This document shows positions 1 to 64,000 of a stretch of 64,000 bases of DNA, piece after piece; within the stretch, counting starts at the first letter, position 1; every line of letters starts with the position of its first letter. The notes beneath the pieces were generated by a model. That model had not been told where the DNA came from. It saw only the letters and a program-made list of their open reading frames with translations, and made no database searches. Origin of the DNA: Glycocaulis albus (lineage in GTDB: Bacteria; Pseudomonadota; Alphaproteobacteria; Caulobacterales; Maricaulaceae); assembly GCF_014639075.1 (NCBI RefSeq), contig NZ_BMFS01000002.1, positions 62,001-126,000 on the forward strand. The letters run 5' to 3'. The translations under genes were made by a program, and so were the position numbers.

Positions 1-168
1 GAGGCACGCGGAAACATTACGAATATCAAGACGCTGTCACGCTCACGCGACTTCTTCGACATGGCCTTCGATATCGAGGTGGTGGACGTGCGCCACTTGT
101 CCAATATCGTGGCTGCGCTGAAGACGTGTGACCGGGTAGTCAGTGCCGAGCGCGCCCGCTACGAGTAG
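1..168 (+). CDS. rsh: RelA/SpoT-type (p)ppGpp synthetase/hydrolase, C-terminal end (partial)
   Basis: The window opens inside this gene; only the last 55 codons and a TAG stop are visible. The fragment reads as the end of an ACT domain ([15 protein letters not shown], ending in RARYE), the regulatory tail of long RelA/SpoT enzymes, which make and break down the cytoplasmic alarmone (p)ppGpp. Alphaproteobacteria usually have one such bifunctional enzyme just upstream of pyrE and pdxJ, as here. The hydrolase and synthetase domains lie outside the window, so the identification rests on the ACT tail plus gene order. Only 26 bases separate it from pyrE, suggesting co-transcription. Confidence 0.75.
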
Positions 169-194
169 CGCCGCGTTTTATCGGGAGGCCGGAC

Positions 195-785
195 ATGATG
201 ACCGCAGATGACGTGCTGGACGAGTTTCGCGAGGCGGGCGCCTTGCTGGAGGGGCATTTCATCCTGTCCTCCGGGCTGCGCAGCCCGGTCTTTCTTCAAA
301 AGGCGCTGGTCTTCCGGGAGCCGGCCCGCACCGAAAAACTGTGCAAGGCCATGGCCGAAGCGGTACGCGCGCAGGTGAAGGAGCCGATCACGGCCATCGT
401 CTCACCTGCGCTCGGCGGGATTATCCCGGGCTATGAAACGGCCCGCCAACTAGGCCTGCCATTCGTGTTCGTCGAACGCGAGGAGGGTGAGTTTCGTCTC
501 CGGCGCGGCTTCCAGCTGACCGCCGCTGACCGTGTGCTGGTGGTGGAAGACATCGTCACAACCGGCCTGTCATCACGTGAATGCATTGCCGCAATCAGCA
601 AGACAGGCGCGAAAGTGGTGGCCGAGTGCTGCCTGGTGGATCGTTCCGGCGGGCGCGCGGACGTGGGTGTGCCGCTGATCGCGCTCGCGACAGTGGCCTT
701 CCCGGCCTATGCCGAAGACGATCTGCCGCCGGAGCTGGAGCGCATTCCGGCCATCAAGCCCGGAAGCCGGGGGCTGGAGGCTTAG
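195..785 (+). CDS. pyrE: Orotate phosphoribosyltransferase
   Basis: This 196-residue cytoplasmic enzyme transfers ribose phosphate from PRPP to orotate to give OMP, the fifth step of de novo pyrimidine synthesis. The PRPP-binding signature [14 protein letters not shown] is at residues 114-127 and the orotate-side motif [13 protein letters not shown] at about 21-33. Length is normal for the bacterial family. A good ribosome-binding site (GGAGG at 184-188) sits 6 bases before the first of two consecutive ATG codons, so 195 is chosen; 198 is possible. It follows the rsh gene closely and is separated from pdxJ by 8 bases, forming the start of a compact housekeeping operon. Confidence 0.95.
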
Positions 786-793
786 GGCACGAA

Positions 794-1540
794 ATGCTGC
801 GGCTTGGGCTCAATATCGACCATGTGGCGACCATCCGTAACGCACGCGGCGGGGCGCATCCCGATCCGGTGCGGGCTGCAGAGATAGCGCAATCAGCGGG
901 CGCAGATGGCATCACCATCCATTTGCGCGAAGACCGGCGCCATATCCGTGACGGAGATCTGGACGCGATCCGCGCAGCGACGCGCCTGCCGATCAACCTG
1001 GAGATGGCCGCCACCGAGGAGATGACGGTTATTGCCGAGCGTTTTAAGCCCCATGCCGCCTGCCTCGTCCCGGAAAAGCGCGAGGAGCGCACGACCGAGG
1101 GCGGGCTGGACGTTGCCGGCCTCCATAACACCATCGCGCCTGTCGTTCGCCGTCTCAAGGAGGCGGGCTGCCGTGTATCGCTCTTCATCGAGCCGGATCC
1201 GGTCCAGATCGCGGTAGCAGAGGTGCTGGGCGCGCCGGTCGTGGAACTGCATACCGGCCGCTACGCTGAACTTTGGCTTGAAGGCGATGAGGCCAGCGTC
1301 GCGCGCGAGCTGGAACGCCTGCAGGAAGCCGCCAAAGAGGCCGTCCGGCGCGGGATCGAGCCCCATGCTGGCCATGGCCTGACCTTCGACAATGTGAAGC
1401 CTGTTGCCGCCATCCCCGAGATTGCCGAGCTGAATATTGGCCATTTCCTGATCGGCGAGGCCATCTTCACCGGGCTGGATACAGCCGTGAAGCGCATGCG
1501 CGCCCTGATGGATGAAGCACGCGCGGAGCAGGCGGCGTGA
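794..1540 (+). CDS. pdxJ: Pyridoxine 5'-phosphate synthase
   Basis: PdxJ condenses 1-deoxyxylulose 5-phosphate with 3-amino-2-oxopropyl phosphate to form pyridoxine 5'-phosphate, the last ring-closing step of DXP-dependent vitamin B6 synthesis. The 248-residue TIM barrel shows LGLNIDHVATIRNARG near the N terminus (residues 4-19), the active-site segment HLREDRRH (43-50) and the C-terminal phosphate loop LNIGHFLIGEAIF. The reading frame stays open upstream into pyrE, but homologues begin at MLRLGLNIDH, so the ATG at 794 is chosen. Its TGA stop overlaps the GTG start of acpS by 3 bases, indicating translational coupling. Confidence 0.95.
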   Translation: MLRLGLNIDHVATIRNARGGAHPDPVRAAEIAQSAGADGITIHLREDRRHIRDGDLDAIRAATRLPINLEMAATEEMTVIAERFKPHAACLVPEKREERTTEGGLDVAGLHNTIAPVVRRLKEAGCRVSLFIEPDPVQIAVAEVLGAPVVELHTGRYAELWLEGDEASVARELERLQEAAKEAVRRGIEPHAGHGLTFDNVKPVAAIPEIAELNIGHFLIGEAIFTGLDTAVKRMRALMDEARAEQAA

Positions 1541-1950
1541 TAATCGGCATCGGCACCGACATTATCGATATCCGCCGCATTGAGCGGTCGATTGAACGCT
1601 TCGGGGACCGCTTCAAGAACCGGGTCTTCAGCGCAGGCGAGCGCGCCAAGGCCGAAAGCCGCCTGCGCGAGGTTGACACCTACGCCAAGCGCTTTGCCGC
1701 CAAGGAAGCAACCGCCAAGGCTTTGGGCACGGGCATATATCGGGGCGTGATCTGGCGTGATCTTGAAGTCATCAATCTGAAGGGCGGCAAGCCGACCATG
1801 AACCTTTCCGGCAAGGCGCTGGAGCGTGCGCGCGCGCTGACGCCGGACGGCATGGATTTCACCGTCCACCTCACTTTGACCGACGACTACCCATGGGCGC
1901 AGGCCTTTGCGATCCTCGAGGCTATCCCCAGTCCGGAGCCGGACGCATGA
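1537..1950 (+). CDS. acpS: Holo-[acyl-carrier-protein] synthase
   Basis: AcpS attaches the 4'-phosphopantetheine arm of CoA to the serine of acyl carrier protein, activating it for fatty-acid synthesis. The 137-residue protein has the magnesium-binding N-terminal motif IGIGTDIIDI (Asp8) and the second metal motif RFAAKEATAKALGTG (Glu57). It begins with GTG overlapping the pdxJ stop and ends in an ATGA overlap with rnc. In many alphaproteobacteria signal peptidase lepB lies between acpS and rnc; here the two genes are directly fused by overlap and lepB is absent. Confidence 0.94.
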   Translation: MIIGIGTDIIDIRRIERSIERFGDRFKNRVFSAGERAKAESRLREVDTYAKRFAAKEATAKALGTGIYRGVIWRDLEVINLKGGKPTMNLSGKALERARALTPDGMDFTVHLTLTDDYPWAQAFAILEAIPSPEPDA

Positions 1951-2636
1951 CCAACCGGATCAAGCGGCTTGAAGACGCTATCGGCTATCAGTTCTCCGAC
2001 CCGGTCCTGCTGGAAACCGCTCTGACGCATGCCAGCCACGGCGATGGGCGCCGCCGCACCGATTCCAACGAGCGCATGGAGTTTCTGGGCGACCGCGTGC
2101 TGGGCTTGCTGGTCTCCGAGCAGCTCTACGCCATGTTTGAAGGCCTTAGCGAAGGCGGCCTGGCGCACCGGCTCAATGCCCTCGTCAACAAGGGCGCCTG
2201 CGCGCGCGTGGCCCGCTCCATCGGGTTGGGTGATGCGCTGCTACTCTCTCCAGGCGAGGACCGGCTAGGCGGACGCGACAAGGAATCCATTCTGGGCGAT
2301 GCTTGCGAGGCTCTGATCGGCGCGATCTATCTTGATGGCGGGCTGAGTGCGGCACGTGCCTTTTTCGCCAGCGCATGGGAGAAGGAACTGGCGCAGCTCA
2401 AGCGCCAGACAAAGGATGCCAAATCCCACTTGCAGGAGTGGGCTGCGCGCAAGCGGCTGGCTGCGCCAGCTTACGAGACACTGTCACGCAAGGGGCCCGA
2501 TCACCGCCCCCACTTTACCGTGGAGGTGCGAATAGACGGGCTGGAGCCGGCCATCGGTGAAGGCAATACCAAACAGGCCGCGCAGCGCGCCGCCGCTGAA
2601 GCCATGCTCAAACGGGAACACGCCCATGACCAGTAA
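1947..2636 (+). CDS. rnc: Ribonuclease III
   Basis: RNase III cleaves double-stranded RNA and processes rRNA precursors and structured mRNAs. The 229-residue protein has the nuclease signature NERMEFLGDRVLG (residues 41-53) with metal ligands Glu45 and Asp49, the second acidic pair in GDACEALIGA (Asp118, Glu121), and a C-terminal double-stranded RNA-binding domain from about residue 150 (SHLQEWAARK, then the KQAAQRAAAEAML helix). The ATG at 1947 overlaps the acpS stop as ATGA. The frame is open a little further upstream, but only this start gives a family-typical N terminus. The end overlaps era by 11 bases. Confidence 0.95.
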   Translation: MTNRIKRLEDAIGYQFSDPVLLETALTHASHGDGRRRTDSNERMEFLGDRVLGLLVSEQLYAMFEGLSEGGLAHRLNALVNKGACARVARSIGLGDALLLSPGEDRLGGRDKESILGDACEALIGAIYLDGGLSAARAFFASAWEKELAQLKRQTKDAKSHLQEWAARKRLAAPAYETLSRKGPDHRPHFTVEVRIDGLEPAIGEGNTKQAAQRAAAEAMLKREHAHDQ

Positions 2637-3573
2637 GGACACCACGCGCGCCGGCTTCGTTGCCGTGATGGGGGCGCCCAATGCCGGCAAATCCAGCCTT
2701 GTGAATGCGCTGGTGGGCCAGAAGGTCTCCATCGTCACCCACAAGGTGCAGACCACGCGCTTCCAGATACGCGGCGTGATGATGCAGGATCGCACCCAGG
2801 TGGTGCTGGTTGATACGCCCGGCGTGTTCGCCCCGCGCCGCCGCCTCGACCGGGCAATGGTGGCAGCCGCCTGGGCTGGCGCCGACGAGGCGGACGCCAT
2901 CGTGCATGTGGTTGATGCGGCTGCCGCTTCACGCGTCCTGAAAGGCCGCACGGGCGGGCAGGATGGCCGGGCCGATGAAGATACGCGCCGTGTGATTGAC
3001 GGGCTGAGGGCGGCAGGCCGCACCGCCATTCTGGCGCTGAACAAGATTGATCTGATCAAGCGTGACGAGCTTCTTGCGCTCGCCCAAAGCTTCTATGAAA
3101 CAGGTGCTTATAGCGAAGTCTTCATGATATCTGCGAGCAATGGAAGCGGCGTGAAGGACCTGGGTGCGCGGCTGTGCGCCCTGATGCCGGAAGGCGAGTT
3201 CTTCTATGATGAGGACCAGATCGCCGACCTGCCCATGCGCCTGCTGGCCGCAGAGGTGACGCGCGAAAAACTGTTCCTGCGCGTGCATGACGAGTTGCCC
3301 TATGGCCTCATGGTGGAGACCGATAGCTGGCAGGACCGCAAGGACGGCTCGGTGCGCATCGAGCAGACGATCTATGTCGAGCGCGAAGGCCACAAGCCGA
3401 TGGTCATCGGCAAGGGCGGTCAGACGCTGAAAATCATTGGCGAGCTCGCCCGCAAGGAGCTGTCCGCCGACCTGGAGCGTGAGGTCCACCTGTTCCTGCA
3501 CGTGAAGGTGCGTCCCGGCTGGAGCGAGGAGCGCGCCCGCTACTCTGCGCTCGGCCTGGAGTTTGATGCGTGA
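2626..3573 (+). CDS. era: GTPase Era
   Basis: Era is a membrane-associated GTPase that binds the 3' end of 16S rRNA and helps assemble the 30S subunit. The 315-residue protein shows G1 GAPNAGKS (residues 16-23), G3 DTPG (63-66), G4 NKID (about 142-145) and a C-terminal KH RNA-binding domain with VIGKGGQTLKIIG. A short charged insertion (KGRTGGQDGRADEDTR, about residues 106-121) before G4 is longer than in E. coli Era. The start at 2626 lies inside the end of rnc, so translation is probably coupled. A structured repeat fills the gap to recO. Confidence 0.95.
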   Translation: MTSKDTTRAGFVAVMGAPNAGKSSLVNALVGQKVSIVTHKVQTTRFQIRGVMMQDRTQVVLVDTPGVFAPRRRLDRAMVAAAWAGADEADAIVHVVDAAAASRVLKGRTGGQDGRADEDTRRVIDGLRAAGRTAILALNKIDLIKRDELLALAQSFYETGAYSEVFMISASNGSGVKDLGARLCALMPEGEFFYDEDQIADLPMRLLAAEVTREKLFLRVHDELPYGLMVETDSWQDRKDGSVRIEQTIYVEREGHKPMVIGKGGQTLKIIGELARKELSADLEREVHLFLHVKVRPGWSEERARYSALGLEFDA

Positions 3574-3600
3574 GGAGATTTCCTCATTCAACCATTTATC

Positions 3601-3668
3601 CGCGTTTCACCGGCGAACGCCGGTGCCCAGACTTTTTCTGGATCCCGGCTTTCGCCGGGAAAACGCTG
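3601..3668. repeat. Cloverleaf-forming dispersed repeat, family A, copy 1
   Basis: This 68-base intergenic element between era and recO has a near-identical partner at 60654-60720. It folds as four stems: outer GCGTTT/AAACGC (3602-3607 with 3661-3666), CACCGGC/GCCGGTG (3608-3614 with 3619-3625), CCAGA/TCTGG (3627-3631 with 3637-3641) and TCCCGGC/GCCGGGA (3643-3649 with 3654-3660). The differences from the second copy fall in loops or unpaired positions, apart from the end of the outer stem, so pairing is conserved. Confidence 0.85.
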
Positions 3669-3726
3669 TTGGTGAAGCTGGCGTTGGCGGAGATGTTGGC
3701 TGGTATCGGCGGGGAGTGGCACCCCC

Positions 3727-4455
3727 ATGGAATGGACTGACACCGGACGCATCATCGCCGTGCGCAATTATGGCGAGACCAGCGCCATTGTGGAGCTGCT
3801 GACCCCGGAGCATGGCCGCCATCCGGGCCTCGTACGCGGCGGGCGCTCGAAGGCCATGCGGCCCATATTGCAGCCGGGCAATTCGGTGCGGGCGGTCTGG
3901 CGGGCAAGGCTGGACGAGCATCTGGGCAATTACGCGCTGGAAGCGGACTCGCTGGATGCCGGCGCGCTGATGGACGATCCGCTGGCCCTGTCGGGCCTTA
4001 ATGCCGCCTGCGCGATGGCGGTGCTGGCCTTGCCCGAACGCGAGGCACACCCGGCGGTTTATGGCGCCTTTGAAGTGCTGATATCATCCCTGAACGATAT
4101 CGATATCTGGCCGGCGCTTTACATCAGCTGGGAGGCGGGCCTGCTGGCTGATCTTGGCTATGGCATGGATCTAAAGAAGTGCGCCGCTACCGGGCAAACC
4201 CATGATCTCAGATATGTCAGCCCGCGCACGGGGCGCGCCGTCTGCGCCGAAGCGGGCGCGGAATATGCTGACCGGCTGCTGGCCCTGCCGGGCTTCATGG
4301 CAGGCTCTGGCGAAGTCTCGCCGGGCGACATCGCTGCCGGGCTGAAACTGACCGCCCACTTCATCGAGCGGCGCGTGCTATGGCCCACTGACAAGGTATT
4401 GCCCGAAGCCCGCGCCCGCATGATCGAGCGGCTGGAATCGGCGGGCAGACTTTAG
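3727..4455 (+). CDS. recO: DNA repair protein RecO
   Basis: RecO acts with RecR to load RecA onto SSB-coated single-stranded DNA during gap repair and recombination. The 242-residue protein has an N-terminal OB fold (about residues 1-75, starting EWTDTGRIIAVRNYGETSAI) and a helical C-terminal domain. The family zinc knuckle normally has four cysteines; here only Cys152 (KKCAATGQ) and Cys173 (RAVCAEAG) are seen, so it is probably not a complete zinc site. Position between era and parC is the usual alphaproteobacterial order. The start ATG at 3727 follows the repeat-containing spacer. Confidence 0.92.
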   Translation: MEWTDTGRIIAVRNYGETSAIVELLTPEHGRHPGLVRGGRSKAMRPILQPGNSVRAVWRARLDEHLGNYALEADSLDAGALMDDPLALSGLNAACAMAVLALPEREAHPAVYGAFEVLISSLNDIDIWPALYISWEAGLLADLGYGMDLKKCAATGQTHDLRYVSPRTGRAVCAEAGAEYADRLLALPGFMAGSGEVSPGDIAAGLKLTAHFIERRVLWPTDKVLPEARARMIERLESAGRL

Positions 4456-4505
4456 GCTGAACGCCCTATACTGCTGGCTAGCAGAATCAGTGACAGAGGC
4501 GAGGC

Positions 4506-6758
4506 ATGGGACACGAACCGGTTGGAGAGGCAGGGCGCATTTTCCCTGAGCGCTTCGAGGATGCTCTGTCCTCGCGCTATCTCGCCTATGCGCTTTCCAC
4601 CATCACCCAGCGCGCACTGCCCGATGCCCGTGACGGGCTGAAGCCCGTTCATCGGCGGCTGCTGCACGCGATGCGCCTTCTAAAGCTTGATCCCGACGCC
4701 GCATTCAAGAAGTCCGCGCGCGTGGTCGGCGATGTGATCGGTAAATACCACCCGCATGGCGACCAGTCCGTCTATGATGCGCTGGTGCGCCTGGCGCAGG
4801 ACTTTGCCGCACGCTACCCGCTGATTGAGGGTCAGGGCAATTTCGGCAATGTGGACGGCGATAGCGCGGCGGCCATGCGCTATACCGAGGCGCGCCTGAC
4901 CGAAGCGGCACGCCTGCTGCTGGCCGACATGGACGAGGACACGGTTGATTTCCGCAAGACCTATGACGGGTCGGAGGAAGAACCGGTCGTGCTGCCGGGT
5001 GCCTTTCCGAACCTGCTCGCCAATGGCGCGACGGGGATCGCGGTCGGCATGGCGACCAGCATTCCGCCCCATAATGCCGCCGAGATCTGCGATGCCGCCC
5101 GTCATCTGATCGCAAAACCGGACGCAGAGGTGCGTGCGCTGGCCAAATTCGTCAAAGGGCCGGACTTTCCCACGGGCGGCATCTGTGTGGAGCCAGCCGC
5201 CTCGATCCTGGAAGCCTACGAAACGGGCAGGGGCGGGTTTCGCCTGCGCGCCAAATGGGAGGTGGAGGATCAGGGCCGCGGCACCTGGCGCATCGTCGTC
5301 ACGGAGATTCCCTATCTGGTCCAGAAAGCGCGCCTTGTGGAGCGCATCGCCAGCCTGATGGAGGCCAAGAAGCTGCCGCTTCTGGCCGATGTGATGGATG
5401 AAAGCGCGGAGGATGTCCGCCTCGTGCTGGAGCCGCGCGCGCGCACGGTTGATCCGGCCGTGCTGATGGAATCCATGTTCCGCGCGACCGATCTGGAAGT
5501 GCGCTTTCCCCTGAACCTCAACGTGCTGGACCCGAAGGGCGCGCCGCGCGTGATGAGCCTGAAAGAGGTCTTGCAGATATGGCTGGACCATCGCCGCGAA
5601 GTGGTGGTGCGCCGGGCCACACGGCGTCTGGCGCAGGTCGAAGACCGGCTCGAAGTGCTGGCGGGCTATATCATCTGCTTCCTCAATCTGGACCGGGTGA
5701 TCGCCATCATCCGCGAAAGCGATGAGCCCAAGCCTGAGCTGATGGCCGAGTTCCAGCTGTCCGAGCGGCAGGCCGAGGCGATCCTCAATATGCGCCTGCG
5801 CTCCTTGCGAAAGCTGGAGGAGATGGAACTGCGCGCGGAGTCCGAACGGCTGGATGGCGAGCGGGCCGAGTTGAAGGCGCTGCTGGCCAGCGACGAGCAG
5901 CAATGGGCGAAGGTCGATGGCGAGATTGCTGCCGTGCGCGAGAGCTTCGGCCCCCGCACGCCTTTGGGCCGCCGCCGCACCCATTTTGCCGATGCGCCGG
6001 CTGATGATCTGGCGGACCGCGTGGAGGAAGCGCTGGTGGTGCGCGAGCCGGTCACGGTCGTGCTTTCCGAAAAGGGCTGGATCCGGGCTCTCAAGGGCCA
6101 TGTCGACGACCTTTCGGCCTTGAAGCACAAGGATGGCGACGAGACGGCCTTCGCGGTGCGCTGCGAGACGACAGACAAGCTGTTGCTATTTGCCACCGAT
6201 GGCCGGGTGTTCACGCTGGATGCCTCGAAACTGCCCGGCGGGCGCGGCTTTGGCGAGCCGGTGCGCCTGCAGATCGATCTCGATGAAAGTTCAGCCCCGC
6301 TGGCGCTCGTGAAGCACGATCCGGCCCGCAAGCTGCTGATTGCGTCGAGCTCCGGCCATGGCTTCGTTGTGCCGGAAGCTGAACTGCCGGCGATCAAGCG
6401 CGCGGGCCGCCAGCTGGTAAATCTGGTCGAAGGCGCCGAAGTGATCGTTGTGACAGAAGCCAGCGGCGACCATGCCGCCGTGATCGGAGAGAACCGCAAG
6501 CTGCTCGTCTTCGCGCTGGAGGAAATCCCGGAAATGACGCGCGGAAAGGGCGTGCGCCTGCTCGGCGGCAAGGGCGGGGAGGTCAGCGATGTCACGGTGT
6601 TTGCCGCTGAAGAGGGCTTGACCTGGACCGACGGAGCAGGGCGCAAGCATCCGGTGGAAGACTGGAAGCTCTTCCTCGGCAAGCGCGCACAGGCAGGCCG
6701 TCTGGCGCCCAAGGGCTTTTCCCGCGCTGGCCGTTTTGCGCCGAGAGGGCAGGTTTAG
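4506..6758 (+). CDS. parC: DNA topoisomerase IV subunit A
   Basis: ParC is the DNA-breaking subunit of topoisomerase IV, which decatenates daughter chromosomes together with ParE (not in this window). The 750-residue protein has the GyrA/ParC breakage domain beginning [19 protein letters not shown] (about 22-40), the catalytic tyrosine Tyr126 in [10 protein letters not shown], a coiled-coil region around residues 400-470 and a C-terminal beta-pinwheel from about 500. It lacks the GyrA box, and its length fits ParC rather than GyrA. In the quinolone-resistance-determining segment [12 protein letters not shown] a glutamine (Gln87) stands where E. coli ParC has Ser80. Confidence 0.93.
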
Positions 6759-6766
6759 GGATCTCA

Positions 6767-6860
6767 CTGAAACCCCGGAACCGCGAAGCGGTATCCGGGG
6801 CCTCTCTCCGCTTCTCCTGCAACAGGTCCCGGCTCGCGCTACGCTTGGCCGGGATTTCAG
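6767..6860. repeat. Cloverleaf-forming intergenic element, family C
   Basis: This element sits between parC and lemA. An outer stem CTGAAA/TTTCAG (6767-6772 with 6855-6860) encloses three arms: CCCCGGA/TCCGGGG with an inner ACCGC/GCGGT extension (6773-6800), CCTG/CAGG (6816-6826) and TCCCGGC/GCCGGGA (6827-6833 with 6848-6854). The sequence differs from families A and B, but the layout of one closing stem and three arms is the same. No second copy is seen in the window, so calling it a repeat is by analogy. Confidence 0.6.
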
Positions 6861-6979
6861 GGGAGAGGGCGAAACACTCCCTCTACGCCCTGACGCCCAA
6901 CACCCTTGGCGGAAAGCCCGCTTGCGTTTAATCATCACAGGCTCAAGCCCTGCCAACTCCTCACGGGAAGGATAATTCC

Positions 6980-7528
6980 ATGGAATTTGTCATCATCCTC
7001 GTCATCCTTGCCGTTATCGGCCTTGCCATCATCCTCATCTACAACCGCCTCGTGGCGCTGCGTCAGACGACCAATCAGGCCTGGGGCGATATCGATGTGC
7101 AGATGAAGCAGCGCTATGATCTGGTGCCCAACCTCGTCGAGACGGTGAAGGGCTATGCCAGCCATGAGAAAGAAACGCTGGAAAACGTCATCAAGGCGCG
7201 CCAGCAGGCCATTGATGCCACGGGCCTGAAAGACCTCGCTGCCGCCGAAAACATGCTGACGGGCGCCCTGCGCCAGCTTTTCGCGCTGTCGGAAGCCTAT
7301 CCGGACCTGAAAGCCAACCAGAATTTCCTGTCACTGCAGCGTGAGCTGGCCGACCTTGAAAACAAGATCGCCGCCGCCCGCCGCTTCTTCAACAACGCGG
7401 TGTCCGAATACAATACGGCCATCGAGCAGTTTCCGGCTGTGGTGCTGGCTGGCCCGTTCGGCTTCAAGTCCCGCGAGTTCTTCGAGATTGCCGCATCCGA
7501 GCGCGCTGCGCCGTCGGTGAAGTTCTAG
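6980..7528 (+). CDS. LemA family membrane-anchored protein
   Basis: The 182-residue protein has one N-terminal transmembrane helix (residues 2-22, FVIILVILAVIGLAIILIY) followed by the LemA signature IYNRLVALRQTTNQAWGDIDVQMKQR, here read in two parts across residues 20-46, and a long three-helix coiled bundle. The N terminus is probably outside and the helical domain faces the cytoplasm or periplasm depending on orientation, which cannot be read here. LemA genes commonly sit beside M48 metalloproteases, as in this case with the protease starting 25 bases later. The molecular role of LemA proteins is not established; involvement in envelope protein quality control is an inference from this pairing. 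Confidence 0.88.
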   Translation: MEFVIILVILAVIGLAIILIYNRLVALRQTTNQAWGDIDVQMKQRYDLVPNLVETVKGYASHEKETLENVIKARQQAIDATGLKDLAAAENMLTGALRQLFALSEAYPDLKANQNFLSLQRELADLENKIAAARRFFNNAVSEYNTAIEQFPAVVLAGPFGFKSREFFEIAASERAAPSVKF

Positions 7529-7553
7529 GAATAGGTGCGGGCGGAGGCCTGTC

Positions 7554-8558
7554 ATGCTCGCAGCGACCGGCCTTCGCAGCCATATCTGGAACAATAACCT
7601 CAAATCCATCCTGCTGCTGGCCGGTTTCCCGGTCCTGATCCTCGGCCTCGTCTACGCCATGACGGCGCTGTTCTTCGCCTGGGGCGAGGGCGAGCAGGCC
7701 GATTTCGGCCGCGCCGCCGGTGAAGCGGCCTACGCCATGCCGATGGTAACGCCCTGGGTACTGCTGGGCGTCGCCATCTGGTTCGGTATTGCGTGGTTGT
7801 CCCATCAGGCGATCATCGATGCCAGCACCGGCGCGAAGAAGGTTTCGCGCAATGATGAGCCGGAACTCTATAATCTACTGGAAAACCTGTGCATTTCACG
7901 CGGGTTGACGATGCCCGCCTTGCGGATCATCGAAACACCCGCGCTTAACGCCTATGCGTCCGGCCTGACCGAGAAACAGGCTGCGGTGACGGTCACGCGC
8001 GGCCTGATGGAAAAGCTCGATCGCGATGAGCTTGAGGCCGTACTCGCGCACGAGCTGACCCATATCATCAACCGGGATGTGCGCCTTCTGGTCATTTCGA
8101 TCATCTTTGTCGGCATCATCTCCTTCACCGTGGAGATCATGGTGCGCGGTCTGCTGCATGGTTCGCTGGGGCGGGCAGGCGGCGGACGGCGCGGCTCGGG
8201 CGGGAACGCGGGCGTGTTCATACTGGTGGCCATGGCGATGGCCGCTATCGCATGGCTGCTGGCCATGGTGATCCGCTTCACCCTGTCGAGAAAACGCGAA
8301 TACATGGCTGATGCGGGCGCGGTGGAGCTGACCAAAAACCCGGATGCGATGATCTCGGCCCTGATGAAGGTATCGGGTAATCCGGATGTGGAGGGTGCGC
8401 CGGCCGAGGTGCGCCAGATGTTCCTGCATGATCGTTCCAGCGGCTTTGCGGGCATGTTTGCCACCCACCCGCCGATGGACAAGCGCATCGCCGCGCTGGA
8501 GCGCTATGCAGGCGGCAACAGGCCCACACCGCGCGCCGGAGCCGTGCCTGCGGTCTAA
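7554..8558 (+). CDS. Membrane-bound M48 family zinc metalloprotease (HtpX-like)
   Basis: The 334-residue protein has four predicted transmembrane segments (about 18-42, 65-83, 178-198 and 220-245) and the zinc-protease motif HELTH (residues 166-170, in AVLAHELTHIINRD). The third zinc ligand is probably the glutamate in SRKREYMADAGA. Architecture matches HtpX-type membrane proteases that degrade damaged inner-membrane proteins. Pairing with LemA distinguishes it from the classical heat-shock htpX gene, so no symbol is given. A GGAGG-like site precedes the ATG. The stop overlaps the convergent permease gene by 4 bases, leaving no room for a separate terminator. Confidence 0.9.
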   Translation: MLAATGLRSHIWNNNLKSILLLAGFPVLILGLVYAMTALFFAWGEGEQADFGRAAGEAAYAMPMVTPWVLLGVAIWFGIAWLSHQAIIDASTGAKKVSRNDEPELYNLLENLCISRGLTMPALRIIETPALNAYASGLTEKQAAVTVTRGLMEKLDRDELEAVLAHELTHIINRDVRLLVISIIFVGIISFTVEIMVRGLLHGSLGRAGGGRRGSGGNAGVFILVAMAMAAIAWLLAMVIRFTLSRKREYMADAGAVELTKNPDAMISALMKVSGNPDVEGAPAEVRQMFLHDRSSGFAGMFATHPPMDKRIAALERYAGGNRPTPRAGAVPAV

Positions 8559-9658
8559 CGCATCCCCAAGAGCGGCGCATAGGCGCGCGCATAGACGTGC
8601 CACACGGCACTGAACAGGGCAGCGATCATCGGGCCGATAATGATGCCCATGGCGCCGAACAGGGTCAGGCCGCCCAGCGTCGAGATAAGCACCATGAGAT
8701 CGCTCATCTTTGCATCCTTGCCGACCAGGCGCGGGCGCAGGAAATTGTCGATATTCATGATCACAATGAAGCCGAACACGCCCAGCACGATGCCGGCGAT
8801 CATCTGGTCATGAAAGATCAGCCAGGCGGCCGCCGGTCCCCATACCAGTGGCGTGCCGATACCCGGGATGACCGACAAAAGGCCCGCCAGCGCACCCCAG
8901 AAGGCTGCGCCGGGCACGCCGGCTATGGCAAGCGCCAGCCCCGTTACCGTGCCCTGGACCAGGCCGATGACCAGCGTGCCCTTGATGGTGGCGCGTATCG
9001 TCGACACCGCCCGTCCGGCCAGCAGGATACGGTCGCGCGGACGCAAGGGCAGGAGTTGCAGCGTGGTCGCGGTCATGGCGCGGCCATGCACCAGGAAGAA
9101 ATAGAGCGCGTACAGGAACACGATCACGTTCAGGAAGATGACCAGCGTGGACCCGGCTGCAGAGGTCATCGCATTGATGAAGACGCGCCCTGCCGTGGAG
9201 GCAAAACTGCCGATCTGGCTCGCGATCTCACCCTGATAGCGCACGACCTCCTCGCGCCAGGGGACCCACTCGGGCACCCCGCCGCCGGCGTCCCGCCAGG
9301 CAGTGACCTGGTCCTGCACGAAGGGGGTGAGCGACTCGCTGATCTGCAACGCTTCGCGCACGACGATGACGGCGAGGATGCTGAGCGGCACAAGCCCGAT
9401 AAGGATGACGGACACCATCACCAGAGCGGCGGACACGCGCGGTCGATCTCCCAACCTGGCGGTCAGGCCGTTCTGGGCCGCGGTCAGCATGAGAGCCAGC
9501 ACGGCGGCCAGGAAGACCGCGCCCAGATAGTCCTTCACCATCCAGACAAAGAGACCGGTCAGCGCCAGCGCCGCAACGACGATCACATAGCGCTGCAGGG
9601 CAGCGCGTTCGGCCGGTGTCGGGCCGCCGGAGGAGTCGTCAGGGCGTAGCTCAGCCAT
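8555..9658 (-). CDS. AI-2E family transporter (PerM/TqsA-like permease)
   Basis: The 367-residue integral membrane protein has about seven or eight hydrophobic segments, starting with VIVVAALALTGLFVWMV, and the family C-terminal pattern LVWGPAAAWLIFHDQMIAG followed by NIDNFLRPRLVGKDAKM. Family members export varied small molecules or ions; AI-2 itself is shown for only a few, so the substrate is unknown. The ATG at 9658 is chosen; an in-frame TTG at 9685 would add nine residues. The start lies within the end of the upstream TRAP permease gene (8-base overlap), suggesting it belongs to the same transcript. Confidence 0.87.
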   Translation of the reverse strand: MAELRPDDSSGGPTPAERAALQRYVIVVAALALTGLFVWMVKDYLGAVFLAAVLALMLTAAQNGLTARLGDRPRVSAALVMVSVILIGLVPLSILAVIVVREALQISESLTPFVQDQVTAWRDAGGGVPEWVPWREEVVRYQGEIASQIGSFASTAGRVFINAMTSAAGSTLVIFLNVIVFLYALYFFLVHGRAMTATTLQLLPLRPRDRILLAGRAVSTIRATIKGTLVIGLVQGTVTGLALAIAGVPGAAFWGALAGLLSVIPGIGTPLVWGPAAAWLIFHDQMIAGIVLGVFGFIVIMNIDNFLRPRLVGKDAKMSDLMVLISTLGGLTLFGAMGIIIGPMIAALFSAVWHVYARAYAPLLGMR

Positions 9659-11225
9659 AAAGTGCTCGTGGCAGCGCGGTGGCAAGCCACGGCAGGGCCG
9701 CGACCAGCGCTATTGCGAAAAGCTGAATGATAACGAAGGGGATAGCGCCGCGATAGATGGCGCCTGTCGGCAAGGAGGGCGGTGCCACGCCGCGCAGATA
9801 GAACAGCGCAAACCCGAAGGGCGGGGTGAGGAAGCTGGTCTGCAGGTTCAGCGCCATCAAGACGCCCAGCCAGATCGGGTCCACACCCATCAGGAACAGG
9901 ATCGGCGCGACAATAGGCACGACCACGAAGGTGATCTCGATGAAATCGAGGAAGAAGCCCAGCACGAACATGATGAGCATTACCACCAGCACCGCGCCGA
10001 AGACGCCGCCCGGCACAGATTCCAGCATGGCGCGCACGCTGCCATCACCGCCAAGCTCCCGGAAGACGAGTGCAAACAGCGACGCGCCGATCAGGATCAC
10101 GAACACCATGGAGGAGATGCGCGCCGTCTGCGTCATCACATCGTCCAGCACGCCGGAGCGGAACAGGCGCACCAGCGCCCAGAGCGTTCCGGCTATGGCG
10201 AGGCCTGAAAGGGTGAGGGTGAGAAGGCGTGCACTGCCTTCGACCCCGGCTCGCAGGTTCAGAGCCAGCGCCGCGCCGATCAGGGCAAGCAGGCTTAGCG
10301 CGCCGATTGCAACCAGCCAGCGTCCGGCACGCGGATTGGCCGCAGCACCGGCATTGCGGAAACCGGCAAGCAAAGTCGCCCCCAGCGCACCGACACCGGC
10401 AGCTTCGGTTGGCGTCGCAAGCCCGGAGAGGATCGAGCCGAGTACCGCTATGATCAGCGCCAGCGGCGGCACCAGGGCCCGAATGATCTTGAAATAGTCG
10501 GCGTGAAGCTCCCCTTTCGGGATGGCCGGCGAGGCCTTGGGCCGGGTGACGGCTATGACGATCTGGTAGGCGATATAAGCGCCTACCAGCAGCAGGCCCG
10601 GCACCAGCGCGCCGGCAAACAGGTCCCCCACCGTCAGGATGTCCGGTGAGAAAATGCCTTGTTCGCGTTGCGCCCGCGCATAGGCCGAGCCGAGCTGGTC
10701 TCCCAGCAGGATCAGCACGATGGATGGCGGGATGATCTGGCCCAGCGTACCGGAAGCGGCAATCGAGCCGCTGGCCAGCGCCGGATCATAACCGCGGCGC
10801 AGCATGGTTGGCAGGGACAGAAGCCCCATCGTGACGACCGTTGCCCCGACAATGCCGGTAGAGGCGGCGAGCAGCGCGCCCACGATCACGACCGAAATGC
10901 CAAGCCCGCCACGCAGCGATCCGAAGAGTGCGCCCATCGCCTCGAGCAACTCCTCCGCAACGCGGGATTTTTCCAGCATCACGCCCATGAAGACGAAGAG
11001 CGGCACGGCCACGAGGATGGATTTGTCCATCTCCATGATGTTGCCATAGATGCGCTGGGGAAAGGCGCGCAGATGGAGCGGGTCAAACGCGTCCAGCGCC
11101 AGCCCTATGAGGGCAAAGAGTATCGCCACGCCAGCCAGCGTGAACGCCACGGGAAATCCGCGCAGCAGTGCGGCCACGGCTGTCGCGAACATCAGGAAGG
11201 GCAGGGCAACGAGAAGCAGGTCCAT
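9651..11225 (-). CDS. TRAP transporter large permease subunit (DctM-type)
   Basis: DctM is the membrane subunit that couples sodium movement to uptake of a carboxylate-type solute delivered by a periplasmic binding protein. The 524-residue protein is almost entirely hydrophobic, beginning LLLVALPFLMFATAVAALL and containing the family patterns PPSIVLILLGD and ATPTEAAGVGALGA. It is longer than the usual roughly 430 residues because of an insertion of about 80 residues (about 300-380) with two additional hydrophobic stretches. It follows the DctQ gene without a gap and forms an operon with the DctP gene further upstream. Confidence 0.92.
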   Translation of the reverse strand: MDLLLVALPFLMFATAVAALLRGFPVAFTLAGVAILFALIGLALDAFDPLHLRAFPQRIYGNIMEMDKSILVAVPLFVFMGVMLEKSRVAEELLEAMGALFGSLRGGLGISVVIVGALLAASTGIVGATVVTMGLLSLPTMLRRGYDPALASGSIAASGTLGQIIPPSIVLILLGDQLGSAYARAQREQGIFSPDILTVGDLFAGALVPGLLLVGAYIAYQIVIAVTRPKASPAIPKGELHADYFKIIRALVPPLALIIAVLGSILSGLATPTEAAGVGALGATLLAGFRNAGAAANPRAGRWLVAIGALSLLALIGAALALNLRAGVEGSARLLTLTLSGLAIAGTLWALVRLFRSGVLDDVMTQTARISSMVFVILIGASLFALVFRELGGDGSVRAMLESVPGGVFGAVLVVMLIMFVLGFFLDFIEITFVVVPIVAPILFLMGVDPIWLGVLMALNLQTSFLTPPFGFALFYLRGVAPPSLPTGAIYRGAIPFVIIQLFAIALVAALPWLATALPRALYG

Positions 11226-12002
11226 CTAGAGCGTCCCCGCCTGGCCGGCTTTGGGCGCCTGTGCCCGCCCGGCAATCGTCAGCGCAGCCTTCGCGGCCAT
11301 TGAGACCCCTTGCGCGATCATCATGACGGCAAAGACCGGTATGGCTGTCTTCAGGGCAAAGACAAGCGGCAGCCCGTCGCTCTCGCGTGAGCGCTCCATG
11401 ATCCGCCAAGCGCCGCCTACATAGGAACGCGACGTATCCAGGATCAGCCAGCACATGGGAATCAGAGCCAGGTAGACACCGGCGATATCGGTCCATGCCT
11501 TTGCCCGTTCAGACAGGCGCGCGTAGAAGATGTCGACCCGGACATGCCCGCCCGTCAGCAGGGTGATCGCGCTGGAAAGCAGGAAAAGAAGCGCATGCAG
11601 ATATATGATGCTTTCCTGCAGCTTTGTGATGGAAATGCCGAAAACATAACGCTGAATCACGACAAGACTGGTCACAAGAACCAGTGCGAGCGCAAACCAG
11701 CGCGCGGCATCGCCTATCATCCGGCTGATGGCATCAATGACCGCGGCTGTCCGGCCAAGGGCGATAGTGAGAATGACGGGCAGCGGCGCAAAGGCGGCCC
11801 ACAGCGCCGCGATAAGCGGCAGGATAACCAGAGGGGTCAGACCCCAGCCTGCCCAGCCGAGAACTACGCCCAGCTCACGGCCCGTGGCCGGCAAATCGGA
11901 TGCGATCCAGGCTTGAATGCTGCCACCGGCCAGCCGGTCGGCGGCCATGACGATGACCGTCAAGGCGATAAGCGTCAGCAGCAGCCAGTCGCCCGCCCGC
12001 AT
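11226..12002 (-). CDS. TRAP transporter small permease subunit (DctQ-type), N-terminally extended
   Basis: DctQ is the four-helix partner of DctM in tripartite ATP-independent transporters. The canonical core occupies the C-terminal two thirds (RYVFGISITKLQESIIYLHA, then TGGHVRVDIFYARLS). In front of it are two or three additional hydrophobic stretches (WLLLTLIALTVIVMAA and LTPLVILPLIAALWAAF) not found in short DctQ proteins. The ATG at 12002 gives 258 residues and has AGGAC upstream; a TTG at 12125 would add 41 less convincing residues. A 272-base gap without an evident gene separates it from the binding-protein gene, unusually long for a TRAP operon. Confidence 0.85.
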   Translation of the reverse strand: MRAGDWLLLTLIALTVIVMAADRLAGGSIQAWIASDLPATGRELGVVLGWAGWGLTPLVILPLIAALWAAFAPLPVILTIALGRTAAVIDAISRMIGDAARWFALALVLVTSLVVIQRYVFGISITKLQESIIYLHALLFLLSSAITLLTGGHVRVDIFYARLSERAKAWTDIAGVYLALIPMCWLILDTSRSYVGGAWRIMERSRESDGLPLVFALKTAIPVFAVMMIAQGVSMAAKAALTIAGRAQAPKAGQAGTL

Positions 12003-12274
12003 CACGAGGTCCTGTCCCCATAAAGGTTCCGGTTGTGGCGCGTGCGGGATTTGGCTTCTGAACAGGAGAGACGTGCGCCGTGGAACCTCCCTCCACAAGA
12101 ACGGATCGACGCCTTCGTGGGCCAAATCCGCCGCGTCTTGAAAAGATTAGGGCAAGATCGCCCATTATGTCGTCGCATCCCCTTGAAAGAGGACGGCCCT
12201 TCCTGCGGGTCTGCTCCTAATACTGAACGATCTTGCGCCATACCACACCGCAAACCCTTTATGAGGACAGGACC

Positions 12275-13390
12275 TTAACCGCCAAGCACGAGTTCGCGTT
12301 TTTGCAGATAGGGTGTCTCGGAGACATTCGCCCATTCGCGAGACCGGCGGCGCGACTGGACATAGCTGTTGTACACGCGGCGGGAGATCGCGTCTGCATT
12401 GGCGGCGTTGGCGACGACTTCCTCGCTGACCCGGCCCAGCTCGCGCCATATCTCGTCAGAGAAATTGCGCAGCTGAACGCCGTGCTCCTCGATCAGGGTC
12501 TGCAGCGCGATCCCGTTATGGTGCGTGAATTCGGCGATGGAAAGATTATTGGCGGCATGGGCCGCCGCCTTCACGATGGCCTTCTGGTCGGCTGGCAGGC
12601 TCTCCCAGACACCCAGATTCATCCCGAGTGCAAGCGACGAACCGGGCTCGTGGAAGCCGGGGCCGTAGTAGAACGGTGCCTCGCGGTAGAAGCCGAATGC
12701 GAGATCATTCCACGGGCCAACCCATTCGGTGGCATCAATCGCGCCGGACTGCAGCGCCTGATATATCTCGCCGCCCGACAGTGCGACGGCAGCTCCGCCC
12801 AGCGCCCGGATGACATCGCCGCCAAGGCCGGGCATGCGCACGCGCAGGCCCCGGAAATCCTCGAGTGTATTGATCTCGCGCTTGAACCAGCCGCCCATCT
12901 GGTGGCCCGAATTGCCGGCCTGGAAGGGCTTGATGTTGAACTGGGCCGAGAGTTCGTCCCACAAGGCCTGACCGCCGCCGAATTCCACCCACGCCATGAT
13001 TTCCATGGCCGTCATGCCCAGCGGCACCGCACAGAAGAAATTATAGGCCGGAGAGCGGCCCTGCCAGTAATACTCGGCAGCGTGATACATGTCCGCGACG
13101 CCGTTTGAAACCGCGTCAAAGACCTCAAACGCGCCGACAATCTCGCCCGCGCCGTAGACCTGTACTTCAAGCTCACCGCCAGACATCTCACCGATCAGGC
13201 GTGCCGTGGTATCGGCTGCCGTGCCAAGGCCGGGAAAATTCGCCGGCCATGTGGTGACCATGCGCAGCCGGCGGGTGCGGCGCCGGTTTACGGCTGGCGC
13301 GGCGACCTCTCCGGGTGTTTCCTGTGAACATGCCGTTGCTGCCGCTGCGGTGGCAATGGTTGCGCCGCTCAGGAATGTCCTGCGATCCAT
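12275..13390 (-). CDS. TRAP transporter solute-binding protein (DctP-type, TakP-like), Tat lipoprotein
   Basis: This 371-residue extracytoplasmic protein captures the solute for the DctQM permease. It opens with a twin-arginine signal (DRRTFLSGATIATAAAATAC) whose end resembles a lipobox (ATAC, Cys21), so it is probably exported folded and lipid-anchored. The mature part has the binding-protein patterns RMVTTWPANFPGLGTAAD, VYGAGEIVGAFEVFDAV and DATEWVGPWNDLAFG, closest in feel to the TakP group that binds 2-oxo acids such as pyruvate. The substrate cannot be fixed by eye. The ATG at 13390 is preferred because it places the RR motif at residues 3-4 and has GGGGGAGA upstream. Confidence 0.9.
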   Translation of the reverse strand: MDRRTFLSGATIATAAAATACSQETPGEVAAPAVNRRRTRRLRMVTTWPANFPGLGTAADTTARLIGEMSGGELEVQVYGAGEIVGAFEVFDAVSNGVADMYHAAEYYWQGRSPAYNFFCAVPLGMTAMEIMAWVEFGGGQALWDELSAQFNIKPFQAGNSGHQMGGWFKREINTLEDFRGLRVRMPGLGGDVIRALGGAAVALSGGEIYQALQSGAIDATEWVGPWNDLAFGFYREAPFYYGPGFHEPGSSLALGMNLGVWESLPADQKAIVKAAAHAANNLSIAEFTHHNGIALQTLIEEHGVQLRNFSDEIWRELGRVSEEVVANAANADAISRRVYNSYVQSRRRSREWANVSETPYLQKRELVLGG

Positions 13391-13474
13391 GTCTGTCTCC
13401 CCCGGAAATGCGTTATTGCCGCTATCGGCCCGATTCACCGACGGACCCTTTCCCCTTCAATAGCAGGGTTTAGG

Positions 13475-14203
13475 CTACTCGCCAGCCTCTAACCGCCGCC
13501 AGCCGGCGGGTTCGAGGACCTCCAGAGGCGAATATCGCGCCTTGTAGTCCATTTTCGCGCTGCCCTTGACCCAGTAGCCCAGATAGACGTGCGCGAGGCT
13601 GGCGGCTTTTGCCCGCCGCACATGGTCGAGGATCATGAACGCGCCCGGGCTGGACCCCGCGCGGTCCGGATCAAAAAAGCTGTAAATCAGAGAAAACCCG
13701 TCCGGGAGCTCATCCACCAGCGCCGCAGCGGCCAGCTGGCCGGCTGGGTCGCGATACTCTGCGATGTGGGTACGTTGCATACCGTCCTCGACCATGCCCA
13801 CGTAATCAAGGAAATGCATGCCGGCCATGTCGCCATCGCCGTGGCGCGATTCCAGATAGCGGCTCATCAGCGCAAACTGCTCGGTGGTGGCATCCGCCGG
13901 GCGGATATCCACCATCAGGCCATCATTGCGCTTCAGTACGCGCCGCTGCGAGCGGGAGAACGTGAACTCGGCGACGGGAATCCGCACCGACTTGCACGCT
14001 GAACACCGTTCACAGGCCGGACGGTAGAGGATGGACTGGGAGCGGCGGAACCCGGCATGGGTCAGAGCGTCGTTCAGCCCCGGGCCATCGGCGGGATCCA
14101 CGCGTGTGAACACCTTGCGCTCGAGCTGCCCCGGCAGATAGGGGCAGGGCGTCGGTGCCGTCAGGAAGAACGGCAATTGGCGCGTGGTGAACGGATGCGT
14201 CAC
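13475..14203 (-). CDS. bpt: Aspartate/glutamate leucyltransferase (Bpt)
   Basis: Bpt transfers leucine from leucyl-tRNA to proteins with N-terminal Asp or Glu, marking them for ClpAP through the N-end rule. The 242-residue protein has the N-terminal cysteine cluster (PCPYLPG, then RPACERCSACKSVRIPV, about residues 62-78) and the C-terminal acetyltransferase-like fold ending MDYKARYSPLEVLEPAGW, characteristic of the bacterial R-transferase family. The start appears to be GTG at 14203. Bacterial family members of this sequence type use leucine rather than arginine, which is why the leucyl form is given. It stands between transport and motility genes with no operon partner. Confidence 0.9.
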   Translation of the reverse strand: MTHPFTTRQLPFFLTAPTPCPYLPGQLERKVFTRVDPADGPGLNDALTHAGFRRSQSILYRPACERCSACKSVRIPVAEFTFSRSQRRVLKRNDGLMVDIRPADATTEQFALMSRYLESRHGDGDMAGMHFLDYVGMVEDGMQRTHIAEYRDPAGQLAAAALVDELPDGFSLIYSFFDPDRAGSSPGAFMILDHVRRAKAASLAHVYLGYWVKGSAKMDYKARYSPLEVLEPAGWRRLEAGE

Positions 14204-14302
14204 GGCAGGTCTGATCCCTCAATCCCGGCGGCGAATCCCCGTCTGGGTTGAAGTCAGTGTAGCGTTACGGCGGGCTGTCCGGAACAGCCGGTTTTCAGGC
14301 GC

Positions 14303-15199
14303 TTACAGCGCACCACCGGGCGGCAGGACCGGCGCTTCGCGCAGCAGGACGATCGACAGGCGGCGATTGCCAGCCATGTAGGGATCATCGGGGAATAGCG
14401 GCTCGGCAGACCCCTTGCCACGCACGTCAGAAATCCGGTCATCGGAAATGCCGCGCTCCTGCAGGATGCGCAGGGCCGCATTGGCGCGGGCCGACGACAG
14501 CTCCCAGTTGGACGGCGCATCAGGCGGCACGGGAGATGCATCGGTATGCCCGGAAATCGTAATCCGGTTCGGCAGCCGCTCCACGACATCGGCAACGGCA
14601 CGCAGAAGGACAATGGCCCGTTCATTGGGACGGGTGGCGCCAGCGTCGAACATCGGGCGGCCTTCCTCGTCTATAAGCTGGATGCGCAGGCCTTCGGGCG
14701 TCTGATCGATGATCAGGTGACGCGACAGCTCGGCAAGCTCCGGCATTTCCTGCAGGGCCTGACGCAGCGACATCTCGGCGCTTTCAAACTCCGCCTGCTC
14801 ACGCCGCGCCAGCGCGCTGGTCAGCGCGTCGCGTGCCACGTCGCGCGGGCTGCCTTCACCATCGTCGGGCGTTTCGTCTGATCCGGATCCAGGCGCATGT
14901 GACGTCGGATTGCGCTCCAGAAAGGCCATATCCGGGCTGGAGACGCCTTCGTCGCCCCGCGGCGGCATCAGGCGCAAGGGCGCCGAGCCGGTATTGTCGG
15001 TGCTGACGGTGGAGGGGGAGAAATAGTCCGCCACGCCGCGCAACTGTTCCTGATCGACCGAGTTGATCAGCCACATCAGCAGGAAGAAGGCCATCATCGC
15101 CGTGACGAAATCTGCATAGGCCACTTTCCAAGCGCCGCCATGATGACCATGTCCGGCTTTCTTGATTTTCTTGATGATGATCGGTTGACCGGACGCCAT
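14303..15199 (-). CDS. motB: Flagellar motor protein MotB
   Basis: MotB is the stator subunit that anchors MotA to peptidoglycan and carries the proton-conducting aspartate. The 298-residue protein has a short basic N terminus (IIIKKIKKAGHGHHGG), a single transmembrane helix with the essential Asp30 in VAYADFVTAMMAFFLLMWL, a plug and linker region rich in acidic residues (about 70-130), and a C-terminal OmpA-like peptidoglycan-binding domain (ISGHTDASPVPPDAP, then LSSARANAALRIL). The ATG at 15199 matches homologue starts. No motA or other flagellar gene is adjacent, so the locus is an isolated motility gene. Confidence 0.93.
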   Translation of the reverse strand: MASGQPIIIKKIKKAGHGHHGGAWKVAYADFVTAMMAFFLLMWLINSVDQEQLRGVADYFSPSTVSTDNTGSAPLRLMPPRGDEGVSSPDMAFLERNPTSHAPGSGSDETPDDGEGSPRDVARDALTSALARREQAEFESAEMSLRQALQEMPELAELSRHLIIDQTPEGLRIQLIDEEGRPMFDAGATRPNERAIVLLRAVADVVERLPNRITISGHTDASPVPPDAPSNWELSSARANAALRILQERGISDDRISDVRGKGSAEPLFPDDPYMAGNRRLSIVLLREAPVLPPGGAL

Positions 15200-15283
15200 A
15201 TCCCACCCGCACGCTTGTTGTTGTATCGCCAAGCTACACGAACAGGGTTAAGGGCGGGTTGAAGCGCTGTATGGAGGCACATT

Positions 15284-15754
15284 TTGGAAACTGCACGCGC
15301 TTTTCGCGATGCTCTCGGCTGTTACCCAACCGGCGTGGCCCTGGTCACGGTTCTGGAGAACGGCCGCGCGCGGGCTCTCACAATAAACTCCTTTGCCTCC
15401 GTCTCGCTGGAACCGCCGCTGGTTCTGTGGTCGCTGGACAGGGGGAGCCTGCGCTACGACCAGTTTTCTTCAGCACCGCGCTTCGCGATCAACGTGCTGG
15501 GAGCCGATCAGGAAGCGCTGGCGCTGGCCTGCGCGCGCGATGATGATCTGGGACGGGTAGGCGGACAGTGGGCGGAAGGTGAAACCGGCGTGCCGCTGGT
15601 CAGGGACGCGATCGCCCGGTTCGAGTGTACGCTGGACGCCGTGCACGAGGGCGGCGACCACATCATCATCGTTGGACGGGTAGCCGCGTTCGACCGGCCC
15701 CGCACAGCGCCCGCCCTTGTGTTCCACCGGTCAGTGTTTGCAGCGGCGCATTAG
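15284..15754 (+). CDS. Flavin reductase family protein
   Basis: The 156-residue protein has the FMN-binding split-barrel pattern of NAD(P)H:flavin oxidoreductases: GCYPTGVALVTV (residues 12-23), ALTINSFASVSLEPPLVLWSL read in two halves (31-51) and FAINVLGADQEALA (68-81), ending HHIIIVGRV-like strand (GDHIIIVGRV). Such proteins supply reduced flavin to a partner monooxygenase or reduce flavins directly. It begins with TTG at 15284, supported by GGAGG at 15273-15277. No monooxygenase gene is nearby, so its partner is unknown. Confidence 0.88.
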   Translation: METARAFRDALGCYPTGVALVTVLENGRARALTINSFASVSLEPPLVLWSLDRGSLRYDQFSSAPRFAINVLGADQEALALACARDDDLGRVGGQWAEGETGVPLVRDAIARFECTLDAVHEGGDHIIIVGRVAAFDRPRTAPALVFHRSVFAAAH

Positions 15755-15774
15755 CGCCTCGGGAGAAAGAATTC

Positions 15775-16635
15775 ATGACAATTGCCGCCTTTCTCGGACT
15801 GGGCGTGATGGGCTATCCGATGGCCGGGCATCTGAAAGCGGCCGGCCATGATGTGCGTGTCTGGAACCGGACCGGCGCCAAGACGAAGGCCTGGGCTGAC
15901 CAACATGGCGGCACGCCCTCAGCCAGCCCGCAGGATGCGGCCGGGGGGGCGGATATCGTGTTCATGTGCCTGGGTGACGACCCGGATGTACGCGCCATCG
16001 CACTGCCTTTGCTGGAACATATGAAACCCGGCGCAGTGCTCGTCGATCACACCACGGCGTCGGCACAGCTCGCGCGCGAACTTCACGAGGCGGCGTCAGC
16101 GAAGGGTATCGGCTTTGTCGATGCGCCGGTATCGGGCGGACAGGCGGGCGCGGAAAATGGCCAGCTTTCCATCATGTGCGGCGGCGATGCGGATGTGTTT
16201 GCGAAAGCCGAGCCTGTGATGCAGGCCTATGCCAAGGCCATTGTCCATGCCGGGCCGGCGGGGGCAGGCCAGCTGACCAAGATGGTCAACCAGATCTGCA
16301 TTGCCGGGCTGGTGCAGGGATTGTCCGAAGGCATTCACTTCGCGCAGGCCGCCGGGCTGGACGTGGAAACCGTCATCCGCGCGGTCTCCAAGGGCGCGGC
16401 GCAAAGCTGGCAGATGGAAAATCGCTGGCAGACAATGGAGCAGGGCAAATTCGATTTTGGCTTTGCGGTCGAATGGATGCGCAAGGATCTTCGTATTGCA
16501 CTTGAAGAGGCGCGCGCCAATGGCGCCAAATTGCCCGTTACCGCACTCGTCGACCAGTTCTACGCGGAAGTGGAAGCCATGGGTGGCAAGCGCTGGGATA
16601 CGTCCAGCCTGATTGCGCGGCTTACCTCAGAATGA
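15775..16635 (+). CDS. NAD(P)-dependent beta-hydroxyacid dehydrogenase (3-hydroxyisobutyrate dehydrogenase family)
   Basis: The 286-residue protein has an N-terminal Rossmann motif GLGVMGYPMAGHL (residues 7-19), the substrate motif FVDAPVSGGQAGAENG (about 118-133) and the catalytic-lysine helix GAGQLTKMVNQICIAG (Lys about 168). This fits the 3-hydroxyisobutyrate, tartronate semialdehyde or glyoxylate reductase family. A second family member, more clearly MmsB, lies at 21900 in the valine cluster, so this paralogue probably has a different substrate. The ATG at 15775 follows GGGAGAAAG. The end overlaps the next gene by 4 bases (ATGA). Confidence 0.86.
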   Translation: MTIAAFLGLGVMGYPMAGHLKAAGHDVRVWNRTGAKTKAWADQHGGTPSASPQDAAGGADIVFMCLGDDPDVRAIALPLLEHMKPGAVLVDHTTASAQLARELHEAASAKGIGFVDAPVSGGQAGAENGQLSIMCGGDADVFAKAEPVMQAYAKAIVHAGPAGAGQLTKMVNQICIAGLVQGLSEGIHFAQAAGLDVETVIRAVSKGAAQSWQMENRWQTMEQGKFDFGFAVEWMRKDLRIALEEARANGAKLPVTALVDQFYAEVEAMGGKRWDTSSLIARLTSE

Positions 16636-17264
16636 GCGTCGAGCTCCTCTTCTCCATTCTCGACCATGCAGGCGTGTTCCTGTTCGCCGTGTCGGGCGGG
16701 ATCATCGCCGCGCGCAACCGGCTGGACCCTTTTGGCGCAGCCATTCTGGGTGCAGTCACGGGCATGGGCGGCGGCACGCTGCGCGACATGATCCTCGGCA
16801 GCCTGCCGGTCTACTGGGTCAATGCGCCGGAATATCTCGCCCTGGCGCTGATTGGCGGCGTGGCCGGCTATTACGGCTCCGCCCTCGTTACGTCTGGCAA
16901 GGGCATCCGCATGAGAGCGCTGGTCTGGGCTGATGCAGCGGGTTTGAGTGTCTTTTGTGTGATCGGCGCGCAAGCGGGTCTCGCCGCCGGGGCGCACTGG
17001 TCCATCGCGGCCCTGACCGGCGTGATGAGCGCGGCCTTTGGTGGGCTGCTGCGCGATATCATCGTCAACGAGGTGCCGCTGATCCTGCGCGCAGAGATTT
17101 ATGCGCTCGCGGCACTGGCGGGTGCCTCCGCCTACATCATAGCCATCCAGCTGGGCGTGATGACCAGTATTGCGGCCATTGGCGCGGCTTTGCTGGCGTT
17201 CGTGATACGCGGCGCGTCGGTCCAGTTCGGCTGGTCACTGCCGCCGATTGGGCGGGTGGAGTGA
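16632..17264 (+). CDS. TRIC-type (UPF0126, YicG/YadS-like) membrane protein
   Basis: The 210-residue integral membrane protein consists of two internally repeated halves, each with a glycine-rich motif: GAAILGAVTGMGGGTLRDMI (about 36-55) and GVMSAAFGGLLRDIIVNEV (about 130-148). About seven hydrophobic segments are visible. Proteins of this family are bacterial relatives of trimeric intracellular cation channels or small-solute permeases; the natural substrate is unknown. It is translationally coupled to the upstream dehydrogenase by an ATGA overlap and followed after 3 bases by the Shedu-like gene. Confidence 0.88.
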   Translation: MSVELLFSILDHAGVFLFAVSGGIIAARNRLDPFGAAILGAVTGMGGGTLRDMILGSLPVYWVNAPEYLALALIGGVAGYYGSALVTSGKGIRMRALVWADAAGLSVFCVIGAQAGLAAGAHWSIAALTGVMSAAFGGLLRDIIVNEVPLILRAEIYALAALAGASAYIIAIQLGVMTSIAAIGAALLAFVIRGASVQFGWSLPPIGRVE

Positions 17265-17267
17265 GTA

Positions 17268-17885
17268 ATGTTTGGTCCGTTCGACACACGTATTCCTTTT
17301 GGAGAGATTGGCGCTACCGCTGATCGTTTCGAAGAAGTTCTAGAAGGCGCGAAAAGCGAGCGTCCCATCCAGAGGTTTTTTACACAGAGTCCGTGGGTTT
17401 TGGCGGCTATGCACCCGCATGGAAACGAGGTTTTCCCTGAATTTCGCTTTGGGTCGTCTTACAGAGCAGATTTCGTGGTTTTGGAAGAAAGCTCAGCTGG
17501 TACTTTCGTGGAACTGGTTGAGCTGGAGTCGCCGGTTGCTTCCCTAGTGACAAAAGACGGTCAGTTCGCAAAGTCAGTACGCAAAGCTCTGACCCAAGTC
17601 GGAGATTGGCATGATTGGCTAGTCCGCAATCCGGGGACACTGACGGACAGCATCGACAGAGGCGGCCTAGGTATTGACGAGTTGGGTGCTGTAATGAAAA
17701 CAGTCTACGTGGGCCGGAGGTCAATGATTTCTGAGAAATTCAATGAGTTGAGGCAGCGAGAATTCAGATATTCAGGAGTTCAGATCGTCACTTACGACCG
17801 AATTCTCAGCTGGCTTCGTAAGCGAGCTGAAGATGATCAGCGAATATCTGGTATATATCGCGATATAAAGCCCGTTTTCGACTAA
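17268..17885 (+). CDS. Shedu-like (DUF4263) protein, possible defence nuclease
   Basis: The 205-residue protein resembles the C-terminal nuclease domain of Shedu/SduA: an N-terminal IQRFFTQSPWVLAAM segment (about residues 34-48), FPEFRFGSSYRADFVVL (about 56-72) with the Asp of a PD-(D/E)xK-type core, then FVELVELESP (80-89) with the two core glutamates, and a later helix QVGDWHDWLVRNPG (about 112-125). These match the family in order and spacing from memory. The short form with no separate sensor domain is compatible with single-gene Shedu variants. The gene is visibly less G+C-rich than its neighbours (47% in 17461-17520 by hand count), pointing to transfer. It starts 3 bases after the TRIC gene and ends 5 bases before hemB on the other strand. 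Confidence 0.72.
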   Translation: MFGPFDTRIPFGEIGATADRFEEVLEGAKSERPIQRFFTQSPWVLAAMHPHGNEVFPEFRFGSSYRADFVVLEESSAGTFVELVELESPVASLVTKDGQFAKSVRKALTQVGDWHDWLVRNPGTLTDSIDRGGLGIDELGAVMKTVYVGRRSMISEKFNELRQREFRYSGVQIVTYDRILSWLRKRAEDDQRISGIYRDIKPVFD

Positions 17886-17890
17886 AGCAG

Positions 17891-18874
17891 CTACTCCCCC
17901 AATATCTCCGCTGCCACTGGCGCGAAATAGGTGAGGATTCCGTCCGCGCCGGCACGCTTGAAGCAAGTCAGCGTCTCCATCATCACCCGCTCGCCATCGA
18001 TCCAGCCGTTTTGCGCCGCCGCCATGATCATCGCGTACTCCCCGGACACCTGGAAGGCATAGGTCGGCACGCCGAACGCCTCCTTCACGCGGGTAACGAT
18101 ATCGAGATAGGGCAGGCCGGGCTTGACCATCACCATGTCGGCGCCTTCCTCGATATCCATGGCGACCTCGCGCAGGGCCTCATCGGTATTGGCCGGGTCC
18201 ATCTGATAGGTCTTCTTGTCTCCTTGAAGCTTTGCCGAGCCGATGGCCGAGCGATAAGGCCCATAGAAGCCGGAGGCGTATTTCGCCGCGTAGGACAGGA
18301 TCAGCGTATCGGTATGGCCGGACTCCTCCAGCGCACCCCGGATCGCGCCGATGCGGCCATCCATCATGTCGGACGGGGCCAGCACATCACAGCCCGCCTC
18401 AACCTGCGCCAGGCCCTGCTGGACCAGCAGATCGACGGTGGCGTCATTGAGGATGACGCCGTCCTCCATCACCCCGTCATGGCCATGATCGGTAAAGGGG
18501 TCGAGCGCTACATCGCAGATTATGCCCACTTCCGGCGCAGCATCCTTCATCGCCTTGACCGCCCGCATGACGAGGCCATCGCGATTGAGCGCTTCGGTAC
18601 CGGCATTGTCCTTCAGGGAAGGGTCGATATGCGGAAATACGGCAATCGCGGGGATGCCGAGGTCACGCGCACGCTTCGCGGCTTTCGCCGCTTCGGCGAC
18701 GCTCATGCGCACCGTGCCGGGCATGGCCTCGACCGGCTCGATAGGATCGGCGCTGTCTGATACGACAATCGTCCAGATAAGGTCATGCGGGGTCAAATGG
18801 GTCTCGCGGACCAGATCGCGGATCCAGGGCTGGCTGCGCGTGCGCCGCAGGCGGGTATTGGGAAACAGGGCCAT
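17891..18874 (-). CDS. hemB: Delta-aminolevulinic acid dehydratase (porphobilinogen synthase)
   Basis: HemB condenses two 5-aminolevulinate molecules into porphobilinogen in haem synthesis. The 327-residue protein carries both Schiff-base lysines: Lys198 in LSYAAKYASGFYGPYR and Lys251 in MVMVKPGLPYLD. The metal segment CDVALDPFTDHGHDG (120-134) has aspartates rather than the three cysteines of zinc enzymes, so a magnesium-type (aspartate-rich) enzyme is inferred. The ATG at 18874 matches MALFPNTRLRRTR starts; the frame remains open upstream but that region is the divergent acyl-CoA dehydrogenase. With hemA at 22929 it forms the Shemin pathway. Confidence 0.95.
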   Translation of the reverse strand: MALFPNTRLRRTRSQPWIRDLVRETHLTPHDLIWTIVVSDSADPIEPVEAMPGTVRMSVAEAAKAAKRARDLGIPAIAVFPHIDPSLKDNAGTEALNRDGLVMRAVKAMKDAAPEVGIICDVALDPFTDHGHDGVMEDGVILNDATVDLLVQQGLAQVEAGCDVLAPSDMMDGRIGAIRGALEESGHTDTLILSYAAKYASGFYGPYRSAIGSAKLQGDKKTYQMDPANTDEALREVAMDIEEGADMVMVKPGLPYLDIVTRVKEAFGVPTYAFQVSGEYAMIMAAAQNGWIDGERVMMETLTCFKRAGADGILTYFAPVAAEILGE

Positions 18875-18925
18875 TTCGTCTATCTCGCGTGCCAAAGACC
18901 GTAAGAGCTTGTCAGGAGGTTTGCC

Positions 18926-20062
18926 GTGAATTTCGAGCTGACGGAAGAGCAGGCGCTGATTCAGGACGCCGCGCGCAAGTTTGCAGACGACCGGCTGAAA
19001 CCCAATGCCGCCCGCTGGGACGAGGAAAAGCATTTCCCGGTTGACGTGCTCAAGGAAGCCGCCGAGATGGGCTTTGCGGGCATTTATACGCGCGATGATG
19101 TCGGCGGTTCGGGCATGAGCCGCGTCGATGCCGCGCTGATCTTTGAACAGCTCTCGCGCGGGTGCGTATCCACGGCCGCCTTCATTTCCATCCACAACAT
19201 GGTCAGCTGGATGATCGATAGCTGGGGCACGGAAGAACAGCGCCAGCGCTGGCTCCCGCGCCTCACCGCCATGGAGATTATCGGCTCCTACTGCCTGACC
19301 GAGCCGGGCGCCGGTTCGGACGCTGCCAGCCTGCGTACCAAAGCTGTGAAAGATGGCGACCATTATGTGCTGAACGGCGCGAAAGCCTTCATCTCCGGCG
19401 GCGGGGTGTCAGACCTTTATGTCGTGATGTGCCGCACGGGCGAGGACGGACCAAAGGGGATTTCCACAATCGTGGTGGAGAAGGGCACGCCCGGGCTCTC
19501 CTTTGGCGCAAACGAGAAGAAGATGGGCTGGAACTCGCAGCCGACAGCTGTCGTGACGTTTGAGGATTGCCGCGTGCCGGTGGAGAACCGCCTCGCGGAC
19601 GAGGGAATGGGCTTTACCCTCGCCATGAAGGGCCTCAATGGCGGACGCATCAATATCGGCGCGTGTTCGCTTGGTGGCGCAGCAGAAGCCTTTGATCTTT
19701 CGGTAGCCTACGCAAAAGAACGCAAGCAGTTTGGCAAGCCTGTCGCGGCGTTCCAGGCGAGCGAGTTCAAGCTCGCCGACATGGCAACCGAGTTGGAAGC
19801 CTCGCGCCTCATGCTCTACCGCGCGGCGGCGGCTCTGGATGCGAATGATCCGTCAGCGCCAAAATACTGCGCCATGGCCAAGCGCTTCGCGACCGATCTT
19901 GGCTTCAAGATCGCCAATGATGCGCTGCAACTGCATGGCGGCTATGGCTATCTGAAGGACTATCCGATCGAGCGCATCGTACGCGATTTGCGCGTCCACC
20001 AGATCCTTGAAGGCACCAACGAGATCATGCGCGTCATCATCGCGAAGGATGTGCTGCGCTAA
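18926..20062 (+). CDS. Acyl-CoA dehydrogenase, probably isobutyryl-CoA dehydrogenase
   Basis: This 378-residue FAD enzyme oxidises a short branched acyl-CoA to the 2-enoyl-CoA, passing electrons to ETF. Family patterns are [20 protein letters not shown] (about 116-135), [20 protein letters not shown] (about 199-218) and the C-terminal [15 protein letters not shown], whose glutamate is the usual catalytic base. The valine-degradation assignment comes from the downstream 3-hydroxyisobutyryl-CoA hydrolase and 3-hydroxyisobutyrate dehydrogenase genes. The start is GTG at 18926 with a strong CAGGAGGT site. It is divergent from hemB with a 51-base spacer. A vapBC pair separates it from its pathway partners. 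Confidence 0.88.
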
Positions 20063-20071
20063 CCCAAATGG

Positions 20072-20118
20072 ATTCTGACCAGAATCTCAGCTATTATGGT
20101 CAGACTTCTGGTCAGAAT
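20072..20118. promoter_or_regulatory. Paired inverted operator-like repeats upstream of vapB
   Basis: Two inverted copies of a near-palindromic box, ATTCTGACCAGAAT (20072-20085) and TTCTGGTCAGAAT (20106-20118), flank a shared GGTCAGA word at 20098-20104. They lie in the 70 bases before the antitoxin start. Antitoxins of toxin-antitoxin pairs usually bind such repeats to repress their own operon, so this is the likely VapB operator. The binding itself is inference. Confidence 0.7.
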
Positions 20119-20132
20119 TGACGGGTGCCACA

Positions 20133-20390
20133 ATGAAGTATGTCGGCGTGCTTGAAGCGAAGACCCATCTCTCCCGCCTGCTCGACGAGCTGGAAAAGAC
20201 GGGCGAGCCCATCACCATCACCCGACACGGCAAGCCGCTGGCGGATCTGGTTCCGTCACGGCAACCCCGGGAAAAAGTGCCAGCCCGTGAGCTGGTAGAG
20301 CGCTTTCGCGCCCTCGGCGCGACCATCCGGCCAGACCCGGTGGAGGATGCGCTCAGCTGGGAAGAACTTAAAGAGCTTGGCCGCTCTTGA
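20133..20390 (+). CDS. vapB: Type II antitoxin, Phd/YefM family (VapB)
   Basis: The 85-residue protein has the Phd/YefM N-terminal DNA-binding fold, with YVGVLEAKTHLSRLLDELEK at residues 3-22 and the strand PITITRHGKPLADLVP (about 27-42), and a short charged C-terminal tail ending WEELKELGRS that would wrap the toxin. The ATG at 20133 is chosen because it gives the standard length; a TTG at 20118 would overlap the operator. Its stop overlaps the TTG start of the toxin (TTGA), the tight coupling expected of an antitoxin-toxin pair. It interrupts a valine-catabolic gene set. Confidence 0.88.
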   Translation: MKYVGVLEAKTHLSRLLDELEKTGEPITITRHGKPLADLVPSRQPREKVPARELVERFRALGATIRPDPVEDALSWEELKELGRS

Positions 20391-20794
20391 GTGTTCTCGT
20401 GCTCGATGCGTCGGTGGCGATTGCGTGGGTGCTGCCCTCGCAGTCAACACCCGCAACGCAAAAGCTGCTCGCGCAATCAGATGATTACGAGCTGGCCGCG
20501 CCCTACATCTTCGTGTGGGAAGTGGGCAATCAGTTCGTCCGGTTTGCACGGCGGGGACTGATATACCGCGATGCAATGGACAATCTGGACGCATTAGGCA
20601 TCCGCCTTTTCGCTCCGGCCTCGATCGACGACATTTTGGAGAGCGGTCACGGCGCACTGGCGGCAGGCCTCTCCCTGTTCGATTACGCCTACCTGTCGCT
20701 GGCGGTGACGCTGGACGCGCCACTTGCCAGCCGGGATGGCGGGCTGTTAGCAGCCTGCGGGGCGCTTGGTGCGCCCTTCATCGACCTCCGCTAG
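20387..20794 (+). CDS. vapC: PIN-domain ribonuclease toxin (VapC)
   Basis: VapC toxins are magnesium-dependent RNases, typically cutting tRNA or rRNA, held inactive by VapB. The 135-residue protein has the PIN acidic residues in order: Asp7 in VLVLDASVAIAW, Glu46 in FVWEVGNQFVRFA, and the aspartates in LFDYAYLSLAVTLDAPLASR (about 97-115). It starts with TTG overlapping the vapB stop. The downstream hydrolase begins 25 bases after the toxin stop, so all three could be co-transcribed. Confidence 0.9.
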   Translation: MSVLVLDASVAIAWVLPSQSTPATQKLLAQSDDYELAAPYIFVWEVGNQFVRFARRGLIYRDAMDNLDALGIRLFAPASIDDILESGHGALAAGLSLFDYAYLSLAVTLDAPLASRDGGLLAACGALGAPFIDLR

Positions 20795-20819
20795 ATGCAA
20801 GACAAGGAATTCCGGCCCG

Positions 20820-21869
20820 ATGACCTCCCTCATAAACGCCCGCAAAGCCGGCTCTGTTGGCCGCATCACGCTGAACCGGCCCGAAGCGCTGAACGCCCTC
20901 AATCAGGAGATGGTGGACGGTCTGATCAAGGCGCTGCTCGACTGGCGCGAGGATGACGCGGTGAAGGCGATTGTCGTGGATGGCGCCGGCGGGAAGGGGT
21001 TTTGCGCCGGCGGTGATATCCGCATGCTCGCCGAAAGCGGAAAGAAGGGCGGCGCGGAAGCATGGAAATTCTGGCGCGATGAATACCAGCTCAACACGCT
21101 GATCTTTGAATACCCCAAACCCTATGTCGCCCTTATTGATGGAATCACGATGGGTGGCGGGGTCGGCATCTCGGTCCACGGCTCGCATCGTGTTGCGGGC
21201 GACCGGACCATGTTTGCGATGCCGGAGACGGGTATCGGCTTCCATCCTGATGTCGGCGGGGCCTATTTCCTGCCGCGCCTCAAGGGGGAAACCGGCATGT
21301 GGATGGGGCTGACCGGCGCGCGTCTCAAAGCCGCTGACAGCCTGGCGGCCGGGGTTGCCACGCATTATGTGCCGTCAGACCGGCAGGAAGCCCTCATCGC
21401 GGCACTGGAAAGCGCTGATCTCGACAATGATGGCGAGACGCTGGAAGACATACTCGAGACGCACGCAGGCGATCCGGGCGATTCGGAACTGGCTCATCTG
21501 GGCGGCCTGATCGATGCGGCCTTTTCCGGTGACGAGCTGGCCGTGATCAAGGAACGGCTGCAATCGGCGGGCGACGCCTGGTCAGCCAGGCAACTCTCTA
21601 TTCTGAACAGCAAATCACCCAGCTCGTGCGCCATTACCCTGGCTGCGTTGCGCAAGGGTGCTGAGCTCGATTTCCGCGAAGTGATGGCGCAGGACCTGCG
21701 CGTTTCGATGCGGCTGCTGGTCGAAGGTTCAGACTTCTACGAGGGGGTGCGCGCCGTCATCATCGACAAGGACAATGCGCCCCATTGGGGTCCGCAGATA
21801 CAGTCTGAGGCCGTAGAGGCCATGTTCGCACCGCTGGAATCAGACCGCGAACAAAGCTTTCTGGGCTAG
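20820..21869 (+). CDS. 3-hydroxyisobutyryl-CoA hydrolase (enoyl-CoA hydratase/isomerase fold)
   Basis: The enzyme removes CoA from 3-hydroxyisobutyryl-CoA in valine breakdown. The 349-residue protein is longer than plain enoyl-CoA hydratases, as expected for the hydrolase. Seen motifs are LNRPEALNALNQEMV (residues 18-32), GGKGFCAGGDIRML (about 57-70) forming the oxyanion loop, GITMGGGVGISVHGSHRVA (about 103-121) and the catalytic region MPETGIGFHPDVGG (about 130-143). The ATG at 20820 has AAGGAA upstream. The MmsB gene follows 30 bases later, supporting the substrate assignment. Confidence 0.9.
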   Translation: MTSLINARKAGSVGRITLNRPEALNALNQEMVDGLIKALLDWREDDAVKAIVVDGAGGKGFCAGGDIRMLAESGKKGGAEAWKFWRDEYQLNTLIFEYPKPYVALIDGITMGGGVGISVHGSHRVAGDRTMFAMPETGIGFHPDVGGAYFLPRLKGETGMWMGLTGARLKAADSLAAGVATHYVPSDRQEALIAALESADLDNDGETLEDILETHAGDPGDSELAHLGGLIDAAFSGDELAVIKERLQSAGDAWSARQLSILNSKSPSSCAITLAALRKGAELDFREVMAQDLRVSMRLLVEGSDFYEGVRAVIIDKDNAPHWGPQIQSEAVEAMFAPLESDREQSFLG

Positions 21870-21899
21870 ACAACAACCCTAATCGCCGGAGGACACATC

Positions 21900-22796
21900 A
21901 TGGCCGTGATTGCTTTTATTGGACTGGGAAACATGGGCTCCGGCATGGCCGTGAACCTGGTCAAGGCCGGCCATGAGGTGCGCGGCTTCGATCTCAATCA
22001 GGATGCGGTCGCTGCACTGTCTGCCAAAGGCGGCAAGGCGGCTGCCAGCGTGCTGGATGCGGTCAGGGGCGCCGACGCTGTCGTCACCATGCTGCCCGCC
22101 GGCAAGCACGTCCGCGGCATTTATGAAGGCGAGGAGGGGATCATCGCCCATGCCGGCGCCGACACTGTGCTGATGGACTGCTCCACAATTGACGTTGATT
22201 CCGCCCGCGCCGTCGGCGAGGCGGCCGCAAAGGCCGGGATCAAATTCGTGGATGCACCCGTGTCCGGTGGTGTCGCCGCTGCCGAGGGCGGCACTTTGAC
22301 CTTCATGGTCGGTGGCCCGGAAGACGCGTTCGAGGCAGCAAAGCCTTATCTTGAGAACATGGGCAAGGCGGTTATCCGCGCTGGAGATGCCGGGGCAGGG
22401 CAGGCGGCCAAGATCTGCAACAACATGCTGCTCGGCATCCACATGATCGGCACGTGCGAGGCCTTTGTACTCGCGCAGAAGCTGGGCCTCGACCCGCAGC
22501 GCTTCTTCGATATTTCGTCGAAAGCATCCGGACAGAGCTGGTCCATGACGAGCTATTGCCCTGTGCCCGGTCCGGTGCCGGCCGCGCCGTCGAACCGGGG
22601 CTACAAGCCGGGGTTTGCCGCCCCGATGATGCTTAAAGATCTGCGCCTGGCACTGGAGACCGCCCGGTCCGCGGGCGCCGCTATTCCGCTGGGGGCCCAT
22701 GCCGAGAAGCTCTACACATTGTTCACCGAATCCGGCGGCAGTGAGAAAGACTTCTCGGGGATCATCGAAATGATCGCCGCGAATAAAACCGAGTGA
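21900..22796 (+). CDS. mmsB: 3-hydroxyisobutyrate dehydrogenase
   Basis: MmsB oxidises 3-hydroxyisobutyrate to methylmalonate semialdehyde with NAD. The 298-residue protein shows the Rossmann motif FIGLGNMGSGMAVNL (residues 6-20), the substrate loop FVDAPVSGGVAAAEGGTLTF (about 115-134), the catalytic-lysine helix GAGQAAKICNNMLLGIHM (Lys about 171) and the terminal KDFSGIIEMI expected of true hydroxyisobutyrate dehydrogenases. An AGGACACATC stretch precedes the ATG. Methylmalonate-semialdehyde dehydrogenase (mmsA) and the matching enoyl-CoA hydratase are not in the window. Confidence 0.92.
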   Translation: MAVIAFIGLGNMGSGMAVNLVKAGHEVRGFDLNQDAVAALSAKGGKAAASVLDAVRGADAVVTMLPAGKHVRGIYEGEEGIIAHAGADTVLMDCSTIDVDSARAVGEAAAKAGIKFVDAPVSGGVAAAEGGTLTFMVGGPEDAFEAAKPYLENMGKAVIRAGDAGAGQAAKICNNMLLGIHMIGTCEAFVLAQKLGLDPQRFFDISSKASGQSWSMTSYCPVPGPVPAAPSNRGYKPGFAAPMMLKDLRLALETARSAGAAIPLGAHAEKLYTLFTESGGSEKDFSGIIEMIAANKTE

Positions 22797-22844
22797 AATT
22801 GCGAAACAGTTTCAACTAGAAGGCGCGACAATCGGTCCGCCTTC

Positions 22845-22873
22845 CGGTATAGGTGAAACCGGTCCATATACCG
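22845..22873. promoter_or_regulatory. Inverted repeat upstream of hemA
   Basis: CGGTATA (22845-22851) and TATACCG (22867-22873) form a perfect 7-base inverted repeat, with GGTGAAACC nested between them, 56 bases before the hemA start. It could be an operator or a leader hairpin for the first committed haem gene. It does not resemble an FNR or Irr box that I recognise, and no function is claimed. Confidence 0.4.
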
Positions 22874-22928
22874 CGTGTAGCAGCCCCGCCCCGACAGTCC
22901 GCCACGAGAGCGGTCAGGAGAACACGAC

Positions 22929-24143
22929 ATGGATTACGCAGCAGCATTCAAGGCGTCGGTCGCCCGGGTCCGCGCCGAAGGCCGCTACCGCGTGTTCGCC
23001 GACCTGCTGCGCAAGAAGGGTGAGTTTCCCAAGGCACGCTATCGCGCCGATGATGGCAGCATGCGTGAAGTGACTGTCTGGTGCTCCAATGACTATCTGG
23101 GCATGGGGCAGAGCGCGTGCGTTACCGGAGCCATGAAGCAGGCGATCGACGATGTCGGCGCCGGTTCCGGCGGCACACGCAACATTTCCGGCACGACGCA
23201 TTACCATGTCGAGCTGGAGCGCTCGCTCGCTGACCTTCATCAGAAGGAATCGGCTCTGCTCTTCACCTCGGGCTACATTGCCAATCAGGCGACACTTGCC
23301 ACGCTGGGCAAGATCCTGCCGGGCCTCATCATCTATTCAGATGCCCTTAACCATGCCTCAATGATCGAGGGCGTACGCCAGGCGGGATGTGAGAAACATG
23401 TCTGGCGGCACAATGATGTGGAGCACCTCGAAGAACTGCTGCGCGCCGCGCCGCTGGACGCGCCCAAGCTGATCGCGCTGGAGTCTGTCTATTCGATGGA
23501 CGGTGATATCGGTCCGCTGAAGGCGGTCTGTGATCTTGCCGACAAGTACAATGCCCTGACCTATCTTGATGAAGTCCACGCCGTCGGCCTTTACGGCATG
23601 CGCGGTGCCGGTATCGCCGAGCGCGACGGGTTGATGCATCGCTTCGACATCATTGAAGGGACACTGGGCAAGGCGTTCGGCGTCATGGGCGGATATATCG
23701 CTGCTGATGCGGTAATCTGCGACGCCGTGCGCTCGGCAGCGCCGGGCTTTATCTTTACGACCTCGCTTGCTCCGGTGCTCGCCGCTGGCGCGCGTGCCAG
23801 CGTGGAATACCTCAAATCCTCCGCACACCTGCGTGACCAGCACCAGGAACGCGCGGCGACCCTGAAAGCCCGGTTGAAAGCTGCCGGCTTGCCGGTAATG
23901 GACTCCGAGACCCATATCGTGCCGGTTCATGTGGGTGACCCGGTGCTGTGCAAGCGGATCACGGACGCGCTCCTGGACGAGCACGGCATCTACGTTCAGC
24001 CCATCAATTACCCCACCGTGCCGAAAGGCACCGAGCGGATGCGGTTTACGCCGTCCCCTCTGCATACCGACGAGATGTTCGACCAGCTTGTTACCGCATT
24101 GCAGGCTGTTTTTGCGCGGTATGCGAACGCCCGGGTCGCGTGA
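22929..24143 (+). CDS. hemA: 5-aminolevulinate synthase
   Basis: This PLP enzyme condenses glycine and succinyl-CoA to 5-aminolevulinate, the C4 (Shemin) entry to haem used by alphaproteobacteria. The 404-residue protein has the glycine/acyl-CoA site [17 protein letters not shown] (residues 78-92 region), the PLP-stacking NHASMIEG, the aspartate of [12 protein letters not shown] (212-223) and the PLP lysine Lys248 in [23 protein letters not shown]-type spacing precedes the ATG. It runs opposite to hemB, which is 4 kb away, and is followed without a gap by a small conserved-looking gene. Confidence 0.95.
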
Positions 24144-24388
24144 TGGTGGGCCGAGGCGGACTGCCCGGCCGGGAAATCATCTTTGAATATCAGGGGCTCG
24201 CCGACTCTGTTCGCCTCGCGGCGATAGATGCGGCAACCGGAACCGAAGTGGTCGTATTCGGCCCGGCCCGGTCTGCGCGCCACGATCTGGAACGCGTGGC
24301 CCTGCGCAAGCTGGCGCGGCGCCTGGGCCTTAATGCCGATGGATCCGAAAAAAAGCCCCGGCCGAAAGGCCGGGGCGTTATCGTCTAG
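24143..24388 (+). CDS. Small conserved protein downstream of hemA (function unknown; possibly DUF6898)
   Basis: The ATG at 24143 overlaps the last base of the hemA stop (TGATG), so the two genes are probably co-translated. The predicted 81-residue product reads EIIFEYQGLADSVRLAAIDA, then ATGTEVVVFGPARSARHDLE and a basic helix VALRKLARRLGL. Small proteins of this layout occur behind hemA in other alphaproteobacteria; the DUF6898 name is from memory and uncertain. The last dozen codons run through the 9-bp stem of the terminator for mucR on the other strand, giving the basic tail KKPRPKGRG, so the true conserved part probably ends near residue 67. Confidence 0.7.
   Translation: MVGRGGLPGREIIFEYQGLADSVRLAAIDAATGTEVVVFGPARSARHDLERVALRKLARRLGLNADGSEKKPRPKGRGVIV
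24348..24376 (-). terminator. Rho-independent terminator of mucR
   Basis: Read on the minus strand, a perfect 9-bp stem GCCCCGGCC/GGCCGGGGC closed by a four-base loop is followed by seven T residues. It lies 28 bases beyond the mucR stop. On the plus strand the same bases are the final codons of the small gene downstream of hemA. Confidence 0.9.
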
Positions 24389-24404
24389 CGTTAGTCGCGA
24401 GGAC

Positions 24405-24842
24405 TTACTTGCGGGCTTTCCGGCCACCGCGGCCAAGACCGATTTCCTTGGCGAAATCGGAACGGCGGCGTGAATAGGCCGGCGCCACCATCGGATAGTC
24501 GGACGGCAGGCCCCACTTGCGGCGGTAATCGTCAGGCGACATGTCATACTGGGAGCGCAGATAGCGCTTCAGCATTTTCAGCTTTTTGCCGTCCTCAAGG
24601 CAAATGATGTAGTCGTCCGTGACCGAGCGGGAAACGGGAACTGCCGGCTTCGCCTTGGCTTCGGGCTTAGCCTCGCCGCCGCTCAGCTCGCGCAGAGCGC
24701 CATGCACCTGACGGATGATTTCCGGCACCCCGTCAGCAGAAATGGTGTTGTTGGCCACATAGGAAGCCACGATGTCAGTGGTCATCCGCAGTACTTCTTC
24801 CTGGTCGATCGGGGGAGTGTTGTCTTCGGTCATATTCATCAC
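24405..24842 (-). CDS. mucR: MucR/Ros family zinc-finger transcriptional regulator
   Basis: MucR proteins are abundant alphaproteobacterial H-NS-like regulators that bind AT-rich DNA and control envelope, motility and cell-cycle genes. The 145-residue protein has the N-terminal oligomerisation segment (TDIVASYVANNTIS, about 22-35) and the zinc-finger region DYIICLEDGKKLKMLKRYL (about 77-95), continuing RSQYDMSPDDYRRKWGLP and the basic tail GLGRGGRKARK. The CLEDG form has a single cysteine instead of the C-x2-C of Ros. Several ATGs cluster at 24831-24842; the first is given. It faces glyA across a 243-base AT-rich spacer. Confidence 0.93.
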   Translation of the reverse strand: MMNMTEDNTPPIDQEEVLRMTTDIVASYVANNTISADGVPEIIRQVHGALRELSGGEAKPEAKAKPAVPVSRSVTDDYIICLEDGKKLKMLKRYLRSQYDMSPDDYRRKWGLPSDYPMVAPAYSRRRSDFAKEIGLGRGGRKARK

Positions 24843-24864
24843 CTGACATTCGCTTCTGTTTAAG

Positions 24865-24970
24865 GGGACGCATTATGTAACTTGTGTAAACCGGTTTGGT
24901 TGCCCTAACAAGTATAGGTTCTGCCAATACCAGTAAGTTTATGCAGTAAAAGTATTTACCATTTCGCTAG
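24865..24970. promoter_or_regulatory. AT-rich divergent control region between mucR and glyA
   Basis: This stretch is clearly richer in A+T than the surrounding genes (for example TTATGCAGTAAAAGTATTTACC around 24938-24959, written here within a longer run) and contains no convincing gene. MucR regulators prefer AT-rich targets and often control their own promoter, so autoregulation is plausible. No exact promoter or operator could be fixed. Confidence 0.4.
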
Positions 24971-25085
24971 GGCAGTGTGGTTCCGGCGTGCGGCTTTTCA
25001 CCCCGCGCGGCGGTGTGTGGTTGTGAAGCGCTTCGCCAGCGCGTATCTCAGAAGCAACAGGCCAGCCGCAACGAGGGAGTCGCCG

Positions 25086-26390
25086 ATGCCGGATGCAGCC
25101 CAGGAAGCCGCCAGCAATGGCTTTTTCACCGAAACGCTCGCCAGCCGCGATCCCGAGATTGCCAGCGCAATCGCCAAAGAGATCGGCCGGCAGCAGGATC
25201 AGATCGAGCTCATAGCCTCAGAGAATATCGTCAGCCGCGCCGTGTTGGAGGCGCAAGGCTCGCCCCTCACCAACAAGTACGCAGAAGGCTATCCCGGCAA
25301 ACGCTATTATGGCGGCTGCGAGTTTGTCGACATTGCCGAGGAACTGGCGATTGAACGGGCCAAAAAGCTGTTCGGCGCAGCCTATGCCAATGTCCAGCCC
25401 AACTCGGGCAGTCAGGCAAATCAGGCGGTGTTCCTGGCCCTGCTGAAGCCTGGCGACCGTATTCTCGGCCTTGATCTCTCCGCGGGCGGGCATCTCACTC
25501 ACGGGGCCCGGCCCAACATGTCCGGCAAATGGTTCGAGGCGCACCATTACGGTGTGCGCGAGAGCGATGCCCTGATCGACTATGACAAGCTGCGCGAGCA
25601 GGCTCTGGAGCTGCGCCCGCAATTGCTGATCGCCGGCGGTTCGGCTTACCCGCGCGATATCGACTTCAAAAAATTCCGTGCAATCGCCGACGAGGCCGGC
25701 GCGCTGCTTCTCGTCGACATGGCCCATTTCGCCGGCCTTGCCGCTGCGGGCGTTTACCCCAATCCGGTGCCGCACGCTGATGTGGTTACGACCACAACCC
25801 ACAAGACGCTGCGCGGCCCGCGCGGCGGCATGGTACTTTCGCGTGATGCGGATATCGGCAAGAAGATCAATTCTGCCGTCTTCCCCGGCCTGCAGGGCGG
25901 CCCGCTCATGCATGTGATCGCCGGCAAGGCGGTGGCGTTTGGAGAAGCGTTGCGCCCGGAGTTCAGGCAGTATGCCGCCAGCGTGGTGGAAAACTGCCGC
26001 GCCATGGCGGGGGCTCTGTCCGATGCCGGGTACGCGCTGGTTTCAGGCGGCACTGACAGCCATCTGGCACTGATCGACCTGCGCCCGAAAAAGCTCACGG
26101 GCGACATCTCCGAGGCGGCGCTGGAGCGCGCTCACATGACCTGCAACAAGAACGGAGTGCCGTTTGACCCGGAGAAGCCGACGGTAACGTCCGGCCTGCG
26201 GATAGGCGCACCGGCCGGCACGACGCGGGGCTTCGGTGTGGCGGAGTTCCGCCGTATCGGCGAGATGATGGCCGAAGTACTCGATGCGCTGGTGGAGAAT
26301 CGCGACGGCAATGCTGAGGTGGAAGGTCGCATCCGCGAGGAAGTGATTGCCATGTGCCGGCGCTTCCCGATCTATCCAGAACTTGGCTAG
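25086..26390 (+). CDS. glyA: Serine hydroxymethyltransferase
   Basis: GlyA interconverts serine and glycine while loading one-carbon units on tetrahydrofolate. The 434-residue PLP enzyme has [20 protein letters not shown] (residues 42-61), [20 protein letters not shown] (62-81), the PLP aspartate in VDMAHFAGL and the Schiff-base Lys240 in [15 protein letters not shown]. The frame is open for 37 codons upstream, but homologues start near MPDAAQ and a GAGGGA site precedes 25086. It begins the common alphaproteobacterial series glyA-nrdR-rib genes-nusB-thiL; only 11 bases separate it from nrdR. Confidence 0.95.
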
Positions 26391-26401
26391 GAGCGAGCGT
26401 C

Positions 26402-26884
26402 TTGCGCTGCCCGTTCTGTTCCCATCCTGATACGCAGGTAAAGGACTCCCGGCCTTCCGAGGACGGACAGGCGATCCGCAGGCGGCGCCAGTGCCCGTCC
26501 TGTGGCGCGCGGTTCACAACGTTTGAACGCGTCCAGTTGCGCGATCTTCAGGTCATCAAGTCCGATGGCAAGCGGGTCCCGTTCGAACGCGACAAGCTGA
26601 TGCGCTCGGTGCTTCTGGCTGCGCGCAAGAGCTCGATTGACCGTGAACGTATCGAACAGATGATCTCCGGCATTATCCGGCGTCTCGAAAGCAGCGGCGA
26701 GCCGGACATACCCTCGCGGCGTATCGGCGAACTCGTGATGGAAGGTCTGCGCAATCTCGATCCGGTTGCCTATGTACGCTACGCGTCGGTCTATCGTGAT
26801 TTCCGTGAGGTGGCGGACTTCTCCGAGTTTATTCGCGGTGAAAAGCTGGGTGACGAGCTCGGCGAAGGCGAGGACGAGGCGTAA
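26402..26884 (+). CDS. nrdR: Transcriptional repressor NrdR
   Basis: NrdR senses dATP/ATP and represses ribonucleotide reductase genes. The 160-residue protein has the N-terminal zinc ribbon CPFC...CPSC (residues 3-34), followed by [19 protein letters not shown], and an ATP-cone domain from about residue 49 ([19 protein letters not shown]). The start is TTG at 26402, which puts RCPFC at the N terminus as in homologues, with TAGGAG 8 bases upstream. Its stop overlaps the next ATG (TAATG), linking it to the riboflavin genes. Confidence 0.94.
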
Positions 26885-27549
26885 TGGCGGGATTTGTTCA
26901 TGTAACATTGAAACTGGCGACCTCGCTTGATGGCAAGATCGCGACATCGACCGGTCAGTCGCAATGGATAACGGGCGTAGAGGCGCGTGACGCGGTTCAC
27001 GCCCTTCGGGCACGCCATGATGTCATCATGACCGGGATCGGCACCGTGCTCGCAGACGATCCGCGCCTGACCGTGCGGCCGGGTGGCGTAAAGGCGGCCC
27101 AACAGCCGGAGAGGGCGGTTCTCGATACCCGCCTTCGCATACTGCCCGGCGCGAAGCTTTTCGAGGAAGGCCCCGCCATAATTTTCCACGCATCTGATGA
27201 TGAAGGCCGCGCCAAGGCCCTCAGCGCGAAGGGCGGGCGTCTGGTACGGGTCGAGAAGGGCGCCGACGGGCACGCGGACCTGCGCGCCGCCTTGCGCTAT
27301 CTCGCGTCCGCAGGACATGCGCGCGTGTTGATCGAGGCTGGCGGCAAGCTGGCGGCATCGGCCCTCAAGGCCGGGCTTGTACACCGCCTTGAGTGGTTCC
27401 GCGCGCCGATGATCATTGGCGGTGACGGCATGGACGTGTTTGCAGCTTTGGGGCTTGGCAATCTGGCCAGCGCACCCCAATTCCGCCGCACATCGGTTCG
27501 CGTCATCGGGCGCGATCTGCATGAAAGCTACGAACGCGAAGGCAACTGA
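26884..27549 (+). CDS. RibD C-terminal reductase-domain protein (deaminase domain absent)
   Basis: Bifunctional RibD normally has an N-terminal pyrimidine deaminase and a C-terminal NADPH-dependent reductase. This 221-residue protein contains only the reductase part: VTLKLATSLDGKIATSTGQS (residues 7-26), WITGVEARDAVHALRARHDV (about 27-46), IGTVLADDPRLTVR (56-69) and VLIEAGGKLAASALKAGLV (about 148-166). No deaminase zinc motifs (HxE, PCxxC) occur in it or in the 5' neighbour nrdR. It lies exactly where full-length ribD is found in related genomes, so it most likely performs the reduction step while the deaminase is encoded elsewhere. Confidence 0.87.
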   Translation: MAGFVHVTLKLATSLDGKIATSTGQSQWITGVEARDAVHALRARHDVIMTGIGTVLADDPRLTVRPGGVKAAQQPERAVLDTRLRILPGAKLFEEGPAIIFHASDDEGRAKALSAKGGRLVRVEKGADGHADLRAALRYLASAGHARVLIEAGGKLAASALKAGLVHRLEWFRAPMIIGGDGMDVFAALGLGNLASAPQFRRTSVRVIGRDLHESYEREGN

Positions 27550-27565
27550 CGGCAGGCCCCGACCC

Positions 27566-28183
27566 ATGTTCACCGGAATTGTCACTGCCGTCGGCGAGCT
27601 GACCGCTCTCGAAGACGGGCCGGTGCGCCGTTTCACGGTGCGCGGGCCATGGCCCGCTGCCGGCCTGGCATTGGGTGCGTCGATCGCCCATGACGGGGTC
27701 TGCCTGACGGTTACGGACATCCAGGCGCAAGGGCAGGGCGCACTTTACCAGGTGGAGGTTTCGCCAGAGACACTCCGCCGGACGACGCTCGGTGACTGGA
27801 AGCCCGGCTCACGCATCAATCTGGAGCGTCCGCTGAAAGTTGGGGACGAGCTCGGCGGGCACATCGTGCAAGGACATGTGGATGGCGTCGGCAGCGTAGC
27901 ATCGCGCACAGACACCGATGGCTGGATGGCATTGACCGTCGAGGCGCCCGCCGAACTGGCTCCGTTCATCGCGGAAAAGGGCTCAATCGCCGTTGATGGC
28001 GTCTCGCTCACCGTCAATGGCGTCAATGGCAGTGCATTTGACCTGATGATCATCCCCCATACGGCGGCGGTAACAACGCTCTCGCGCCTGCAGCCGGGCA
28101 TGCGGGTAAACCTTGAGGTGGACATCATGGCGCGCTACGCCGCGCGCCTTGCCGCAACAAACGGCGCGAAGGACGGGAAGTGA
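27566..28183 (+). CDS. ribE: Riboflavin synthase, alpha subunit
   Basis: The enzyme dismutates two 6,7-dimethyl-8-ribityllumazine molecules to riboflavin and the pyrimidine precursor. The 205-residue protein has the signature start MFTGIVTAVGEL and two lumazine-binding barrels, with GASIAHDGVCLTVT (about residues 37-50) in the first and KGSIAVDGVSLTVNGV (about 138-153) in the second. Its final TGA overlaps the next start codon, so translation is coupled to the RibB-type protein. The symbol follows the E. coli ribE/ribC convention and varies between organisms. Confidence 0.94.
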   Translation: MFTGIVTAVGELTALEDGPVRRFTVRGPWPAAGLALGASIAHDGVCLTVTDIQAQGQGALYQVEVSPETLRRTTLGDWKPGSRINLERPLKVGDELGGHIVQGHVDGVGSVASRTDTDGWMALTVEAPAELAPFIAEKGSIAVDGVSLTVNGVNGSAFDLMIIPHTAAVTTLSRLQPGMRVNLEVDIMARYAARLAATNGAKDGK

Positions 28184-29298
28184 TGTCATCAAACGGGTTC
28201 AACCTGGCCTCGGCAGAGGAGATCATCGAAGAGGCCCGTAACGGTCGGATGTTCATCCTCGTGGACGCTGAAGATCGCGAGAACGAAGGCGATCTCGTCA
28301 TCCCGGCGCAGTTTGCGACGCCTGACGCCATCAACTTCATGACCAAGCACGGGCGCGGCCTGATCTGCCTGACGCTGACGCGCGAGCGTGCCGAGGCCCT
28401 GCACCTGCAACCGATGACACCGCGCAACCGCTCACGCCACACCACAGCGTTCACCGTCTCGATCGAGGCGCGTGAAGGCATCACCACGGGCATCTCGGCC
28501 CATGACCGGGCGCGCACGGTTGCGGTGGCCATCGATCCCGCCACCGGCCCGGAAGACATTGTCAGCCCCGGCCATATCTTTCCTATCACCGCGCGTGATG
28601 GAGGGGTGCTCGTGCGGGCAGGCCATACCGAGGCAGCGGTCGACGTCGCCCGTCTGGCCGGTGCCAATCCGTCCGGCGTGATCTGCGAGATCATGAACGA
28701 GGACGGGACCATGGCCCGCCTGCCGCAGCTGGTTGAGTTTGCCGCCGCGCACAAGCTGAAGATCGGCACGATCGCGGACCTGATCGCCTATCGCCGCCAG
28801 CATGACCGCTTCATCGAGCGGCGGTTGGAAACCACCGTGGAAACCCGCCAGGGCGGGCCGTTCAAATTGATCGTATACCGTTCACTGGTGGATGCGGTGG
28901 AACACGTCGCGCTGGTAAAGGGCGATATCCGTCCTGGAGACACCCCGCTGGTGCGCATGCATAAGGTCAGCTTCGCCGATGATGTGTTGGGCGCGCTTGG
29001 CGGCCGGGCAGGGCTGGTTGAGCACGCCATTGCCGAGCTGGCAGCGCATGACGGGCCGGCCGTGATGGTGTTCATCCGCGAGACCAACCCCTCGGCCATC
29101 ACCGAACGCTTTGGCGCCAATCCGTCCGATCCGCCGGATACCCGCGAGGCGCGGCGCTTGCGCGAATACGGCCTCGGCGCGCAGATCCTGATTGACCTTG
29201 GCATTCGCCGGATGGAATTGCTGACCACAACGCCCCAGACAATCGTGGCACTGGATGGTTACGGCCTTGAAATCACCAGCCAGCGCGAGCTTAGTTGA
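28183..29298 (+). CDS. ribB: 3,4-dihydroxy-2-butanone 4-phosphate synthase fused to a degenerate GTP cyclohydrolase II domain (RibBX type)
   Basis: The N-terminal half (to about residue 205) is an intact DHBP synthase: FILVDAEDRENEGDLVIPAQ (24-43), the substrate motif RNRSRHTTAFTVSIEAREGI (about 81-100) and DGGVLVRAGHTEAAVDVARL. The C-terminal half is GTP-cyclohydrolase-II-like in length, but where the zinc cysteines should be (C-x10-C-x-C) it reads FADDVLGALGGRAGLVEHAI with no cysteine at all, so this half is almost certainly inactive as a cyclohydrolase. Such RibBX proteins are known in proteobacteria. A separate RibA should exist outside the window. The ATG at 28183 overlaps the ribE stop; GTG at 28180 is an alternative. 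Confidence 0.92.
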   Translation: MSSNGFNLASAEEIIEEARNGRMFILVDAEDRENEGDLVIPAQFATPDAINFMTKHGRGLICLTLTRERAEALHLQPMTPRNRSRHTTAFTVSIEAREGITTGISAHDRARTVAVAIDPATGPEDIVSPGHIFPITARDGGVLVRAGHTEAAVDVARLAGANPSGVICEIMNEDGTMARLPQLVEFAAAHKLKIGTIADLIAYRRQHDRFIERRLETTVETRQGGPFKLIVYRSLVDAVEHVALVKGDIRPGDTPLVRMHKVSFADDVLGALGGRAGLVEHAIAELAAHDGPAVMVFIRETNPSAITERFGANPSDPPDTREARRLREYGLGAQILIDLGIRRMELLTTTPQTIVALDGYGLEITSQRELS

Positions 29299-29324
29299 AT
29301 TGACCTGTCCAGAAGGAGGCCGTG

Positions 29325-29762
29325 ATGGCCGCTAGACCGAAACTCCTCATCATCGCGGCCCCGTTCTACGAGGACATTACCGAGCAGCTGGTTGAAGGGG
29401 CGACGGCGGCCCTGAGCGAGGCCGGCGCCGAGTTCGAGATCATCGAGGTGCCGGGCGCGTTCGAGATTCCCGGCGTGATCGCCATGGCCGAGGCCGGCAA
29501 GCATCCCTATGACGGCTATGTGGCACTGGGCTGCGTGATCCGCGGCGAGACAAGCCATTACGACTATGTTTGCGGCGAGTCCGCGCGCGGCCTGATGGAT
29601 CTGTCCCTGTCAGGTGTTCCGCTCGGCTATGGCATCCTGACTGTCGAGAATATCCGTCAGGCCCGGGTACGCGCACATGTCAGCGAGAAGAACAAGGGCA
29701 AGGACGCCGCCGAGGCCGCCCTTGCCATGATCGCGGCCACCCAGCGTTTCGGGTCGCGTTAG
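29325..29762 (+). CDS. ribH: 6,7-dimethyl-8-ribityllumazine synthase
   Basis: RibH forms the lumazine from the pyrimidine intermediate and dihydroxybutanone phosphate, the step before riboflavin synthase. The 145-residue protein shows IIEVPGAFEIPGVIAMAE (about residues 46-63), YVALGCVIRGETSHYDYVC (about 73-91) with the catalytic histidine and arginine region, and LSGVPLGYGILTVENIRQA. AAGGAGG 6 bases before the ATG at 29325 makes that the start rather than the GTG three bases earlier. The nusB ATG follows the TAG stop immediately. Confidence 0.94.
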   Translation: MAARPKLLIIAAPFYEDITEQLVEGATAALSEAGAEFEIIEVPGAFEIPGVIAMAEAGKHPYDGYVALGCVIRGETSHYDYVCGESARGLMDLSLSGVPLGYGILTVENIRQARVRAHVSEKNKGKDAAEAALAMIAATQRFGSR

Positions 29763-30248
29763 ATGAGCGAGACGTCTTCCGATACGCGTGCCCGCCTCCG
29801 CCGGTCGGCCCGGCTATCTGCCGTGCAGGCGCTCTACCAGATGGAGCTGTCGGGTACGGGCGCACGCGCTGTGGTCAAACAGTTCCGCGATCATCGCTTC
29901 GGTCATGATGGCGAGCCGGGAGAGTATATCGAAGCGGACGAGGACTTCTTTGAAGACCTTCTCGCTGGCGTCGTGCGCGCGCAGGACGATGTCGACAAGC
30001 TGACGGCATCTACGCTGAAGGAAGGCTGGAAGCTGTCGCGGCTGGACGCCACGGTGCGGGCAATATTGCGGGCAGGGGGGTATGAGCTCCTGCGGCGCGA
30101 CGACGTGCCAACCCGGGTTGTCATCAACGAATATGTCGACATTGCCCACGCCTTCTTTGAAGGCCCGGAGCCGGCTTTCATCAATGCGTCTCTGGACGCC
30201 TTCGCCAAAGCCGCCCGTCCGGGCGGCGATGCCGCGCCCGGCAGCTGA
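29763..30248 (+). CDS. nusB: Transcription antitermination protein NusB
   Basis: NusB with NusE binds boxA RNA to keep RNA polymerase processive on rRNA operons. The 161-residue all-helical protein has RRSARLSAVQALYQMELSG (about 14-32) at the N-terminal helix and the C-terminal signature VINEYVDIAHAFFEGPEPAFINA, seen here as consecutive shorter motifs, ending with a typical LDAFAK helix. ribH and nusB abut (TAG then ATG), and the nusB stop overlaps the thiL ATG, so the rib-nusB-thiL block is one transcription unit, as is usual. Confidence 0.93.
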   Translation: MSETSSDTRARLRRSARLSAVQALYQMELSGTGARAVVKQFRDHRFGHDGEPGEYIEADEDFFEDLLAGVVRAQDDVDKLTASTLKEGWKLSRLDATVRAILRAGGYELLRRDDVPTRVVINEYVDIAHAFFEGPEPAFINASLDAFAKAARPGGDAAPGS

Positions 30249-31231
30249 TGAGTGCGAATGGCGAGTTCGGATATATCAAAAGCCGCCTTGCTCCGCTGGC
30301 GGCGGGCTTCAAGGGCGCGCTCGGGCTTGCCGATGATGCAGCCCTTCTCTCCGTTCGCGCGGGCCGGGAACTGGTCATAACCGCCGACACGCTGGTTGAA
30401 GGACGCCATTTTCCCGGCGGCACCGATCCCGCTCTGGCAGCGCGCAAGGCGCTGCGCGTGAACCTGTCTGATCTTGCGGCGATGGCGGCAAGGCCCGTTG
30501 CCTACATGACCAGCATTGTCTGGCCGGCCAATGCCGGTGATGCGCTGCGCAATGGCTTCGCGGACGGTCTGGCGAGGGATCAGGAAGAGTTCGGTGTAAC
30601 ACTGATAGGCGGCGACACAACGTCGGCCGACGGGCCTTGGGTGATCGCGGTGACCGCTTTTGGCGAGGTGCCGGCCGGTCAGGCGGTCACGCGGTCAGGC
30701 GCCAGGCCCGGGGACTGCCTTGTCGTCACGGGCACAATCGGGGATGCGGCGCTCGGACTGAAGGTGGAAACCGGTGACTACCAGCCCGATGCCACTGACC
30801 GGGCGTACCTGCTCGAACGGTTTCAGCTCCCGGTCCCACGCCTGGCGCTGGCCGACGCGCTCCACGCCCATGCGCACGCAGCCATCGATATCAGCGACGG
30901 CCTTGTCGCCGACTGCCGCCATCTGGCAACGGCCAGCGGCTTGTCGCTCGACATCCACCTTGATGCCCTGCCTCTGTCGCCAGCCGCGGGCCGCTGGCTG
31001 GACGAACAGGATGATACACAGGCGGCCCGGCTGGCCCTGGCAAGCTTTGGGGATGATTACGAGCTGGCCTGTGCGATCCCCGAAGCACGCGTTGACACCT
31101 TCCTTGCCGATATCCGTAAAACAGGCGTCGACGCGACCGTCGTCGGCCGCTTTTCGGCAGGCAGCTCGTTTTCGGTGGCCATGGATGGATCGATTGTCGA
31201 GCCGGGAGCCGGCGGATTCACGCATTTTTGA
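30248..31231 (+). CDS. thiL: Thiamine-monophosphate kinase
   Basis: ThiL phosphorylates thiamine monophosphate to the active cofactor thiamine diphosphate. The 327-residue protein has the N-terminal GLADDAALLSVRAGRELVIT (about residues 26-45) with metal-binding aspartates, EGRHFPGGTDPALAARKALR (about 50-69), LIGGDTTSADGPWVIAVTAF (about 118-137) and the second motif AAIDISDGLVADCRHLA (about 213-229). The ATG shares a base with the nusB TGA. No TPP riboswitch is visible, in keeping with its place inside an operon. Confidence 0.94.
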   Translation: MSANGEFGYIKSRLAPLAAGFKGALGLADDAALLSVRAGRELVITADTLVEGRHFPGGTDPALAARKALRVNLSDLAAMAARPVAYMTSIVWPANAGDALRNGFADGLARDQEEFGVTLIGGDTTSADGPWVIAVTAFGEVPAGQAVTRSGARPGDCLVVTGTIGDAALGLKVETGDYQPDATDRAYLLERFQLPVPRLALADALHAHAHAAIDISDGLVADCRHLATASGLSLDIHLDALPLSPAAGRWLDEQDDTQAARLALASFGDDYELACAIPEARVDTFLADIRKTGVDATVVGRFSAGSSFSVAMDGSIVEPGAGGFTHF

Positions 31232-31233
31232 CA

Positions 31234-31253
31234 GGTCAGCGATTATGCTGACC
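31234..31253 (+). other. Perfect hairpin at the start of the 160-residue secreted-protein gene
   Basis: GGTCAGC (31234-31240) and GCTGACC (31247-31253) form a 7-bp stem with a 6-base loop, ending 2 bases before the ATG at 31256, where a ribosome-binding site would be. No purine-rich Shine-Dalgarno sequence is seen. The hairpin could hold back translation initiation or be a protein operator; it also directly follows the thiL stop and could weakly attenuate transcription. Confidence 0.5.
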
Positions 31254-31255
31254 CC

Positions 31256-31738
31256 ATGAAATACCTCGCCATCATCGTTGCCTCGATTGCACTCCTCTCG
31301 CCTTCGGCGCTGGCCGCACCGCCGGCCGAACACACCGAAGCGCCGGCCCTGGTCGTGCCCAATGATCTGCGCGAACTGGCAACACAGGCCGGCGAGCGCC
31401 TGGCACCGCCCGACACACCGCATCTCGATTTGCCGTCGATCACCGTTCCACTCGTGGAGAACGGTCGTCTGGCCGGATATTCATTCCTGAATGTCCGCCT
31501 GCACCTGAATGATGAAACAAGCATTCCCGAAATCCGCCAGCGGCTTCATTTTCTGATGCACGACCTGGTCGCGCTGGCCCATGCCCATCCGTTCACGCTG
31601 ATATCGCGCGACGATTTTTCTACCGGCGACACCTATGAGCGCTGGGATCAGGCAATCAATACCCGGCTCGGCGACGGGGTGGTCACAGAACTCGAACCGC
31701 TGGCAGCCGGCATCCGGCTGCAGCGCCGATATCGCTAG
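31256..31738 (+). CDS. Secreted or periplasmic protein of unknown function
   Basis: I do not recognise this 160-residue protein. It has a clear Sec signal peptide (KYLAIIVASIALLSPSALA, cleavage probably after Ala20) followed by a proline-rich linker. The rest contains VPLVENGRLAGYSFLNVRLH (about residues 62-81) and a helical segment IRQRLHFLMHDLVALAHAHP (about 91-110), an arrangement loosely like FliL-type beta-alpha domains but not convincing. It follows thiL by 24 bases in the same direction and may share its transcript. No cysteine is present, so it is not a lipoprotein. Confidence 0.75.
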   Translation: MKYLAIIVASIALLSPSALAAPPAEHTEAPALVVPNDLRELATQAGERLAPPDTPHLDLPSITVPLVENGRLAGYSFLNVRLHLNDETSIPEIRQRLHFLMHDLVALAHAHPFTLISRDDFSTGDTYERWDQAINTRLGDGVVTELEPLAAGIRLQRRYR

Positions 31739-31882
31739 CCCCTAACACCGATTGCGCCGCTCCACCCCATTGGGCATAGTCCGCCCGTCAATGGGAGGGG
31801 CTGCGGGCGATGCGATTCGTTGCTTTCGCCATATGTGCGGCCATTCCCCCTCAAAAAAGAACGCTAAACGGGGAAACCAATT

Positions 31883-34054
31883 ATGAGCATTGAGCTGTGG
31901 CTATGGCTGGTCATCGGGGCCGGCATACTGGCCCTGATCTATGGCGCGGTGACCGTCCGCTCCATTCTGTCCGCAAGTCCGGGCAATGAACGCATGCAGG
32001 AAATCGCAAAGGCAATCCAGGAAGGCGCAAATGCCTATCTGAAGCGTCAGTACACCACGATTGCGATCGTGGGCGCGGTGGTTTTCGTCGCCGTCTTCTT
32101 CCTGCTGGGCTGGCAGGTTGCTGTCGGCTTCCTGATCGGGGCGATCCTGTCCGGCGTGGCGGGCTTCATCGGCATGCTGGTATCGGTACGGGCCAATGTG
32201 CGCACCACGGAAGCGTCGCGCACCGGCCTCGCCGCTGGCCTGTCCATGGCTTTCAAGTCCGGTGCCGTAACCGGCATGCTCGTGGCCGGTCTCGCCCTTC
32301 TGTCAGTGGTCGTCTACTACTTCCTGCTGACCGGGGTCATGGGATTCGAGCCTGTTAGCCGCACAGTCATCGACTCGCTCGTCGCTCTTGGCTTTGGTGC
32401 CTCACTCATCTCCATCTTCGCCCGTCTGGGCGGCGGCATCTTCACCAAGGGTGCAGATGTCGGCGGCGACATGGTCGGCAAGGTGGAAGCGGGTATCCCC
32501 GAGGACGACCCCCGCAACGCCGCCACCATCGCCGACAATGTCGGCGACAATGTCGGCGACTGCGCGGGCATGGCTGCCGACCTGTTCGAGACCTATGCGG
32601 TGACAGTGGTTGCCACCATGGTGCTGGCCTCGATCTTCTTCCGCGGCCTGGCCGGCGACGTTGGCGTCGACACGATGATGATCTACCCGCTCGCCATTGG
32701 CGGCGTGTGCATCATCGCCTCGATCATCTCCACCTATTTCGTCCGTCTGGGCAAAGGCTCGCGCAATGTGATGGGCGCGCTCTACAAGGGCTTCGTCGCC
32801 TCTGCCGTCCTGTCACTCGTCGGTGTGGGTGTGGTGACCTGGTCGATGATCGGTTTTGATACCGACATCACCACCGCGGGCGGAGTCAGCTTCAATGGCC
32901 TCGACCTCTTCCTGTGCGGCGTCGCAGGCCTGCTGGTTACCGGCGCGATCGTCTGGATCACCGAGTACTATACCGGCGTCGATTTTCGCCCGGTGAAGTC
33001 GGTGGCCAAGGCATCCGAGTCCGGTCACGGGACGAACGTTATCCAGGGTCTGGCGGTCTCGCTTGAATCGACCGCTCTGCCCGCGCTGACGATCATTGTC
33101 GGCATTCTCGTCACCTTCAACCTGGCCGGCCTGTTCGGCATCGCGATTGCCGTAACGACAATGCTCGCCCTTGCCGGCATGGTCGTGGCGCTCGACGCTT
33201 TCGGTCCGGTTACCGACAATGCGGGTGGCATCGCCGAGATGGCCGATCTGGACAGCTCTGTGCGTGACACGACCGACACGCTTGATGCGGTCGGCAACAC
33301 CACCAAGGCTGTCACCAAGGGCTATGCCATTGGCTCGGCGGGTCTGGGTGCGCTGGTGCTGTTCGCCGCCTTCACCGAGGATCTGAGCTATTTCGCCGCC
33401 AATCCGGCTGAATATCCGTTCTTCGCCGGGGTCGCTGTCGATTTCGCCCTGTCCAACCCATATGTCGTTGTGGGCCTCTTCTTCGGCGGGCTGCTGCCCT
33501 TCCTGTTTGGCGGCATGTCAATGATGGCCGTGGGCCGGGCTGCCGAAGCGGTGGTGGCCGAGGTGCGCCGCCAGTTCCGCGAAAATCCGGGCATCATGAC
33601 CTTCGAGACGAAGCCGGACTATGGCCGGGCAGTCGACATGCTTACCCGTGCGGCCATCCGTGAGATGATCGTACCGTCCTTGCTTCCGGTGCTCTCACCC
33701 ATCGTGCTGTTCTTCGTGATCTGGTTTGTCGGCGGTGCCGAGCTCGGCTTCAACGAAGCGGGCAAAGCCGATGCGCTGGCCGCTGTTGGCGCCATGCTTC
33801 TCGGCGTGATCGTGACCGGCCTGTTCGTGGCCATCTCGATGACCTCGGGCGGCGGGGCCTGGGACAATGCCAAGAAGTATATCGAAGACGGCAATCATGG
33901 CGGCAAGGGCTCGGAGGCCCACAAGGCGGCCGTCACCGGTGATACCGTCGGCGATCCCTACAAGGACACGGCAGGCCCTGCCGTGAACCCGATGATCAAG
34001 ATCACCAACATCGTGGCCTTGCTCCTCCTGGCCGTTCTGGCAGGCGCAGCCTGA
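31883..34054 (+). CDS. hppA: Membrane-bound proton-translocating pyrophosphatase (K+-insensitive)
   Basis: HppA couples hydrolysis of pyrophosphate to proton export across the inner membrane. The 723-residue protein has about 16 transmembrane helices and the catalytic segment [19 protein letters not shown] (about residues 194-212) followed by [20 protein letters not shown]. The motif [16 protein letters not shown] (about 470-485) carries a lysine where potassium-dependent enzymes have alanine, which predicts potassium independence. GGGGAAACC precedes the ATG. A bidirectional terminator lies just downstream. Confidence 0.95.
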
Positions 34055-34076
34055 CGGAAATCAGCCCATGAAAATG

Positions 34077-34108
34077 AAAAGCCCCGGCAGCGATGCCGGG
34101 GCTTTTTT
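34077..34108. terminator. Bidirectional rho-independent terminator between hppA and bamE
   Basis: A 9-bp stem GCCCCGGCA/TGCCGGGGC with a four-base loop is flanked by AAAA on the left and TTTTTT on the right, so it can end transcription of hppA (plus strand) and, less strongly, of the convergent bamE gene. The stem core is the same as in the mucR terminator. Confidence 0.93.
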
Positions 34109-34160
34109 GTGTGCGCGATGGAGTTGGAAATACTGCGCAGCCTGACAATCTGTCTGCTGT

Positions 34161-34664
34161 CTAGTCGTTGCGCCGCGGTCCGCCGGCACCGCCCGGCAGG
34201 TTCTCCTGCCCGCCAAGCTGATCGGTCGGCAGACGGCCGACATTGCCCAGCACCTGTTCCAGCAGCGTCAGCTCGCGGCCACGTGTTGGCGTGGTCCGGG
34301 CGACATAATTCACCTGCCGGGAATCGGACACGTCGTACTCGGTCACTTCAGCCACCGTGCCTTCATCGTCAAACCGGACCGCAATTACCCGGCGGGCCAG
34401 CGTGTTGGGACGCAGATAGGCGAGATACTCGCGCGTGTCTGTGATGTAGTACCAGGTATTCTCTTCAAAAGTCCCGCGCACGGACGGGCTGCCGAGCGTC
34501 GCCAGCAGCGTGGCCTCGGTGTCTTCTCCGACCTGGATTTCCGGGACCTCGCCATCGGTATAGCGATAGCCGTGAGTCCGCAGGGTCGGATTGCAGGCCG
34601 TCAGCACGATCGCGCCGAGCGTCACGCCTGCGACGGTCAGCATTCGCATGGATTTGCGGTTCAT
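34161..34664 (-). CDS. bamE: Outer membrane protein assembly factor BamE (SmpA/OmlA)
   Basis: BamE is a lipoprotein of the BAM complex that inserts beta-barrel proteins into the outer membrane. The 167-residue protein has a lipoprotein signal with lipobox LTAC (Cys about 24, in GAIVLTACNP), followed by the SmpA fold: TEATLLATLGSPSVRGTF (about 49-66) and WYYITDTREYLAYL. The C-terminal proline- and glycine-rich tail (GGQENLPGGAGGPRR) is common in alphaproteobacterial BamE. The ATG at 34664 has GGAGG upstream. It is divergent from the ubiquinol-cytochrome c chaperone gene, a conserved neighbourhood. Confidence 0.9.
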   Translation of the reverse strand: MNRKSMRMLTVAGVTLGAIVLTACNPTLRTHGYRYTDGEVPEIQVGEDTEATLLATLGSPSVRGTFEENTWYYITDTREYLAYLRPNTLARRVIAVRFDDEGTVAEVTEYDVSDSRQVNYVARTTPTRGRELTLLEQVLGNVGRLPTDQLGGQENLPGGAGGPRRND

Positions 34665-34785
34665 GAGCGTTCTGGCCTCCATAGCCTTGCCTGCAGGTGC
34701 GTCCAAGCGCCTACTGGCGCGCGTGTCCCTTTTGACCTAACTGTCGCGCATCCTAGCGTCTAGTCCCGCCGTCAGGGAGTGCCAA

Positions 34786-35325
34786 ATGCGATTTTCGCTG
34801 AATCTGTTCCGTCCCGATCCGGTGAAGGCCCGTGCAGCACAGCTCTACCAGGCCGTTCTGACCGAAGCGCGCAAGCCCCGCCTGTACGCGGATCTGGGTG
34901 CGCCGGATACTGTCGACGGCCGTTTCGACATGATCATTCTGCATGCTGCGTTGGTGATGCGCCGGCTGCGAGACGAGGGCGAGAGCGGCCAGAAGCTGGC
35001 TCAGGCCCTGTTCGGCAGGCTGTTTGACGACATGGATGCGGCCCTGCGCGAAATGGGCATAGGTGATATGAGCGTTGGCAAGAAGATCAAGGCCATGGCT
35101 GAAGCCTTCTATGGCCGGGCGGCCGCCTATGACGCTGCGCTAAAGTCCGCGGACTCCGGCCAGATGAAGGCCGTCCTCTGGCGCAACCTGTTTGATGACG
35201 CGCCGGACGGTGAACCTGCCGCCGAAGCGCTCGCCGGGCACGCCTTCGAGGCAGACCGCCAGATTCAGGCCATGCCCGCAGAAGAACTGCTCGAAGGCCG
35301 GTTGACGGCGCTCGCAGCCGCCTGA
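34786..35325 (+). CDS. Ubiquinol-cytochrome c chaperone family protein (CBP3-like)
   Basis: The 179-residue protein matches the bacterial relatives of mitochondrial CBP3/UQCC1, which help assemble cytochrome bc1. Seen patterns are ARAAQLYQAVLTEARKPRLY (about residues 15-34), FDMIILHAALVMRRLRDEG (about 47-65), LFDDMDAALREMGIGDMSVG (about 79-98) and the helix IKAMAEAFYGRAAAYDAAL. It has no membrane segment and should act in the cytoplasm or at the inner face of the membrane. In related genomes a DUF177 (YceD) gene sits between it and plsX; here there are only 117 non-coding bases. Confidence 0.9.
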   Translation: MRFSLNLFRPDPVKARAAQLYQAVLTEARKPRLYADLGAPDTVDGRFDMIILHAALVMRRLRDEGESGQKLAQALFGRLFDDMDAALREMGIGDMSVGKKIKAMAEAFYGRAAAYDAALKSADSGQMKAVLWRNLFDDAPDGEPAAEALAGHAFEADRQIQAMPAEELLEGRLTALAAA

Positions 35326-35442
35326 CAGCCGAGCGGCGATGTTGCATCGCTCCGGTCAATCGGTAAGTTGCGGGCCTTCGCTCCGGCTGGGACCTTTTTT
35401 GGGAACCGGAGTGGGACAGGATTTACGTTTCCGGATCCCTTT

Positions 35443-36519
35443 ATGAGTTCAGAGCTGGTACTTTCTCTTGATGCCATGGGCGGCGATCACGCGCCGGGCA
35501 TAGTCGTCGATGGCGCGGCCGCTTTCCTGAAGGGGCGGCGCAGAAAAGTGCGTCTGCTGTTTCATGGTGACGAAGTCCAGCTGCGTCCGCTGATCGCAGC
35601 CCACCCCGAGCTTGCCGCCATCGCCGACATTCGTCACACGGACAGCGAGGTGGACATGTCCGCCAAGCCGTCAGAGGCAGTGCGCAGATCGCGCGGTTCA
35701 TCCATGTGGAATGCGGTCCAGTCCGTGCGTGACGGTGAGGCGCAAGTCGCTGTGTCCGCCGGCAATACCGGCGCGCTGATGGCGATCTCCAAGGTGTGCC
35801 TCCGCATGAAGCCCGGTGTGCACCGTCCGGCGATCGCGGCGAGCTGGCCTGTGCCCAAGGGCTTCTGCACTGTCCTGGATGTCGGTGCGAACGTGGAATG
35901 TTCACCTGCCCAGCTCGTTGAGTTCGCGATCATGGGAGAGGCCTTCCACCGGGCTGTCCATCGCCGCGAGCGCCCCACAGTCGGGCTGCTCAATGTGGGG
36001 CAGGAAGAGCTGAAGGGTAATGACGTGGTCCGCGACGCAGACGCGCTCATTCGCGCCGCCGGGCTCGACATGGACTATCGCGGCTATATCGAAGGCAATG
36101 ACATCTCCCTGGGCACCACTGATGTGGTCGTGACTGACGGATTCACGGGCAATGTCGCCCTGAAAACCGCGGAAGGGACCGCCCGGCTGGTTGCCGGCTG
36201 GCTGCGCGAGGCGCTGACCAGCTCCTTCATTGCCAAGATCGCCGCCGGCCTTCTGCAGCTGGGAGCACTCGACCAGCTGCGGTCGAAAATGGATCCCAAT
36301 AATGTCAATGGCGGGGTGTTTCTGGGCCTGAACGGTGTGGTGGTCAAAAGCCATGGCGGTACAAATGCAGCCGGTTATGCGACCGCGCTGCGCATTGCGC
36401 TGGAAATGGCCGACAGCGCCTTCTTGAATGAGATTGAGCAGAACCTGACATTGCTGGAGGCCGCTCAGGCGCGCCTCTCAGCGGCACAAATGCCCGAAGG
36501 GCAGCAGGAGACCGCGTGA
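35443..36519 (+). CDS. plsX: Phosphate acyltransferase PlsX
   Basis: PlsX converts acyl-ACP to acyl phosphate, feeding PlsY in phospholipid synthesis. The 358-residue peripheral membrane enzyme has the N-terminal [20 protein letters not shown] (residues 5-24), [16 protein letters not shown] (about 106-121), [18 protein letters not shown] (about 187-204) and the terminal [19 protein letters not shown]. The ATG at 35443 is chosen because homologues start just before [11 protein letters not shown]; the frame is open further upstream. Its stop overlaps the GTG start of fabH. Confidence 0.95.
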
Positions 36520-37478
36520 CCGCTATCAGATCCCGCATCGCCGGCATCGGCACATATCTCCCAGAACACGTCATGCTGAATGCGGACATGGCCCGGTTCG
36601 TCGAGACCAGCGACGAATGGATCCGTGAACGCACCGGGATCAGCCAGCGCCATATCGCGGCCGACGGTGAGTTCACCTCCGATCTGGCGACCCATGCCTC
36701 GCGCGCAGCGCTGGCGCATGCCGGGATGGATGCAGGCGAGATCGACCTGATCGTCCTGGCAACCGCGACGCCGGACCTGACATTTCCGGCCACGGCCACG
36801 ATGGTGCAGGAAAAGCTGGGTATCCGCCAGGGCGCGGCATTTGACATCCAGGCCGTGTGCTCAGGATTTCTCTACGCGCTCGCGACAGCGGACAATTTCA
36901 TCAAAACGGGTCAGGCAAAAAACGCCCTGGTGATCGGCGCAGAGACATTCTCGCGCATTCTGGACTGGACTGACCGGACCACATGCGTGCTCTTCGGCGA
37001 TGGCGCTGGGGCAATGGTTCTGTCGTCTGCCACGGAAGGCGAAGGGCTCATCAAGACGCATTTGCGCTCTGACGGGCAGTATTGCGACCTGCTTTACGTG
37101 GATGGCGGCCCGTCGCGCACCAAAACGGTTGGTCATTTGCGCATGCAGGGCAATCAGGTTTTCCGCCATGCCGTCGGCAAGATTGCCGGTTCCATGGAGG
37201 AACTCTCGGCGCTTGCGGGTATTCCGATCAGCGATATCGACTGGTTTGTGCCCCATCAGGCCAACCAGCGCATTCTGGAAGGCGTTGCCAAACGCCTCTC
37301 CATACCTGTCGAGAAGGTCATCTCCACGGTCGGCCAGCACGGCAACACGTCAGCGGCCTCAATCCCGCTGGCGTTTGACACCGCCGTGAAGGATGGCCGG
37401 ATAAAGCGCGGCGATCTTGTATTGATGGAGGCGCTGGGCGGCGGATTTACATGGGGTGCGGCCTTAGCGCGATATTGA
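36516..37478 (+). CDS. fabH: Beta-ketoacyl-ACP synthase III
   Basis: FabH starts fatty-acid synthesis by joining acetyl-CoA (or another primer) to malonyl-ACP. The 320-residue enzyme carries the catalytic triad Cys115 ([12 protein letters not shown]), His about 246 ([11 protein letters not shown]) and Asn about 276 ([12 protein letters not shown]). It begins with GTG at 36516, overlapping the plsX stop by 4 bases. plsX-fabH-ihfA-merR is the normal alphaproteobacterial order. An 81-base spacer before ihfA contains ATGGTTAA and probably a separate promoter. Confidence 0.95.
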
Positions 37479-37488
37479 CCGTAAACGT

Positions 37489-37496
37489 ATGGTTAA
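37489..37496 (-). promoter_or_regulatory. Possible CtrA half-site upstream of ihfA
   Basis: The minus strand reads TTAACCAT here, a sequence known as a CtrA-type half-site in dimorphic alphaproteobacteria, 64 bases before the ihfA start. A single 8-base match carries little weight and cell-cycle control of ihfA is only a suggestion. Confidence 0.25.
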
Positions 37497-37559
37497 CATT
37501 GACCGCCGAGCCCGCTAGGGCATAACGTTTGTTATCGAATTTAATCCGGGGAGTATGCA

Positions 37560-37862
37560 ATGACGGGCAAGACACTTACCCGCGCGGATCTGGCTGATGC
37601 CATCCACCGGGATATCGGCGTCTCGCGCCAGGAATCGGCGCAACTGGTCGAGGCAGTGCTCGACATGATTTCCGACACGCTCGTCAAGGGAGAGACCGTC
37701 AAGCTCTCCTCCTTCGGTTCATTCCAGCTGCGTGACAAGAACGGCCGTGTCGGCCGCAATCCGAAGACGGGCGAGGAGGTGCCGATCGACCCCCGCCGGG
37801 TTCTGGTATTCAAGCCTTCCCAGGTTCTGAAAGAACGCATCGATACAGCGCTGTCGAAATAA
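37560..37862 (+). CDS. ihfA: Integration host factor subunit alpha
   Basis: IHF-alpha pairs with IHF-beta to bend DNA at specific sites in replication, recombination and transcription. The 100-residue protein has the HU/IHF fold with the arm signature [20 protein letters not shown] (about residues 66-85), including the proline that inserts between base pairs, and [16 protein letters not shown] (about 49-64). GGGGAG precedes the ATG. The MerR-type gene follows after 12 bases, a conserved pair in alphaproteobacteria. Confidence 0.94.
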
Positions 37863-37874
37863 GGCAGGGCAGGA

Positions 37875-38318
37875 ATGACGAAGTCCGCTGACGCATACCG
37901 GACGATTTCTGAGGCTGCCGCCGAGGTAGACCTTCCCACCCATGTCTTGCGCTTCTGGGAAACAAAGTTCGCCCAGCTGAAACCCGTCAAGCACAAGGGC
38001 GGGCGCAGGCTCTACCGGCCGCAGGATGTTACCCTGCTCAAGGGGCTTCGCCGTCTGCTCTATGCCGAAGGCTATACCATCAAGGGCGTGCAGAAATATC
38101 TGCGCGATAACGGCGTGGCGGCGGTCGCGGCGCTGGGCGAGGGCGGAGAGGTGGCAATCCCTGTAGCCGAGAGCCAAGGCACGGGCCAGACCGGCACGGG
38201 TGCCTCGGCTGAACCTTCACAGCCCGCAGCGGGCTCTCTTTCCGCCCTGAAGGCGGCCCTTGCCCGTGTGGAGCACGCCAAGTCCCGGCTCGATGCCGCG
38301 CTGGCTGCACGCGGTTAG
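37875..38318 (+). CDS. MerR family transcriptional regulator
   Basis: The 147-residue protein has an N-terminal winged helix-turn-helix of the MerR type ([20 protein letters not shown], about residues 8-27, then [20 protein letters not shown]) followed by the effector-independent helix [20 protein letters not shown]. The C-terminal half is low-complexity (glycine, alanine and threonine rich) with no metal-binding cysteines. Members next to ihfA are widespread in alphaproteobacteria, but their targets are not established. It is probably co-transcribed with ihfA. Confidence 0.9.
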
Positions 38319-38321
38319 TCC

Positions 38322-38362
38322 AGGCTGGAAAGCCGTGTTGCCAAGCCGGTAATCGCCAGCCT
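38322..38362. repeat. Inverted repeat between merR-type gene and tRNA-Pro
   Basis: AGGCTGG (38322-38328) and CCAGCCT (38356-38362) form a perfect 7-bp inverted repeat with a 27-base loop, directly after the MerR-type gene. There is no T-run after it, so terminator function is doubtful. Confidence 0.35.
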
Positions 38363-38412
38363 ATAAGACCGCTCCTTTGCTCCACCCCCCTTGCGAAGGA
38401 ACACGAAAGAGT

Positions 38413-38489
38413 CGGAGCGTAGCGCAGCCCGGTAGCGCACTTGTCTGGGGGACAAGGGGTCGTGGGTTCGAATCCCGCCGCTCCGACCA
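38413..38489 (+). tRNA. tRNA-Pro, anticodon GGG
   Basis: The 77-base sequence folds as a complete tRNA. The acceptor stem pairs CGGAGCG with CGCTCCG and is followed by A and a genomically encoded CCA. The D arm contains AGCGCAGCCCGGTAGCGC, the anticodon arm is CTTGT-CTGGGGG-ACAAG giving anticodon GGG, and the T loop is GTTCGAAT. It reads proline codon CCC (and CCU by wobble). An AT-rich foreign-looking gene begins its 3' end about 80 bases downstream on the other strand. Confidence 0.96.
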
Positions 38490-38570
38490 CTTTCCCGTTT
38501 TGTCATGGTATTGGAATTTCTACCAATTCACAAAATACGTTGATCAAGAAAGTAGACGACATCTAACGAG

Positions 38571-39413
38571 TTAGTACCAACGGCCAACCGCTCTAATGGT
38601 GAAGTCAGAAACTCCAGGCAAACAAGGCTCATTATCGCCGTCGGCGAACAAAAGACGAACCCCCGTCCTGCTGGCGACAGGTAGCAACCTTACTGCTGGA
38701 TAAAAAGCGTCCTCTAAGTATTGGAAATTGGCATTCAATGCCTTTATTTTTTCAAAAAATTTGATCGTATTTTCTCGTTTTGGCCCCGAAAGATATTGAA
38801 ATAGCGCTTCCCTCTCCGAGCTAGATAAAAAAACCAAGTAGTTAATTGCAAATAATTCCTCCTCTAAGCCATTCTTTAGTGGAACTTTAAACTTTAATAT
38901 AGGTGAGTTTAGTGTTTGATTTTTTGGATCATTGAATTTTTCGCCAATTACTCCATTGCCGACTATTTCCTCGGCACAACTCATAATCACGCATCCAGCC
39001 CACTCCTGACTGCCTTCAAAACGCACTAGGCGCGGGAATGCCTCACTAACGAAGATGTTTCTTTCGTCGTCCGCGAGGAAGTTGCCATAGGCTACTGCGC
39101 CGCGCAGTGGCATTCCTGCTTTTGCAGACAGCTCCAACAAATTAGAAACTGCAAATATAAAGTGGCCTATGTTATAGGGATCATTAGTTTCCCCTGAAAC
39201 AAGAACTATTGAGTCGAATAGGAATTGAGAAAATATAAAATTCGGCCTCTTTTCTCCGTCGCCAATAGCCTCACCGAACGTTTCTTGTTTAGCTGAATCG
39301 ATAAATTTTGAGTATTTTTCATGAATTTCGTCGAGAGGGCTACTCTCGAGCATTGCCGAAAATCCAAGGATATCAAGAAATGCAATCAGCCGATTCGCGA
39401 ACATGTTTGTCAT
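38571..39413 (-). CDS. AT-rich protein with class III nucleotide-cyclase-like fold (function unknown)
   Basis: This 280-residue protein is not a family I can name with certainty. Three motifs match the class III nucleotidyl cyclase fold in order: RLIAFLDILGFSAML (residues 8-22; compare FxDIxGF, first metal aspartate), FSQFLFDSIVLVSG (about 61-74; compare GDS, second metal aspartate) and MPLRGAVAYGNFL (about 98-110; compare RxGxxxG). Base composition is very different from the neighbours: 38881-38940 is 25% G+C by hand count. Its ATG overlaps the stop of the upstream beta-lyase gene as ATGA. No effector gene is adjacent. It may be a defence-related cyclase (Pycsar-like) or an unrelated stand-alone protein. 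Confidence 0.6.
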   Translation of the reverse strand: MTNMFANRLIAFLDILGFSAMLESSPLDEIHEKYSKFIDSAKQETFGEAIGDGEKRPNFIFSQFLFDSIVLVSGETNDPYNIGHFIFAVSNLLELSAKAGMPLRGAVAYGNFLADDERNIFVSEAFPRLVRFEGSQEWAGCVIMSCAEEIVGNGVIGEKFNDPKNQTLNSPILKFKVPLKNGLEEELFAINYLVFLSSSEREALFQYLSGPKRENTIKFFEKIKALNANFQYLEDAFYPAVRLLPVASRTGVRLLFADGDNEPCLPGVSDFTIRAVGRWY

Positions 39414-40552
39414 AGCGTAATCAGCGCCTGCTCCAGGTCGGCCCAGAGGTCTTCGATATCCTCCAGCCCGATCGACAGGCGCAAAAGCGCGCCTTCGGCC
39501 TTCCACGGCACGGCGGTGCGCCTGATCTGGCGGTCGCAGGAGAGCGCGAGGCTTTCGTACCCGCCCCACGAGAATCCGATCCCGAACAGTTTGAGGCGGT
39601 CCACAACCGCTTCACCCTCGCGCGCGCTGATATCCTTCAGGATGAACGAGAAACAGCCTGCGGCACCGGAGAAATCACGGGTGTAGATCCCATGATCCGG
39701 GTGTGAGGGCAAAGCGGGGTGCAGCACGCGGCTGATCTTCGGGTGCGCCTCAAGCCGCCGGGCGATCTCCAGCGATGCCGATTCAGCGCGTTCCAGCCGC
39801 AAGGGCAGGGTGCGTAGCCCCCGCAGTGCCAGAAACGCATCGTCGGGCGAGACATGCAGCCCGTATAGCTTTTCCCGGTCAGCAAGCCGCTTGGCTGCAT
39901 CGCCTCTGGCCGCAACCGCCCCCATCAGGAAATCGGAATGGCCGCCGACATATTTGGTCAGGGCCTGCGCGGCGTAGTCGATACCCATCTCCAGCGGGTT
40001 CATGAGGATTCCGGCAGTCCAGGTATCGTCGACAACGGTCGGCACCCCGGCCTCCTTGGCCGCGCTGGCGATTGCCGGCACGTCTTGAAGCTCAAACGTC
40101 AGGGAGCTGGGTGATTCCAGCGCGATGAGGGCGGTATTTGCGGTAATGAGCGACGCAATCCCCGCACCGATGCGCGGGTCGTAATAGACCGGCGTCACAC
40201 CGAGGCGCGGCAATTCCTCGTCGCAGAACCGCCGGACCGGCCCGTACACGCCATCGCTGATCAGCGCCTCGCCGGATCCCCTGATTGCAGTGCGGATGGC
40301 CAGCACCACTGAGGCGAGCCCCGAGGGCGCCAACGCACAGTGATCGGCCTCATAAAGCCCGCGAATCGCATCACGAAGCTCCCTGTTGGGAGCGACGCCG
40401 CCGCGGCCATAATGACGCCGCGAGCCTGTGGGTTCATATAGCTCCGACGTGGAAGGAGCCAGAACGGTGGAGGCGCGCTTGATTGCCGGGTTGACGAGGC
40501 CGTCGCCCTCATCACTGCGCCCGGAATGGATGATGCGCGTATCGCGTTTCAT
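39410..40552 (-). CDS. metC: Cystathionine beta-lyase (MetC-type PLP enzyme)
   Basis: The 380-residue enzyme belongs to the gamma-family of cysteine/methionine PLP enzymes. It has YGRGGVAPNRELRDAIRGLY (about 48-67), CALAPSGLASVVLAI (72-86), the PLP-binding VDDTWTAGILMNPLEMGIDY (174-193) and the Schiff-base Lys200 in ALTKYVGGHSDFL. Alphaproteobacterial relatives split cystathionine to homocysteine, pyruvate and ammonia in methionine synthesis; other C-S lyase activities are possible. The ATG at 40552 is clear. The final four bases overlap the start of the AT-rich gene, and the C-terminal end looks complete. Confidence 0.85.
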   Translation of the reverse strand: MKRDTRIIHSGRSDEGDGLVNPAIKRASTVLAPSTSELYEPTGSRRHYGRGGVAPNRELRDAIRGLYEADHCALAPSGLASVVLAIRTAIRGSGEALISDGVYGPVRRFCDEELPRLGVTPVYYDPRIGAGIASLITANTALIALESPSSLTFELQDVPAIASAAKEAGVPTVVDDTWTAGILMNPLEMGIDYAAQALTKYVGGHSDFLMGAVAARGDAAKRLADREKLYGLHVSPDDAFLALRGLRTLPLRLERAESASLEIARRLEAHPKISRVLHPALPSHPDHGIYTRDFSGAAGCFSFILKDISAREGEAVVDRLKLFGIGFSWGGYESLALSCDRQIRRTAVPWKAEGALLRLSIGLEDIEDLWADLEQALITL

Positions 40553-40615
40553 GTCGACGCCAGCGCTCCTCTTCGCTAAACCACCATTCTGTCAGCCTTT
40601 AGGGCGGACCGCACC

Positions 40616-41677
40616 ATGACGCCAACAGCTTTCTTCGACTTTCTCATGCCGCGCCGCCTGGCGCGCGCTGCAACTGCGTTCGCACTCGGTTTCTCGGTAT
40701 CGCAAAGCCAGACCGCCGAGCTTGGCACGCAGATGTACGAGTTGCGCGAACGCGGCACGCTGCGATGCGGTGTCGATACCGGGCTGGAAGGGTTTGCGCG
40801 GCAAGACGAGGACGGCAACTGGAACGGGTTTGAAGTTGATCTGTGCCGGGCCTACGCGGCAGCCTTCCTCGGCAGCCCGGATCGCATGCAACTGGTGCCG
40901 CTCACTACGCAGGAAAGGCTGGAAGCGCTAGGTGAGGGAGAGGTCGACATCCTCCTGCGCAACACGACCTGGACGCTCACACGCGACGCGCAGGCAGATT
41001 TCTCGTTCGCGGGTGTATATTACTATGACGGGCAGGGCTTTCTCGTGCCGCGCGATCTGGCCATCACCAGTGCGCGCGAACTGGATGGTGCCCGGATCTG
41101 CGTGCTGCGTAATACCACCACCGCGCTGAACCTCGTTGACTATGCACAAAGCCATGATCTCACCTTCCAGCTGGTCGAGGTGGCAACGGTCCGCGCCGGG
41201 ATCACCGCCTACCGCCGGGGCCAGTGCGACGCGCTGAGCAATGATCTGTCCGGTCTTGCGGGCATGCGCATGACACTGGAGGAACCAGACGCGCACCTGA
41301 TCCTGCCGGAAGTCATCTCGAAAGAGCCTCTGAGCGCCGTTGTTGCGTCGCGCGACCAGAAGTTTGCCGATGCCGTGCGCTGGGTGCTCCATGCGCTGGT
41401 TGCAGCCGAGGAGTACGGCGTGACGGCCGCAAACGCGGCTGAACTGGCAGAAAATTCCACCAACGCCGAAGTCGGCCGTTTGCTGGGCACCGGCGGCCCC
41501 CTTGCCGAAGGCCTGTTCCTCGATGCGCAATTTGCCCTGCGCGCGATCGAGGCTGGCGGCAATTATGGCGAATTGTTCGAGCGCAATCTTGGCACCACCT
41601 CGGGCCTGAATCTCCGCCGGGGCCTCAACGCGCAATGGAATGAGGGCGGGCTGATGTACGCACCGCCTTTCAGGTAG
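40616..41677 (+). CDS. Polar amino-acid ABC transporter substrate-binding protein (AapJ/BztA-like), orphan
   Basis: The 353-residue periplasmic protein has a signal-like N terminus (LARAATAFALGFSVSQSQTA, about 15-34) and the family-3 binding-protein layout: YELRERGTLRCGVDTGLEGF (about 41-60), NGFEVDLCRAYAAAFLG (69-85) and VDILLRNTTWTLTRDAQADF (about 111-130). The length of about 340 residues fits the general amino-acid binding proteins AapJ/BztA. No aapQMP permease or ATPase gene is adjacent, so it either shares a transporter encoded elsewhere or has another sensing role. It is divergent from metC with a 63-base spacer. Confidence 0.87.
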   Translation: MTPTAFFDFLMPRRLARAATAFALGFSVSQSQTAELGTQMYELRERGTLRCGVDTGLEGFARQDEDGNWNGFEVDLCRAYAAAFLGSPDRMQLVPLTTQERLEALGEGEVDILLRNTTWTLTRDAQADFSFAGVYYYDGQGFLVPRDLAITSARELDGARICVLRNTTTALNLVDYAQSHDLTFQLVEVATVRAGITAYRRGQCDALSNDLSGLAGMRMTLEEPDAHLILPEVISKEPLSAVVASRDQKFADAVRWVLHALVAAEEYGVTAANAAELAENSTNAEVGRLLGTGGPLAEGLFLDAQFALRAIEAGGNYGELFERNLGTTSGLNLRRGLNAQWNEGGLMYAPPFR

Positions 41678-41896
41678 GTGGCGCTAGTGTGAACCCGATG
41701 GCAAACGAAGTGCCAGCTTCTTGGGCCGAAGGATGTAATTACTTTTGGCCAAATGGTCGTTGATACGAACGAAGGGCCGCGATCAGAACGTTACAAAGCA
41801 TTTTTTGGGTTGGTAGACGCGATGCGGAGCGATCTGCGCGCTTGATCACCTAACCCTTCACATAGGGCGCGACAGGCAGCTTCTCTCACTCGACCG

Positions 41897-42433
41897 CTAC
41901 CGGGGTAAAACCAGTCCGTGCCGAGTTGCCAACTCCCGGATGTCGGGCCGCGCGATGTCCGGCTTGATGAGCGCCCGCAGCCCAAGCCCGCGCAACTCGT
42001 CGACAAAGTGCGAAACAGACCGGTCCCCCGGCTCACGCCCGAGCCAGACGGCAAGTTTGGCCTCGACCGCCTGTGTGTGTATAGAGATCGCCGCGCGCAG
42101 CTCTTCTGAACCGGTGCTGGCCAACAGCATGGAAAGATAAAACCGCATCGATTCCGCATCGAAAGTTATGCGCGCCAGCGCCTCGCAGCAATCGTCATCC
42201 ATCTGTTCGGCGAGTGAGCCCGCCTGTTCGTGCGACTCCGTCAGCAACGCCGCATAGAGATCGCTCTTGCGTGGGAAATAGTACGTGATGTGCGACTGGC
42301 GCAGTCCCGTGTAACGGGCCAGCCGCGGCTGGGTCAGTGCGGCAGCGCCCTCGTCGCGTACGATCCGGCGCGCTGCGCCCAGTATTTCGGAGCGGCGGTC
42401 AGGGCGAGCCACTTTTCGCGCCTTTTGGTTCAT
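41897..42433 (-). CDS. TetR family transcriptional regulator
   Basis: The 178-residue protein has the TetR N-terminal DNA-binding domain: DRRSEILGAARRIVRDEGAA (about 12-31), LTQPRLARYTGLRQSHITYY (33-52) and FPRKSDLYAALL. The ligand domain is not recognisable as a characterised subgroup. Its ATG overlaps the stop of the saccharopine-dehydrogenase-like gene (ATGA), so regulator and enzyme form one unit. A 19-base palindrome upstream of the enzyme gene (43464-43482) is a good candidate for its operator, implying self-repression relieved by an unknown ligand. Confidence 0.9.
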   Translation of the reverse strand: MNQKARKVARPDRRSEILGAARRIVRDEGAAALTQPRLARYTGLRQSHITYYFPRKSDLYAALLTESHEQAGSLAEQMDDDCCEALARITFDAESMRFYLSMLLASTGSEELRAAISIHTQAVEAKLAVWLGREPGDRSVSHFVDELRGLGLRALIKPDIARPDIRELATRHGLVLPR

Positions 42434-43440
42434 CCCGTAGTCTCCGCTTGCCCATGGATTTCAAGGTTGAGCGCACCCGGCTCGAACAGATCCACAAAAT
42501 CATGAAGTCCCAACACTGGCCCAAGGTGGTGAACGCCGGGTTCGACCGTTCCGGTCATCAAAAGGACGGCTGCCCGGGCGGCAATCAGTGCCGTCAGCTT
42601 CGCCTCCTCACTGCCCTCGAAACGAGCAACGGCTTGCGTTCCGCTGCCCGTCGCCGTTACGGCGATTGCCGTACGCGGCGAACCGATACGGACCGTCATC
42701 AGCGCCCGCCGCAGAACTGGCCGCAGCCAGACCAGCCGGGCAAGTGCCGCGCCGGCAGACATGAGACAGGTGGTGAGAAGACGATTGTCCAGCGCAAAAT
42801 AGGTTCGCACTCGCACGCCGGGCATTGCGCGCGTCAGTACGTGTTGATCGGCGAAGCCCATGGGCCACGTTTTACGCGGGTGCTGGTCGCGGGCGAACTT
42901 GAAAACGCGCGGCTGGCCGTTTAGCTGCGCGAGTTCGGCAATCATCCAGTCTGTAGCCGCTGCCCCATGTGAATCTCCTGCGCCGAGCATGACGGCGATA
43001 CAGATTTCCTGCGGAACGCCAACCCTTTGTGCAACGGCATTCGCCATCATATTGGTCAGGCCCGGCGCGAGGCCGACCGAAAGAAGCGCCCGTCCACCAT
43101 GCTCCTGCGCTACCGGGCCGAGGCGTTCAATTGCAGCCAGGATCCGGTCGTCGGCGGAAATGTCCACATAGCGCAGACCGGATGCCAATACGCGGCGCGG
43201 CAGCGCGTCGCCGGGCAGGTCAATGCAAACCACGACCATCCCGGTTCCGTCCAGTGCCGCGTCCCAACCAGTAGGGTCATGCACATCGAGACAGACGCCC
43301 TCTGCGCCGATCCTGGCGGCAAACCGCTTTGCCTTTTCAAGGCTGCGGCCTCCGATCCGGACATCATATCCCGCTTCGGCCAGAATTTCGGCCACCTGAC
43401 CGCCAACATGGCCATATCCGCCAATAACGAGAACACTCAT
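42430..43440 (-). CDS. Saccharopine dehydrogenase-like NAD(P)-binding oxidoreductase
   Basis: The 336-residue protein starts with a Rossmann motif, VLVIGGYGHVGGQVAEILAE (residues 3-22), followed by GYDVRIGGRSLEKAKRFAA, and belongs to the saccharopine-dehydrogenase NADP-binding group. The C-terminal part (GLAPGLTNMMANAVAQRVGV, about 125-144; then MTVRIGSPRTAIAVTATGSG) is typical of uncharacterised bacterial members, whose substrates are unknown. The ATG at 43440 is chosen. It is the first gene of a two-gene operon with the TetR regulator, and expression is probably controlled by that protein. Confidence 0.82.
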   Translation of the reverse strand: MSVLVIGGYGHVGGQVAEILAEAGYDVRIGGRSLEKAKRFAARIGAEGVCLDVHDPTGWDAALDGTGMVVVCIDLPGDALPRRVLASGLRYVDISADDRILAAIERLGPVAQEHGGRALLSVGLAPGLTNMMANAVAQRVGVPQEICIAVMLGAGDSHGAAATDWMIAELAQLNGQPRVFKFARDQHPRKTWPMGFADQHVLTRAMPGVRVRTYFALDNRLLTTCLMSAGAALARLVWLRPVLRRALMTVRIGSPRTAIAVTATGSGTQAVARFEGSEEAKLTALIAARAAVLLMTGTVEPGVHHLGPVLGLHDFVDLFEPGALNLEIHGQAETTG

Positions 43441-43463
43441 GTGGATCACCTCAACTGCAAAAG

Positions 43464-43482
43464 TTGGTTGGTTACCTACCAA
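43464..43482. promoter_or_regulatory. Palindromic TetR-type operator candidate
   Basis: TTGGTTGGT-T-ACCTACCAA is a 9+1+9 inverted repeat with eight of nine pairs matching, 23 bases before the start of the oxidoreductase-tetR operon. Size and position fit a TetR-family operator overlapping the ribosome-binding/promoter zone. Binding is inferred, not shown. Confidence 0.75.
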
Positions 43483-43589
43483 TCATGTTTTTACAGTAAG
43501 CACAACGGTTCGCAGGAACAGTGAGCGGACCGCAACGCCATAGGCGCACGCCGCACTCACTTTTGGCGCCCCGGCAGTCAGACCGGATG

Positions 43590-43618
43590 AAAAAACGTCC
43601 TGAGATATTACACTCAGG
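43590..43618 (-). terminator. Rho-independent terminator of the cysteine synthase gene
   Basis: On the minus strand, CCTGAG/CTCAGG form a 6-bp stem with an 8-base loop, followed after three bases by six T residues. It begins 8 bases after the cysK stop. Confidence 0.8.
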
Positions 43619-43626
43619 CCTTTCCG

Positions 43627-44640
43627 CTAACCCTTCGCCCAGGGCGGGACGGGCAGACCCTTCTGCTTCAGGAATTCCGGGTTGTAGAGCTTGGATTGAT
43701 AGCGCGCGCCGTGATCGCACAGAATGGTCACGATTGTGTGGCCCGGGCCCAGCTTGCGGGCCAGGCGTATGGCACCGGCGATATTGATACCCGCAGAGCC
43801 GCCAAGGCATAGCCCCTCATGCTCGATCAGCGCATACAGGATTTCCAGTGCTTCCTCGTCGGGAATGCGGAAGGCGTGGTCTACCGGTGCACCTTCCAGA
43901 TTGGCCGTGATCCGGCTCTGGCCGATGCCTTCGGTGATGGAGTTGCCCTCGGCCTTCAGCTCGCCATGGGCGTAATAACCGTACAGCGCCGCGCCGCCTG
44001 GATCCGCCAGCGCAATCTGCACCTTGTCGCTCTTTGACTTGAGGTACATGCCGACACCCGCCAGCGTGCCGCCCGACCCCACAGCCGCGACAAAGCCATC
44101 GACCTTCCCGCCGGTCTGCTCCCATATCTCCGGACCCGTAGTGTTGAAATGGGCCTGCCGGTTGGCGACATTGTCGAACTGGTTGGCCCAGATGGCACCG
44201 TTCGGCTCGCTGGCGTTCAGCTCTTCGGCAAGGCGTCCCGAATAGCGCGCATAATGGTTTGGATTGGCGTAAGGAACGGCATCAACCTCGATCAGCTCGG
44301 CGCCCGCCAGAAGGATCGCATCACGCTTTTCCTTCGACTGGGTGCGCGGAAAGACGATTACCGTCCGATAGCCGAGCGCCGAAGCCACCATGGCCAGTCC
44401 GATGCCGGTATTGCCGGCCGTGCCTTCAACGATGGTCCCGCCTGGTTTCAGCGCGCCGCTCTTTTCAGCAGCCCGCACAATGCCCAGCGCCGCCCGGTCC
44501 TTCACCGATCCGCCAGGGTTCAGGAATTCTGCCTTGCCGAGGATTTCGCAGCCCGTGGCATCACTGGCCGCATTCAGCCGGACCAGCGGGGTATGGCCGA
44601 TCAGATCAATAACCGAACGGGCAGGGGTGTAGGCAGGCAT
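43627..44640 (-). CDS. cysK: Cysteine synthase A
   Basis: CysK replaces the acetyl group of O-acetylserine by sulfide to form cysteine. The 337-residue PLP enzyme has the Schiff-base Lys47 in FLNPGGSVKDRAALGIV, the substrate loop VEGTAGNTGIGLAMVASALG (about 77-96), the phosphate-binding GSGGTLAGVGMYLK (about 191-204) and GLCLGGSAGINIAGA near the C terminus. The ATG at 44640 has CAGGAGA upstream, favouring it over ATG/ATG-like codons further out. It is longer than E. coli CysK by about 14 residues. It is divergent from the ChrR-like gene. Confidence 0.92.
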   Translation of the reverse strand: MPAYTPARSVIDLIGHTPLVRLNAASDATGCEILGKAEFLNPGGSVKDRAALGIVRAAEKSGALKPGGTIVEGTAGNTGIGLAMVASALGYRTVIVFPRTQSKEKRDAILLAGAELIEVDAVPYANPNHYARYSGRLAEELNASEPNGAIWANQFDNVANRQAHFNTTGPEIWEQTGGKVDGFVAAVGSGGTLAGVGMYLKSKSDKVQIALADPGGAALYGYYAHGELKAEGNSITEGIGQSRITANLEGAPVDHAFRIPDEEALEILYALIEHEGLCLGGSAGINIAGAIRLARKLGPGHTIVTILCDHGARYQSKLYNPEFLKQKGLPVPPWAKG

Positions 44641-44689
44641 GGGCGTATCTCCTGACAGCAAAGGCCAGTGTTCTGGCTAGCGTGCTGGA

Positions 44690-44719
44690 TGATCCGGTCA
44701 AGTGTGCCGGACGTATAGA
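44690..44719 (+). promoter_or_regulatory. RpoE/ChrR-type ECF sigma promoter of the chrR-like operon
   Basis: TGATCC (44690-44695) is followed after 18 bases by TATAGA (44714-44719). TGATCC is the characteristic -35 element of the singlet-oxygen ECF sigma factor RpoE in Rhodobacter. The predicted transcript start near 44726 lies before GTG 44751 and after GTG 44682, which supports the later start for the ChrR-like gene. The same arrangement with identical spacing occurs upstream of the photolyase operon at 53440-53469. Confidence 0.75.
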
Positions 44720-44750
44720 TTTTCACAACGCCTCATGGAGATTTTGCCCC

Positions 44751-45407
44751 GTGCCTGCTCTGGACGACGCATACCTGTATGATTATGCCGCTGGTGCGGG
44801 CCCCGCAGCCGTGCGCCTGCTGACTGAGTGTCAGTCGGTCCTCAACGCGCAGGCACACACCTGCGTACAGAGCGCAGAGGCCGGTTATGGCGGCATGCTG
44901 GCTGGCCTTCCGCCAGCAGCAATGCCCGCAGACGCCCTGCAGGCTGTCATGCTCCGCGCCGGAGAGGCACAGGATGAAGCTCTCGACGGCATAGACCCTG
45001 TCACCGGTCTTCCCCGGCCGCTCAGCCCTTATCTTGAGCGGACTGCGTCTGGCGAGCTGGACTGGTCGCGCCGGATTGGCGGCTCGCAGGAAATCCTTCT
45101 TGAGGCCGTCAGTGAGGAAAACGCCGAGGCAAGCCTTGTTCGCCTCATGCCGGGCGGCGGCATTCCCCACCATGATCATGGCGGGGAGGAGCTGACGCTG
45201 GTTCTCAGCGGAGCGTTTCACGACGGTCACGCGTTATACGGGCCGGGTGATGTGTGTGTCGCCGTTCCGGGCAAGCGTCACCGTCCCGTCGTGAAGGGCG
45301 GCACACCCTGCATCTGCCTGACGGTCAATATGGGGCAGTGGAAGCCGCTCAATCCGCTTTATGCAGTGGTCGAATGGCTGACGCGTCCCCGCCGCCGCCA
45401 ACATTGA
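44751..45407 (+). CDS. ChrR-like cupin protein (anti-sigma related) with degenerate zinc site
   Basis: The 218-residue protein has the two-domain layout of ChrR, the anti-sigma factor of RpoE. The C-terminal cupin (from about residue 120) retains the metal pattern PHHDHGGEELTLVLSG and a later histidine in VAVPGKRHRPV. The N-terminal domain aligns by YLYDYAAG with ChrR, but the zinc ligands of its anti-sigma motif (one His, then H-x3-C-x2-C) are replaced: the segment reads TECQSVLNAQ. GTG 44751 is preferred over 44682 because of length and the promoter position. No sigma factor gene adjoins it, so it may be a regulon member or a zinc-independent sensor rather than a classical anti-sigma factor. 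Confidence 0.8.
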   Translation: MPALDDAYLYDYAAGAGPAAVRLLTECQSVLNAQAHTCVQSAEAGYGGMLAGLPPAAMPADALQAVMLRAGEAQDEALDGIDPVTGLPRPLSPYLERTASGELDWSRRIGGSQEILLEAVSEENAEASLVRLMPGGGIPHHDHGGEELTLVLSGAFHDGHALYGPGDVCVAVPGKRHRPVVKGGTPCICLTVNMGQWKPLNPLYAVVEWLTRPRRRQH

Positions 45408-45444
45408 ACAGCGTATCCCGATTGCCTGCCAATGGAGCAAACCG

Positions 45445-46122
45445 ATGAAAAGCCTTGTCCTCGCTGCTACCTGCTCGCTGATTGCGTTTTCGGGCCTGGC
45501 TGATGCGGCCATTCCTGCCGAGCCGCGTGGCGGAGAGACGATCCAGTTCAACGTCTATCGCGGCAATTCCGAGTTCGGCACGCACGAGGTCCGCTTCCAG
45601 CGCGATGGCGAGGAACTTGTCGCTGAAGTGTCCGTGCGTCTGCGCGCCGGCTTCGGGCCGGTCACCGTATTCCGGTATGAACATGACTCTGTGGAGCGCT
45701 GGCGTGACGGGCAGCTTGTCGCGCTCGAAGGCGAAACACTGAAAGACGGAAACCGCTTCCCGGTCCAGGCCGCGCGCAACGGATCGGGCATCGTCAGTGA
45801 AGGTGTTCTGCCCGAGGGCGAGCGCCATACCGAGGAATTGCCGCGTGATATCATCCCGTCCTCCCACTGGCGTGGCTATGAGGAAGACCTTGGCCGGATC
45901 CTGAACACCGAACATGGCGATGCCATGCCGGTTACCATTACCGATATGGGGATGGAGGAGATCGAGGCCGATGGCGGCACGATCCAGGCGCGCCGCATAC
46001 GGCTTGAAGCCACGCTCACGGTCGACCTCTGGTATGACGAGAACGGCTTCTGGGCGGGGTGTGAGTTCGAGGCGCGCGGCCAGAGCATCCGCTATGTCCG
46101 TCAGGCCAATCCGGCCGCCTGA
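45445..46122 (+). CDS. DUF6134 family secreted protein
   Basis: The 225-residue protein has a Sec signal peptide (SLVLAATCSLIAFSGLADA, cleaved near residue 22) and a beta-rich body starting IQFNVYRGNSEFGTHEVRFQ (about 33-52). The pattern of repeated short beta strands, with a late LWYDENGFWAGCEFEARG, matches DUF6134 (DUF3108-like) periplasmic proteins, which often accompany ChrR/photolyase clusters. No biochemical role is known. It lies 37 bases downstream of the ChrR-like gene, has no promoter motif of its own that I can see, and overlaps the photolyase start by one base. Confidence 0.8.
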   Translation: MKSLVLAATCSLIAFSGLADAAIPAEPRGGETIQFNVYRGNSEFGTHEVRFQRDGEELVAEVSVRLRAGFGPVTVFRYEHDSVERWRDGQLVALEGETLKDGNRFPVQAARNGSGIVSEGVLPEGERHTEELPRDIIPSSHWRGYEEDLGRILNTEHGDAMPVTITDMGMEEIEADGGTIQARRIRLEATLTVDLWYDENGFWAGCEFEARGQSIRYVRQANPAA

Positions 46123-47672
46123 TGCGCACGCTGCGGCTCGTCCTTGGTGACCAGTTGAACCGCAAACTGTCTGCCTTGCGTGGCGTGCAGCCCGGCGACA
46201 TCGTGCTGCTTGCCGAAGTGAACGATGAGGCAAGCTATGTGCCTCATCATCGCAAGAAGATTGCGTTCCTCTTCTCGGCCATGCGCCATTTCGCCGAAGA
46301 CCTGCGCGAGGAAGGGCTGACTGTCCGCTATGTCCGGCTGGACGATGAGAGCAACACCCACAGCCTGGAAGGCGAGGTGGAACGGGCGCTGGCGGACGAG
46401 CCAGGCCTTGAGCGCATCGTGCATACAGAACCCGGCGAATACCGGCTGCTGGAGATCATGCGCGAATGGCCGGACCGCTATGGCGTGCCGGTGGAGATGC
46501 GTAGTGATGACCGCTTCATCTGTTCCCATGAGCGCTTTGCAAGCTGGGCCAGTGGCAAGCAGCGTCTGACCATGGAGTATTTCTACCGTGAGATACGCCG
46601 GGAGACCGGCCTTCTGATGGACGGGGACGAGCCTGAAGGCGGCCAGTGGAATTTCGATGCGCAGAACCGCAAGGCACTGCCGGATGACGTATCGATCCCG
46701 GAGCGTGCCTGGGTCCAGCCCGATGCGATCACACGAGAGGTCATGGATCTAGTCGGAGAGCGCTTCCCGGACGGGTTCGGCGATATTGAGCCATTCGGGT
46801 ATGCGGTAACCCGCCAAGGCGCGCTCGAACAGCTGGGCTGGTTCATCAAACACGCCCTTCCAAAGTTCGGTGACTATCAGGATGCGCTGAAGGACGGAGA
46901 GGCGTTTCTCTTTCACTCCGTCCTGTCGCTCTATCTCAATTGTGGCCTGCTGGACCCGATGGAGGTGTGCCGGGAGGCAGAAGCGGCCTTTCGCGATGGC
47001 AAGGCGCCGCTGAACGCTGTTGAAGGTTTCATCCGCCAGATCATTGGCTGGCGCGAATACGTACGGGGTATCTACTGGCACTTCATGCCGGACTATCTGG
47101 AGCGCAATGCTCTTGAGGGCAGGCGGCCGCTGCCGGACTTCTACTGGACCGCAGATACCGAAATGGCCTGCATCGCCGATGTGGTCAGCACCACGCGAAA
47201 GCATGCCTATGCTCACCATATCCAGCGCCTGATGGTTACCGGCAATTTCGCGCTTCTGGCGGGGATTGATCCCAAAGCCGTCAATGAGTGGTATCTGGCC
47301 GTCTACGCCGATGCCTATGAGTGGGTCGAAGCGCCCAACACGCATGGCATGGCGCTCTACGCCGATGGCGGCATCATGGCGACCAAGCCCTATGCGGCCA
47401 GCGGCGCCTATATTGACCGGATGAGCGATCATTGTGCGGGCTGCCGCTATGATGTGAAGGCCAAGGCGGGTGAAAAGGCCTGCCCGTTCAACTATCTCTA
47501 CTGGAATTTCATGATGGAGAATGAGGTGAGGCTGAAGGGCAATCGCCGCCTCGGCCCGATCCTGTCCAACCTCAACCGTTTCAGCGATGAGCGCCGCCGC
47601 GAAATCCGCGAGGATGCCAGCCGCTTCTTCGAATCCATCGGTATCTCCCAGCCACGAAAGAAAGCATCATGA
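46122..47672 (+). CDS. phrB: Iron-sulfur (6-4) photolyase / cryptochrome-like protein (FeS-BCP, PhrB/CryB type)
   Basis: This 516-residue flavoprotein belongs to the bacterial cryptochrome and photolyase group with a [4Fe-4S] cluster, which repairs (6-4) photoproducts or senses blue light. Four cluster cysteines are present at positions 350 (EMACIADVV), 438 and 441 (DHCAGCRYD) and 454 (KACPFNYLYWNF), the same numbers I recall for Agrobacterium PhrB. The N terminus LRLVLGDQLN and the FAD-domain signature IIGWREYVRGIYW (about 305-317) are also typical. It shares a base with the preceding gene stop and overlaps the following SDR by 4 bases. Confidence 0.92.
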   Translation: MRTLRLVLGDQLNRKLSALRGVQPGDIVLLAEVNDEASYVPHHRKKIAFLFSAMRHFAEDLREEGLTVRYVRLDDESNTHSLEGEVERALADEPGLERIVHTEPGEYRLLEIMREWPDRYGVPVEMRSDDRFICSHERFASWASGKQRLTMEYFYREIRRETGLLMDGDEPEGGQWNFDAQNRKALPDDVSIPERAWVQPDAITREVMDLVGERFPDGFGDIEPFGYAVTRQGALEQLGWFIKHALPKFGDYQDALKDGEAFLFHSVLSLYLNCGLLDPMEVCREAEAAFRDGKAPLNAVEGFIRQIIGWREYVRGIYWHFMPDYLERNALEGRRPLPDFYWTADTEMACIADVVSTTRKHAYAHHIQRLMVTGNFALLAGIDPKAVNEWYLAVYADAYEWVEAPNTHGMALYADGGIMATKPYAASGAYIDRMSDHCAGCRYDVKAKAGEKACPFNYLYWNFMMENEVRLKGNRRLGPILSNLNRFSDERRREIREDASRFFESIGISQPRKKAS

Positions 47673-48457
47673 AGCCGCGCGCCATGAAACCGTCAGACGG
47701 CATCGCCTGGGTAACAGGCGGCAGCTCCGGCATCGGGGAGGCGCTGGCAAGGCGTCTCGCCGGCGAGGGCTGGACCGTCGTGATCTCTGCCAGAAGCGCC
47801 GGGAAGCTGGAAGACATCGCCAAGGCTTACACGGGCAGGGGCCGGATCATTGCGCACGCGGTTGACCTGACAGACGGCCAAGGCGTGGAAGACGCCGTGA
47901 CGGCAATTGAAGAGGCGCACGGCGCCATTGCTCTCGCCGTGCTGAATGCCGGCATATACCTCTCGGTCAATGCCGAGAACCCGTCCTTTGAGGACTATAA
48001 AAAGACATTTGATGTGAACCTGTCGGGCACTGCGGCGTGCCTGTGCGCGCTGACACCGCGTATGAGCGATCGCCGATCAGGCCAGATCGCCATCGTCTCA
48101 TCCGCCACGGCCTTTGGCGGCATGCCAACATCGTCCGCCTACGGGGCCAGCAAGGCGGCTCTGGTCAATATGGCGGGGTGCCTGCGCATCGAACTGCACC
48201 GCTATGGTGTGTTGTGCCAGGTCATCACGCCGGGCTTTGTGGAAACGCCCGCACAGGACGACAATGCCTTCCCCAAACCCTTCATGGTGAGCGCAGAAAC
48301 AGCCGCGAAGCGCATCGCGTCCGGGCTGAAATCGAAACGGTTCGAGATCACCTTCCCGCGCCGCTTCACCTGGGCGCTGAAAGGCATCTACGCCCTGCCA
48401 TACAGCTGGTCGCTGGGACTGGTGAGAAAGCAGACCGGCTGGGACAAGCCGGTCTGA
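47669..48457 (+). CDS. Short-chain dehydrogenase/reductase
   Basis: The 262-residue protein is a classical SDR: the cofactor motif WVTGGSSGIGEALARRL (about residues 14-30), the NAG motif in VLNAGIYLSV, serine of SSATAFGG and the catalytic YGASK (about 156-160). The C-terminal end is basic and hydrophobic, suggesting contact with membrane lipid. An SDR also belongs to the RpoE-controlled gene set in Rhodobacter, next to a Cfa-like gene, so a lipid-related substrate is plausible but unproven. It ends the rightward operon, 13 bases from the convergent cfa gene. Confidence 0.87.
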   Translation: MKPRAMKPSDGIAWVTGGSSGIGEALARRLAGEGWTVVISARSAGKLEDIAKAYTGRGRIIAHAVDLTDGQGVEDAVTAIEEAHGAIALAVLNAGIYLSVNAENPSFEDYKKTFDVNLSGTAACLCALTPRMSDRRSGQIAIVSSATAFGGMPTSSAYGASKAALVNMAGCLRIELHRYGVLCQVITPGFVETPAQDDNAFPKPFMVSAETAAKRIASGLKSKRFEITFPRRFTWALKGIYALPYSWSLGLVRKQTGWDKPV

Positions 48458-48470
48458 TAACGCAACCCCG

Positions 48471-49721
48471 TTACCGCTCGAGCACGAACTGGCCAACATC
48501 GATGCGGCCGGTGCGGAAGCCCGCCTCGCAATAGGCGAGGTAAAACTCCCACATGCGCCGGAAGCGCAGATCAAAGCCCATCGGCTCGATCTGTGGCCAG
48601 GCGGCCTGGAAGCGCTCCATCCATTGTGCCAGCGTATCAGCGTAATCGACGCCGAACATCTCGGCCGTTACGGGCTTCAGTTCAGCCTTGGAAAACTCGC
48701 CGTTAAGGCGCTCCACGCTCGGCAGGATGCCGCCGGGGAAGATGTAACGCTGGATGAAGTCGGTACGCTTGCGGTAGCTGTCGAACAGATCGTCTCGGAT
48801 GGTAATGATCTGCAAGCCGGCCTTGCCGCCGGGCTTCAGGCTGTCGCGCACCTTGGCAAAGTAGGACGGCCAGTATTCCTCACCGACCGCCTCGAACATC
48901 TCGATCGATGCGACCGCATCATAGCTTCCGGTCTCGTCGCGATAGTCCTGCAGCTTGATCTCGACCTTGTCCGACAGCCCCGCACGCTCCATCCGTTCAA
49001 GGGCGTATTCCCGCTGTGCAGGCGACAAGGTGAGGCAGGTGACCTTTGCGCCGATCTCGCCTGCCGCGTATTCGGCAAACCCGCCCCAGCCGCAACCAAT
49101 CTCCAGAACATGCATGTCCCGCTTCAAACCGATCAGGCGGGCAAGACTGGCGTATTTTTCTTTCTGCGCGGCCTCCAGACCCAGATCCGGCGCGGTAAAG
49201 CGCGCGGCAGAGTAGGTCATGGACGGGTCGAGCCACAGCTCGTAGAAGGCATTGCCGAGATCGTAGTGCGCCTCGATATTCTTGCGGGCCTGTGTCTTCG
49301 TGTTGGCGCGCAGGCGATGCCATATCCAGTGCGCCATCCGGGTGAGGGGGCCGCCTTTCTCGATATCATTTATTCTATCGAGGTTTGCGGAGAATACCTC
49401 CAGCACCTTGGCAAGGTTCGGCGTCGTCCACTGGCCCGCCATGTAGGATTCCGCGAAACCGACATCGCCGCCCGCAAAGACGCGTCGGACCATGGCGTAG
49501 TCGCGCACCTCCATCACGGCGTCAGCGCCCGGCTCCTTGCCCTGAAAGCGCAGGCTTCTGCCATCAGGCAGCACGACGGTCAGCGATCCGGTGCCGAATT
49601 TCAAAAGCAGGGTCAGTCCGGCCTTGAACAGGCGGGGTACGCCCTGCAGCCGCGCGATCGTTTCGCGGCACGCCCGCAGCGGCCGCGATGCGTCGAAACT
49701 GGAAAGAGCTGCGTCGGTCAT
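48471..49721 (-). CDS. cfa: Cyclopropane-fatty-acyl-phospholipid synthase family methyltransferase
   Basis: The 416-residue SAM-dependent enzyme acts on unsaturated acyl chains of membrane phospholipids. It has an N-terminal lipid-binding domain, AESYMAGQWTTPNLAKVLEV (about 90-109), the phospholipid/bicarbonate region EAHYDLGNAFYELWLDPSMTYS (here 150-171, in two halves) and SAM motif VLEIGCGWGGFAE (205-217). Cfa enzymes add a cyclopropane ring; relatives in RpoE/ChrR regulons have been linked to methylated and furan fatty acids that quench singlet oxygen. Which product is made here cannot be read from sequence. The ATG at 49721 is likely; 49733 is possible. Confidence 0.9.
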   Translation of the reverse strand: MTDAALSSFDASRPLRACRETIARLQGVPRLFKAGLTLLLKFGTGSLTVVLPDGRSLRFQGKEPGADAVMEVRDYAMVRRVFAGGDVGFAESYMAGQWTTPNLAKVLEVFSANLDRINDIEKGGPLTRMAHWIWHRLRANTKTQARKNIEAHYDLGNAFYELWLDPSMTYSAARFTAPDLGLEAAQKEKYASLARLIGLKRDMHVLEIGCGWGGFAEYAAGEIGAKVTCLTLSPAQREYALERMERAGLSDKVEIKLQDYRDETGSYDAVASIEMFEAVGEEYWPSYFAKVRDSLKPGGKAGLQIITIRDDLFDSYRKRTDFIQRYIFPGGILPSVERLNGEFSKAELKPVTAEMFGVDYADTLAQWMERFQAAWPQIEPMGFDLRFRRMWEFYLAYCEAGFRTGRIDVGQFVLER

Positions 49722-49768
49722 TCGGAAAACCATCCTTCCGGCTGACTGCCGGTCCAATTCTACGCCTA

Positions 49769-50572
49769 TTACTGCTTACGCTCAAACTGCCGGTCCGGAT
49801 GCATGGCGGAGTCGATAATTGTATCGTCCTGCGGCGCTTTGGGGCGGCGATGATATCGCGCGCCTTTGAACACCAGACGCAGCGCTTCCCAGTGAATCGC
49901 CGAAATCGTCTTCAACGTGGAAAAGGGCTGTGCCGCAAAGAGCCTGAGTAGATTGTCCGAGGTCACCGGACGGGCCTGAAGCTGCATGGTCGCCAGAAAG
50001 TCCTTGCCGGAGGCCTCGACCTTGTTGATCACGAGCGATAGCTGGTCATCGCCATCGCGCAAGGTGAAGTCGTAGCGCCCGGTAACGGGAAAGAAGGGTG
50101 AGACGTGAAAACGTTTCTGCGCGCAGTGGCGCGCCGGCATCCGGCCAGTGAGCGGCGCTACATAGGCATGGGCATCGCCGAACGTGTTGTGAACCTGATA
50201 GATGACGGCAAGTGTGTTCCCGTCCGCATCGTCGGCGAGGTAGAGCGATATCGGGTTGAAAACATAGCCCAGCACACGCGGCGAGCATAAGAGCCGCACC
50301 CGCGCTACCGCCCCGGTGACCCCCGCCCCGGCAAGCCGCGAGAGCGCCCAGCTTTTCAGCGAGGAACCGTCCCGCGGGCCGTGGTCGCGCGCGCGGAAGC
50401 TGAACAGGTTGAAGCGCTCCATCGAGAACAGGCATGAGAGGCGGCCCACTGCCTCCAGCTGGTCGAGGTCGAACATCATCATGGCAATGGAATAGCGGAA
50501 GCGGTGCACGAAGGGCTGGCTGCGTTCGTGCACGGTGCGTCCGAGGAAAAGCCGGGCAGGCGGCGTCATCAT
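49769..50572 (-). CDS. DUF1365 domain-containing protein
   Basis: The 267-residue protein has the DUF1365 signatures LFLGRTVHERSQPFVHRFRY (about residues 7-26), MMMFDLDQLEAV, CSPRVLGYVFNPISLYLADD (about 94-113) and VHNTFGDAHAYVAP. Its role is unknown, but it constantly accompanies an FAD amine-oxidase-like gene and a cfa gene, and in Rhodobacter such genes belong to the singlet-oxygen response, so it probably takes part in acyl-lipid modification. The ATG at 50572 overlaps the preceding stop as TGATG, with a second ATG immediately after it. Confidence 0.9.
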   Translation of the reverse strand: MMTPPARLFLGRTVHERSQPFVHRFRYSIAMMMFDLDQLEAVGRLSCLFSMERFNLFSFRARDHGPRDGSSLKSWALSRLAGAGVTGAVARVRLLCSPRVLGYVFNPISLYLADDADGNTLAVIYQVHNTFGDAHAYVAPLTGRMPARHCAQKRFHVSPFFPVTGRYDFTLRDGDDQLSLVINKVEASGKDFLATMQLQARPVTSDNLLRLFAAQPFSTLKTISAIHWEALRLVFKGARYHRRPKAPQDDTIIDSAMHPDRQFERKQ

Positions 50573-51942
50573 CACTCCGCGGGCAAGGCGTGAACGTCGG
50601 GCAGGCTGATGCCTGGCCGTTCCCCCCATTCTCCGCCATTTACGTCCCCGTCGGCAAATGTCCACGGAATGGCTCCCCCCAGACGCAAGGCAACCCGCAG
50701 GCCGGAACGCAGCCCGTCCTCGTGGAAGCCATAGCCCAGCCATGCACCCGCGAACCAGGTGTTGCGCACCCCCTGGATGCGATTGAAGATGCGCTGAGCG
50801 GCAAGTCCGGCCGGCGTGAATTGCGGGTGATCGTAGCTGTACCGGCCTAGAACCCTGGACGGATCCGGCTCGCGCGCGGGGTTCAAGGTAACCAGCAGGG
50901 GCTGCGCCGGATTAATGTGCTGCAGCCGGTTCATGTCGTAAGTAACTGCCGCATCGCCTGTTTCCAGATCACGCATATAGCACCATGCCGCCCGCGCACC
51001 TTTGCGGCGCGGCAGGAAGCTCTCGTCGCGGTGCAGGACGGCGGTGTTGGAGGAATAGGGGATGGCGCCCAGCATCTCGTGCTCGTCAGCATCGGCATCG
51101 CTGAGCAGGTGCAGCGCCTCGTTGGAATGACAGGCGAGAATGACCTCGTCGAACCGCTCTGCATGCCCGCCGGCATCCACGATCCGGACCCCGCCATTGC
51201 GCAGCCGCGTTACGCTCACAGCGCCGGAGCGCCGCTCAACGCCCGATGCCTCCATATCGCGCCAGAGGGCGCTGACATAGGTCTGGCTGCCGCCAACGAC
51301 CGTTTCCCACTTCGGACGCTTCGCATTCACCAGCCTGTGGTTTTTGAAGAACCGCACGAAGGCTTCTGCCGGATAGGCCGCCATGTCGCTCTCGCTGGCC
51401 GACCAGATCGCAGCCCCCATGGGCAGGAGATACTGCTCGCGGAAGCCGGGGCTGAATTCATAAAGATCGAGATACTGGCCAAGCGACAATCCGGTGAGGA
51501 CACCGCCTTCAAGATCGTCCACGGCCTGCGCGTTGAACCGCAGCACATCCCGCAGCATGCGGATGAAGGCAGGCTTCAACAGGTTGGAGGGCTGGGCAAA
51601 CAGCCCGCCAAGACCGTTCGACGACCACTCGCACGTCCCGTCGAGGCTGAAGCCGAAGCTCATGTCGGTCCTGTGGGTTTCAATCCCCAGATGACCAAAC
51701 AGGGCAGTCAGATTGGGATAGTTGAGCCGGTTGAAGACGATGAAGCCGGTATCAACGGCCGTTTCCTTGCCTGCGTGCTCGACATGAGCCGTGTTGGCAT
51801 GTCCGCCAAGACGGTTTTCCTTCTCGTAAAGCACGACCTGATGCAGGCCGCGCAGCGCCCATGCCGCGCCGAGGCCGGCCACACCCGCGCCAATGACGGC
51901 AATCCGCGAGGGACGCTTCAGTATCGGATCAATCGAGCTCAT
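50572..51942 (-). CDS. NAD(P)/FAD-dependent amine-oxidase-like oxidoreductase
   Basis: The 456-residue protein binds FAD through the N-terminal motif IAVIGAGVAGLGAAWAL (residues 13-29) followed by VVLYEKENRLGGHANT, and ends with the second flavin motif NTWFAGAWLGYGFHEDGL (about 413-430). It belongs to the flavin-containing amine oxidase/phytoene desaturase superfamily and to the subgroup found with DUF1365 and Cfa, where a fatty-acid desaturation role has been proposed. It begins with ATG overlapping the phrA stop (ATGA), so it is the second gene of the leftward photo-oxidative operon. Confidence 0.9.
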   Translation of the reverse strand: MSSIDPILKRPSRIAVIGAGVAGLGAAWALRGLHQVVLYEKENRLGGHANTAHVEHAGKETAVDTGFIVFNRLNYPNLTALFGHLGIETHRTDMSFGFSLDGTCEWSSNGLGGLFAQPSNLLKPAFIRMLRDVLRFNAQAVDDLEGGVLTGLSLGQYLDLYEFSPGFREQYLLPMGAAIWSASESDMAAYPAEAFVRFFKNHRLVNAKRPKWETVVGGSQTYVSALWRDMEASGVERRSGAVSVTRLRNGGVRIVDAGGHAERFDEVILACHSNEALHLLSDADADEHEMLGAIPYSSNTAVLHRDESFLPRRKGARAAWCYMRDLETGDAAVTYDMNRLQHINPAQPLLVTLNPAREPDPSRVLGRYSYDHPQFTPAGLAAQRIFNRIQGVRNTWFAGAWLGYGFHEDGLRSGLRVALRLGGAIPWTFADGDVNGGEWGERPGISLPDVHALPAE

Positions 51943-53393
51943 GCAGCATCCTTGAGGCTGGAAAACGCGGCCAGCGCACGTTCGCGAGCCTTTGGGTGAT
52001 CGACAATCGGTTCGGGGTAGTCCCGCCCCAGCTTTATTCCGGCCCGCGAGAGCTCCTCAGCGGGCGCAGTCCAGGGGGCGTGGATGTATTTGGCGGACAG
52101 TCTGGAAAGTTCCGGCACCCATTCGCGGACATAGCTGCCGGCCTCGTCAAACTTCTTGCCCTGCGTCACTGGATTGAAGATGCGGAAATAGGGCGCGGCG
52201 TCCGCGCCGGAACCAGCCACCCACTGCCAGCTGGCGGCGTTATTGGCAAGATCGGCATCGACCAACGTATCCCAGAACCATTCTTCGCCCCGGCGCCAGT
52301 CAATCAGCAGGTGTTTGGTCAGGAATGACGCGACGATCATGCGCACCCGGTTATGCATCCAGCCTGTCTGCCAGAGCTGGCGCATCCCGGCATCGACAAT
52401 CGGATAGCCGGTCTGTCCGCGAGTCCATTTCTCGAACGATCCCTCATCAAAATCCCACGGAAAGCCGTTGAATTTAGTCTGGTAATTCGATTCCGGCAGA
52501 TCATCGAAATGGAAGAGGAGATTGTAGGAAAACTCCCGCCAGCCGATTTCCTTCAGAAACGTTTCACGGCCCTTTCCCGCGGGCACATGCCTGACGGTGT
52601 GATGCCAGACCTGACGCGGGGAGATTTCCCCGAAATGAAGATGCGCAGAGAGCCGCGAGGTACCTTCAGTGCCCGGCAGGTTGCGGGTGCCGGCATACTC
52701 ACTCGCGGCGTCCTCGCAAAACGTTTCAAGCCGCTCGCGCGCGCCAGCCTCGCCAGGTGTCCAGACAGGTGAAAAACCCTTCGACCAGTCCGGCGCAGAG
52801 GGCAGCAGCGACCAGTTGGAGAGCGCATCGGAGTGCGCGCCGTCCGATCCGTCCTTGATGGCGCCCGGCGCCGGCAGGAGGGCGACGTCATCACAATGCG
52901 GGGCAAGTGCACGGAAATAGGGGGAGTAGACGCGGAACGGCCCGCCATCCTTGGTTTTCAGGTGCCATGGTTCGACCAGCAGGGATCCGTTGAAGGTCTC
53001 CGCCCCTATACCGCCATCCGTGAGCTGCGCCTTGATCTGCGCGTCGCGTTCGCGGGCGGAAGGCTCGTAACAGCGATTCCAGAAAACAGTCTGTGCACCA
53101 AGCTCGCTGGCAAGGCCCGTCACGATCTCGAACGCGTCTCCGCGGCGCAGGATCAGCCGCGTGCCAAGCCGCTGCAGACCGGCATCGAGCGAAGCAAGGC
53201 TGTGATGCAGCCACCAGCGCGACGCCCCGCCCATGGCCCATTTGCCTGGGGTCTTGTCGTCGAGCACGTAAAGGCAGATCAACGGCGCGCCGCTCGCGGC
53301 GGCGGCATGAAGCGCAGGATTGTCGGCCAGCCTCAGGTCCTGACGGAACCAGCAGATGACAGGGCAAGAACCAGAATGCGTTGAGGTGGACAC
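51939..53393 (-). CDS. phrA: CPD deoxyribodipyrimidine photolyase
   Basis: PhrA repairs cyclobutane pyrimidine dimers using blue light. The 484-residue protein has the N-terminal antenna domain (CWFRQDLRLADNPALHAA, residues 14-31), the DNA and FAD contacts WREFSYNLLFHF, GQTGYPIVDAGMRQLWQTGW (about 335-354) and MHNRVRMIVASFLTKHLLID (about 355-374), and the FAD signature DADLANNAASWQWVAGSGAD (about 392-411). The start is GTG at 53393. It is the first gene of the leftward operon and stands about 40 bases downstream of a predicted transcript start from the promoter at 53440-53469. Confidence 0.94.
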   Translation of the reverse strand: MSTSTHSGSCPVICWFRQDLRLADNPALHAAAASGAPLICLYVLDDKTPGKWAMGGASRWWLHHSLASLDAGLQRLGTRLILRRGDAFEIVTGLASELGAQTVFWNRCYEPSARERDAQIKAQLTDGGIGAETFNGSLLVEPWHLKTKDGGPFRVYSPYFRALAPHCDDVALLPAPGAIKDGSDGAHSDALSNWSLLPSAPDWSKGFSPVWTPGEAGARERLETFCEDAASEYAGTRNLPGTEGTSRLSAHLHFGEISPRQVWHHTVRHVPAGKGRETFLKEIGWREFSYNLLFHFDDLPESNYQTKFNGFPWDFDEGSFEKWTRGQTGYPIVDAGMRQLWQTGWMHNRVRMIVASFLTKHLLIDWRRGEEWFWDTLVDADLANNAASWQWVAGSGADAAPYFRIFNPVTQGKKFDEAGSYVREWVPELSRLSAKYIHAPWTAPAEELSRAGIKLGRDYPEPIVDHPKARERALAAFSSLKDAA

Positions 53394-53439
53394 GATATTG
53401 AAAGCCGCAGTGCAAGGATGACGGGAATACCTATGTCAG

Positions 53440-53469
53440 CTATTACGAACACAACTCGCGCGCGGATCA
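53440..53469 (-). promoter_or_regulatory. RpoE/ChrR-type ECF sigma promoter of the phrA operon
   Basis: On the minus strand TGATCC (53469 to 53464) is followed after exactly 18 bases by TAATAG (53445 to 53440), about 47 bases before the phrA GTG. Element and spacing agree with the promoter at 44690-44719 at the other end of the cluster. A sigma factor like RpoE of Rhodobacter is expected to read both. Confidence 0.75.
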
Positions 53470-53516
53470 GCTAAAATCCTGATCGCGCTGCATCTGCAAG
53501 GAAAGACTGACCGCCC

Positions 53517-54380
53517 ATGACTGCTCCCAATGCCGTTGTCACGCTCGCCCGCGGAGCGCATCCCGCCTTCGAGATTGGCAATTCCCGTCAGCTGACATTC
53601 ATTGCCGGGCCGTGCCAGCTGGAAAGCCGCCAGCACGGTCTCGAAGTGTCGGCGATGTTAAAGGAAATAGGCGAGCGGCTTGGCTGCCAGATCATCTACA
53701 AGACCTCGTTCGACAAGGCGAACCGCACCAGCGCGAACGCCCAGCGCGGGATCGGGCTGGAAGACTCTTTGCCCATATTTGCCGAAATCAGGGAGACTAC
53801 CGGCCTGCCGGTTCTCACCGACATTCACACCGCCGAGCAGTGCGCCATCGCGGCACAGGCCGTCGATGTGCTGCAGATTCCGGCCTTTCTCTGCCGCCAG
53901 ACTGACCTGCTAATCGCGGCAGCGCAGACGGGCAAGGCAATAAACGTGAAGAAGGGCCAGTTCCTCGCCCCGTGGGACATGAAGAATGTCGTCGCCAAGA
54001 TCACCGGGGCAGGCAACCCCAACGTGTTTGCGTGTGAACGCGGCGCCAGCTTTGGCTACAACACGCTGGTATCCGACATGCGCGCACTCCCCATCATGGC
54101 CAGTATCGGTTGCCCCGTGATCTTTGACGCGACGCACTCGGTCCAGCAGCCCGGCGGGCAGGGCAGCTCGTCCGGCGGGCAGCGCGAATTCGTACCCTAC
54201 CTGGCCCGTGCTGCCGTCTCCATCGGTGTCGCAGGCGTGTTCATGGAAACGCACCCCGACCCGGACAACGCGCCTTCCGACGGGCCGAACATGATCCCGC
54301 TCAAGCATTTCGAGGCCATTGCCCGCGACCTGCTGGAGTTTGACCGTATGGCCAAAGCCAACCCCGTAATGGCGCTCTAG
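53517..54380 (+). CDS. kdsA: 3-deoxy-8-phosphooctulonate synthase (Kdo-8-phosphate synthase)
   Basis: KdsA condenses arabinose 5-phosphate and phosphoenolpyruvate to Kdo 8-phosphate for the inner core of LPS. The 287-residue enzyme has IAGPCQLES (residues 29-37) with Cys33, the metal ligand that distinguishes metal-dependent enzymes from the asparagine-containing E. coli type, SFDKANRTS (about 64-72), [16 protein letters not shown] (about 142-157) and [12 protein letters not shown] (about 203-214). It is followed 7 bases later by hldE, pairing Kdo and heptose synthesis. It is divergent from phrA. Confidence 0.95.
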
Positions 54381-54387
54381 GCCCGCC

Positions 54388-55857
54388 ATGCAGCGCCAGG
54401 AAGCCTCCATCCTGCTCAGCGCAATTGCCGGCAAACGCGCACTGGTCGTCGGCGATGTGCTGCTGGACTCCTTCGTCTATGGCGAGGTGAAGCGTATTTC
54501 GCGTGAGGCGCCTGTGCCGGTCCTGTCGGAACGCCGCCGGGAAATGATGCTGGGCGGGGCCGGAAACCTGGTACGCAACCTCATCAGCCTCGGCGGAACC
54601 GCCAGCGCGGTCAGCGTCGCCGGCGATGATGCACATGCGCCCGCCGTCGAGGCGTTACTGGGTGAGTGCGGCGCCTCCTCGGTCGCGCTCGTGCAACAGC
54701 CGGGGCGAAAGACCCCCACCAAGACCCGCTATGTGTCGGGTAGCCAGCAGATGTTCTGCGTGGACTGTGACCCGGGCGGGTCGATCAGTCCGGACAGCGA
54801 GCGGCGGATTATCGCCGTTGTCGCGGACGCAATGGGCGGGGCGGATGTGGTTGTGCTGTCCGATTATGGCCGCGGAATGCTGACCCCTGAGCTCTGCCGG
54901 GAGGTCATCAGCCTTGCCCGCGCTGCAGGAAAGCCGGTCTGCGTCGATCCGCGCGGGGCAGACTATTCGCGCTATGATGGCGCAACCCTTATCAAGCCGA
55001 ACGCACAGGAACTTGCTGACGAAGTCGGCCTGCCGGTCGGTTCTGACAGCGAGGCGGAAGCGGCTCTGGGTGCACTCAAGGCCCGGCTTGACTCGACCCC
55101 GGCCCTGATCGTCACGCGCGGCGCGCAAGGCATGAGCCTAATCGAAAACGGAACGGTTCATCATCACCGGGCCCGGCCGCGCTCGGTCTACGATGTATCG
55201 GGTGCAGGCGACACGGCGCTGGCGGCCCTGTCACTGGGCGTGGCAGCCGGCCTGCCGCTCGTCGATGCCATGGCGCTGGCTGATCTTGCCGCGGGCACAG
55301 CCGTGGGCAAGGCCGGCACAGCGACTGTCTCGCCCGAAGAGCTGCTTGATGCTGCCATACCGGGCGCAGGCGATGCCGACTGGCGTGTCCTGTCCCGCGA
55401 AAAGGCGGCCGGCACCGTGCAGTCCTGGCACCGTAACGGGCTGAAAGTCGGCTTCACCAATGGCTGCTTTGACATTCTCCATCCCGGGCATCTCGCCTCC
55501 CTGCGCCATGCGCGTTCGGTGTGCGACCGGCTGGTGGTCGGGTTAAACAGCGACGCGTCCGTGACTCGTCTCAAGGGGGAGGGCCGACCGGTCAATCCGG
55601 CGGCTCACAGGGCGGCCATGCTGGCAGCGCTGGAAAGTGTCGATCGCGTCGTCGTCTTTGAAGAGGACACGCCTGAGGCGCTTATCCGGGCGATTGCGCC
55701 GGACGTTCTGGTGAAAGGTGCCGACTACAGGCCCGACGATCTGCCCGGAGCGGACTTTATCCGTTCGCGCGGCGGGGAGATCGTGATCGCGCCGCTACAG
55801 CCGGGTTTCTCTACGACGGCGCTCGTCGAAAAGATGAAGGCTGACGCTAGTCGATAG
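54388..55857 (+). CDS. hldE: Bifunctional heptose-7-phosphate kinase / heptose-1-phosphate adenylyltransferase
   Basis: HldE performs two steps in ADP-heptose formation for the LPS core. In this 489-residue protein residues 1 to about 325 form the ribokinase-type kinase (MLGGAGNLVRNLISLGG, about 54-70; catalytic motif VSGAGDTALAAL, about 270-281), and from about 350 to the end the adenylyltransferase with FTNGCFDILHPGHL (356-369) and GLNSDASVTRLKGEGRP. Both domains look intact. The last 11 bases overlap the end of the convergent DUF3089 gene. Confidence 0.94.
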   Translation: MQRQEASILLSAIAGKRALVVGDVLLDSFVYGEVKRISREAPVPVLSERRREMMLGGAGNLVRNLISLGGTASAVSVAGDDAHAPAVEALLGECGASSVALVQQPGRKTPTKTRYVSGSQQMFCVDCDPGGSISPDSERRIIAVVADAMGGADVVVLSDYGRGMLTPELCREVISLARAAGKPVCVDPRGADYSRYDGATLIKPNAQELADEVGLPVGSDSEAEAALGALKARLDSTPALIVTRGAQGMSLIENGTVHHHRARPRSVYDVSGAGDTALAALSLGVAAGLPLVDAMALADLAAGTAVGKAGTATVSPEELLDAAIPGAGDADWRVLSREKAAGTVQSWHRNGLKVGFTNGCFDILHPGHLASLRHARSVCDRLVVGLNSDASVTRLKGEGRPVNPAAHRAAMLAALESVDRVVVFEEDTPEALIRAIAPDVLVKGADYRPDDLPGADFIRSRGGEIVIAPLQPGFSTTALVEKMKADASR

Positions 55858-57046
55858 GGCGTACGGGCACGGACTCGATTTCCTCGGCCTCCGGCAATTC
55901 AGGCGCCCAGCGGCGCTCTTCTGCCAGCGTTTCAGCCAGAATCGCGGCGCGCCGCGTCACATCGGCTTCCAGATCGGCATAGAACAGGTTGAAAGGCGGC
56001 ACCCGGCGTATTTCCGCCAGGCGCGATGGCCTGCGAAGTGTACGCGAGCGGGGCTGGTCCACGAAGAGCAGGCCGTTCTGGCACTGCGCACCGGTCTGGC
56101 TGGCCAGCGGCGAGGGGCGCTCACCCAGTTCCAGCCCTTCGGCTGCAGCACCGCCGCGATGCAGGCGGGCCGGCGCGTAATCCTCCGATGTGTTCCACAA
56201 TAGCGGGCTCACACATGCCAGCTCGCGCCCCAGCGTCTGTCCCAGCCGTCCCCGGTCGATCCACAACGTGCTGCGCTCCGTGATGGCCTCGATTCTGGCC
56301 GGCTCGTCGCTGCGCACCGCCGAATAGGTGATGACACAGCGGATCGCCTCCGGCGCGCTACAAAGAGGAATGTCCTGCAACGGGCCATCAAACAGATCGG
56401 CCGCCACCGGCGCCTCGACAATATAGGCGGCCACGAGCCGGGCGATCAGATCCTCATCGCGCGAAATGACATCCAGCAAAAGGCCCGTGACATGGCCGCC
56501 ACCCTGACCGGCACCGGCCAGAATGATCGGACGCTCGTCACCGATATCTGCGAGAAATTGCGCAAACGCTGTGCGCACATCGTCGTAGGCAAGAAGACGG
56601 GCCTGCAGGGAGTCTTCGCGATTATTCATGTAGGCATAGAGCGCCGCATGCCGGTAGCGCGGAGCGAACACCGCGCCTGTCTCCGCAAACGGGCCGGCAT
56701 AATTGGGCAGGTAAAGCCGCGCCAGGCGCTCGCGGTGGCTGCGCCTGTCCAGCGCTGCATTCCAGTGCTCGCCGCCGGTATGAAGCGTGGGATGCACGAA
56801 AAATACAGCCGGCTCGTCCTCCTCCAGGGCAGCAACCACCGGACGCACGGCCCAGCTGTCCGCTTCGGCATAATCGGGGGCGGCTGGCGGCTCATAGGTC
56901 TGGAAAGGAACGCCCGGATCAAGCAGGGTCTGGTAGATCTGGTCGCGCATCAGCCAACTTGCAGCGAGGAGCAGCAAGATGAGGCCCACACCCGCAATGA
57001 CAAGAAGCAGGGTCAGCGGGCGGGCAGGCGCGCGTAGTTTGGGCAT
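55847..57046 (-). CDS. DUF3089 domain-containing membrane-anchored protein (alpha/beta-hydrolase-like)
   Basis: The 399-residue protein has an N-terminal membrane anchor (LTLLLVIAGVGLILLLLAAS, about 11-30) and a periplasmic domain with DUF3089 patterns: AVFFVHPTLHTGGEHWNAAL (about 80-99), FAPRYRHAALYAYMNNRED (about 128-146) and PIILAGAGQGGGHVTGLLLD (about 174-193), the last resembling a nucleophile elbow in which the usual serine is replaced by GAGQGGG. Enzyme activity is therefore uncertain. The ATG at 57046 is preferred; the long upstream open frame is antisense to the DUF502 gene. It converges on and overlaps hldE by 11 bases. Confidence 0.85.
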   Translation of the reverse strand: MPKLRAPARPLTLLLVIAGVGLILLLLAASWLMRDQIYQTLLDPGVPFQTYEPPAAPDYAEADSWAVRPVVAALEEDEPAVFFVHPTLHTGGEHWNAALDRRSHRERLARLYLPNYAGPFAETGAVFAPRYRHAALYAYMNNREDSLQARLLAYDDVRTAFAQFLADIGDERPIILAGAGQGGGHVTGLLLDVISRDEDLIARLVAAYIVEAPVAADLFDGPLQDIPLCSAPEAIRCVITYSAVRSDEPARIEAITERSTLWIDRGRLGQTLGRELACVSPLLWNTSEDYAPARLHRGGAAAEGLELGERPSPLASQTGAQCQNGLLFVDQPRSRTLRRPSRLAEIRRVPPFNLFYADLEADVTRRAAILAETLAEERRWAPELPEAEEIESVPVRPID

Positions 57047-57166
57047 GAATGACCGTTTTCCCTTTTTGCTTGTGCTTACCGCCAGGCGCGCTGGCAGTCC
57101 CGTTACAAGTTTGCCATCATCACGGCGGGCCGGGTAACCCCTCTTGCCTTCAGGAGAGATAATTTC

Positions 57167-57880
57167 GTGCTGCGCTGGCTTCGCAACAGTTTTCTTACAG
57201 GCGTCGTGGTCGCCACGCCGGTCACCGTCACAATCTGGCTGATCTATATCTTCATCAGCTTTGTGGATTCCACGATCAAGCCGCTCATTCCCGACCGGTA
57301 CAACCCGGAGACCTATCTGCCCTTCGCCCTGCCAGGCATGGGGCTGATCATTGCCGTGCTGGGCCTGACCCTGCTGGGCGCACTGGCGGCCAATATTTTC
57401 GGGCGCAGCCTGCTGGCGGTCGGCGAGCGCATCGTGAACACCATGCCGTTGATCCGTAACATCTATGGCGCGCTCAAACAGCTCGTCGAGACGGTGCTGG
57501 GTGCGCAGAACAACGCCTTTAAGGAGGTGGTGCTTGTCGAATACCCGATGTCGGGCAGCTATGCGGTGGCCTTCGTCGCATCCCACGGCAAGGGGGCTAT
57601 CCGTCACCATGTCGGCAAGGGCAAGGAGGAGGTGATCGGCGTGTTCGTGCCGACAACACCGAACCCCACCTCCGGTTTCCTGCTTTTTGTACCGCGCTCC
57701 AAGGCCATCCCGCTCGACATCACGATCGAGGAAGCGGCCAAGCTGATCATCTCGTTCGGGCTGGTCACGCCTGACCGTCTGCCTGAAGGCAGCCTGCCTG
57801 CCGGCGAGCGTGTGGATCATGCACAGTCGGAGGCGAAGGCACGCGAAGCGGCAGGTGAACCACCCAGGCAGAACGATTAG
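57167..57880 (+). CDS. DUF502 domain-containing membrane protein
   Basis: The 237-residue protein has two N-terminal transmembrane helices (TGVVVATPVTVTIWLIYIFI, about 9-28, and GMGLIIAVLGLTLLGALAAN, about 60-79) followed by the DUF502 body: VNTMPLIRNIYGALKQLVET (about 91-110), VLVEYPMSGSYAVAFVAS and FVPTTPNPTSGFLLFVP (about 160-176). Function is unknown; relatives resemble plant LCV-like proteins. It begins with GTG at 57167 after a CAGGAGAG site, divergent from the DUF3089 gene, and ends 9 bases before the convergent recG. Confidence 0.9.
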   Translation: MLRWLRNSFLTGVVVATPVTVTIWLIYIFISFVDSTIKPLIPDRYNPETYLPFALPGMGLIIAVLGLTLLGALAANIFGRSLLAVGERIVNTMPLIRNIYGALKQLVETVLGAQNNAFKEVVLVEYPMSGSYAVAFVASHGKGAIRHHVGKGKEEVIGVFVPTTPNPTSGFLLFVPRSKAIPLDITIEEAAKLIISFGLVTPDRLPEGSLPAGERVDHAQSEAKAREAAGEPPRQND

Positions 57881-57889
57881 GCAAAGCCT

Positions 57890-59983
57890 CTAGGCCGAGC
57901 GCATCAGCTTCACGCCCTCATCACGCTCGAACAGGTAGAGAAGCGTGCGCAGCGCTTGCCCACGCGGACCCTGTAGCGGCTCTTCGCGCGACGCCTCCAG
58001 CTTGGCGTAATCGCTGGCAATCGGCAGCAGCGAAGCATGGGCCGCAAGGTCGGCAAAGCGATAGTCCGGCAGGCCGGACTGGCGCAGGCCCAGCGGATCG
58101 CCCGAGCCCCGCAGCTTCCAGTCTTCCTCCGCGATGAAGAAGCCGTCATCGCTCTCGCGCATGATCTCCAGGCGGCGCTGCGCGGTCTCGCCCAGCTTGC
58201 CATGATAGACCAGCAGGCAGGAGGAGGGCTTGTCGCCGCGCCCGACACGCCCGCGCAGCTGATGCAGCTGGGCGAGGCCGAAGCGCTCGGCATGCTCGAT
58301 GACCATGATGGTCGCATCAGGGGCATCGACGCCGACCTCGATCACAGTGGTGGCGACCAGAATATCGATCTCGCCATCGCGGAAGGACCGCGCGATGCGT
58401 TCCTTGTCGCGCGCGGGCATCCGTCCATGAAGCAGTCCCACACGCGCCCGCAGGGCGTTGGAGAGCAGGAGATGGCGCTCCTCTGCGGCGGCGAGGTCAG
58501 AGACATCGCTTTCCTCCACCAGCGGGCATACCCAGTAGGCGCGTTCGCCCTTGGCGACGGCCCGCCCCAGCCCCTCGATCACATCATCGAGCCGCTCGCC
58601 GGGAATGACGCGCGTGGTGGGCGGAATACGCCCGGCGGGCTTTTCATCAAGGCGCGAGACATCGAGATCGCCATAAACAGCGAGGGTCAGCGTGCGCGGA
58701 ATGGGCGTGGCGCTCATCACCAGTGTGTCGGGCAGTGGCCCCTTGGCGGTGAGGCGCTTGCGGTCCGACACACCAAAGCGGTGCTGTTCATCGATGATAA
58801 CGAGGCCCAGATCATGGAACGCAATCGCGTCCTGAAACAGCGCATGCGTGCCGCACACGACATGCGCTTCGCCATTGGCAATCGCTTCCGTGAGTTCTTC
58901 CCGCGCGCGGCCCTTGTCCCGGCCGGTCAGGGTAACGACGCGGATACCAGCAGCCGCCAGCAAGGGCGTCAGCACGGCGGCGTGCTGGCGGGCGAGAATC
59001 TCGGTCGGCGCCATCAGCGCCGTCTGCACGCCCGCCTCTGCAGCATGGGCCGCGCACAGGGCGGCAACGAAGGTCTTGCCGGACCCCACATCGCCGTGGA
59101 CGAGACGCATCATGCGCGTCGCCGCTTCCATATCGCCCTTGGCCGCCTCGAACGCCCGCACTTGAGCGCCTGTCGGCGTGAAGGGCGCAGCGGCGATGAC
59201 GGCGCGCACCTTCTCACCCGATCCGGTGAACGCGCGGCCCTTCCTCGCCTTGCGGCTGGCGCGGGCGAGCTTCAGGGCGAGCTGATGGGCCAATAGCTCA
59301 TCAAACGCTAGGCGGGTGCGGGCGATATTGCCCGGCTCCAGATCAGCGGCCGAGCGCGGCGCATGGACGGCCCTCACAGCATCCGCCCAAAGCGGCCACG
59401 AGGCCGCCTCGGGCATGGCGGGGTCGATCCACTCCGGCAGATCAGGAACACGCTCCAGCGCGGCCCTGACGGCCTTTCTGGCGGTGTTGGCGGTCAGCCC
59501 TGCGGTAAGCGGGTAGACGGGCTGGATCAGATCATCGGTGCTGATCTCGCCGGGCTTGGCGACCAGGTCCGGATGCACGATCTGGATTTCAGAGCCGAAC
59601 CGCTCCGCCTTGCCCGACACGATGCGCCGCTCGCCGGGCGGCAGGGTGCGCATCAGATAGTCCTTGCGGGCGTGAAAGAACACCAGATGGAGGAAACCGC
59701 TCTCATCGCTCGCGCGCACCTTGTAGGGCTGCTTCAAGGTCGCGCCGGGCACATGCGCCTCGATCATCACGTCCAGCGTGACAAGGCCGGACGCGCCGCC
59801 CTGACCACACTCGGCAATCGTCACCCGCCGTGAGCGATCGATAATCCCGGTCGGCAGGGTGAAGACGGCATCCTTCACCCGCCCGCCGCCAAACACCTTC
59901 TCCAGCAGCGCAGCCAGCTTCGGCCCGACACCGGAAAGGCTCGTCAGATCAGCAAACAGGGGAAAGAGGGACTCAGGGCGCAT
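57890..59983 (-). CDS. recG: ATP-dependent DNA helicase RecG
   Basis: RecG remodels stalled replication forks and Holliday junctions. The 697-residue protein has an N-terminal wedge/OB domain (TLDVMIEAHVPGATLKQPYK, about 69-88), Walker A GDVGSGKT (297-304), the DExH box as DEQH in VIIDEQHRFGVSDRKRLT (about 393-410), motif TATPIPRTL-like SATPIPRTLTLAVYGDLDVS, and motif VI QLRGRVGRG (about 588-596). Length and domain order are normal. The gene order recG-sdhE-mfd is usual for alphaproteobacteria; recG is divergent here with an unusually repeat-rich spacer. Confidence 0.95.
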   Translation of the reverse strand: MRPESLFPLFADLTSLSGVGPKLAALLEKVFGGGRVKDAVFTLPTGIIDRSRRVTIAECGQGGASGLVTLDVMIEAHVPGATLKQPYKVRASDESGFLHLVFFHARKDYLMRTLPPGERRIVSGKAERFGSEIQIVHPDLVAKPGEISTDDLIQPVYPLTAGLTANTARKAVRAALERVPDLPEWIDPAMPEAASWPLWADAVRAVHAPRSAADLEPGNIARTRLAFDELLAHQLALKLARASRKARKGRAFTGSGEKVRAVIAAAPFTPTGAQVRAFEAAKGDMEAATRMMRLVHGDVGSGKTFVAALCAAHAAEAGVQTALMAPTEILARQHAAVLTPLLAAAGIRVVTLTGRDKGRAREELTEAIANGEAHVVCGTHALFQDAIAFHDLGLVIIDEQHRFGVSDRKRLTAKGPLPDTLVMSATPIPRTLTLAVYGDLDVSRLDEKPAGRIPPTTRVIPGERLDDVIEGLGRAVAKGERAYWVCPLVEESDVSDLAAAEERHLLLSNALRARVGLLHGRMPARDKERIARSFRDGEIDILVATTVIEVGVDAPDATIMVIEHAERFGLAQLHQLRGRVGRGDKPSSCLLVYHGKLGETAQRRLEIMRESDDGFFIAEEDWKLRGSGDPLGLRQSGLPDYRFADLAAHASLLPIASDYAKLEASREEPLQGPRGQALRTLLYLFERDEGVKLMRSA

Positions 59984-60054
59984 GGCGGCAGTTTCGCGCG
60001 GGGGAGGGGCTGAGGGAAGGGTGGATGCCGCATCATCGCCTCGGCTCCTCTCCT

Positions 60055-60144
60055 TCGTCGTTCCCGCGCAGGCGGGAACCCAGAGCCGCTTGGCACTGCC
60101 TTAGCTCTACGATTTCTGGATCACCGCCTGCGCGGGGATGACGA
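60055..60144. repeat. Cloverleaf-forming intergenic element, family B
   Basis: An outer stem TCGTC/GACGA (60055-60059 with 60140-60144) encloses GTTCCCGC/GCGGGAAC (60060-60067 with 60072-60079), CCAGA/TCTGG (60080-60084 with 60115-60119) and ATCACCGC/GCGGGGAT with one mismatch (60120-60127 with 60132-60139). It resembles a dispersed repeat common in alphaproteobacterial genomes and shares with family A the order of arms and the CCAGA/TCTGGATC middle. Confidence 0.8.
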
Positions 60145-60161
60145 GGGGAGGTGAAACAAAG

Positions 60162-60270
60162 CCCTCGTCCTTCGAGACGGCTTCTGACGAAGCCCCTCAG
60201 GATGAGGGCTTAGGTCGTGCTTTTCCCTCATCCTGAGGGTGAGCGGAGCGAACGTCTCGAAGGACGAGGG
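60162..60270. repeat. Large inverted repeat between recG and sdhE
   Basis: Outer arms of 18 bases (60162-60179 and 60253-60270, starting CCCTCGTCCTTCGAGACG) are perfectly complementary, and inner arms of 15 bases (CCCTCAGGATGAGGG at 60194-60208 and its complement at 60225-60239) are too. A small hairpin GCTTC/GAAGC lies between them on the left side. The CCTCATCCTGAGG and CTCGAAGGACGAGG words belong to a well-known dispersed intergenic repeat of Caulobacter-like and other alphaproteobacteria. Confidence 0.88.
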
Positions 60271-60330
60271 GAAAAACACACGATGAAACCACCCTTTGCC
60301 TCGTCCCCTTCGCCCGCTATATCCCGCGCC

Positions 60331-60651
60331 ATGAGTGATGATCCGTTTTCCGATCCGAATCCGCCCATCAACGACACCGACCGCAAGAAGCGGCTGACCT
60401 TCCGGGCCTGGCGGCGCGGCTTCAAGGAGGCCGACCTGATCATGGGCCGGTTTGCCGAGGCGCGCCTTGAGGGCTTGAGCCCGGCGGAGCTGGACGAGTT
60501 TGAGCGCCTGCTCGACGCGCCCGACACCGAGGTCTATGCGTGGATCACGGGCCGGGCGGAGACGCCCTCCAATTACGACGGCCCGGTGCTGGATGCGCTT
60601 AAGGGCTTCCGCCATGAGGCAATCGTGAGCGACGGTCCGGGCGGCAACTAA
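60331..60651 (+). CDS. sdhE: FAD assembly factor SdhE (succinate dehydrogenase assembly factor 2)
   Basis: SdhE helps attach FAD covalently to succinate dehydrogenase. The 106-residue protein has RKKRLTFRAWRRGFKEADLI (about residues 18-37) with the conserved RG/RGxxE-like surface (here WRRGFKEAD) and the helix ELDEFERLLDAPDTEVYAWI (about 53-72). The ATG at 60331 gives the usual length; an in-frame ATG at 60283 would add 16 residues encoded in repeat-derived DNA. It lies between recG and mfd, its usual place. Confidence 0.92.
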   Translation: MSDDPFSDPNPPINDTDRKKRLTFRAWRRGFKEADLIMGRFAEARLEGLSPAELDEFERLLDAPDTEVYAWITGRAETPSNYDGPVLDALKGFRHEAIVSDGPGGN

Positions 60652-60653
60652 CA

Positions 60654-60720
60654 CGCGTTTCACCGGCGCAAGCCGGTGTCCAGAGTGTTCTGGATCCCGG
60701 CGTTCGCCGGGACAACGCTG
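60654..60720. repeat. Cloverleaf-forming dispersed repeat, family A, copy 2
   Basis: This 67-base element starts 3 bases after the sdhE stop and matches the element at 3601-3668 throughout. The arms CACCGGC/GCCGGTG, CCAGA/TCTGG and TCCCGGC/GCCGGGA are identical in both copies, while loops differ (GCAA for GAAC, GTGT for CTTTT, GTTC for TTTC). The outer stem is GCGTT/AACGC. Confidence 0.88.
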
Positions 60721-60734
60721 AGGAAACAAGACAA

Positions 60735-60763
60735 CCCGCATGGGGCAAAGACGCCCATGCGGG
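60735..60763. other. Perfect 10-bp hairpin upstream of mfd
   Basis: CCCGCATGGG (60735-60744) and CCCATGCGGG (60754-60763) form a perfect stem with a 9-base loop, 27 bases before the mfd start. No T-run follows in either direction within a few bases, so it is not a standard terminator; it might slow transcription or bind a regulator. Confidence 0.55.
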
Positions 60764-60790
60764 CGATACCGCTTTGATGGATGCCGAGAC

Positions 60791-64000
<3,210 letters not shown>

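Follow-up and report, generated by a model that had tools for sequence, protein, structure and literature searches.

The 64,000-nucleotide stretch of Glycocaulis albus DNA analyzed here (hereafter, the window) encodes a compact Shedu-family protein of 205 aa that consists of the SduA_C nuclease core only (17268..17885, plus strand) and carries a glutamate where the PD-(D/E)xK active site is expected to have a lysine. By both sequence and fold, the protein is a Shedu; we class it as a family variant rather than a canonical SduA, because its catalytic lysine is replaced by E87, a glutamate common to 25 of the 26 aligned sequences of its lineage. This lysine-to-glutamate replacement is an old, maintained trait of the lineage and not decay in the window gene, which is itself a recent-looking, horizontally gained insertion between two genes that adjoin each other in five of five same-genus genomes.

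A compact member of the Shedu family

The open reading frame begins with an ATG that is the sole start retaining the conserved first helix, and the encoded protein contains the strings RADFVV and VELVELESP from which a sequence-only reading had proposed a Shedu-like (DUF4263) anti-phage nuclease at these coordinates. The profile search and the structure comparison called for by that reading both returned Shedu. The protein matches Pfam SduA_C (8.8e-14; 52.4 bits against a curated cut-off of 27) and 13 SduA models of PADLOC (best, 3.2e-21, 74 bits), and NCBIfam yielded no match. An AlphaFold2 model built from 30 aligned sequences (pLDDT 93.9, pTM 0.88) is closest to the solved Shedu nuclease domains, with the B. 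cereus nuclease-domain octamer 8ti9_B ranking first (Z 15.6, 172 aligned residues, 3.0 Å), followed by E. coli SduA (8ps5 and 8ps4, Z 13.6) and B. cereus SduA (Z 13.0). Other PD-(D/E)xK enzymes score lower, the top non-Shedu fold being FokI (Z 8.6), with BamHI (3bam) at Z 5.8. A chance occurrence of the acidic motif is rejected by the SduA_C match and the fold match taken together.

Across these solved Shedu proteins (B. cereus 8ti8/8ti9 and E. coli 8ps4/8ps5, Z 13.0-15.6), the nuclease fold is common over model residues 9-192, and the B. cereus protein has D, E and Q positions in common with the window protein. The differences are that the core identity is 14-18%, that glutamate replaces the lysine of ExK, and that B. 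cereus and E. coli SduA comprise 382 and 411 aa, whereas the window protein, with 205 aa, has no N-terminal sensor. Its nuclease core spans model residues about 10-192, leaving no room for an N-terminal sensor or regulatory domain. Compact forms of SduA are already known, both as PADLOC models and as RefSeq proteins named 'SduA domain-containing'. In particular, PADLOC model PDLC00395 (212 positions) covers the full length of a compact ExE protein from an Acinetobacter plasmid (2.3e-117) and also matches the window protein (5.4e-11), which, however, scores far lower on every PADLOC model than the Acinetobacter protein does on this one.

Close relatives of the window gene were found neither among viral contigs and phages nor, with the protein as the query, in the genome contig collection, and its identity to any plasmid protein is at most 33%. 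PHROGs gave a single match (E 0.32), and the viral fold library gave merely weak, partial matches to the model. What the sequence-only reading observed is confirmed, and its interpretation is partly supported: the assignment to Shedu stands on the SduA_C match and the fold, and the single-gene insertion and the absence from sister genomes, described below, hold as well. Neither outcome that it had named as refuting was seen, the protein matching DUF4263 and the gene not being conserved at its locus. The acidic pattern, E85-L-E87, lacks the lysine of PD-(D/E)xK nucleases. That reading missed the change at the catalytic lysine, the lineage that shares it, and the existing compact SduA models of PADLOC.

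A lineage with glutamate at the catalytic lysine position

From the D, E and K set of the PD-(D/E)xK active site, the window protein keeps D68, at the catalytic aspartate position (17469..17471, plus strand), and E85, and the motif E85-L86-E87 (17520..17528, plus strand) stands where ExK would be expected. We aligned 49 SduA_C domains, of which 45 went into a tree computed with the trait columns masked; one ExE domain (L059) and three ExK domains (L008, L084, L086) were left out as short or divergent. In this set, D68, E85 and Q110 are present in 45/45 rows. Position 87 is glutamate in 25 and glutamine in one of the 26 rows of the ExE group, and lysine in all 19 others. The conserved helix glutamate, E31 (17358..17360, plus strand), is found in 21/26 ExE rows (the remainder being three gaps and two arginines) and in 19/19 ExK rows. 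The motif Q110...D113-W114 (17595..17609, plus strand) accompanies ExE, with W114 present in 26/26 ExE rows and 0/19 ExK rows. Migration of the lysine to K96 does not hold as a general rule, given that this position is lysine in 16/26 and arginine in 1/26 ExE rows and lysine in 7/19 ExK rows as well.

The ExE label requires two changes on the 45-row tree, compared with 14.8 in shuffles; hence, the ExE group clusters, although the window protein itself sits on a long end branch and joins no particular relatives with strong support. As the 26 ExE rows were mostly retrieved by window-like queries, the 26:19 ratio is not a frequency; in the less biased set of 25 distinct PF14082 matches, which includes L086 as a weak partial match, ExE occurs in 7/25, or 6/24 without the window protein. 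The ExE group pairs tested are under purifying selection: among the seven pairs with usable dS, dN/dS is 0.05-0.29 in six and 0.51 in one very close pair (dS 0.04), and an eighth pair is saturated. These estimates cover pairs of other ExE group members; the window gene belongs to the group, but its relatives are all distant, sharing 33% identity at most. Together, the lineage-wide glutamate and W114, the clustering on the tree, and the purifying selection in these pairs indicate that the change is a kept lineage trait.

The loss of the sensor goes along with the active-site type. Among the 25 distinct PF14082 matches, 5/7 ExE proteins but only 1/18 ExK proteins are shorter than 260 aa (Fisher p 0.002), and without the window protein the ExE count is 4/6 (p 0.006). 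Because the tree gives ExE one change, the link between ExE and short proteins amounts to one event and provides no independent test.

Insertion at the Gly_transporter/hemB junction

The gene lies between a Gly_transporter family gene (PF03458; 16632..17264, plus strand) and hemB (ALAD, 1.1e-134; 17891..18907, minus strand, start codon not fixed). It starts 3 bases past the TGA of the former, and its stop codon is 5 bases from that of the latter. The sequence-only reading gave these distances correctly but omitted that hemB is on the minus strand, so that the junction is convergent. It also correctly described the gene as having no partner: none adjoins it at the site. Upstream, the Gly_transporter gene overlaps by 4 bases a 3-hydroxyisobutyrate dehydrogenase-like gene (15775..16635, plus strand, with the start codon taken at 15775), presumably the first gene of an operon. 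A scan of 15600-18000 found neither a sigma-70-like promoter nor an intrinsic terminator, which is weak evidence but makes co-transcription of the Shedu-like gene with the upstream operon plausible. A Shine-Dalgarno-like GGAG (17258..17261, plus strand), 6 bases 5' of the ATG and within the 3' end of the upstream gene, may serve its translation.

The composition of the gene is foreign. As the sequence-only reading noted, it is AT-richer than both neighbors, with 49.5% G+C compared with 65.6% and 63.0% (62.7% for the window), falling to 46.7% in 17461-17520. In codon usage, it is the second oddest among the 46 ORFs of at least 200 aa in the window. The only odder one encodes a 332-aa protein (38571-39569, minus strand; 46.4% G+C) that has no Pfam match. 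Elsewhere in the window, a VapC-like PIN-domain protein is encoded at 20387-20794 (plus strand).

Searches with the window protein across 61 relatives, counting its own genome, and across six genomes of the genus returned a match in its own genome only. When the profile of the ExE lineage was run over 137 family genomes, the window gene was the one clear member; apart from it, there were just one weak partial match (27.5 bits, motif not read) and a weak match to the canonical Shedu of the host itself. At the locus, the gene is absent from 5/5 same-genus genomes, in all of which the Gly_transporter gene adjoins hemB with nothing Shedu-like between them; the coding-to-coding gaps are 16, 14, 122, 246 and 345 bp, compared with 632 bp here. 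A housekeeping gene is rejected by these empty sites and the patchy presence: the gene is not conserved at its site. The true spacer is just 10 and 8 bp in two sisters, and 3 + 5 bp flank the coding sequence in the window, implying that the insert corresponds very nearly to a single bare gene. A target-site duplication is not seen, the flanking direct repeats being 5-mers only, and no N-terminal remnant or mobile-element debris was seen at the insertion site. Local truncation of a longer Shedu is rejected, there being no upstream remnant and compact homologs occurring alone elsewhere. In three relatives (L020, L022, L024), the same junction holds other single genes, with gaps of 345, 1144 and 700 bp. 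The junction is a tolerant insertion site.

Genomic contexts of the relatives

Some relatives of the window protein are encoded on mobilizable plasmids. On a Priestia megaterium plasmid (L060 1159-3840), an ExE Shedu gene directly follows genes for a GajB helicase and an AAA ATPase, with 6 bp separating it from the helicase gene, and looks like an appendage to a Gabija system. An ExE core of 191 aa from an alphaproteobacterial MAG is encoded 12 bp before a ResIII helicase. Such helicase neighbors suggest a source of restraint for some ExE relatives; there is none at the window site. A plasmid of Vibrio diabolicus (L012 2859-3717) carries a compact ExE Shedu gene between two 73-nt repeats, which we take to resemble Vibrio integron attC sites, and this gene may be an integron cassette. 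A Rhodococcus relative is plasmid-borne and lies near relaxase and mobC genes. The sole glutamine case of the ExE group, with the motif ELQ, comes from Catellatospora sichuanensis (L057 3353-4567), where a WapI-like immunity domain is fused to the Shedu core. The host genome also encodes a canonical ExK Shedu of 390 aa (G000:C10; L090 9885-11057, minus strand); RadC and ParA-like genes lie in the same region, which is probably a mobile element.

Proposed function and alternative explanations

We consider it probable, while allowing for substantial doubt, that the window protein is a stand-alone, metal-dependent Shedu-family DNA nuclease core directed against invading DNA. It would be a PD-(D/E)xK-fold endonuclease that keeps the acidic set E31, D68 and E85 and, with E87 in place of the lysine, has a BamHI-like active site. 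According to a review of Type II enzymes, the PD-(D/E)xK lysine is glutamate in BamHI and glutamine in BglII and NotI (PMC4081073), which favors an active metal-dependent nuclease. The likeness to BamHI consists in this glutamate and the common core fold alone: no sequence relation is shown, and no methylase lies beside the window gene. The gene would have entered the convergent junction by horizontal transfer, with nothing attached to its coding sequence. Probably, it would be transcribed as part of the upstream operon and translated from the Shine-Dalgarno sequence that the 3' end of the preceding gene provides. The most likely target would be incoming DNA, of phage or plasmid origin; the contexts of some relatives, with GajB, ResIII, an integron-like repeat or a mobilizable plasmid, agree with a role in defense, while the searches described above provided no phage or viral-contig relative to tie the window gene to phage conflict. 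One point against this reading is that sensing in known Shedu depends on N-terminal domains, which are reported to detect DNA ends or to hold the nuclease in check (PMC12904381, PMC11201134) and are absent here. Restraint must therefore have another source: either the core itself, through its oligomeric state, DNA-end geometry or a slower active site, or a different protein.

The replacement of the lysine could instead mean that cleavage was lost: in V. cholerae SduA (VcSduA), the K557A substitution abolishes anti-phage activity (PMC12137116). A dead or non-cleaving Shedu relative might act as a regulator, decoy or inhibitor by binding to DNA ends or to some other nuclease, and a regulatory pairing is imaginable with the canonical Shedu of the same genome. 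We regard this as unlikely, if deserving of some weight, given that the other acidic residues are invariant, that the replacement is fixed as glutamate (25/26) instead of drifting, that BamHI likewise has glutamate there, and that ExE proteins are also present in genomes, such as G150, G241, G320 and G397, for which a PF14082 search showed no second Shedu. The foreign composition and codon usage, the lack of a close relative and the clear presence in only one species of the family would also fit a recently acquired passenger, a foreign gene or fragment without function in this host and heading to decay. The frame, however, is intact, the domain is complete and confidently modeled, all core residues are kept, the Shine-Dalgarno sequence is plausible, no leftover N-terminal piece or mobile debris lies at the site, and compact homologs exist alone, making a functionless passenger quite improbable. 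A nuclease with a non-defense role, for example, in repair or plasmid maintenance, could draw on the Rhodococcus plasmid relative near relaxase and mobC, but the patchy presence and the insertion in one species are ill-suited to a core repair role and several relatives adjoin defense-like genes; we give this possibility very little credence.

Going beyond the active stand-alone nuclease that we prefer, a broader and speculative scenario, which we hold to be improbable, is that the ExE/QxxDW lineage is a separate Shedu branch in which the lysine-to-glutamate change, by creating a slower or partner-gated site, makes the autoinhibitory N-terminal domain dispensable. The bare core could then be carried safely as a defense gene or integron cassette of ~0.6 kb, sometimes licensed by a helicase (GajB, ResIII).

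Implications for the Shedu family

We found no published account of a lysine-less (ExE) Shedu lineage in the literature searched, a set to which the primary Shedu papers do not belong, and we make no claim that the lineage is unpublished. As far as this set shows, work on Shedu focuses on autoinhibition by N-terminal sensors, and the lysine is essential in one Shedu. A widespread lineage without the lysine, and often without the sensor, offers small proteins that would test both ideas directly. Moreover, genome annotation tools that call 'Shedu' from DUF4263 alone merge two kinds of active site.

Follow-up and report, generated by a model that had tools for sequence, protein, structure and literature searches.

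What controls the 8.8-kb block of two convergent operons on contig NZ_BMFS01000002.1 of Glycocaulis albus, a marine-type alphaproteobacterium, and why does one of these operons begin with a ChrR-like gene that has no sigma gene nearby? A first-pass annotation of the window, the 64-kb stretch of DNA analysed here, had read the whole block as a single light-stress regulon bracketed by ECF-type promoters. Here we present evidence that the block is, very probably and as judged from its sequence, an island of two operons belonging to the ECF11 (RpoE/ChrR-type) oxidative-stress regulon. The gene content of the island is already-known regulon material, familiar from Rhodobacter, Shewanella and Pseudomonas; novelty lies in the lead gene, designated chrR2, an orphan paralogue of chrR without a neighbouring sigma gene. 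The overall explanation that we favour, with good confidence, is an ECF11 island in which ChrR2 would act as an induced second anti-sigma factor.

The operons lie as originally described, separated by a 13-bp gap between convergent stop codons (48458-48470). The rightward operon, on the plus strand, consists of chrR2 (44751-45407, GTG start), a DUF6134 gene (45445-46122), an FeS photolyase gene (46122-47672) and a short-chain dehydrogenase/reductase (SDR) gene (47669-48457; PF00106). The DUF6134 protein (PF19630) has a hydrophobic N-terminal helix and is likely exported; its model (pLDDT 89.7) has as best PDB match 6ntr (EipB, DUF1849; TM ~0.6), which suggests a beta-rich fold resembling this periplasmic envelope protein, and the DUF6134 protein itself is probably periplasmic. 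The FeS photolyase (PF04244) scores 636 bits to PhrB (4dja) and aligns with it at the C-terminal CxxC...C cysteines, an upstream cysteine and the HHIQR motif. This sequence relationship, together with the cluster cysteines and active-site histidines, assigns it by sequence to the PhrB-type bacterial cryptochrome/(6-4) photolyase (FeS-BCP) family. No significant repair was shown for a member of the same family, R. sphaeroides CryB (PMC3320616).

The leftward operon, on the minus strand, starts with phr, encoding a CPD-type photolyase (51939-53393, GTG start; PF03441/PF00875; best PDB match 4u63, 581 bits), so that both photolyase classes are present along with the lipid branch, as had been claimed. 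Behind phr lie genes for a ufaD-like FAD-dependent oxidoreductase (50572-51942; PF01593/PF13450), a ufaO-like DUF1365 protein (49769-50572; PF07103) and a ufaM-like fatty-acyl methyltransferase of the Cfa/CMAS family (48471-49721; PF02353). These are lipid genes, as proposed, but the match is to the furan-fatty-acid pathway rather than to plain cyclopropane synthesis: the same three protein families, UfaM, UfaD and UfaO, occur together in the order D-O-M, and UfaO contains DUF1365 (PMC7380195). The same gene order is found in Rhizobium paknamense, there beside rpoE-chrR. Compared with the described pathway (PMC7380195), the Glycocaulis genes are gathered in one operon behind a photolyase gene, and a role in furan-fatty-acid synthesis is predicted for them. 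An sRNA considered as a homologue of Caulobacter GsrN was unsupported, C-rich loops being the sole shared feature among those tested.

The published ECF11 promoter element is TGATCC-N16-CGTA (PMC5507510). It occurs with no mismatches at both ends of the block, at 44690-44715 on the plus strand, 35 nt upstream of the chrR2 start codon, and at 53444-53469 on the minus strand, 50 nt upstream of the phr start codon; these are the only exact matches in the window. The first-pass annotation had placed the TGATCC elements correctly (44690-44695, plus strand; 53469-53464, minus strand), but its -10 hexamers, TATAGA (44714-44719) and TAATAG (53445-53440), though present, were framed two bases late, the true -10 element being the CGTA two bases upstream of both.

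Relatives without any ChrR gene still have about 4.6 copies of the 10-base pattern per genome, and site count alone therefore proves nothing. The mean of 6.7 sites in two-ChrR genomes against 4.6 in ChrR-less relatives (Mann-Whitney p 0.006, phylogeny ignored) was accordingly dismissed as evidence. A reversed-pattern control gave 0 matches in the Glycocaulis albus genome, a control that understates the background. The weight of evidence rests instead on position and conservation. A single specified 100-nt upstream stretch would contain a site by chance with p ~8e-5; the chrR2 site is exact in 23 of the 24 genomes with an orphan, with one mismatch in the remaining one, and the phr site is exact in most block-bearing relatives. 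The convergent block with both promoters is conserved in near relatives spanning several genera, where the promoter spacers have diverged while the distances to the start codons are fixed. When the regions upstream of chrR2 from 17 genomes were aligned without using the motif as an anchor, no columns other than TGATC and CGTA proved invariant. Further exact sites, recurrent in congeners, lie 44 nt upstream of an rpoH gene, 94 nt upstream of a fasciclin gene and 38 nt upstream of a YceI gene; one more, at contig 1:279209, was discarded as lying inside a reading frame.

An ECF11-type sigma gene, the factor on which the single-regulon proposal had been staked, is present on contig 1, away from the block, with its own adjacent chrR (chrR1). 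Its product scores 146 bits to SigE in 2q1z and is more similar to R. sphaeroides SigE (47% identity) than any other sigma factor in the genome, the next reaching 28%. The genome has eleven sigma-region-2 matches. ChrR1 scores above the TIGR02451 cut-off and lacks the zinc cysteines, yet sits beside its sigma gene. With exact, conserved ECF11 promoters ahead of both operons, the core targets phr, ufaM/ufaD/ufaO-type genes and SDR behind them, and this rpoE-chrR pair in the genome, the proposal of one regulon is well supported. We infer that the contig-1 sigma factor reads the block sites and that the signal is singlet oxygen or organic peroxide. No photosynthetic reaction centre was found in the genome, and instead of light stress the inducing signal could equally well be singlet oxygen or organic peroxides arising from sources other than light.

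The sigma operon itself departs from the known scheme. Across the same 24 orphan-bearing genomes, in which an exact site precedes chrR2 in 23, no ECF11 promoter was found upstream of rpoE-chrR1 (0/24, Glycocaulis albus included), whereas 9 of 29 ChrR-bearing genomes without an orphan carry one at the sigma-chrR operon. A search for a hidden site ahead of rpoE, with as many as 4 mismatches and a spacer of 15-17 allowed, yielded none that beat shuffled sequence, the closest (in genome G078) having 2 mismatches. The rpoE-chrR operon thus lacks the autoregulation of the family, and for this reason we class the island as a variant of the ECF11 regulon. The missing rpoE promoter characterises one clade, including six members in which no orphan was found, so that the exchange of promoter for orphan may be a single event with no causal link.

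Comparison with known systems sets these features in context. The R. sphaeroides RpoE-ChrR regulon likewise uses TGATCC promoters, and its targets include the phrA photolyase, ufaM, ufaD, ufaO, SDR and rpoHII genes. There, however, rpoE-chrR is itself a core target, a single zinc-containing ChrR is present in place of two without zinc cysteines, and RpoHII controls the FeS protein CryB (PMC3320616), whereas the Glycocaulis FeS photolyase lies directly behind an ECF11 site. In Shewanella oneidensis, ECF11 sites are predicted ahead of a DPRP-type phr beside an SDR gene and ahead of a phrB...cfa operon; these two gene sets match those of the island but occupy separate loci; the rpoE2-chrR operon of this species is autoregulated from a mapped start site, and neither a second ChrR nor a DUF6134 protein was reported there (PMC4336711). 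The PSPTO_1043 regulon of Pseudomonas syringae, with ChIP-defined TGATCC-N16-CGTA sites, shares the phrB-to-cfa operon with its FAD oxidoreductase and SDR genes; it has a single ChrR with its sigma factor, a site on that operon, and no chrR-led FeS photolyase operon (PMC5507510). We found no earlier mention of a second ChrR in the literature searched, a search that did not extend to the principal comparative study of the regulon (Dufour 2008).

The lead protein had been called ChrR-like, and ChrR-related it is, but as an orphan paralogue without zinc cysteines and not as the operon partner of a sigma factor. It consists of a helical anti-sigma-type domain and a cupin domain. ChrR2 scores 96.8 bits against TIGR02451, under the cut-off of 124.5, and the anti-sigma zinc ligands H6, H31, C35 and C38 are replaced in the alignment by A, Q, N and A; we do not claim it as a member of the ChrR zinc anti-sigma (ZAS) family. 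All four cupin ligands, H141, H143, E147 and H177 (HHEH), are kept. The AlphaFold model (pLDDT 87.7) has 2q1z ChrR as its best PDB match (TM 0.83 by target length, 190 columns), predicting that the two-domain ChrR fold of helical N-domain and cupin is retained. The orphans fall on one side of a tree branch adjoining the zinc-less ChrR1 group (84/89; 88% of bootstrap trees); the tree favours a single group over convergent origin, although support is just 84/89.

The mechanism that we propose builds on what is established at the sequence level: promoters, gene content, conservation, sigma gene, ChrR2 features and the missing rpoE-chrR1 promoter. ChrR1 would free the ECF11 sigma factor, and RNA polymerase would then initiate at TGATCC-N16-CGTA at both block ends. 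The leftward transcript would supply the CPD photolyase and the furan-fatty-acid enzymes UfaD-UfaO-UfaM; the rightward transcript would supply ChrR2 first, followed by the EipB-like protein, the (6-4) FeS photolyase and the SDR. Since rpoE-chrR1 has lost its autoregulation, the only part of the circuit to rise on induction would be an inhibitor. ChrR2 would thereby limit the response as an induced second anti-sigma factor, negative feedback having shifted from the sigma operon to ChrR2, and the response would take the form of a self-limiting pulse, unlike the Rhodobacter type of circuit, in which sigma and anti-sigma factor are induced together. This feedback role for ChrR2, predicted from sequence, is put forward tentatively.

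A rather less than even prospect is that the island is ECF11-controlled while ChrR2 no longer acts on sigma, being a metal-cupin effector with a remnant N-domain: a lipid-branch helper that might serve as an enzyme or a scavenger, or might bind products of oxidised lipid or furan fatty acids. The missing sigma neighbour, lost zinc cysteines and sub-threshold family score would suit such a protein, as would the cupin enzymes among its structural matches and the pattern of invariance, which covers W105, H141, H143, E147, H177, C187 and C189 in the cupin vs just D11, G15 and P18 in the N-domain, where few positions are conserved across the clade. However, the N-domain is present in all orphans, and its identity relative to the cupin domain is similar in ChrR2 (0.76) and ChrR1 (0.79); the anti-sigma domain is therefore not visibly under weaker constraint, and its relaxation is unsupported. 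The best structural match spans both domains of ChrR, and ChrR1 is likewise without zinc cysteines yet paired with its sigma gene.

It is improbable that ChrR2 is a decoy or signal buffer, rivalling ChrR1 for sigma or for the releasing signal or protease and so sensitising or prolonging the response; it shares the domain plan and cupin metal site and is predicted to be co-induced with the repair genes, but a simple inhibitor requires fewer assumptions. That the block sites are read by a different ECF sigma factor or are chance matches is very improbable: the background in ChrR-less relatives and the number of sigma-region-2 proteins lend it something, against which stand the exact conservation amid diverged spacers, the fixed start-codon distances, a sequence identical to the consensus that was mapped for the ECF11 proteins of Pseudomonas and Shewanella, and the fact that just one sigma factor resembles SigE well.

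Returning to ChrR2 as an induced inhibitor, it is conceivable, at somewhat under even odds, that RpoE-ChrR has been rewired across a whole alphaproteobacterial order, in which the sigma-chrR operon no longer has an ECF11 promoter and a duplicated, zinc-free ChrR, now heading a repair operon, has become the inducible off-switch. If so, sensing would rest on the cupin metal site alone, without anti-sigma-domain zinc. R. sphaeroides ChrR needs this zinc in order to inhibit, whereas what the zinc does in the singlet-oxygen response was described as unknown (PMC6852236). In the ChrRs of these lineages nature has removed the zinc cysteines and left the cupin metal site intact, which allows the one site to be separated from the other with no need for engineering. 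Orphan chrR2 likewise lets feedback located in the sigma operon be compared cleanly, in a natural setting, with feedback located in the regulon.

Both operons of the block begin behind a TGATCC element, at 44690 on the plus strand and 53469 on the minus strand, and a sequence check placed these strings and their downstream hexamers where the first-pass annotation had put them. Its assignment of TGATCC as the -35 element was upheld, but its -10 hexamers have to be replaced, as they start at the TA inside the CGTA of the ECF11 consensus. That consensus, TGATCC-N16-CGTA, comes from sites determined by ChIP in Pseudomonas syringae (PMC5507510), and Shewanella ECF11 sites also carry TGATCC and CGTA (PMC4336711). 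By pattern match, both sites in the window are identical to it at all ten bases. Domain search bore out the gene list proposed earlier, with Cupin_7 ChrR-like, DUF6134, DPRP and SDR domains, in that order, in the rightward operon, and a FAD_binding_7 photolyase, an amine-oxidase-type FAD protein, DUF1365 and CMAS in the leftward one. The rightward frame is open from 44682, and chrR2, a second chrR without an adjacent sigma gene, likely starts at the GTG at 44751, 35 nt past CGTA.

The ten-base pattern is common even where ChrR is lacking (mean 4.6 sites in relatives without any ChrR versus 6.7 in two-ChrR genomes), so what counts is where the sites lie and how well they are kept. Searches by tblastn over 20-kb stretches recovered the order cysK, P-chrR2-DUF6134-FeSphr-SDR converging on ufaM-ufaO-ufaD-phr-P, then kdsA-rfaE (P, promoter), in congeners and further genera, and the same block is present in named Oceanicaulis and Glycocaulis records. 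The site upstream of chrR2 is exact in every block except one; that upstream of phr is exact in most and missing in the relative G009 and in Oceanicaulis PL25a. When 17 chrR2 upstream regions were aligned blind to the motif, the sole invariant columns were TGATC and CGTA. Several sequences in the phr upstream alignment were misaligned or cut, and conservation of that site was therefore taken from direct pattern matches.

The first-pass annotation had made its regulon depend on an ECF11-type sigma gene in the genome, and one was found on contig 1, followed by a ChrR above the TIGR02451 cut-off (rpoE-chrR1). This sigma factor scores 146 bits against R. sphaeroides SigE (2q1z), with 47% identity, versus 28% for the next sigma factor of the genome. 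Three further exact ECF11 sites, all recurring in congeners, lie 44 nt upstream of an rpoH gene (L046, contig 3:253605), 94 nt upstream of a fasciclin gene (L047, contig 5:120244) and 38 nt upstream of a YceI gene (L048, contig 6:125894). The rpoH gene is above the cut-off of NF005693/PRK07500, which we take to be the RpoH2 type; in Rhodobacter, RpoE heads a cascade to RpoHII. At contig 1:19811-19955 (L006:1501-1645; L273), roughly 100 nt between genes, downstream of another exact site, contain two strong hairpins (z-score of the fold -5.5) and match no Rfam family. The second hairpin shows compensatory changes and T-rich ends among congeners. The site is exact in five members of the genus, and other genera keep the RNA without it, making the region a candidate sRNA drawn into the regulon within this genus.

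For the leftward photolyase the closest structure is 4u63, presumably PhrA, the class III CPD photolyase of Agrobacterium. In R. sphaeroides, methylated furan fatty acids are made by UfaM, UfaD and UfaO, the last a DUF1365 protein (PMC7380195). The same trio adjoins rpoE-chrR in Rhizobium paknamense. Since ChrR turnover in R. sphaeroides requires furan fatty acids (PMC6852236), the switch may in turn receive feedback from the lipid branch. The FeS photolyase of the rightward operon aligns with PhrB over its full length, with the cluster cysteines and HHIQR motif present. Its pairing with SDR is not new, because a predicted ECF11 site precedes a DPRP-type phr-SDR pair in Shewanella (PMC4336711); in R. 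sphaeroides cryB is controlled by RpoHII (PMC3320616). In Shimia sp. R10_1 (L157), from another alphaproteobacterial order, an exact ECF11 site at 9914 lies 87 nt upstream of a FeS photolyase gene at 10001. The DUF6134 protein (model pLDDT 89.7) resembles EipB, a Brucella periplasmic envelope protein whose role in envelope integrity, though not its mechanism, is established.

The non-ordinary part of the island is the orphan ChrR. Present in 24 of the 53 relatives having a usable ChrR, it follows an ECF11 site that is exact in 23 and carries one mismatch in the other. Upstream of rpoE in these same genomes no ECF11 site was found (0/24), the best matches equalling shuffles (mean 3.5 mismatches), whereas genomes without the orphan have an exact rpoE site in 9/29 and one with at most one mismatch in 12/29 (Fisher p 0.0026, not corrected for phylogeny). 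In the tree the orphans group together on one side of a branch (support 84/89), adjoining ChrR1 from the same lineages; within that ChrR1 clade, six members lack both the orphan and the rpoE promoter, so the promoter swap from rpoE to chrR2 may statistically be a single event. Among 289 sampled genomes of the class, two strong ChrR matches in one genome were noted just a few times beyond this order, mostly with both above the cut-off (weak orphans may escape). In two genera from a different family, g22 and g32 (L143-L146 and L142), an orphan chrR2 follows an exact ECF11 site and the photolyase operon is absent. A DUF6134-like gene lies directly 3' of chrR2 in g22, and the pairing of chrR2 with DUF6134 seems to predate the island.

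The AlphaFold model of ChrR2 comprises a helical N-domain and a cupin, with the SigE-ChrR structure 2q1z as best match. The main rival to a sigma-binding ChrR2 is that the protein serves as a cupin effector and does not bind the sigma factor; this is only slightly less likely, and the results fit either reading. In R. sphaeroides ChrR, zinc held by H6, H31, C35 and C38 of the anti-sigma domain is required for inhibition, and the cupin binds a second zinc via H141, H143, E147 and H177 (PMC6852236). C35 and C38 are absent from all 23 orphans alignable there and likewise from the paired ChrR1 in each of these genomes; all of these proteins keep HHEH as cupin ligands. Paired ChrRs of other lineages of the order (e.g. 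G015, G025, G031, G074) keep all eight ligands. RseA holds its anti-sigma bundle without zinc, which makes zinc-free inhibition by ChrR plausible. Three relatives (G014, G030, G041; L068, L069, L063) have a single ChrR without the zinc cysteines, yet an autoregulated rpoE, so loss of zinc is a different event from loss of the promoter. In the alignment, ChrR2 C187 and C189 of the cupin domain are invariant in all orphans; their numbering is that of R. sphaeroides cysteines reported dispensable for activation.

In the proposed mechanism, with ChrR2 as a sigma-binding protein, singlet oxygen, in membrane or cytoplasm, or organic peroxide would cause the ECF11 polymerase to start both transcripts; the photolyases would repair DNA, UfaM/D/O would remodel membrane lipids, and ChrR2 would build up and recapture the sigma factor. 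As rpoE-chrR1 would not itself be induced, the feedback loop would be purely negative. The genome is not that of a phototroph, so light is only one possible trigger. The regulon itself is expected and its layout is unusually tidy; the control circuit is a new version.
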